From: a virus
Strand: one strand, 5' to 3'
IMG/VR virus record: IMGVR_UViG_3300042691_009564
Span: 1-20,405 of that record
DNA: 20,405 bases
Each line of letters starts with the position of its first letter. Positions within the stretch are counted from its first letter, which is position 1. A program made the position numbers and the translations under genes. This document shows positions 1-20,405 of this stretch, piece after piece. Below the pieces are notes generated by a model. The model worked only from the letters and a program-made list of their open reading frames with translations. It was not told where the DNA came from and did no database searches.

Positions 1-97
1 TAATAACGTCACCCTTCTTCTTGGGCGTGTGAATGATCTGCATCGGCTTGATGCCCTTGAGACGCAGATAATCTTTGTAGCTACGAACCTTCTTCAT
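1..97 (-). CDS. Partial small protein, N-terminal 32 residues, unknown function
   Basis: The reading frame opens with ATG at 97-95 on the minus strand and is still open at the window edge, so only about 32 residues are visible. The start is well supported: an AAAGGGAG ribosome site lies 7 bases upstream, and the ATG overlaps the TGA of the preceding gene as ATGA. The visible protein is short and basic (begins MKKVRSYKDYLRLKG, later PKKKGD). I do not recognise the family. Its position makes it the third gene of the leftward operon headed by the DNA polymerase, so a role in replication or early takeover is possible but unproven. Confidence 0.6.
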   Translation of the reverse strand, partial: MKKVRSYKDYLRLKGIKPMQIIHTPKKKGDVI

Positions 98-285
98 GAT
101 TGCACTCCCTTTATATCCAGCGTGTATTTATATATTTTCCAAACACTATCATCTTCACCATAACAATACGTGTGATGGACATTCCACGCACCAAGTTCAC
201 GCGTTAACCATCCATCGCCCACGGCTACAGTACGTTTGCAATGCTGACAAATAGCCGCGTATTTATTTCTGGTGGGGCGCTTCAT
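94..285 (-). CDS. Small Cys/His protein, possible zinc-binding, 63 aa
   Basis: This 63-residue protein carries CQHC at about residues 13-16 and then HHTYC at about 37-41, a Cys2...His/Cys arrangement that could hold one zinc ion. I do not recognise a named family. The start ATG (285-283) overlaps the TGA of the DNA polymerase gene as ATGA, and its own TGA overlaps the next ATG in the same way, so the three genes are almost certainly translated together. Zinc-ribbon peptides next to phage polymerases are often nucleic-acid-binding or host-modifying proteins, but nothing here proves that. Confidence 0.7.
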   Translation of the reverse strand: MKRPTRNKYAAICQHCKRTVAVGDGWLTRELGAWNVHHTYCYGEDDSVWKIYKYTLDIKGVQS

Positions 286-2189
286 TTGCGATACCTAACC
301 CCCTCTTTACCTTCCGCGTTGATTGGGCATCCTTCCGCCCACTCAGGAACGCGGGTCATAATCTCAATCATCTCGTCAAGCGTGCCGTGTCCATCCGGTA
401 CTTCACAAATGATTTCGTCATGTACGGATAGGATCACGGGGTATGCCGCCATCTCAAGCGCCATCATGGCCGTTGCCATTAGGTCGCGGGCGGTTGCTTG
501 AACCACGTTCTCAGTGAGCAGACCACCCCATATAATCTGCGATGTCCACTGGCGCGTGACACTATTCAGCGTATCGACTTGCGCGGTGTCGCGCATTGCC
601 CCCCATGGCGTCTCACGCTGAACGATGCGCGGGTTGTGGTATGTCAGCAACCGCCCGCTTGGCAGCGGTAGGCGAACGGTCCCAACACCGCCGTCTTCCC
701 GCACCATTTCTACAAACTCTTCCTCAATGTCGCGCCAGAACTGCGCGATGTGATTGTTCTTCTCCCGGTAAACGGCGACGATGCGCTTGGCTTCGTCCTC
801 ATCCACCACGATACCCATTGTCTTGCACTGCTCGGCGAAGCGTTTGCCGCCCATGCCGTAGCCACAGCCAAGAATTGCCATCTTACCAACTTGCCGTTCG
901 CTGTCGCTGATTGCGTCAACCGATTTGTTGTAGATGGCGGATGCCATATCTTTGTACACGTCTCCCCCTTTTCTGAACGTCTCTACGAGATCGTCCTGTC
1001 GAGCAACCCAAGCCAAGACGCGGGCTTCGATTGCCGAGTAGTCGGCGAACATAAGGCGATGACCTTCTTCCGCCACAAGCATCGAACGCAACAAGTCCGA
1101 TGCGATTACTGTACCAGCGCCGTGAGAACTTACATCCTCTTCTGCGGCCAACTTGGCAATGATCTCGTCCAACTCGGCTTGTTTCTTCTGAGGCCGAGGG
1201 AAGTTCTGCGGTTGCACCAGCTTACCAGACCAACGCCCGGTGGCTGCACCGTGGTAAACAAGAAGGCCGCGCATCCGCCCGTCTTCGTTCGCAGCGTTAA
1301 GCATGGCGTCATACTTAGCTGTGCTGGACTTCGCACCATCTTGGCGCAGACGCAGGACTTCTTTGATGACCGGGTGCAGACGATCAATCTGCAACATCCG
1401 CGCAACAGTTTGTTTGTCAACTGACTTGGCGCGGACGCCATGCGCGTTCAACCACGCGGTCAAGTCCATAGCATTTGTTGCTGCCTTGACTTGGCCTTTG
1501 GTAAGCCGGTGTATCTCCGCGTCAATCTCGACGCTGGCTTTCTCTGCCAACGCCTTAACCTTGTTAACAAGTTCTGTGTCCAGCTTCACGCCGCGATCAT
1601 TGATGCGCTGGTCAAGTTGATACAGGCGGCGTTCGCTATCGGGGAACTCAAGCAGCGCTTCAGCTACCGACAATTCGGTGCGCACGTCCTGCTTACAATA
1701 GTCAATGAGTTGCTGAACCTTGTCCTTGGTATTCCACCAAGTGTAGGTTCCGTCGGCGTTCACCTTACGTGGCCGTGCCATACGGAGCATAAGTGCTGCG
1801 CCGACTTTATCCTTCTGCTCTTCGACACCGAGGACTGCGGCGGCTTGACCAAGCGCACGGGGCAAACCCATCGCGCTGGCTTGCGCCATAGTGCAGCGCC
1901 ATTGTTTGATCGGAGTGCGCGGCCACTGATAGCGAGACACCATAATGGTGTTCCAGATCGTTCTTTCGAAGTTACTATTCCAAGCAGAAAGCAGGCCGCC
2001 CTCTACAATCCAGTTCTCAAGTTGTTCGTCGATGGGATCGCCGGGCGTCCAGACTTGAACGTCGTCGGACCACGGAGCCTTATAGGCCATGCACCAGATG
2101 TCGGTGCTGGGGTCCGCTGCGTATTTGTAAACGCCAGTCTTTCGCAGATCGGCTGCGCTTCGCGTCTCAAAGTCGATGGAAACTACCAT
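282..2189 (-). CDS. DNA polymerase, family A, with 3'-5' exonuclease domain
   Basis: A 635-residue replicative polymerase of the phage PolA type. The N-terminal proofreading domain shows Exo I as IDFET (D6, E8) and an Exo III-like Y164-C-K-Q-D168; the usual Exo II Asp is not obvious, the matching stretch being NSNFE near 71-75. The polymerase domain has the template-binding segment around 318-332 (GRWSGKLVQPQNF), motif A DYSAIEAR at 383-390, the fingers helix RQVGKMAILGCGYG at 432-445 with K436, and motif C VHDE at 589-592. There is no 5' nuclease domain, as is usual for phage enzymes. A GGGAGAG site lies close upstream of the ATG. The gene heads a leftward operon and diverges from the plus-strand replication operon, whose primase-helicase is its likely partner. 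Confidence 0.95.
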   Translation of the reverse strand: MVVSIDFETRSAADLRKTGVYKYAADPSTDIWCMAYKAPWSDDVQVWTPGDPIDEQLENWIVEGGLLSAWNSNFERTIWNTIMVSRYQWPRTPIKQWRCTMAQASAMGLPRALGQAAAVLGVEEQKDKVGAALMLRMARPRKVNADGTYTWWNTKDKVQQLIDYCKQDVRTELSVAEALLEFPDSERRLYQLDQRINDRGVKLDTELVNKVKALAEKASVEIDAEIHRLTKGQVKAATNAMDLTAWLNAHGVRAKSVDKQTVARMLQIDRLHPVIKEVLRLRQDGAKSSTAKYDAMLNAANEDGRMRGLLVYHGAATGRWSGKLVQPQNFPRPQKKQAELDEIIAKLAAEEDVSSHGAGTVIASDLLRSMLVAEEGHRLMFADYSAIEARVLAWVARQDDLVETFRKGGDVYKDMASAIYNKSVDAISDSERQVGKMAILGCGYGMGGKRFAEQCKTMGIVVDEDEAKRIVAVYREKNNHIAQFWRDIEEEFVEMVREDGGVGTVRLPLPSGRLLTYHNPRIVQRETPWGAMRDTAQVDTLNSVTRQWTSQIIWGGLLTENVVQATARDLMATAMMALEMAAYPVILSVHDEIICEVPDGHGTLDEMIEIMTRVPEWAEGCPINAEGKEGVRYRK

Positions 2190-2335
2190 GTCTCTCCCTC
2201 GGTATCGTCGGTGTCACGTCAAGTTTCCATATAGCTGGCACATCTTACATATGCTCGTCAACTAAAAAAAGTTCTTGCAATCAAATATCGAGTTGTGCCA
2301 GCAAGAGGGCGTTAACGAAAACCAATAGAGGGAAC
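2190..2335. promoter_or_regulatory. Divergent intergenic region with inverted 9-bp site
   Basis: The 146 bases between the divergent polymerase operon and triple-HTH operon must hold the start signals for both. GCTGGCACA at 2234-2242 recurs inverted as TGTGCCAGC at 2294-2302, one copy on each side of an A-rich tract (2264-2270). This is the arrangement expected of operator half-sites or of two sites for one regulator serving both directions. I could not find a convincing -35/-10 pair on either strand. A TTGACG on the minus strand lacks a properly spaced -10. The triple-HTH protein encoded immediately downstream is an obvious candidate binder, by inference only. Confidence 0.4.
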
Positions 2336-3115
2336 ATGGGCGAGAAAAAGATTTATAGGCGGTTCGACTGGACATCCGAAAAGGAAATCCGTCTGGCTGA
2401 ATTGTTTCACCAAATGCTACCGCCGTCTAAGATTGCGGAAGAGTTGGGGGTGACAGCCGCCTCAGTAGATAGTCGCGTTCGTAAGCTGGGTCTGACAAGA
2501 CCTAAAAAACATCCAGCGTATATTGTTCCTGATGACTTCGAGGAGAGAGCGAAGACGATGAACATAACACAACTGGCCCGCTATTACGAACGCGGGAGAG
2601 ATACCATCGCTAAGTGGTTCAAAATAACGAACATCGAATGCGACGAAAACTTAGCGAAGCGCGGCAAGGCCATTCCAAAATCTTTTGAGAAGATTGCGAC
2701 AAGCCTAACGCGCTCTGACTTGGCGAAGTTCTATAACTCAGACTTGCGCACCATCCGGGGCTGGCTGGAAGAGACAGGCATCACGCCGTTGACGCCAGAA
2801 GAGAAGCGGATGCGTGAGCCGGTCACGGCTAAGGACATCCTTGATCCAACGCCGCAGGAACCGCGTCGTGAATTTAAGAGCAAGGACAAACTGATCGCGG
2901 CTGATGCTGCGCAATATCTGCGCCGCATCCACGCAAACATCCACCGGGCTGACATTCAAATGTTCGAGAACTCGTCGCAGACATGGGGCGATGTGAACCA
3001 GATCAGACACCGGGGCATCAACCAGTATTATGTGTCGGGCAAAGGTGTTATGTGGCTCGACGATTTAATCGCCTACGCAGAGAGCAAGGGCTACAAGCAG
3101 AAGGAACTTATCTAA
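2336..3115 (+). CDS. DNA-binding protein with three helix-turn-helix units (GcrA-like N terminus)
   Basis: A 259-residue protein preceded by GAGGGAAC directly before the ATG. Residues 11-53 (WTSEKEIRLAELF through SRVRKLGL) follow the GcrA/Myb-like pattern of a Trp-Thr start, an IAEELGVT turn and an RVRKLGL recognition end. Two further units of similar design follow at about 67-98 (ITQLARYYERGRDTIAKWF) and 116-148 (LTRSDLAKFYNSDLRTIRGWL), which look like duplicates of each other. The C-terminal part (185-259) is a separate domain I do not recognise. It is the first gene of the long rightward operon, so a role as early transcription regulator, acting on the phage or on host GcrA/CcrM-type control, is reasonable but inferred. 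Confidence 0.8.
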   Translation: MGEKKIYRRFDWTSEKEIRLAELFHQMLPPSKIAEELGVTAASVDSRVRKLGLTRPKKHPAYIVPDDFEERAKTMNITQLARYYERGRDTIAKWFKITNIECDENLAKRGKAIPKSFEKIATSLTRSDLAKFYNSDLRTIRGWLEETGITPLTPEEKRMREPVTAKDILDPTPQEPRREFKSKDKLIAADAAQYLRRIHANIHRADIQMFENSSQTWGDVNQIRHRGINQYYVSGKGVMWLDDLIAYAESKGYKQKELI

Positions 3116-3291
3116 TGGCACGTCCTAAGAAAGAAGTAACGGCAGAAGAAGTCGGCACGTTCGCGCCGGTCCCGCACGTTAGCGAAAAGCAGAAGATCAT
3201 CGACTGGCTGCGCAACCCGGAGATTTGCCGGTTCGAGCGCAACACCCGTTGGCTGGCCGACAAGATTGCTGAAGGGGAGCACCTTAAGTGA
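3115..3291 (+). CDS. Small protein with WLR...EGEHLK module, 58 aa
   Basis: Starts at ATG 3115 within TAATG, overlapping the stop of the regulator gene; a longer in-frame start at 2983 would lie deep inside that gene and is rejected. The protein begins MARPKKEV and ends in a module IIDWLRNPEICRFERNT...KIAEGEHLK. The same module (I-V/I-x-WLR, 15-25 residues, I-A/E-x-x-EHLK) ends two later genes (4053-4262 and 4259-4579), so these are paralogues. The GGGGAG that encodes Gly-Glu in EGEHLK also serves as ribosome site for the next gene. Function unknown. Confidence 0.75.
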   Translation: MARPKKEVTAEEVGTFAPVPHVSEKQKIIDWLRNPEICRFERNTRWLADKIAEGEHLK

Positions 3292-3500
3292 CAGACTATC
3301 TCGTAATCAGCATGGACGATTGCCCGTGGTGCGACAAAGCTAAGGCGGCGTTGACTGAAGCGGGCAAGTCCTACGGCGAAGTGAACCTTACGATGCACCC
3401 CGAAGCCTTTCGGGTTATGCAAGCTATCGGTGCGAAGACTGTGCCGCAGGTGCTGAAAGTGGTCGGTGGGTTTGAGGCTACAGTGGGAGACTTAGGATGA
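3288..3500 (+). CDS. Glutaredoxin-like thiol-disulfide protein
   Basis: A 70-residue protein with a beta strand (YLVISMD) leading into the active site C12-P-W-C15, a TVP cis-proline loop at 51-53 and the GG of the glutathione-binding turn at 60-61. This is the layout and size of phage glutaredoxins/NrdH-like proteins, which donate electrons to ribonucleotide reductase or other cytoplasmic enzymes. The start is GTG at 3288, overlapping the upstream TGA as GTGA; a later ATG at residue 9 would delete the first strand. No ribonucleotide reductase is in this window, so its electron acceptor is either host-encoded or elsewhere in the phage. Confidence 0.88.
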   Translation: MTDYLVISMDDCPWCDKAKAALTEAGKSYGEVNLTMHPEAFRVMQAIGAKTVPQVLKVVGGFEATVGDLG

Positions 3501-3772
3501 CTAACGACGACAAGGCGCTGGTGGAGCAGTTGGAGGCGCTGGCAGTGAACTCCGAAGGCCAAGATGATTGGCTGGTAATGAGTGACGCAGCCGCCCGCAT
3601 CCAAGCCCAAGCGGCGGAGATTGAGCGGCTGCGTGAGGCGCTGAAGGAAGTGTTTGAGGCATGGGCTGGAAGCGAGGGTTTTATCCCTGAGACAGCACCG
3701 GAAGGCTATCTGCTCTATCTGACCAAGCGCATGGCCCACATCGCCCGCGCAGCCTTGGGAGAAACGAAATGA
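3497..3772 (+). CDS. Small helical protein with predicted coiled coil, 91 aa
   Basis: Starts at ATG 3497 overlapping the glutaredoxin stop as ATGA, with GGGAG about 8 bases upstream inside the glutaredoxin gene. The N terminus (MTNDDKALVEQLEALA) resembles that of the next gene (MTDEDKALVSSLREKLA), suggesting duplication. Residues about 28-57 (DAAARIQAQAAEIERLREAL and following) form a strong amphipathic helix, probably a coiled coil. This architecture recurs in small phage accessory proteins of unknown role. No catalytic motif is visible. Confidence 0.75.
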   Translation: MTNDDKALVEQLEALAVNSEGQDDWLVMSDAAARIQAQAAEIERLREALKEVFEAWAGSEGFIPETAPEGYLLYLTKRMAHIARAALGETK

Positions 3773-4056
3773 CGGACGAAGATAAGGCGCTGGTGAGCAG
3801 CCTCCGCGAAAAACTGGCCGAAGCCTACATCAAGTTATCAGGCAAGACGGAACACGCTTCGGACTGCGCCACGTCTAACGCACCAGCCAAAGACCCCGCC
3901 CCGTGCGATTGTGGGCCGCCAGATGATTTGCGCCGTGCGATTGAGCATGAATTGATAATGGTTTCCCTCGCTAACGAGGACGCAAGCAGCGAGTGGATCG
4001 ACGGCTTTGAACACGCATGGAAGCGGGTAAATGCAGTGTTGGGAGAACAGCAATGA
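3769..4056 (+). CDS. Small protein, paralogous N terminus to its upstream neighbour, 95 aa
   Basis: ATG 3769 overlaps the previous TGA as ATGA and is preceded by GGGAGAA. The start MTDEDKALV matches the upstream gene; a middle segment contains CDCGPPDD with an additional Cys at about residue 33; the C terminus (AWKRVNAVLGEQQ) resembles the ALGETK ending of the upstream gene. The similarity at both ends suggests a tandem duplication that diverged in the centre. Function unknown. Confidence 0.7.
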   Translation: MTDEDKALVSSLREKLAEAYIKLSGKTEHASDCATSNAPAKDPAPCDCGPPDDLRRAIEHELIMVSLANEDASSEWIDGFEHAWKRVNAVLGEQQ

Positions 4057-4262
4057 CCGAGATCACACAGGCTGACCGGGATGCGGCGGCGCAATACGAT
4101 GTTGTCGAAGCCTTCGCCCGTCACCGCGAACAAGCAGCCGCAGAAGAGCGCGCCAAGATCGTGGCGTGGCTGCGGGCGCAAGGAGAATTTGGGTCTGAAC
4201 GCGCTCAAGCGTGGGGAGAAACCTTCGCAACGCATATCGAAGCAGAGGAGCATTTGAAATGA
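4053..4262 (+). CDS. Small protein with WLR...EAEEHLK module, 69 aa
   Basis: The chosen start is ATG 4053 (ATGA overlap with the previous stop, GGGAGAA upstream); a start at 4017 lies inside the upstream gene without a ribosome site. The protein begins MTEITQADRDAAAQYD and ends with IVAWLRAQGE...IEAEEHLK, the module seen in the genes at 3115 and 4259. The TQADRD segment also recurs in the next gene (TQADRN), so two separate blocks are shared between neighbours. Function unknown; likely an accessory early protein. Confidence 0.72.
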   Translation: MTEITQADRDAAAQYDVVEAFARHREQAAAEERAKIVAWLRAQGEFGSERAQAWGETFATHIEAEEHLK

Positions 4263-4579
4263 GGACATGGGATGATCTGGCTGCAAGCACCAATCCTACG
4301 CAAGCTGACCGAAACCTGTTGATTGCAATCATCGCGCCAGACCTTGATACGCTGGAGAAGATCAACCTTGGCAACGCTTTCACGTATGAAATCATGTTAA
4401 TCGCAGCACACCGCCAGAGCGCCGCCGATTACTGGTATCGCCAAGGAAAGGATGATGGTGTGCAGATGGAGCGCCAAAACATTGTAGGTTGGCTGCGTTT
4501 CGGTCTGGATGATTGGCCTGACTACGTTTCACCGGCTGACATTGCAGTCGCCATCGAAGCAGGGGAGCATTTGAAATGA
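4236..4579 (+). repeat. Near-identical 27-nt gene ends (4236-4262 and 4553-4579)
   Basis: The last 27 bases of two consecutive genes, from ATCGAAGCAG to the TGA, differ at a single position. A third, more diverged copy ends the gene at 3291. Each copy encodes the E-A-(G/E)-E-H-L-K ending and also contains the GGGGAG or GAGGAG that precedes the next ATG by 7-8 bases, plus the ATGA overlap itself. It is therefore a duplicated end-plus-start cassette. Confidence 0.8.
4259..4579 (+). CDS. Small protein with WLR...EAGEHLK module, 106 aa
   Basis: ATG 4259 overlaps the preceding stop as ATGA and is served by GAGGAG 7 bases upstream; the longer frame from 4211 is rejected because it starts inside the neighbour. 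The protein has a TQADRN block near residue 18, a helical middle (AADYWYRQGKDDGVQMERQN) and ends IVGWLRFGLDDW...IEAGEHLK. Its last 27 nucleotides match those of the upstream gene with one difference. It is the longest of the three paralogues. Function unknown. Confidence 0.72.
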   Translation: MRTWDDLAASTNPTQADRNLLIAIIAPDLDTLEKINLGNAFTYEIMLIAAHRQSAADYWYRQGKDDGVQMERQNIVGWLRFGLDDWPDYVSPADIAVAIEAGEHLK

Positions 4580-4821
4580 ACCATAAAGATGCAAACGCGC
4601 TGGCCGAATGGATCAGCAACAACACAAAAGGCTTCGCCCGGCGTGATGGTGAGAAGATTTATATCGAAGGGACGATTGATGCGTTCGAACTTTTGCGATA
4701 CGCTCAGTCCCTCCTCACCAACTCCCACACCGGAGACATCTATGCGCAAAATCGCGTGGCTTACACTGGCCGGACTGAGCCTGACCGCAGTAACGCTGTG
4801 GTTGAAGGCGCAGATTGGTGA
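4576..4821 (+). CDS. Small protein, 81 aa, unknown
   Basis: ATG 4576 overlaps the previous TGA as ATGA and has GGGGAG 8 bases upstream, so the start is well placed. The N-terminal two thirds (MNHKDANALAEWISNN through AFELLRYAQSLL) look like a compact alpha/beta domain. The last 26 or so residues are polar and overlap, in another frame, the small membrane peptide starting at 4742. I do not recognise a family. The C-terminal part may be constrained by the overlapping gene rather than by its own function. Confidence 0.65.
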   Translation: MNHKDANALAEWISNNTKGFARRDGEKIYIEGTIDAFELLRYAQSLLTNSHTGDIYAQNRVAYTGRTEPDRSNAVVEGADW

Positions 4822-4867
4822 CATCGAACTAGATTGGGACTACGAGAAATATAATGACTACAACTGA
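4742..4867 (+). CDS. Nested single-pass membrane peptide, 41 aa
   Basis: An ATG at 4742 follows GGAG at a spacing of 6-7 bases and opens a 41-codon frame inside and beyond the end of the preceding gene, in a different frame. The peptide has a charged start (MRK), one hydrophobic segment at about residues 4-21 (IAWLTLAGLSLTAVTLWL) and an acidic/aromatic tail (GDIELDWDYEKYNDYN). The positive-inside rule predicts the N terminus inside and the tail outside. Small overlapping membrane peptides in phages are often holins, antiholins or superinfection-exclusion factors; which of these applies, if any, cannot be told. It also bridges the gap to the next start at 4854. Confidence 0.5.
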   Translation: MRKIAWLTLAGLSLTAVTLWLKAQIGDIELDWDYEKYNDYN

Positions 4868-5042
4868 AGAGCGAACAGCCTACGGAGAGCGGCTGTATAT
4901 CATCGACTATATCGAATACCGCGCCAACCGGACGCAATCACATGACGCCAAGGTGGCGCTTCTGGTGTTAGCTTCGGACCTTCGGGCGGAGTTCCATGTT
5001 CCGGGGGGAACGACAGATGAAAGTAAAGATGGACAAGGATGA
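4854..5042 (+). CDS. Small protein, 62 aa, unknown
   Basis: Starts at ATG 4854, 14 bases before the end of the nested membrane peptide, with a weak GAGAAA upstream. The sequence is mostly helical (RLYIIDYIEYRANRTQSHDA, then KVALLVLASDLRAEF) with a polar tail. No recognised motif. It overlaps the next gene by 26 bases in another frame, consistent with the compact operon. Confidence 0.6.
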   Translation: MTTTEERTAYGERLYIIDYIEYRANRTQSHDAKVALLVLASDLRAEFHVPGGTTDESKDGQG

Positions 5043-5235
5043 AGTAGAGTTAGACTTCATACCAGTATTCGTGATCGGGTTTGATGAAGACTTTGAACGC
5101 GGCGTAATAATGTTAATGCCAGCGCATGAATTGATGGCCGAAGTAGAAGAAGACTTTCAGGTATTCGCCATTGATGCCGCCATTGATATGCTCATGCAGC
5201 GGCGGGATAAGTTGGAGAAGAGGGAGTTGCACTAA
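5017..5235 (+). CDS. Small acidic protein, 72 aa, unknown
   Basis: Two ATGs are possible. The one at 5017 is preferred because GGGGGGAA sits 7 bases upstream of it, while the earlier ATG at 4996 would consume that site as coding. The protein is acidic (DEVELDF, DEDFERG, AEVEEDF) with a short hydrophobic strand (FIPVFVIGF) and a helical C terminus (DAAIDMLMQRRDKLEKREL). No family recognised. It abuts the primase-helicase gene through TAATG. Confidence 0.65.
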   Translation: MKVKMDKDEVELDFIPVFVIGFDEDFERGVIMLMPAHELMAEVEEDFQVFAIDAAIDMLMQRRDKLEKRELH

Positions 5236-7706
5236 TGAAATTCAAGACGCTGTATGAGGCGGGGTTTCAAGACCTAGTGTCTGTGATCCCGCCCAACGCC
5301 GAACTCTCGGCCATGTCTAAAATTCAGGCGGACCAAGCAGGCAAAGCGCCGGGTCGCCAGAATGCACAAGGCACATGGGGCGGCTATGGCTGGCAGGACT
5401 ACACGCCAACGCCAAATGATGTGGAGCGGTGGGACCGCAGCCACGCCAATATCGGCTTGAAGGCAAGCAAGTTCCCTGCGGTTGACATTGATGTTGTTAA
5501 CGAGGGGCTGGCTCGGGTCATTGGGGATATGGCTGCTAAGGCGTTGGGCAAAGCACCAACCCGCATCGGCAGATACCCCAAGCGGCTGCTTATGTATCGT
5601 TCGGATGAGAAGATCGGCAAGATGCAGGTCCGGTTCAAGGACGGCATGGGCGTCGAGCAGCTTGTCGAGTTCCTCGGGGACGGACAACAATACGTCATCG
5701 CTGGTATACATCCCATCACTCGGGAGCCTTACAGTCTTGATGTGGACTTGACGATCAAGGGTCCGTCCGGCCTGAAGCTGGTGACACGCGAGAAGATCGA
5801 GACGTTCTTTGCTGATCTGGCCGAGACGTTGGAGATGATGGGCTGCGAGATTATCCATGCGGATAAATCCGCGCAGAAGGCAGTCGAGCGCCAGTCGGTA
5901 GATCAGACCGGCCTCATCGCGCCAAGCATAAACCAAGTTGTCGCCGCAGTTGGGGTGATCCCCAATACGAGTGAGCATTTCCCTGATCGTGACGACTATA
6001 TCCGTATGGGCTACGCGATCAAGGCAGCGTGCGGCCCGGACAATGAGGCCGAGGCTTTTGAAATCTTCTCGGACTGGGCAAATCGGTGGGAAGATGGGGT
6101 CAATAGTCTCGATACTATTGAGGCAGACTTTGGCCGTATGCACCCGCCCTATGAGTTGGGCTGGGAGTGGATCGCGGACAAGGCCGCCAAGTTCGGCTAC
6201 AAAAAGCAAGTCGATGAGTTCGACGCGATTGATTATGCGGACGATGACTTTGGCTTAGTCGCTACAGCGGGCGAAACACCTGTCGAGTATAGCGACATTG
6301 CCTTGGCGCAGCGCGTTGCTCGGTTACACGTTTCGGATATTCGATATGTTGTCGGTGGCATGGGCTGGGTAGCTTGGGATGGTCACAAGTGGGCCAAGGA
6401 CAAAGCCAACCGGCATCTGTCGCTGGTGCGCAAGGTGTGCGCGCAGGCTTCGGCGGAAGCGTTGTCGAGGATCGATGGGGCCAAGGGTGAGCGGATCGCG
6501 CAGCGCGTTGCATCTTACAATGTGATCGCAAACGTGGCGAAGTTGGCTGCTGTTGAACCGGCAATGCAAGTCACAGTTGAGCAGCTTGACGCGGACATCT
6601 ACCATCTGAACACCAAGTCGGGCATGGTAGACCTGAAGACAGGCGCTCTCTTGCCCCATGATCGCTCACGCATGGCGACCAAATGCACAGCCGTCGAAGT
6701 GGACTTCAGCAAACCAGCACCCCAATGGCAAGCGTTTCTAAATGAGGCTTGCAATGGTGACGCTGAGTTGATCGGCTACCTTCAAAGGCTGGCGGGCTAT
6801 TCGGCTACGGGGTCTACCAAGGAGCACGTCTTGGCCTTTGCTCATGGTTCAGGGGGCAATGGCAAAGGAACCTTCCTCGGAGCCATAGGCAGCGTCCTTG
6901 GCGATTATGCTACTGTAGCGAGTGCGGACGTGTTCTTGGCGTCGAGCAGCCAGCGGCATCCGACAGAGTTGGCGTCACTCATGGGGGCCCGGCTCGTTCA
7001 CGCGCAGGAAATTGACCCGTCGCGCAAGTGGGATGAAGCTAAGGTCAAGTCCTTGACAGGCGGCGACAAGATCAGCGCACGCTTCATGCGGCAGGACTTG
7101 TTTGAGTTCTCGCCCCAGTTCACGCTCATTATCGCTGGCAACACCAAGCCGGAGATTACTAACGTCGATGACGCCATGCGGCGTCGTATGCACCTGATCC
7201 CCTTCGAGACAAAGCCCGCGAAGAAGGATGTCGATCTGCCGGATAAGCTGAAAGAGGAATACCCGGCAATTCTGGCGTGGGTGATCGAGGGCGCAAAGAT
7301 GTGGTTAGAGCGCGGGCTTGACGCGCCCAAAGTGGTTGTCGATGCGACAGAGGAATATCTGGCGGGCGAGGATGCTTTGGCGCGTTGGATCGCAGAGCGG
7401 TGCGTCTATGGCACTGAGCATGAGATGTCCACGAACGATGCGTTCGACGACTTCCGCACATGGTGCAAGGACAACAATGAAGTCAAGGGCAAGGACTGGT
7501 CGCAGCGTAAGTTTGTGGCTGAGATGAAGACCCACGGCTATGAGCATACCAAAGACCGGGCGACACGAACGAAGCGTGTGTTCCGGGGTTTGGAACTGCT
7601 GATCGGAGACGAGGACATCAAGGTCATCAAGTCCATGCTTGACCCGATGGAGGATGACTTCGGCTTTGAGATTATCGTGCGCGATGGGGACGAGGGCATA
7701 GACTGA
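5235..7706 (+). CDS. Bifunctional primase-polymerase / SF3 (D5/P4-type) helicase
   Basis: An 823-residue replication protein. The N-terminal region contains FPAVDIDVV at 80-88, the acidic D-x-D expected of a PrimPol-type catalytic site. About 230-320 resembles the PriCT-2 linker domain (YIRMGYAIKAACG, IFSDWANRWEDG, WEWIADKA). The C-terminal half is a D5/P4-family superfamily 3 helicase: Walker A GSGGNGKGT at 538-546, a Walker B-like RLVHAQEID at 586-594, sensor IIAGNTKPEI at 632-641 with N636, and Arg-finger candidates RRR at 649-651. It would unwind DNA and lay primers at the replication fork for the divergently encoded polymerase. The start within TAATG follows GGAG. It is the largest gene of the rightward early operon. 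Confidence 0.92.
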   Translation: MKFKTLYEAGFQDLVSVIPPNAELSAMSKIQADQAGKAPGRQNAQGTWGGYGWQDYTPTPNDVERWDRSHANIGLKASKFPAVDIDVVNEGLARVIGDMAAKALGKAPTRIGRYPKRLLMYRSDEKIGKMQVRFKDGMGVEQLVEFLGDGQQYVIAGIHPITREPYSLDVDLTIKGPSGLKLVTREKIETFFADLAETLEMMGCEIIHADKSAQKAVERQSVDQTGLIAPSINQVVAAVGVIPNTSEHFPDRDDYIRMGYAIKAACGPDNEAEAFEIFSDWANRWEDGVNSLDTIEADFGRMHPPYELGWEWIADKAAKFGYKKQVDEFDAIDYADDDFGLVATAGETPVEYSDIALAQRVARLHVSDIRYVVGGMGWVAWDGHKWAKDKANRHLSLVRKVCAQASAEALSRIDGAKGERIAQRVASYNVIANVAKLAAVEPAMQVTVEQLDADIYHLNTKSGMVDLKTGALLPHDRSRMATKCTAVEVDFSKPAPQWQAFLNEACNGDAELIGYLQRLAGYSATGSTKEHVLAFAHGSGGNGKGTFLGAIGSVLGDYATVASADVFLASSSQRHPTELASLMGARLVHAQEIDPSRKWDEAKVKSLTGGDKISARFMRQDLFEFSPQFTLIIAGNTKPEITNVDDAMRRRMHLIPFETKPAKKDVDLPDKLKEEYPAILAWVIEGAKMWLERGLDAPKVVVDATEEYLAGEDALARWIAERCVYGTEHEMSTNDAFDDFRTWCKDNNEVKGKDWSQRKFVAEMKTHGYEHTKDRATRTKRVFRGLELLIGDEDIKVIKSMLDPMEDDFGFEIIVRDGDEGID

Positions 7707-7707
7707 T

Positions 7708-8028
7708 ATGGCCCGGCCCAATGAGAAAGGATGTGATGCTATGTATGGTCGAGATTATGAGCGGTACAAGGACATCCGGGATGCGCTCAATGAGCAACCG
7801 GACCCGGCGGGGACAGACCCGGTAAATAGTCCTAGCCATTACAACTCAGGGGGCATCGAAGCTATCGAAGCTATAGAGAGCGCCCTAACGGGCGACAGCT
7901 TTCGAGGCTACCTGAAGGGCAACGTCATGAAATATATGTGGCGCTATGAGAAGAAGGCGAAGCCGATTGAGGACTTGAAGAAGGCCCGATGGTATCTCGA
8001 CAGGCTCATCTCGGCCTTGGAAAAATAA
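7708..8028 (+). CDS. DUF3310 family protein
   Basis: The core at about residues 37-103 has the hallmarks of DUF3310: PVNSPSHYNSGGIEAIEAIE, then YLKGNVMKYMWRYEKK, then DLKKARWYLDRLI. Phage members of this family are sometimes annotated as nucleotide kinase-like, but the biochemical role is not established. The frame opens at 7708; an in-frame ATG at 7741 has a better site (AAAGGA, 9 bases upstream) and would give a 95-residue protein that still contains the whole domain, so the start is uncertain. It is the last gene of the rightward operon and is followed at once by a terminator. Confidence 0.88.
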   Translation: MARPNEKGCDAMYGRDYERYKDIRDALNEQPDPAGTDPVNSPSHYNSGGIEAIEAIESALTGDSFRGYLKGNVMKYMWRYEKKAKPIEDLKKARWYLDRLISALEK

Positions 8029-8032
8029 AAAG

Positions 8033-8058
8033 AGGGGGCTTTAGGCCCCCTTCATTTT
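8033..8058. terminator. Bidirectional intrinsic terminator
   Basis: A hairpin AGGGGGC (8033-8039) / GCCCCCT (8045-8051) with a 5-base loop lies 4 bases after the DUF3310 stop. On the plus strand it is followed by TCATTTT. On the minus strand the same stem is followed by CTTTTTATTTTT, a better U-tract, so it should stop leftward transcripts from the terminase small subunit operon even more efficiently. Position between convergent operons fits a shared terminator. Confidence 0.8.
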
Positions 8059-8089
8059 GGCTGCAAATTAGTTTCATGTTGGCTTGATT

Positions 8090-8361
8090 AAAAATCCGGG
8101 ACGCATTTGAAGAAGTTGGGGACGCTTTGGGGACGCTTTGGGGACGGATAAAAGTGAGGATTTCTGCGGGTGGGGACGCATGGGACGGATAATTCTGAGT
8201 TAATTCGCTCATAAGTTTGTAACAGTGGTTAAATGGGTATTAAGCACTCTTACATTCTAGTGGGAACTAACCGCCGAGAAAAAGCGTCCCTTCCGTCCCG
8301 AGCCGCAGAAAAGCTGGATTTTATCCGTCCCGGATTTGTCCCGAAAGCGTCCCGGATTTTT
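8090..8361. repeat. 272-bp imperfect inverted-repeat element with GGGACG/CGTCCC repeats
   Basis: The non-coding stretch 8059-8389 is dominated by this structure. Its ends are perfect 15-bp inverted repeats, AAAAATCCGGGACGC (8090-8104) and GCGTCCCGGATTTTT (8347-8361). Further matched blocks occur inside the arms: TTTTATCCGTCCC, AAAGCGTCCC and CCGCAGAAA, in the same order. The left arm holds six GGGACG (8098, 8119, 8130, 8141, 8173, 8182). The right side holds five CGTCCC (8285, 8294, 8326, 8348, and 8368 just outside the element) plus one degenerate TGTCCC (8337). The centre, about 8188-8284, is AT-richer and lacks the repeats. It could be a replication origin with iterons, a multi-site operator, or a MITE-like non-autonomous element; no clear target duplication was seen. 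Confidence 0.75.
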
Positions 8362-8389
8362 CGTATCCGTCCCGGATGGCAGTTTTCCG

Positions 8390-8932
8390 TCAATCTTGTA
8401 AGAAGTCGTCATCATATGGATCGGGCAAGTCGTCTGCATCTAGGTTATGAGAGCCGACTTGTTTGATCTCGACGATTGGCTCTTCGGTTATGGCTTCCGG
8501 CTCATCCGCTTCTGAGGACGAAGAAGACGCCAAGTTAAGCTGCCTCAGTGCGTCAAGGTGTAGTTGGTTGACGTTGACTTGGACCGCTGTGGTTGGCTTG
8601 CTTTGGAACTTCTCTGGATTGGTTACGCCAGCAAGCCACTTGCGCGTCTCGATTTTGAGGCGATCAGCGTTAGCCGAGACGTGATCGGCAGCGTCCGCAA
8701 TGTCCAAGCATTCATCCGCCCATTGGTCCGCCGCAATGGCTCGGGCTTGGCGGAAGCGGTCTTGCCGTTCCGGGTCTTTCTTTATCCAGTTGTAGAGTGA
8801 TAGGTTGCTGATACCCAATTCACGAGCGAGGCCAGCCATCGTCTTGCCTGCGGCGATCTTTTCGAGAAGTGTTGTCTCGCCGATCTTGTCTAGGTTGCTG
8901 GCAATCACCCGCCGTTTAATATGTCCGGCCAT
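8390..8932 (-). CDS. Terminase small subunit
   Basis: A 180-residue protein with an N-terminal helix-turn-helix at about 18-52 (ETTLLEKIAAGKTMAGLARE, then LGISNLSLYNWIKKDP), a helical oligomerisation segment (RFRQARAIAADQWADECLDI, then RLKIETRKWLAGVTNPEKF at 91-109) and an acidic C-terminal tail with a Ser run. The ADQWADE...KWLAG...NPEKF pattern is typical of phage small terminases, which bind the packaging site and hand DNA to TerL. AAAGGA lies 6-7 bases before the ATG. Unusually it is on the opposite strand to terL and about 2 kb away. It is the last gene of the leftward operon, ending before the inverted-repeat element. Confidence 0.87.
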   Translation of the reverse strand: MAGHIKRRVIASNLDKIGETTLLEKIAAGKTMAGLARELGISNLSLYNWIKKDPERQDRFRQARAIAADQWADECLDIADAADHVSANADRLKIETRKWLAGVTNPEKFQSKPTTAVQVNVNQLHLDALRQLNLASSSSSEADEPEAITEEPIVEIKQVGSHNLDADDLPDPYDDDFLQD

Positions 8933-9020
8933 GTCTTATCCTTTCAATACCTTTAAAACGCCATATAAAGCCCATAGGAAAGCATATAGGGCAAGTGCGG
9001 TCCTTTGGTCCCGTTTCAAC

Positions 9021-9200
9021 CTATCCACGCTCAGCGGCCTTTAAAAAGCCTTCCAGTAGCATTGCAATCGGCTTGGGTATACCGCGCCCGCCTTGTTCAT
9101 AGTAACGCACGGCCCGTTCCGATAGCCCGATCTTGTGGGCAAGCTGGGCTTGCGTGAGGCCGAGGCCATCACGCGCTGCCTTGAATTGTTCGTTTGTCAT
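9021..9200 (-). CDS. XRE-type helix-turn-helix regulator, 59 aa
   Basis: A short frame from ATG 9200 to TAG 9021 encodes 59 residues with a textbook Cro/CI-type fold: RDGLGLTQAQLAHKIGLSER followed by AVRYYEQGGRGIPKPIAMLL. The LTQAQLAHKIGLSERAVRYYE stretch (15-35) covers the two DNA-contacting helices. Its ATG overlaps the stop of the gene at 9197-9466 as ATGA, so it is translated with it. At this size it is one HTH domain and would bind DNA as a dimer. The palindromes at 9852 and 9922 upstream of its operon are plausible targets, making it a candidate autoregulator or switch protein; that link is inferred. Confidence 0.85.
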   Translation of the reverse strand: MTNEQFKAARDGLGLTQAQLAHKIGLSERAVRYYEQGGRGIPKPIAMLLEGFLKAAERG

Positions 9201-9466
9201 TCTGCGTTTTCCTCTACCCGGTAAGCGTCGATCTGGTGTTGCGCAATCTCGCGCCAGTTTACGGCGTCAAGAAACGCCAGCGCATAGTCGAGGGCCAAGC
9301 CTTCCGCTTGCTCTGACACAACGCCCTCGACCATCTCGCGCAAGTGCTGGCCTAGATCATACGCGTCGAAATCATTTTCGCTGGCGTGATCGTCGCCGTC
9401 GATCATCTCGAGATTGACGCGCCACGTCTCATAATTGGTCCAGCCATTATAGGTTTCTTGTGTCAT
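9197..9466 (-). CDS. NGWTNYETW family protein (DUF7249-like)
   Basis: An 89-residue acidic protein starting TYNGWTNYETWRVNLEMIDG, a signature widespread in phage small proteins (DUF7249 as I recall) whose function is not known to me. The remainder is helical (LGQHLREMVEGVVSEQAEG, then ALAFLDAVNWREIAQHQID). A strong AAAGGAAAG site precedes the ATG, and the leader carries CAAACGAGGGAA, also found before the membrane peptide gene at 9813. It is coupled by ATGA to the XRE gene. Confidence 0.85.
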   Translation of the reverse strand: MTQETYNGWTNYETWRVNLEMIDGDDHASENDFDAYDLGQHLREMVEGVVSEQAEGLALDYALAFLDAVNWREIAQHQIDAYRVEENAE

Positions 9467-9505
9467 TATCTTTCCTTTCCCTCGTTTGGCACTAGCGCCA
9501 TGATG

Positions 9506-9530
9506 ACGGCGCGCCCATTAGACGCGCCGT
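9506..9530. other. Intergenic hairpin between two leftward genes
   Basis: ACGGCGCG (9506-9513) and CGCGCCGT (9523-9530) form a perfect 8-bp stem with a 9-base loop in the gap 9467-9539. There is no U-tract on either side, so it does not look like an intrinsic terminator. It could stabilise or cleave the leftward message, or lower expression of the downstream genes. Confidence 0.45.
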
Positions 9531-9539
9531 GATCGGGCG

Positions 9540-9716
9540 TTAGGCGTCTAAATCTAGCAGGCGATGCAGCGATTTGGTCATCTCTAATGCGCGGGCGTGG
9601 CTGTCACCTTGGCCGTCTGTAACAAAAGCCAAAATCTTTTCTGCCAATTCAATCAGAGCGCCGCGATATGTGACACCTTCGGCTTCCAGCATGGCGAATA
9701 GTTGTTCGTTTGTCAT
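9540..9716 (-). CDS. Small protein, 58 aa, unknown
   Basis: The chosen start is ATG 9716, which follows AAGGGGAAG; a longer in-frame start at 9773 would overlap the upstream membrane peptide gene and has no site. The protein begins MTNEQLFAMLEAEGVTYRGA and is largely helical with a C-terminal RALEMTKSLHRLLDL. Its first 15 nucleotides are identical to those of the XRE gene at 9200, implying duplication of a gene start. No family recognised. Confidence 0.65.
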   Translation of the reverse strand: MTNEQLFAMLEAEGVTYRGALIELAEKILAFVTDGQGDSHARALEMTKSLHRLLDLDA

Positions 9717-9717
9717 G

Positions 9718-9813
9718 TTACTTCCCCTTAAAGTTGCGAACGGCTTCGACAACGCCGACAACGCCAGCGACAACCGCCACTAAGACTAAAGCATGGAATA
9801 GATAGTAAAGCAT
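9718..9813 (-). CDS. Single-pass membrane peptide, 31 aa
   Basis: ATG 9813 follows GGGAAGG at 7 bases and opens a 31-codon frame: MLYYLFHALVLVAVVAGVVG then VVEAVRNFKGK. Nearly the whole peptide is one hydrophobic helix (about 3-23) with a basic tail, so the C terminus is predicted to be cytoplasmic. A longer in-frame start exists upstream but lacks a ribosome site and would run through the operator region. It is the first gene of the leftward operon; its TAA ends just before the next ATG's ribosome site. Role unknown; small phage membrane peptides include holin- and exclusion-type proteins. Confidence 0.6.
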   Translation of the reverse strand: MLYYLFHALVLVAVVAGVVGVVEAVRNFKGK

Positions 9814-9851
9814 TTGATAACCTTCCCTCGTTTGTTGATGCGCCATACTTA

Positions 9852-9868
9852 CCGGCACATTGTTCCGG
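9852..9868. promoter_or_regulatory. Operator-like palindrome, copy 1
   Basis: CCGGCACATTGTTCCGG is an 8+1+8 dyad with one mismatch, lying 38 bases upstream of the first leftward gene. Its core is shared with the second palindrome at 9922. On the minus strand TTGCCA lies directly upstream, but the hexamer where a -10 should be (TAAGTA) is poor, so a leftward promoter here is only a possibility. Confidence 0.5.
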
Positions 9869-9915
9869 TTGGCAAGAACAATCGAAACCATTTTGGCTTG
9901 ACCATAAAAATCATT

Positions 9916-9945
9916 TTGGCAGGAACATTGTTCCGCTTTTATATG
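9916..9945 (+). promoter_or_regulatory. Candidate rightward promoter containing operator-like palindrome, copy 2
   Basis: GGAACATTGTTCC (9922-9934) is a perfect 6+1+6 dyad. It sits directly after TTGGCA (9916-9921), a good -35, with TATATG (9940-9945) at 18 bases or TTATAT at 17 as -10. A dimeric repressor bound here would occlude the promoter. The 68-bp spacing to the first palindrome and their shared ACATTGTTCC core argue for one regulator binding both. A transcript would run towards the recombinase and terL genes through the long leader 9950-10275. Confidence 0.42.
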
Positions 9946-10054
9946 GTGAGGAGACACCGACGAACGGGTATTCCGTTACCGCCTCTGAACCCATTTGGCA
10001 ACAACCTAAAGCACTGTTACAGTCTGAAACCCGCAGAAATACGTGGTTTTTTAA

Positions 10055-10161
10055 GGGGGGAGGGGGGTAGGGTCATTCAAAATTGACCCCCCCGGCCCCG
10101 GCTTGCGCGGGGGGCGTGTGCGTATAACTTGACAGACACCGAGTTGTACCCCCCACCCCCC
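10055..10161. repeat. G6AG6TA / TAC6AC6 inverted repeat with internal hairpins
   Basis: The gene-free leader of the recombinase gene contains GGGGGGAGGGGGGTA (10055-10069) and, inverted, TACCCCCCACCCCCC (10147-10161), identical in reverse complement except at the central A/T. Between them are a perfect 6-bp hairpin GGGTCA/TGACCC (10070-10089) and a second GC-rich one (CCCCG/CGGGG, about 10096-10112). A consensus -35 TTGACA (10129-10134) is present, but its -10 position falls in the C-tract, so it is probably not a normal promoter. Location between terS and terL makes a packaging-site role possible. Confidence 0.6.
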
Positions 10162-10275
10162 GTATGTCCTTGATTTTTAAGTACCCAGCCAAAAAAATTT
10201 TAGAACTTTCCGCTTGCCAAGTTGTAACTAAACCTTGTAAGAGCGGTGGGTATCAAAAAACGGGAGAAATACGTC

Positions 10276-10962
10276 ATGGCCGTCTATGGTTACACGCGAG
10301 TTTCGACAGAGGATCAGATCGAAAACACCAGCCTCGAAGATCAAGCCCGCCAAATTCAGGGCATTGCCCTTACTCACAACCTTGAACTCGACCACATCTA
10401 CGCAGAACGCGGCGTGTCTGGCGCTGTACCGCTCCTACGAAGAGACGAAGGATGTAAGTTAGCCTTTCTTCGCAAAAACGATACTGTTATCGTTTCGAAG
10501 TTGGACCGTATGTTCCGTGACGCCAGAGATGCACTGAACGTAATCGGCGATTGGGAGGCCGCTGGTATCAATCTTATCATCAACGGCTATGGTAACGTGA
10601 TGGATCGGAGCAATCCCAACGGGCGTTTCATGCTTGAGATTATGGCCGTGTTCAGTGGCGAAGAGCGCCGACGGATTAAGGAGCGCGTCACCGCTGGCAT
10701 CCGAGCCAAGAAGCAGGCCGGTGGATACGTCGGAGGCAAAGTGCCGTTCGGCTACAAGAAGGTAGGCGTAGGCCGGAAGGCCCGGCTTGTCGAAGACCCA
10801 GAACAGCAGGATGTGATCGTCACCGTCAAAGTCGCACGCCAGAAGAACTACAGCACCCGCGACATCGCCAAGATTGTCGCCAAGCGACACGGGATTGAAA
10901 TTAGCCACATGACTGTTAGTCGTATTTTGAAGGGAGAAAACTATGTCGTCCCAGCCAACTAA
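10276..10962 (+). CDS. Serine recombinase (resolvase/invertase family)
   Basis: A 228-residue site-specific recombinase; ATG 10276 is preferred to the in-frame start at 10246 because GGGAGA lies 9 bases upstream and the protein then begins at the usual MAVYGYTRVSTEDQ. The catalytic domain (1-140) shows the nucleophile S10 with R8, KLDRMFRD at 75-82 and the E-helix region SGEERRRIKERVTAGI from 127. The C-terminal part (about 153-222) has VPFGYKK and a helix-turn-helix (STRDIAKIVAKRHGIEISHM) like the start of the large serine recombinase DNA-binding region, but no zinc ribbon or coiled coil. It is thus intermediate between resolvases and large integrases. Its end overlaps the terL start by 20 bases, so the two are co-expressed. 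Confidence 0.9.
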   Translation: MAVYGYTRVSTEDQIENTSLEDQARQIQGIALTHNLELDHIYAERGVSGAVPLLRRDEGCKLAFLRKNDTVIVSKLDRMFRDARDALNVIGDWEAAGINLIINGYGNVMDRSNPNGRFMLEIMAVFSGEERRRIKERVTAGIRAKKQAGGYVGGKVPFGYKKVGVGRKARLVEDPEQQDVIVTVKVARQKNYSTRDIAKIVAKRHGIEISHMTVSRILKGENYVVPAN

Positions 10963-12406
10963 GCGTGAGAAGGAAGCAGCCGACCTTCTCTCCACCACCA
11001 GCCAACAACAGCCCAACTTCTTTCTGCTGTTCTTGAAGAAGTACAAAGATGACCCCGCCGGGTTCGTGCGCGACATTCTCAGAACCAAGCCAGACCCGTG
11101 GCAAGTCAAGTTCCTCGAGGCCATCCGCGACGGCCACCGCCGTATCTCAGTTCGTTCAGGCCACGGTGTAGGGAAATCGACAGCCGCAAGCTGGGCCATG
11201 CTTCACTATTTCTTGACGCGCTACCCGGTGAAGGTGGTTGTCACTGCGCCGACATCAGCACAGTTGTTCGATGCGATGTTCGCAGAACTGAAGCGATGGG
11301 TTAACGAACTACCTGATGTTCTGAAAACCCTGATCGAAGTTAAAGCAGATCGTATCGAACTGAAAGCAGCAGCCAGTGAAGCCTTTATCTCCGCGAGAAC
11401 GTCGCGCGCCGAAACGCCAGAAGCACTCCAAGGTATCCACGCCGATAACGTATTGCTTGTGGCCGACGAAGCCTCGGGTATTCCAGAAAGTGTCTACGAG
11501 GCAGCCTCCGGTTCTATGTCGGGACATAACGCTACGACGCTCCTACTCGGGAACCCAACGCGGAACAGCGGTCTATTTTACGATACCCACAATCGCCTTA
11601 AAGGAGAATGGAAGACATTCCACGTTAGTTGCGTTGACAGCCCGCGTGTCTCAGAGGCTTTCGTTAAGGAAATGCAACTACGGTACGGCGAGGACAGTCC
11701 GGCGTATCATGTACGCGTTCTCGGGAACTTTCCGCCCCGCGAAGAAGATACCGTCATTCCCGTCGAGTTGATCGACAGCGCCATGAACCGCGAGATCAAG
11801 ATCGCCAAGGGAACGAAGTGCGTCTGGGGTCTGGACGTGGCCCGTATGGGTTCGGATGCTAGTGCGCTCGCCAAACGCAAGGGGCCGGTTGTCGAAGAGA
11901 TACAGACTTGGAAAGGTCTGGACTTGATGCAGTTGACCGGGGCCGTGGTTGCCGAGTTTGAGGCGCTGCCGCCTTCGGAACAACCTGTCGAGATATTAGT
12001 TGATAGTATCGGGCTGGGGGCGGGCGTGTTGGACCGTCTGCGCGAATTGGGCTTACCGGCTCGTGGGATCAACGTCGCGGAAAGCCCGGCGCTCAAAGGA
12101 ACCTACGCCAACCTGAGGGCCGAACTCTGGTTCAAGTGCAAGGCGTGGCTGGCGAACCGCGACGTTAAAATCCCGAAGGATGAACAGTTGTTTGCCGAAT
12201 TGGCATCGCCTCGTTACTCTTTTACGTCATCGGGCAAGATGCAAGTGGAGAGCAAGGAAAGCATGAAGAAACGTGGCCTTCCTTCGCCGGACAAAGCGGA
12301 TGCGCTTTGCCTCTGCTTGGCGACGGACCTGTCAACTATAATGCACGGCTATTCTATGGCGAATAAGTCCGGTCCATTGCGCCGAAATATACGCGGAGTT
12401 GTTTGA
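10943..12406 (+). CDS. Terminase large subunit (packaging ATPase/nuclease)
   Basis: A 487-residue motor protein. The ATPase domain has Walker A SGHGVGKST at 72-80, Walker B LLVADEAS at 171-178 with catalytic E176, and the coupling motif LLLGNPTR at 200-207. The nuclease domain has the three acidic positions of the RNase H-like fold: D298 in WGLDVARMGSD, D354 in ILVDSIGLGAG, and D450/D453 in SPDKADAL. It would dock on the portal, pump DNA into proheads and cut the concatemer. The ATG at 10943 lies inside the recombinase gene after AAGGGAG, showing coupling. The small subunit is encoded on the other strand. The stop codon is part of the -35 of the following promoter. Confidence 0.95.
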   Translation: MSSQPTKREKEAADLLSTTSQQQPNFFLLFLKKYKDDPAGFVRDILRTKPDPWQVKFLEAIRDGHRRISVRSGHGVGKSTAASWAMLHYFLTRYPVKVVVTAPTSAQLFDAMFAELKRWVNELPDVLKTLIEVKADRIELKAAASEAFISARTSRAETPEALQGIHADNVLLVADEASGIPESVYEAASGSMSGHNATTLLLGNPTRNSGLFYDTHNRLKGEWKTFHVSCVDSPRVSEAFVKEMQLRYGEDSPAYHVRVLGNFPPREEDTVIPVELIDSAMNREIKIAKGTKCVWGLDVARMGSDASALAKRKGPVVEEIQTWKGLDLMQLTGAVVAEFEALPPSEQPVEILVDSIGLGAGVLDRLRELGLPARGINVAESPALKGTYANLRAELWFKCKAWLANRDVKIPKDEQLFAELASPRYSFTSSGKMQVESKESMKKRGLPSPDKADALCLCLATDLSTIMHGYSMANKSGPLRRNIRGVV

Positions 12407-12429
12407 CAAATATCATATAAAAATATAAT
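12403..12429 (+). promoter_or_regulatory. Consensus promoter at the end of terL
   Basis: TTGACA (12403-12408) and TATAAT (12424-12429) are both perfect sigma-70 hexamers, separated by 15 bases, which is shorter than the usual 16-18. The -35 overlaps the terL stop codon. The predicted start is about 12436, the first base of a GC-rich hairpin, suggesting it drives a structured RNA. Confidence 0.5.
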
Positions 12430-12435
12430 TATTAG

Positions 12436-12549
12436 TTGACCGGTGGGTTCTCCTCTCCCTCCCTGCCGGTCAACCCAACTGGGTGGCGAGGTTAAACCGG
12501 TAATAGCGTCTTGGCGCAACTGTCAGGAGTGCCGCTGCCCAACTTTTTT
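12436..12549 (+). ncRNA. Candidate structured small RNA between terL and the HNH gene
   Basis: Immediately downstream of a consensus promoter, GTTGACCGG (12435-12443) pairs perfectly with CCGGTCAAC (12466-12474) around a pyrimidine-rich loop containing CTCCTCTCC, which is complementary to Shine-Dalgarno sequences. Further on, TGGGTGGCG (12480-12488) pairs with CGCTGCCCA (12533-12541) with two G-U pairs, enclosing a smaller GGCGC/GTGCC stem, and six T residues follow at 12544-12549 as in an intrinsic terminator. No reading frame of note lies here. The combination of promoter, two main stems and T-run predicts an RNA of about 110 bases. It could instead be a leader of the downstream genes. Confidence 0.38.
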
Positions 12550-12576
12550 GCATTATACGAAAGATTAGGGTATAGT
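12548..12576 (+). promoter_or_regulatory. Promoter for the HNH and structural operon
   Basis: TTGCAT (12548-12553), a 17-base spacer and TATAGT (12571-12576) make a good sigma-70-type promoter 23 bases before the HNH start codon. Its -35 shares bases with the T-run that ends the candidate small RNA. The leader would be only about 15-20 bases. Confidence 0.5.
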
Positions 12577-12603
12577 TATCCACAGATGAGGGTTCTCTGT
12601 GGA
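12576..12603 (+). promoter_or_regulatory. DnaA-box match and start-codon hairpin
   Basis: TTATCCACA (12576-12584) matches the consensus high-affinity DnaA box exactly and directly abuts the -10. It overlaps a perfect 8-bp inverted repeat TCCACAGA (12579-12586) / TCTGTGGA (12596-12603). In the RNA the GTG start codon is in the stem and the GAGGG ribosome site is in the 9-base loop. Depending on the exact transcription start, the stem may be incomplete. Confidence 0.4.
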
Positions 12604-13021
12604 AACAAAAACGTGTCGCCAATGCGGCGAGACTAAAGCCATAGATAAGTTTTACCGTGGTCGCGGTAAATGCAAGGCGTGTCAGTTAGACATACAGCGC
12701 GCCTATCGTTCTCGCACGCCGGGGTTCCACCGCAAACATAACTTGCGCCAACGCTACGGCCTGAGTTACGACGACTTCCAATCTATCCTCCACGCGCAAA
12801 ATTACTCTTGCGCTATTTGTGAGGTGGAAATCTCTCATGGATTAGAGTATAGAACAAACAGATCAGTGGCCGTGGACCATAACCATGACACGGGTGAAGT
12901 GCGCGGCATACTTTGTTCGAAGTGCAATTTGATGTTGGGCCACGCCCGCGAGAGTACCGAAATTCTTTATAAGAGCATTGTGTACTTGAGCGAACGTGGA
13001 ACTTACGAACCGAAGAAGTGA
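12599..13021 (+). CDS. Endonuclease VII-like HNH nuclease
   Basis: A 140-residue nuclease of the recombination endonuclease VII type. The N terminus has a zinc knuckle-like C6-x2-C9...C25-x2-C28 with the KxFYRGRGKCKAC pattern. The catalytic part has RYGLSYDDFQSILHAQNYSC, the CAIC pair (C71, C74), VDHNHDTGEVRG (93-97 as D-H-N-H-D) and CSKCNLMLG (C106, C109). Such enzymes cut branched DNA or serve as packaging or mobile HNH nucleases; a position just after terL favours resolving branches before packaging. The start is GTG at 12599, preceded by GAGGG, inside a hairpin. Confidence 0.88.
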   Translation: METKTCRQCGETKAIDKFYRGRGKCKACQLDIQRAYRSRTPGFHRKHNLRQRYGLSYDDFQSILHAQNYSCAICEVEISHGLEYRTNRSVAVDHNHDTGEVRGILCSKCNLMLGHARESTEILYKSIVYLSERGTYEPKK

Positions 13022-13318
13022 ATGTTGATGGTTGCTAAGCGATACCAAAATCCTAAAGGCGGCCTCAATGAAGCGGGGCGGAAGCACTTTAAGAAAACCG
13101 AAGGGGCCAACTTGAAGTCCCCGGTTAAATCTGGCGACAATCCTCGGAGGGCGTCATTCTTAGCGCGTATGGGCAATATGCCGGGTCCAGAGAGGGATGA
13201 GAAGGGAAGACCAACCCGCCTCCTCCTATCGTTGCAAGCGTGGGGTGCGTCATCAAAAGCAGACGCGAAATCCAAAGCCAAAGCCATCTCCGCTCGAAAT
13301 AAAGGAAAATCCAAATGA
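13022..13318 (+). CDS. DUF6321-like basic protein, 98 aa
   Basis: Contains FLARMGNMPGPERDEKGRPT followed by RLLLSLQAWGASSKADAKSK, the pattern I associate with DUF6321 phage proteins. It is very basic and glycine-rich, suggesting nucleic acid or virion contact, but the role is not known. The frame starts right after the HNH stop; ATG 13022 or ATG 13028 could be used, and neither has a strong ribosome site beyond GAAGAAG, so translational coupling is likely. Confidence 0.8.
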   Translation: MLMVAKRYQNPKGGLNEAGRKHFKKTEGANLKSPVKSGDNPRRASFLARMGNMPGPERDEKGRPTRLLLSLQAWGASSKADAKSKAKAISARNKGKSK

Positions 13319-13467
13319 AGATGGGCCTTTATGCGAATATTGCAGCAAAGAGGGCAAGGATCAAGGCTGGCTCTGGCGAGACGATGCGAAAGCCGGGAAT
13401 GAAGGGTGCGCCAACTGCGGCGGCTTTTAAGGCTGCTGCTAAGACCGCAAAGGGTAAGAAGAAATGA
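13315..13467 (+). CDS. Small basic conserved phage protein, 50 aa
   Basis: ATG 13315 overlaps the previous stop as ATGA, with AAAGGA upstream. The product begins MKMGLYANIAAKRARIKAGS and continues GETMRKPGMKGAPTAAAFK, ending KTAKGKKK. This MGLYANI...RIKAGSGE.MRKPG.KGAPTA pattern recurs in many phage genomes next to portal and terminase genes, though no function is assigned. The gene was missed by a length cutoff but its sequence pattern is distinctive. Confidence 0.85.
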   Translation: MKMGLYANIAAKRARIKAGSGETMRKPGMKGAPTAAAFKAAAKTAKGKKK

Positions 13468-13625
13468 AGAAGCCAACCAAGATGCAAAAGAAGGTGGGCA
13501 AAGTCATGGGCGAATTTAAGTCCGGTACTTTGCACAGCGGCAAGGGCGGCCCCGTCGTAAAGAGCAAGAAGCAAGCGATTGCTATTGCTTTGTCTGAAGG
13601 CCGGAAGGCGTCGAAGAAGAAGTAA
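13464..13625 (+). CDS. DUF6496-like basic protein, 53 aa
   Basis: ATG 13464 overlaps the previous stop as ATGA. The product contains VGKVMGEFKSGTLHSGKGG and VVKSKKQAIAIALSEGRK, the pattern I associate with DUF6496 (KVMxEFKxGxLxSG...V.xRKQAIAIALSEA). The family is common in phages and some bacteria; its function is unknown. It is extremely Lys-rich, consistent with DNA or RNA contact. Confidence 0.85.
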   Translation: MKKPTKMQKKVGKVMGEFKSGTLHSGKGGPVVKSKKQAIAIALSEGRKASKKK

Positions 13626-13909
13626 TGCAAACTCAGGATTACATGGGCCGCAATCAGCTTCTTCAGCGCCTGACTGCACAAGTCGGCGACGAAGGGCTTG
13701 CGCGCTCGATCCTGATTAAGCGCGGCCACATGACGCCAGAAGGTAAACTTACTGCAGCCGGTAAGGCGCGCAGCATGATGACCGCAGAAGAACGCGCCGT
13801 TGACCGGGCGGTGCAGCGCACCGGGCGCTCTCATTCTGAATTTAAGTATGATCCACAAACTAATCGCGCTACATTAAAACCCGCACGCCGGTCTGGAAGC
13901 AGGAAGTAA
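13625..13909 (+). CDS. Small conserved phage protein, 94 aa
   Basis: ATG 13625 overlaps the previous TAA as TAATG. The protein starts MQTQDYMGRNQLLQRLTAQV and contains GLARSILIKRGHM, MTPEGKLTAAGKARSMMTAE and a basic C terminus (PARRSGSRK). Proteins of this look sit between small basic genes and the portal in related phages as I recall; the function is unknown. It ends 2 bases before the portal start. Confidence 0.75.
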   Translation: MQTQDYMGRNQLLQRLTAQVGDEGLARSILIKRGHMTPEGKLTAAGKARSMMTAEERAVDRAVQRTGRSHSEFKYDPQTNRATLKPARRSGSRK

Positions 13910-13911
13910 CT

Positions 13912-16284
13912 ATGGCATATCGTAAAAACCGCAAGCCGACAGACGCCGAGATGAAGGCCAACAAGGCGTTCTATCAGGACACGGGCGTCGATAACTCGAA
14001 CACCGAAAGCAATGACGGTGGCGACGATATGTCGAAAGAAACTGAGTTCGAACTGGCCGATGGGACCGAAGTCTCCATTGAAGAGCCGGAGATGGAAGAT
14101 GAACAGGTCGAAGAGCCTGTTACCGAAGAAGAACTTGAGAACATTGTCCGCGCTGAGATCACAGACGCCGAAGAATATATCGACGATGTTATCTCGCCTG
14201 AGCGCGCAATGGCCGGGCAGTACTACAAGGGCGAACCTTTTGGGAATGAAGAAGAAGGTCGCTCTCAAGTCGTGTCGATGGACGTGCGCGATACCGTGCA
14301 GGCCATCATGCCGTCAATTATGCGCGTATTCTTCGCCGCACAAAACGTCGTTGAATACGCACCCAACGGACCCGATGACGTAGCAAACGCCGAGCAGGCG
14401 ACGGATTATGTAAACTACTGTTTGACACGCGACAACAACCTGTTCGTCGAAGCCTATTCGACGTTTAAGGATGCGCTGATCCGTAAGAACGGCATCATGA
14501 AAGTCTGGTGGGAAGAAGACGAAACCGTCGAAAGCCACGAGTTCAGCGGCCTCGATGAAGCGGCATTCTCTGTTCTTCAGTCCGATCCAGAAGTCGAAGT
14601 TAAGGACGTAGAGATTTCCTACGGCCAGACTACCGTCATGACGCCGGAAGGCATGATGACGCAGGACACACCACCAACTTACGAATGCACGGTGCTGCGT
14701 CGTAAGAAGACTGGCCGCCTTCGTGTTCAGTCCGTCCCGCCGGAAGAGTTCCTGATTGACCGTCGTGCGCGCTCGATTGAGACAGCCGAGTTTGTAGCCC
14801 ATCGGCGCTACGTCACGGTATCTGATCTTGTGGCTATGGGTTACGACTTTGATGAAGTCGAAAACCTTGGCTTTGAAACGCAAGACGATTTTGGCGGCAA
14901 CGAAGAAACCTTTGACCGGAACCCGCAAGCCACGATCCAGATCACAGGCCGGACGGACGTTCCGTCACGCAAGGTTCTGTACATCGAAGGCTATCTCTAC
15001 GCCGACATGAATGGCGACGGCATTGCAGAACTTTGCCGCGTTTGTGTTGCTGGTAGCGCGAATAAACTGCTCCACTGGGAAGCCTGCGACTTTATTCCGT
15101 TTGTAGACTTCTGCCCCGATCCCGAACCGCATACCTTCTTCGGTATGTCGGTGGCCGACGTGACGATGGATATTCAGCTTATCAAGTCGAATATCATGCG
15201 TAACACGCTCGACAGCTTGGCGCAGGCGATCCACCCGCGCACAGGTGTTGTCGAAGGCCAAGTCAACATCGAAGACGTGATGAACACCGAAGTCGGTGGC
15301 ATCATCCGTATGCGCGCACCGGGTATGGTGCAGCCGTTTGCTATGCCGTTTGTCGGCCAAGCTGCGTTCCCGATGTTGCAGTACATGGACGAAGTTAAGG
15401 AAAACCGCACAGGTATTTCCAAGGCGGCCAACGGCCTCGATGCAAATGCGCTTCAGTCTTCGACCCGTGCCGCTGTTGCAGCAACCATCACCGCCGCGCA
15501 ACAGCACATCGAATTGATCTGCCGTATCTTCGCTGAAACGGGCATGAAGGGTCTGTTCAAGAAGTCGCTGCAACTCATCACGAAGAACCAAGATGCTCCG
15601 CGCATGGTGCGTCTGCGCAATAAGTTCGTGCCGATTGATCCTCGCGTGTGGGACGCGAATATGGACGTGATTGTCAACGTCGCAATTGGCGTCGGCAGCA
15701 ACGAAGAGAAGATGGCGTTCTTGGGCCAGATCGCGCAGAAGCAAGAAGCCCTTATGCAGATGGGCGCGCCTCTTGCTACGATGCAGAACTACTACAATAC
15801 GCTGGCGCAGATGATGGCGCTGGCGGGCTACAAAGACCCGTCGGTCTTCTTCAATGATCCGTCGATGATGCCGCCGCCGCCTCCGCCCGCACCGCCCGGC
15901 CCAACGCCGGAAGAGATGCTGGCGCAAGTTCAGATGGAAGCTATCCGTGCTGACATCCAGAAGAAGGCAGCCGAACTTGAATTGCAGCGCGAAGAGATGC
16001 TGCGCAAGGATGACCGTGAGCGTGACAAGCTGGACGCTGACCTTATGATTAAGGCAGCCGAGATTGAAGCGAAGTACGGCGCTCAGGTCAACACGGCCAA
16101 CATCGAAGCCTTGATGCAGCGTGACCGCGAACTTGTCCGCCAGACCGGCGAACTTGAGCGCGCTGTGATGCAGGCACAAGCGCAGGCCGCGCAATCCGCA
16201 ACGGCCCCGGCTCCCCAGCCGATGCCGATGGAAGTCCCGCCTGAAATGATGCAGCCCGAAATGCCCCCTGAAGGAATGATGTAA
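13912..16284 (+). CDS. Portal protein
   Basis: A 790-residue portal, the dodecameric ring through which TerL pumps DNA. Recognisable core segments are YKGEPFGNEEEGRSQVVSMD and VRDTVQAIMPSIMRVFF (105-141), VPPEEFLIDRRARS (275-288) and MDIQLIKSNIMRNTLDSLAQ (419-438). An EF-hand-like loop DMNGDGIAEL is at 365-374. The N terminus (35-80) is acidic. After about 650 there is a proline run (654-663), a long predicted coiled coil (666-760) and a Met/Pro-rich tail, an extension beyond the usual core. AGGAAG precedes the ATG. It follows the small basic genes and precedes the virion protein gene with TAATG overlap. Confidence 0.93.
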   Translation: MAYRKNRKPTDAEMKANKAFYQDTGVDNSNTESNDGGDDMSKETEFELADGTEVSIEEPEMEDEQVEEPVTEEELENIVRAEITDAEEYIDDVISPERAMAGQYYKGEPFGNEEEGRSQVVSMDVRDTVQAIMPSIMRVFFAAQNVVEYAPNGPDDVANAEQATDYVNYCLTRDNNLFVEAYSTFKDALIRKNGIMKVWWEEDETVESHEFSGLDEAAFSVLQSDPEVEVKDVEISYGQTTVMTPEGMMTQDTPPTYECTVLRRKKTGRLRVQSVPPEEFLIDRRARSIETAEFVAHRRYVTVSDLVAMGYDFDEVENLGFETQDDFGGNEETFDRNPQATIQITGRTDVPSRKVLYIEGYLYADMNGDGIAELCRVCVAGSANKLLHWEACDFIPFVDFCPDPEPHTFFGMSVADVTMDIQLIKSNIMRNTLDSLAQAIHPRTGVVEGQVNIEDVMNTEVGGIIRMRAPGMVQPFAMPFVGQAAFPMLQYMDEVKENRTGISKAANGLDANALQSSTRAAVAATITAAQQHIELICRIFAETGMKGLFKKSLQLITKNQDAPRMVRLRNKFVPIDPRVWDANMDVIVNVAIGVGSNEEKMAFLGQIAQKQEALMQMGAPLATMQNYYNTLAQMMALAGYKDPSVFFNDPSMMPPPPPPAPPGPTPEEMLAQVQMEAIRADIQKKAAELELQREEMLRKDDRERDKLDADLMIKAAEIEAKYGAQVNTANIEALMQRDRELVRQTGELERAVMQAQAQAAQSATAPAPQPMPMEVPPEMMQPEMPPEGMM

Positions 16285-18383
16285 TGGCCGAAGATATTGG
16301 TATCCTTTCTGGTCTAACGCCCCGCGAAGACTACGTTCCCAATCTTCAAAGCGTGTACGGCGATATTATCCAGAACGCCGCTGATTATCAGTATTTTACG
16401 GCTCCGCTGTCCAATCAGGGTCGTACAACTGCGGCATATGGCGGGCAGAACAATATTGTTGTTGCACCAGATACGCCAGTCCGCGTTGTCAATAACGCAA
16501 CGGGCGAGGTTGTTTATTCCGGCGTTGGGTATGAAGGCGCACAGGGTGCTATTGATGCAGCGAACGCATTGTCGGCCTCTACGGGCAAGAAGGCAAACTG
16601 GGATATTCAGGTTGCGGGCCCCACCATGCAGGGCTTCCAAAGCGTTTCTACGGATCGCCCGGATACCAGCGCCCTTGACGTGGCCGCTAAAGTTGCAGGA
16701 ACTGCGCTTCCAATTGCGGTAGGTTTCATTCCCGGCTTCGGCCAGCTTGCCACCGGACTTCAAATTGCGGCAGGTGCCGGTGCCGGTGCCGCTGGCGCAG
16801 GTTTACGCGGCGACAACATCCTCAAAGGCGCTATCATGGGCGGCTTGTCGTCTGCGGGCGGAACACTTGTCGGCGATGCTTTGCGAAGCGGTACAAATCT
16901 TGGCGCGAATGCTGCACGCGCAATCGGTACTGGGATCGGTACTACGGCAGGGGGCGTCGTAACCGGACAGGGACTTGAGAACGCACTTCTTAGCGGTGTG
17001 GCATCCGGCGGTCTATCATACCTCGGCGGTGAAGCGTTCGGTAAGCGTGGCGGGACCACCACCGGCGACGCTGGAAGCATTGGCAGTAGTGGTGTAGAAT
17101 TGGGTGACTTTGTTGTCACGGCGGGCATTCCGCGCTTCAGTGGCGGGGTCTTTACGCCCAGCTTTGGTGACAGGGCGCAGATGGGTGGCGATCAGGCCGA
17201 CCCGTATGGAACCGGTATTTTTTCCGCAGGGCCGACGGTTGACGACAGTTTGGTTGTTACTGGTTCCCGCGGCCCGACAACTGGCTCTTCGTCTGTCAAT
17301 GTTACGCCGGGTACATCTGGCCTTACAAAAGATGAACTCGTTGTTACAGGTGATCGCGCTCCGACAACTGGATCGACAACCGTCAATGTTACGCCGGGCG
17401 CGTCGGGCACAACACCCGGTGAAATCGTGGTAACTGGTGACAAGACCGACCCAAAATTAACAGGCACCTCGCTCACGCCAACAAACCTTCTCGACCAAAT
17501 CACAGACGAGCAGGTTAGAAAAGATCTTGAAAAGGGAAAGGCCGACGACAAGGACAAAAAAGTAACCGACACAATAAGCGACGCGATTAAATACGCGGGC
17601 ACTGCCGGTACTATTTATGATTTGATTAATCGCCTGCTTGGCGGGGGCGGCGATGGAACTGTGCCCGGTATGCCATACACTTCACCGTTTGGCCCCGGCA
17701 CCGGTTTGGGTACGGGTTTTGCGGCACGCACGCAGATCAACCCGAACATTGCGGACTATGAACGGTACGGCTTCGGTCCCGAAGCGATGTTCTTCTCCGC
17801 AGGCCAAGCAAATCCCGGCGCGGTTGCGGCCCCCACGACAACCACAACTACCGGCACAACCACCGGCACAACCACAGGGCGGACGGGCGTTATCTCTCAG
17901 CCGAGAATGACGAACACTACCAATGACGAGGTTATTGTGCCCGGCACAACTACCGCCCCGACCTTGTTGCCGAACATGGTGAGTTCGCTTGGGCCGACGG
18001 CAACATCCGCGCAAATTGAAGGCGCGCTTGCCAACGCCAAGACTGCGCAGGAAGCAACGAAGATCAATCCGGGTACAGTCTACTATAATATCGACACGGC
18101 CACAGCAGACGCTCTTGGTGATCGCGGTTTGATTGGCGATGTAATGTCGATCCAGCAATTGCAACAAGCAATGGCCGCACGGGAACTTACCGACCCCAAT
18201 AAGTTTGCGACGAACCTGTTCCAACAGATCGGCGAACAGTATAACAAGGGCGTGCTTAACATCGACCAAGCCCGTGCAATCCAACAGCAAATTCAGCAGG
18301 AACAAGCGCGTACCGGCGCAAGCACGCAGAATATGCAGAACATCTTCAACACTGCAATGCAGCAATATAAGCCGCTGATCTAA
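16284..18383 (+). CDS. Large low-complexity virion-like protein, 699 aa
   Basis: Starts in TAATG with the portal stop. Residues about 130-250 are rich in Ala and Gly with hydrophobic stretches (LPIAVGFIPGFGQLATGLQ, AAGAGAGAAGAGL), resembling membrane-active segments of ejection proteins. Residues 270-390 contain VVTG repeats. A charged helix follows (405-430), then a Gly-rich patch, a Thr/Gly run (518-532) and a Gln-rich helical C terminus (620-690). I recognise no named family. Location between portal and scaffold, length and composition suggest an internal or ejected virion protein; this is inferred and no enzymatic motif is visible. Confidence 0.7.
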   Translation: MAEDIGILSGLTPREDYVPNLQSVYGDIIQNAADYQYFTAPLSNQGRTTAAYGGQNNIVVAPDTPVRVVNNATGEVVYSGVGYEGAQGAIDAANALSASTGKKANWDIQVAGPTMQGFQSVSTDRPDTSALDVAAKVAGTALPIAVGFIPGFGQLATGLQIAAGAGAGAAGAGLRGDNILKGAIMGGLSSAGGTLVGDALRSGTNLGANAARAIGTGIGTTAGGVVTGQGLENALLSGVASGGLSYLGGEAFGKRGGTTTGDAGSIGSSGVELGDFVVTAGIPRFSGGVFTPSFGDRAQMGGDQADPYGTGIFSAGPTVDDSLVVTGSRGPTTGSSSVNVTPGTSGLTKDELVVTGDRAPTTGSTTVNVTPGASGTTPGEIVVTGDKTDPKLTGTSLTPTNLLDQITDEQVRKDLEKGKADDKDKKVTDTISDAIKYAGTAGTIYDLINRLLGGGGDGTVPGMPYTSPFGPGTGLGTGFAARTQINPNIADYERYGFGPEAMFFSAGQANPGAVAAPTTTTTTGTTTGTTTGRTGVISQPRMTNTTNDEVIVPGTTTAPTLLPNMVSSLGPTATSAQIEGALANAKTAQEATKINPGTVYYNIDTATADALGDRGLIGDVMSIQQLQQAMAARELTDPNKFATNLFQQIGEQYNKGVLNIDQARAIQQQIQQEQARTGASTQNMQNIFNTAMQQYKPLI
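17241..17453 (+). repeat. Tandem VVTG coding repeats
   Basis: Two adjacent units of about 30 residues share the plan (D/E)-LVVTG-(S/D)-R-x-PTTGS-x-x-VNVTPG-x-SG (residues 320-349 and 350-378). A partial third, GEIVVTGDK, follows (379-387), and a degenerate copy GDFVVTAG lies upstream near 274. The DNA copies have diverged at many third positions, so this is not a very recent expansion. The repeats could form an extended beta or spacer structure. Confidence 0.75.
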
Positions 18384-18384
18384 T

Positions 18385-18615
18385 ATGGACCCTATCACAA
18401 AATCAAATCACGCTAAACGTCTCCTTGAGGATGAAGTTCTCAAGGAGGCGTTTGACCAAGTGGAGCAGGACATCTTCTTTGAGTGGAGAAGTACTGCTCC
18501 CGCCGAGCATTCTAAACGCTCGGACCTGTTTCACACGCTCGAAGGACTTGAGCGTTTGAAAGCCCGACTGCGGGCAATTCTTGATGATGGAGTAGTATCT
18601 AAGTCAAGGAATTAA
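18385..18615 (+). CDS. Small charged helical protein, 76 aa
   Basis: ATG 18385 lies one base after the preceding stop. The product begins MDPITKSNHAKRLLEDEVLK, continues EAFDQVEQDIFFEWRS and ends in an amphipathic helix (DLFHTLEGLERLKARLRAIL). Similar short proteins starting MDPIT...AKRLLEDEV occur before scaffold genes in other podovirus-like genomes as I recall; their role is unknown. The coding sequence contains three RNA hairpins, each with a 9-base loop. Confidence 0.8.
   Translation: MDPITKSNHAKRLLEDEVLKEAFDQVEQDIFFEWRSTAPAEHSKRSDLFHTLEGLERLKARLRAILDDGVVSKSRN
18414..18555 (+). other. Three hairpins with 9-base loops inside the 76-aa gene
   Basis: The first is very strong: AAACGTCTCCTTGAG (18415-18429) pairs with CTCAAGGAGGCGTTT (18439-18453), 15 pairs with one G-U, loop 18430-18438, and one more G-U at 18414/18454. 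The second is CCGAGC/GCTCGG (18503-18508, 18518-18523). The third is ACGCTC/GAGCGT (18535-18540, 18550-18555). All loops are exactly 9 bases. None has a U-tract. They would sit in the message just ahead of scaffold and capsid genes. Confidence 0.65.
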
Positions 18616-18637
18616 CATTTACTGAAAAAGGTGATAT

Positions 18638-19648
18638 ATGACGGAACAAGTCGGCAACCCCATTACAGGGATCGGCCTCCACGAAGCAACCTTAGCCATC
18701 GACCAACTGCTTGGCCCTGAAGAGGACACCCAAAGCGAGGCCGAGGCGCAAGAGCCTGAAGAGGCTCAGGACGAAGCGGAAGAAGTAGACACCGAGGAAT
18801 ACTCGGAAGAAGCTGAAGACGAACAGTCCGACCCGGATGAAGAGGACGACACCGAAGAAGTTATTGAACAGGAACTTCCAGACGATCTTACTATCAAGGT
18901 CAAACTTGACGGCGAAGAAACGGAAGTCACCCTAGACGAACTTCGGAAAGGTTATTCTCGATATTCGGATTACACCCGGAAAACTCAGGCATTGGCCGAG
19001 GAACGTAAAGCGTTCCACTCCGAAGCCGAAGCGATCCGGGCGGAACGCGCTCAATACGCGGAACTGCTACCGGCACTGAAGAACCAGTTGCAGGTGCAGA
19101 CCGAAGCAGAGCCTGACTGGGACAACCTTTACAACGAAGACCCCATTGAGGCAGCGCGGTTGGAACGTCATTGGCGGAAGACGCATCAAGAGCGCCAAGC
19201 GAAACTTCAAGCGATTGAAGCCGAGCAGCGCCGAGTTGCAGAAGAAACCGCCAAGGAACAGCAGCGGGCTTTGTCTGACTATGTTCAGGCAGAACGCGCA
19301 AAACTTCCCGAAGTCATTCCCGAGTGGAAGGATGAAGGGACGATGCAGAGCGAAGCTAAGGAACTTCGTGAGTGGGCATTGAACAACGGGTTTAGCGAAC
19401 GCGACCTAAGTGCACTTGTTCAGGCCAGCCACGTATCAATTCTTCGCAAAGCTATGCTGTTTGATAAGGGGACGAAGAAAGTGGAAAAGGCAAAAGCCCA
19501 GCCGAAAAAGGTTGCGCGGATTGTCCGCCCCGGTTCTTCTGGTACTCAAGTCAACACACGTTCCACCGATGTAAAGAAAGCGTCCCAGCGCCTTGCGCGT
19601 ACTGGCCGTATCGCAGACGCGGCGGCCTTGTTGGACAAACTCATTTAA
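18638..19648 (+). CDS. Capsid scaffolding protein
   Basis: A 336-residue protein placed directly before the major capsid gene. Residues 28-82 are almost entirely acidic, followed by a short folded patch (LTIKVKLDGEETEVTLDELR and KGYSRYSDYTRKTQ, 84-117), a long charged coiled coil (118-225), and a basic C terminus (277-336). An acidic rod with a basic capsid-binding end is the classic scaffold layout, and the VTLDELxKGYxxxxDYTRKTQ segment recurs in phage head-assembly proteins. It would nucleate procapsids and then leave. AAGGTGATAT precedes the ATG. Confidence 0.87.
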   Translation: MTEQVGNPITGIGLHEATLAIDQLLGPEEDTQSEAEAQEPEEAQDEAEEVDTEEYSEEAEDEQSDPDEEDDTEEVIEQELPDDLTIKVKLDGEETEVTLDELRKGYSRYSDYTRKTQALAEERKAFHSEAEAIRAERAQYAELLPALKNQLQVQTEAEPDWDNLYNEDPIEAARLERHWRKTHQERQAKLQAIEAEQRRVAEETAKEQQRALSDYVQAERAKLPEVIPEWKDEGTMQSEAKELREWALNNGFSERDLSALVQASHVSILRKAMLFDKGTKKVEKAKAQPKKVARIVRPGSSGTQVNTRSTDVKKASQRLARTGRIADAAALLDKLI

Positions 19649-19663
19649 TAAGGATGTGAACAA

Positions 19664-20405
19664 ATGGCTATTGTTGGTAATACATACACTCGCTATTCCG
19701 CGATTGGTATTCGTGAAGACCTGTCGAACGTCATCTACAATATCTCGCCGGAAGAAACTCCGTTCATCTCGAACATTGGCCGCGAGAGCGTCAAGAACAC
19801 CTATTTCGAATGGCAGACCGATGCTCTGGCTGCTGCTTCGGCCTCGAACGCTGCACTCGAAGGTGACGACATTTCCTCGTTCACTGCTGTTACGCCGACC
19901 AGCCGCGTTGGTAACTACACGCAGATCAGCACGAAGAACGTCATCATCTCCGGCACGCTCGAAGCTGTTGACAAGGCTGGCCGTCGTTCGGAAATGACCT
20001 ACCAGCTTGCCAAGCTGGGTTCGGAACTGAAGCGCGACATGGAAAGCGCACTGCTTGCTAACCAAGCTGCTGTTGCTGGTAACACCACGACTGCTCGTCG
20101 TACCGCTGGTCTGCCTGCTTGGTTGACCTCGAACACCTCGTTCGGCACGGGCGGTGCTAACCCGACTGTTGGCTCGACCCCGACTGCTGCCCGCACGGAC
20201 GGCACTCAGCGTGCCTTCACGGAAGCTCTTTTGAAGAACGTGATCCAGCAAGTCTGGACCTCGGGCGGCACGCCGAAGATGCTCATGGTTGGTCCGTTCA
20301 ACAAGACGGCTGCTTCGGGCTTCACCGGCATCGCCACTCGCTTCCGCGACGTTCCGGCTGGTCAGCAGGCACAGATCATCGGCGCAGCCGACATCTATGT
20401 CTCTG
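19664..20405 (+). CDS. Major capsid protein, SU10/DUF5309 family, 3' end outside window
   Basis: Opens at ATG 19664 with AAGGA 8-9 bases upstream and is still open at the window end (about 247 residues). The start NTYTRYSAIGIREDLSNVIY, then SPEETPFISNIGR, and the later NYTQISTKNVIISGTLEAVD and GSELKRDMESALL match the SU10-type major capsid family (formerly DUF5309), which has the HK97 fold. The order scaffold then capsid is as expected. Codon use is strongly biased towards a few codons (Ala GCT, Gly GGT or GGC, Lys AAG), consistent with a highly expressed structural gene. Confidence 0.93.
   Translation, partial: MAIVGNTYTRYSAIGIREDLSNVIYNISPEETPFISNIGRESVKNTYFEWQTDALAAASASNAALEGDDISSFTAVTPTSRVGNYTQISTKNVIISGTLEAVDKAGRRSEMTYQLAKLGSELKRDMESALLANQAAVAGNTTTARRTAGLPAWLTSNTSFGTGGANPTVGSTPTAARTDGTQRAFTEALLKNVIQQVWTSGGTPKMLMVGPFNKTAASGFTGIATRFRDVPAGQQAQIIGAADIYVS

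Follow-up and report, generated by a model that had tools for sequence, protein, structure and literature searches.

An inverted iteron array that changes in concert with the primase-helicase C-terminus is a probable replication origin in a clade of uncultured tailed phages

The stretch of viral DNA analysed here (the window; 20,405 nucleotides, IMG/VR record IMGVR_UViG_3300042691_009564) carries an array of inverted hexamer repeats that very probably constitutes the replication origin of the phage, its iterons presumably being read by the C-terminal domain of the phage's own primase-helicase. Between related phages the repeated word and a few residues of this C-terminus change in a coupled manner and the geometry of the array is kept, which at the level of sequence comparison strongly supports the iteron-type origin, one of several options in the original prediction for this element. 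The window encodes a DNA polymerase I, a Prim-Pol/D5 primase-helicase, an Sf6-like terminase small subunit (TerS), TerL and an SU10-type portal and thus belongs to a tailed phage; no close DNA relatives of the window were found among cultured phages.

As had been predicted, the array is located by a bidirectional terminator and is flanked by convergent genes, those for DUF3310 and TerS (Table 1). About 390 bp, with one small gene between, separate it from the primase stop codon and about 13 bp from the end of terS. The hexamer GGGACG is present 11 times in positions 8080-8390 compared to nine times in the remaining 20 kb of the window, and the chance expectation for this segment is a mean of 0.17-0.28 with a maximum of 3 (2000 Markov simulations). 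Eleven exact GGGACG hexamers and one GGGACA are arranged six per orientation, and the earlier count of six against six repeats, one of them degenerate and one beyond position 8361, was correct. The AT-richer centre of approximately 97 bp between the opposed sets and the perfect terminal inverted match of 15 bp (AAAAATCCGGGACGC at 8090-8104 and GCGTCCCGGATTTTT at 8347-8361; 18 nt with 94% identity in the repeat search) were likewise confirmed; larger arms (8119-8187 and 8285-8353), separated by 97 nt, show 78% complementarity. The element had been delimited to 8090-8361, in which the repeats are real but the limits are not those of the iteron array, which extends from 8094 to 8377. The 15-bp match aligns iteron 1 of one arm to iteron 2 of the other arm and is therefore not a transposon-like end.

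Table 1 Features of the proposed origin and its surroundings in the window; iteron positions are those of the core hexamers.
Feature	Position	Strand	Basis or remark
P4/D5-family primase-helicase (Prim-Pol, D5_N, DUF5906), proposed initiator	5235-7706	+	TIGR01613 match
Primase-helicase C-terminal DNA-binding region (predicted), residues 702-795	7338-7619	+	Pox_D5 sub-cutoff match, structure models
Putative specificity residues 761, 762, 771, 773 (V, A, H, K in the window)	7515-7553	+	Residue 773 is the perfect class determinant
DUF3310 protein, gene between primase and array	7708-8028	+	Control not tracking the word
Bidirectional intrinsic terminator	8032-8052	.	
Whole inverted iteron array, proposed replication origin	8094-8377	.	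Anatomy; geometry kept in relatives
Iteron 1, + arm, GGGACG	8098-8103	+	
Iteron 2, + arm, GGGACG	8119-8124	+	
Iteron 3, + arm, GGGACG	8130-8135	+	
Iteron 4, + arm, GGGACGGATAAAA	8141-8146	+	
Iteron 5, + arm, GGGACG	8173-8178	+	
Iteron 6, + arm	8182-8187	+	9 bp past iteron 5
AT-richer centre, 97 bp, proposed melting region	8188-8284	.	AT content over 88 elements
Central inverted repeat, TGTAACAGTG (8218-8227) and CACTCTTACA (8245-8254)	8218-8254	.	On the dyad of the whole array
Iteron 6, - arm	8285-8290	-	
Iteron 5, - arm	8294-8299	-	
Iteron 4, - arm, GGGACGGATAAAA	8326-8331	-	
Iteron 3, - arm, degenerate GGGACA	8337-8342	-	GGGACA also kept in class A relatives
Iteron 2, - arm	8348-8353	-	
Iteron 1, - arm	8368-8373	-	Outside the limits first predicted
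Sf6-like terminase small subunit (TerS), conserved neighbour of the array	8390-8932	-	

Relatives were gathered from viral contigs by searches with TerS and DUF3310 and then by more distant TerS and primase queries, and anatomy, single copy number, place and geometry of the element are directly apparent from the sequences of the 89 distinct related elements collected. The array is found beside terS throughout, right after the TerS stop codon in the contigs inspected, with one copy per genome. A second comparable repeat cluster was absent from 20 larger contigs; the one high count of the word, in contig G006, turned out to be a coding repeat. The right-hand neighbour gene changes among the relatives (DUF3310 or HNH) and the array is constant. 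An ORF for an HNH-like endonuclease, recognised by eye, begins at the right end of the array in L007, L017, L018, L042, L062 and L078; an origin-directed nuclease is known from ICP1 (PMC8263062). In five relatives the contig ends are repeated and the sequences open at different points, as expected of circularly permuted genomes of 36-39 kb.

The hexamers of most elements follow a near-fixed, mirrored spacing of 20/21-11-11-32-9-[103]-9-32-11-11-20/21. A match to this template with five or more iterons per arm was seen in 59 of the 89 elements, and 51 match it with all twelve iterons; lineages off the template still have two inverted arms with other step lengths. Measured in helical turns of 10.5 bp, all iteron steps and offsets come close to whole numbers, so that the six sites of an arm presumably lie near one face of the helix. 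The centre has a median length of 97 bp and is richer in AT than the arms (63.5% versus 43%, 88 elements), and the best central inverted repeat scores 9.4 compared to 6.2 in shuffles (88 centres). This central repeat keeps its position at the exact dyad, and its sequence differs between distant lineages.

The repeated word differs between phages and changes in concert over all iterons of an element. Elements of class A have GGGACG or GGGACA words, those of class B have GTGCAC, GTGCAT, GGGCCG, GGGCCA or GTGCCG words mixed at set positions, and a rare third kind is represented by CGGACG elements. Since nearly all iterons of an element share one class, the reader of the word must act in trans, and since the class B word varies within one element, recognition must be tolerant. 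The class B iteron CCGTGCACGG (e.g. in L009 and L080) is a 10-bp palindrome, the class A iteron CCGGGACGG is not palindromic; class B iterons may be recognised by dimers.

All conserved proteins were scored for residues that follow the word class, portal, scaffold and capsid proteins being covered by the initial scan only because of too few sister pairs with data. The primase-helicase alone stood out, with signals above 0.6 only at residues 732, 761, 762, 771 and 773 and, weaker, at residue 626 of 823. Residue 773 was the sole one of 2562 protein columns tested that separated all of the 14 opposite-class sister pairs, lysine being associated with GGGAC and arginine with GTGC/GGGCC. Over all elements this residue fits the class in 77 of 78 cases: K773 is present in 27 of 28 class A elements, and R773 in 49 of 49 class B elements and in the one CGGACG element. 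Within the K773 elements, H771 goes along with GGGACG in 18 of 18 and Y, P or L771 with GGGACA in five of six; I, V and A771 are mixed. On a tree built from residues 1-700, i.e. without the C-terminus, well-supported branches account for at least seven class switches (the best tree has 14), and K/R773 followed the class in seven of seven independent pairs (p = 0.0156), residue 761 in six of seven. The closest pair of opposite class (L011 and L042) differs in just 6 of 98 domain residues. The exception is contig L278 (IMGVR_UViG_3300031951_001661), which combines GGGACG words with R773. Its primase side is 99.6% identical to class B relatives and its array is closest to a class A relative; this switch of parentage between element and primase indicates a chimera or a very recent recombinant.

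Linkage does not explain the coupling, since the synonymous sites of the primase gene showed almost no signal (one site in 701-750 reaches 0.67) and the same holds for the residues of DUF3310, whose gene is located between the tracking residues and the array. TerS, the HTH protein, the resolvase, TerL, PolA and DUF3310 were each considered as reader of the repeats and rejected, none having a perfectly tracking residue. A small serine recombinase (10246-10959), found directly before TerL in most relatives, is without a residue that follows the word perfectly.

The primase-helicase is a member of the P4-family primases according to its match to TIGR01613 primase_Cterm (303.8 bits, cutoff 108.7), and D5_N (92.1 bits), DUF5906 (48.2 bits) and Prim-Pol (23.6 bits, cutoff 22.8) were matched as well. 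Its C-terminus matches Pox_D5 (PF03288), the family that includes the P4 origin-binding domain, with 20.6 bits, just below the cutoff of 21.4, and this match spans the word-tracking residues; P4 alpha, of which residues 671-770 represent the solved domain 1ka8, reaches 59.8 bits. A first, shallow structure model predicts a winged helix (pLDDT 59) with residues 761 and 762 in the third helix and 771 and 773 in the wing strand, and its fold alignments were mostly to winged helices (Z 5-7.5). A second, also shallow model is all helical (pLDDT 73), has no clear fold match and disagrees with the first one on the wing. 1KA8 was absent from the fold-search listings for both models, and a direct profile comparison of the domain with P4 alpha was too shallow. 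We treat the winged-helix fold as putative.

We assume that the primase-helicase, encoded 0.4 kb away, would bind each iteron through its C-terminal DNA-binding domain. One SF3 hexamer would dock to each arm with its six iterons near one face, so that two hexamers would face each other over the AT-rich centre; this centre would then melt and be primed in both directions. We infer physical binding, the number of hexamers, melting and a bidirectional start, the steps after recognition of the site by analogy to P4, SaPI/PICI and Cch2. The cumulative GC skew, a check proposed together with the original prediction, was determined but follows gene direction and is for this reason uninformative on an origin; third-position skew had no consistent sign.

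The location of the array would also suit a pac or cos site, at which TerS binds the iterons and starts headful packaging: terS adjoins the array in all relatives, TerS carries an HTH, and the circular, differently opened assemblies are compatible with headful packaging. However, no TerS residue tracks the word, although the words differ completely and TerS is ≈80% identical across the classes, whereas residues of the primase-helicase do, and in phages ZoeJ, Fionnbharth and AcaML1 the same array lies beside the primase gene with terS not adjacent. The packaging site that the original prediction had also listed is therefore disfavoured and in our view unlikely. We regard it as very unlikely that the repeats are an operator or silencing site for another regulator or for the phage HTH protein encoded at 2336-3112, whose several HTH matches and fast evolution would fit such a role, as no column of this protein tracks the word and the site of the array, behind a terminator where two genes converge, is away from promoters. 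The HTH matches of this protein are GcrA-like and others, and with 45-52% identity it evolves much faster than its neighbours. Just as improbable is a structured RNA or DNA cruciform, a reading in which base pairing of the two arms forms a hairpin that itself serves as signal; this was proposed for origins of the pRN1 type. The array strand does fold far better than shuffles (z -12), and the pRN1 origin requires a stem-loop (PMC4234260); but mirrored class B iterons are no more alike than random pairs (0.322 versus 0.305, sd 0.027), hence arm pairing is not maintained, and the coupling is to residues of a protein. A MITE-like mobile element, suggested by the terminal inverted repeat, is refuted by conservation of position, there being a single copy per contig at one site in 89 distinct relatives with the spacing kept and no scattered copies, the copy-number test by which the original prediction had proposed to judge it.

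The arrangement of the proposed origin recurs beside homologous primases of cultured phages. In Bordetella phage BPP-1, two copies of GCCTCGTTT and two of its reverse flank 64 bp; two copies of AGTGACGTT (64 bp) occur in Acinetobacter phage 4316, and two of GGGACGATA (68 bp) in Burkholderia phage BcepC6B, where the array spans the ends of the record; AcaML1 features CTGACGG three and two times. In the Mycobacterium phages Fionnbharth (GGGACAT/GGGACG) and ZoeJ (TGGACAGAT) the repeats closely follow the primase gene at its 3' end, and in AcaML1, BcepC6B, 4316 and Fionnbharth the array is directly adjacent to this gene. A strict tandem-pair pattern detected all these arrays except that of Fionnbharth, which was left out of the strict scan, and was absent from all 20 shuffles made per locus; it had no match in P4, Wrath, MR14, DSL-LC05 and ctjtQ328. 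A looser pattern identified no array by the primase in Cain, Tutumahutu, AbbeyMikolon, Bernstein, Pthi1, Validus and Halsey. Since this pattern also hit shuffled sequences (8 of 30 in the case of ZoeJ and Fionnbharth, up to half in GC-rich phages), the cultured phages serve as examples and not as a census from which prevalence could be estimated. A search of host genomes with TerS gave no match; the sole genome matched by the primase, Anaerolineales MAG L328 (CP070811.1), contains a phage fragment joined by Ns to bacterial DNA, probably a misassembly, and is not evidence for a host.

An origin together with its reader is thus proposed for an uncultured, widespread clade of phages and for several well-known cultured phages, for which no earlier description of such an origin was found in a mainly open-access literature. 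A tentative further reading, which we consider possible though rather less likely than its opposite, is that array and primase C-terminus together make up a system of replication compatibility (self-recognition) that is under diversifying selection. If so, repeated switches of the repeated word and of residues 732, 761, 762, 771 and 773, by recombination or mutation, would allow escape from origin-directed parasites, nucleases or co-infecting relatives, and the aligned set would represent a natural recognition code in which K773 corresponds to GGGAC, R773 to GTGC/GGGCC and H771 to G as the sixth base. The at least seven natural switches, some of them only six residues apart, make the recognition rule of a D5/P4-type initiator helicase directly testable and could help to predict compatible phage origins and initiators in mixed infections. 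Iteron origins read by P4-type initiators are already known from satellites and SCCmec. New, as far as we could find, are full tailed phages with such an origin, the mirrored 6+6 layout with fixed spacing and the at least seven switches that expose specificity residues; earlier reports of these features were not found in the literature searched, which covered few subscription papers.

Among the known systems most similar to this one are several satellites. PICI origins always have two iteron sets that flank an AT-rich region and were described as unique among known replicons (PMC6092414); judged from the present sequences, tailed phages whose initiator is of the same kind appear to have PICI-type origins, contrary to that statement. 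The C-termini of SaPI Rep and Cch2 bind iterons downstream of their own genes, and for SaPI Rep two hexamers appear to be involved in iteron binding (PMC7581432). Common to PICI/SaPI and the phages of this study would be an initiator helicase whose C-terminus reads iterons (PMC6092414, PMC7581432) and a site 3' of the initiator gene, here about 390 bp past the stop codon; in contrast to the satellites, we deal with a complete phage that encodes its own head and with a mirror-symmetric 6+6 array of fixed spacing behind an intervening DUF3310 gene. The SCCmec helicase Cch2 is likewise of the D5/Primase_Cterm type, and its isolated C-terminal domain binds repeats downstream of the gene (PMC7581432), but these are only three short direct repeats, inverted repeats are unnecessary for binding, and the polymerase-primase is a separate protein. 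P4 also combines a P4-family primase-helicase, alpha, with 8-bp type 1 iterons in both orientations at steps of about 9-11 bp, and in the P4 record the type 1 repeats lie beside the alpha gene and crr just beyond its terminator; however, P4 has two separated sites (ori and crr), a Toprim instead of a Prim-Pol domain and the type 1 word TGTTCAC instead of GGGACG. The pRN1 ORF904 and Bordetella phage BIP-1 systems likewise combine Prim-Pol, SF3 helicase and a C-terminal winged helix, putative in the window, with a site downstream of the gene, for which PMC4234260 proposes a stem-loop without iterons; the inverted pairs of 9-bp iterons 0.5 kb past the primase of BPP-1/BIP-1 are undiscussed in the available portion of that paper. 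Finally, in the PLE satellites of Vibrio cholerae the DNA-binding domain of the initiator RepA and the iterons of the origin covary and are swapped as a module (PMC8263062). There the initiator belongs to the RepA_N family and the whole domain is replaced, whereas in the phages described here a few residues change together with the word.

Follow-up and report, generated by a model that had tools for sequence, protein, structure and literature searches.

The interval 12403-12549 of the window, a virus record of 20,405 bases, is on comparative evidence a real and conserved RNA gene located between terL and an endonuclease VII-like gene, a conclusion drawn from its position, promoter, fold, terminator and covariation. 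With a probability of roughly 0.5, we further propose that its product is a free-standing phage sRNA of the anti-Shine-Dalgarno type, which would mask the mRNAs of DNA-metabolism genes and of TerL while sparing those of the virion genes. Such an RNA probably helps to switch infection from DNA copying to particle building. Only a few of the conserved free-standing phage sRNAs form a clear structural family for which a class of targets is predicted. Searches of Rfam 15 yielded no match in the window, none at E<=10 in 12380-12620 and none in 13 relatives, and the literature on terL-linked phage sRNAs offered nothing specific.

Promoter, fold and terminator of the element

All parts of the element lie on the plus strand. 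It begins with a sigma70-type promoter (12403-12429), in which the -35 sequence TTGACA (12403-12408) overlaps the terL stop codon TGA (12404-12406) and is separated by a 15-base spacer from the -10 sequence TATAAT (12424-12429). This pair of hexamers occurs a single time in the window and is absent from 100 dinucleotide shuffles. A first-pass annotation, made from the single sequence, had correctly recognized this promoter, but it also considered the 15-base spacer a weak point. Comparison settles that concern, as the close relatives carry TTGAC over the terL stop and a -10 element, the promoter mostly having the form TTGACA-N16-TATATT, with a TGn preceding the -10. Transcription is predicted to start at about 12436, among the first bases of the P1 hairpin, which was likewise noticed at the predicted start, albeit as a stem of 9 bp; it is longer, comprising 13 bp (12435-12447 with 12462-12474, thus spanning 12435-12474). 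P1 encloses an all-pyrimidine loop (12448-12461; UUCUCCUCUCCCUC, which in the letters of the window reads TTCTCCTCTCCCTC), and this loop is the predicted anti-Shine-Dalgarno pairing site.

Located 3' of P1 is a second domain (12480-12541), which is arranged as a three-way junction. P2 contributes 9 pairs (12480-12488 with 12533-12541), two of which are G-U, and it encloses P3 (about 12490-12493 with 12495-12498), the conserved GGUAAUA (12499-12505) between P3 and P4, and P4 itself (12506-12508 with 12530-12532), whose apical hairpin is variable. P2 and the T6 run at 12544-12549, both of which had been identified in the first pass, together constitute a predicted intrinsic terminator. The G-U pairs had been listed as another weakness, which is again removed by comparison, as the relatives have mostly Watson-Crick pairs at these positions of the window. 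Folding of 12436-12549 yields -44.2 kcal/mol (z = -2.66), a value as low being reached by 1 of 200 dinucleotide shuffles. The signals are packed into a very tight chain: just as the -35 sequence of the element overlaps the terL stop, its T-run extends into the -35 of the promoter that follows (12544-12552).

Conservation and covariation

Scanning viral contigs with TerL identified 80 loci, the 70 closest of which (L002-L071) constitute the close relatives. All 70 encode, directly 3' of terL, a promoter over the terL stop, a P1 with a pyrimidine loop and the second domain, which supports the original suggestion that this is a compact RNA gene and not spacer DNA. The T-run is present in every full-length close relative and UAAUAGCG is invariant within the P2/P3/P4 domain. 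A covariance model matches all 70 loci immediately 3' of terL with 81-140 bits, although these matches indicate presence and not independent discovery, since 37 of the same loci went into the model.

In the 37 distinct sequences, 97.3% of the pair cells of the P1-P4 structure are standard pairs, compared with 34-62% for control versions in which the structure was slid. Compensatory changes in the stems had been named in advance as the test of the RNA gene, and they are indeed found: 11 of the 27 pairs are changed on both sides with pairing kept, a result reached by none of 500 shuffles. P1 alone accounts for both-side changes in 7 of its 11 pairs, with 99.8% of its cells paired. Length variation in P4 is likewise what would be expected of an RNA helix, as its apical part is missing in L012, L013 and L039, leaving GCGAAACGC, whereas others have a long apical hairpin. 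Most sequences contain stop codons in every frame and no conserved ORF was found within the element, which therefore does not represent a conserved coding region.

Complementarity of the loop to ribosome-binding sites

The DNA polymerase A gene (282-2189, minus strand) has the ribosome-binding site (RBS) GAGGGAGAG, which is complementary to the loop core CUCUCCCUC over 9 nt without a mismatch and has a predicted duplex energy of -18.6 kcal/mol. In silico, the loop also pairs with the RBS AGAAGAGGGAG of the primase-helicase gene (5235-7706, plus strand; -14.7 kcal/mol), with the leader of the 2336 gene and with the RBS GAAGGGAG of terL, the terminase large subunit gene (10943-12406, plus strand). 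The DNA polymerase RBS was considered as the sole co-evolving partner of the loop and rejected, since relatives carry GAGGGAAAG or GTGGAGAG instead; the perfect 9-nt match is thus special to the window.

For a broader view, duplex energies were calculated in 20 related records between the start regions of orthologous genes and each phage's own loop. PHROG categories were used to sort the orthologs into 9 DNA-metabolism and 9 virion/lysis groups, a division settled only once the energies had been inspected, and the means were -10.0 and -5.5 kcal/mol, respectively (exact label permutation over the 18 groups, p=3.7e-4; the gene starts come from a simple script, and the genomes, being related, do not count as independent). 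Other start-region windows give the contrast as well, and it is also seen in the 5 tier-1 genomes and when only the divergent genomes are considered (p=8e-5). It is not simply a matter of stronger Shine-Dalgarno (SD) sequences, because the distance between the two classes is far smaller with the 16S anti-SD, at 1.9 kcal/mol, than with the own loop, at 4.6. For example, the scaffold gene has a strong canonical SD and yet does not match the loop. A class difference of 3.5 +/- 0.3 kcal/mol is already obtained with loops shuffled at constant composition, although 0 of 150 of these reach 4.6. Since shuffled pyrimidine loops thus attain most of the contrast, it reflects mainly the purine-rich leaders on DNA-metabolism genes, and the part specific to the order of bases amounts to only about 1 kcal/mol. 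The fit between each genome's own loop and its RBSs is also better than under permutation of the loop assignments (p=0.004 at the genome level; rank 2 of 24 over four loop types), a finding that carries less weight given the relatedness of the genomes. Averaged over all genes, with no classes, there is no clear preference for the own loop. Exceptions exist in both classes: the gene for the ssDNA-binding protein (G001_35) belongs to DNA metabolism and has no good loop match, and the virion gene G001_3 matches the loop fairly well.

A proposed anti-Shine-Dalgarno mechanism

Based upon these features, several steps can be proposed. An RNA of about 114 nt would be transcribed from its own sigma70-type promoter to the intrinsic terminator, and P1 would present its anti-SD-like pyrimidine loop for pairing in trans with purine-rich RBSs. 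The predicted targets are the DNA polymerase, the primase-helicase, an exonuclease, a nucleotide-kinase-like gene, a D5-like regulator and TerL, on whose mRNAs pairing would block ribosome binding. Structural genes, which have another type of SD (AAGGTG, GAGGT), should stay translatable. The presumed outcome is a reduced synthesis of DNA-metabolism proteins while the virion genes are being expressed, the timing being our inference. The earlier suggestion of a regulator of late translation would accordingly be right in part only: regulation of translation fits, but the loop matches the RBSs of DNA-metabolism genes and TerL, and it is the virion genes that look spared. As for the junction and terminator domain, our guess is that it probably confers stability or serves as a protein-binding platform. 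Should this prediction prove correct, a widespread aquatic phage group would time its lytic program by masking one flavor of SD with a single sRNA, and the means by which it turns down replication genes while virions are produced becomes directly testable.

A bolder version, which we advance only tentatively and consider somewhat doubtful, is a module-wide switch in which the DNA-metabolism genes share a GGGAG-type SD read by one sRNA loop, the virion SDs escape and the loop evolves together with the leaders throughout the clade. This would be the RNA counterpart of T4 RegB, an endoribonuclease that cuts GGAG-type SDs in early phage mRNAs and does not act upon the late ones (PMC3014915). The likeness is limited to the predicted outcome, as RegB is a protein nuclease that cuts and the phage RNA would mask, and there is no homology between them. 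Phage antisense RNAs that block translation by pairing with an mRNA are also known, such as sar of P22 and c4 of P1/P7, the latter acting from RNA loops around the RBS (PMC12197685). However, sar and c4 each address one antirepressor mRNA in lysogeny control, whereas a generic class of RBS across a whole module is predicted here.

Divergent relatives and distribution

Beyond the close relatives, we examined a divergent set (L073 and L300-L325; TerL about 88-97% identical within the set), leaving out the downstream sequence of L072, which is a low-complexity contig end. These relatives keep the promoter position, with a -35-like TTGTGT over the terL stop, as well as a pyrimidine-loop hairpin and a terminator, but not the three-way junction. 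Their loops are all or nearly all pyrimidine, as in UCUCCUCUCCUC, UUUUCCUCCUCUCCUUC, UCUCCUUUC and UUUUCCUCUU. Among representative post-terL gaps, such a hairpin was found in 20 of 21, compared with 0-3 of 150 random stretches per locus, and the stem sequences are unrelated from gap to gap. One of these gaps belongs to L399, whose TerL shares only 52% identity with the Manatee Spring query that found it. Weak, but significant covariance-model matches occur at the right place in L073 (25 bits, E=5e-4), L303 (E=6e-4) and L311 (E=2e-3). The RNA appears to be modular, with the 3' domain swapped and the pyrimidine hairpin retained. In L300-L325 and L399, a long GC-rich terminator (GGGGGUCGGC..GCCGGCCCCC) takes the place of the junction domain next to the retained hairpin.

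Judged from annotation, phiM5, the Manatee Spring phages and C72C1, with 47-61% identical TerL, have no comparable post-terL RNA region, and the element is absent from the alphaproteobacterial TerL relatives (45-65%). Of 337 alphaproteobacterial genomes, 5 contained a distant relative of TerL, compared with 0 of 321 from a second proteobacterial class. Among named phages whose host is known, the closest one infects Sinorhizobium. Copies on host chromosomes were considered and dismissed: a pattern scan of genome contigs returned at least 120 stretches, and none of the 80 loci run against the covariance model reached 15 bits, these having the look of chance matches.

Host targets and protein binding as alternatives

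The tip of the TerL distribution towards Alphaproteobacteria fits the closest functional parallel, which is found in the anti-SD sRNAs of rhizobia. NfeR1 and its relatives have ultraconserved CCUCCUCCC loops, divergent stems and a silencing mechanism based upon RBS occlusion (PMC10746234, PMC3927594), an anatomy identical to that of P1. It is accordingly conceivable, if unlikely, that the RNA acts in trans mainly against host mRNAs as a functional copy of the NfeR1/AbcR-type sRNAs, with the complementarity to phage RBSs as a by-product, and the distribution of TerL relatives and the Sinorhizobium phage are in keeping with this. However, the loop core CUCUCCCUC differs from CCUCCUCCC and, compared with shuffled loops, is the better fit to the GGGAG-type leaders of the phage itself. 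Like alpha-r14/NfeR1 and AbcR1/2 of the rhizobia, the element is an independent sRNA gene with a pyrimidine anti-SD loop, freely diverging stems and predicted RBS occlusion. Unlike alpha-r14/NfeR1, it is encoded by a phage, tied to terL, directed by prediction at phage DNA-metabolism genes and equipped with the extra junction domain. The alpha-r14/NfeR1 family is defined by three hairpins, each with a CCUCCUCCC loop, while the element has one pyrimidine hairpin with a different core. It is not a member of the NfeR1 or RegB systems, and no Rfam family covers it.

The same loop could instead function as a decoy or platform for a protein such as the termination factor Rho, ribosomal protein S1 or Hfq, and not as an antisense site. 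Rho recognizes YC dinucleotides, and the loop is YC-rich, long (8-18 nt), variable in length and drifting in sequence, yet it stays pyrimidine. We consider this quite unlikely, as it predicts neither the contrast between DNA-metabolism and virion leaders nor the order effect in the loops.

The downstream gene and possible cis-acting or packaging roles

The neighboring gene (12599-13021, plus strand; GTG start) had been labeled an HNH gene, but it matches Pfam Endonuclease_7 (PF02945, E=4e-21) and so belongs to the endonuclease VII family and not to the homing-type HNH group. The second promoter reported directly behind the element does correspond to a promoter-like site (12547-12576, plus strand; TTTGCA-N18-TATAGT), which would serve this gene and has similar sequence in most relatives. 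The element might act in cis, terminating the terL operon and supplying the endonuclease VII gene with leader signals, while its own promoter stays idle. P2 with T6 is a terminator and the second promoter-like site lies directly behind it, but a plain terminator needs no conserved 5' promoter, no covarying P1 with a pyrimidine loop and no invariant UAAUAGCG, which renders this explanation very unlikely. A role with TerL in packaging, as for the phi29 pRNA, a small phage RNA of the packaging machinery, is more improbable still: the constant location directly 3' of terL in close relatives and the three-way junction do give the likeness of a small phage RNA beside a packaging gene, but the junction is missing in divergent relatives with TerL about 88-92% identical, no comparable RNA region was seen in phages with 47-61% identical TerL, and, by inspection, no complementary conserved loop is available for intermolecular pairing such as the ring-forming loop pair of pRNA, the only long conserved loop being all-pyrimidine.

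Returning to the anti-SD sRNA, a possible additional target is the leader of the endonuclease VII-like gene, whose RBS sits inside a CCACAG..CTGTGG hairpin and might engage the sRNA loop in a kissing interaction (CUCCC with GGGAG). This leader fold (12580-12602; CCAC.GGGAGCG..CCCGTGG in relatives) encloses both the SD and the GTG start.

Several minor observations concern the surroundings. At 12576-12584, after the second promoter and before the endonuclease VII gene, lies TTATCCACA, which we take to be a perfect match to the DnaA-box consensus; it is shared by many relatives (such as L004, L030 and L064), others being different. In G007 (C1:30901-33660; L492:11901-14660), the ORF for the DNA polymerase exceeds those of relatives by about 280 codons and has an in-frame insert near query residues 434-442, for which an intein was suspected and then discarded, as Pfam finds no intein domain. 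A serine recombinase-like gene (10246-10962, plus strand) lies directly upstream of terL, and the small terminase subunit is encoded away from terL on the opposite strand (8390-8932, minus strand).
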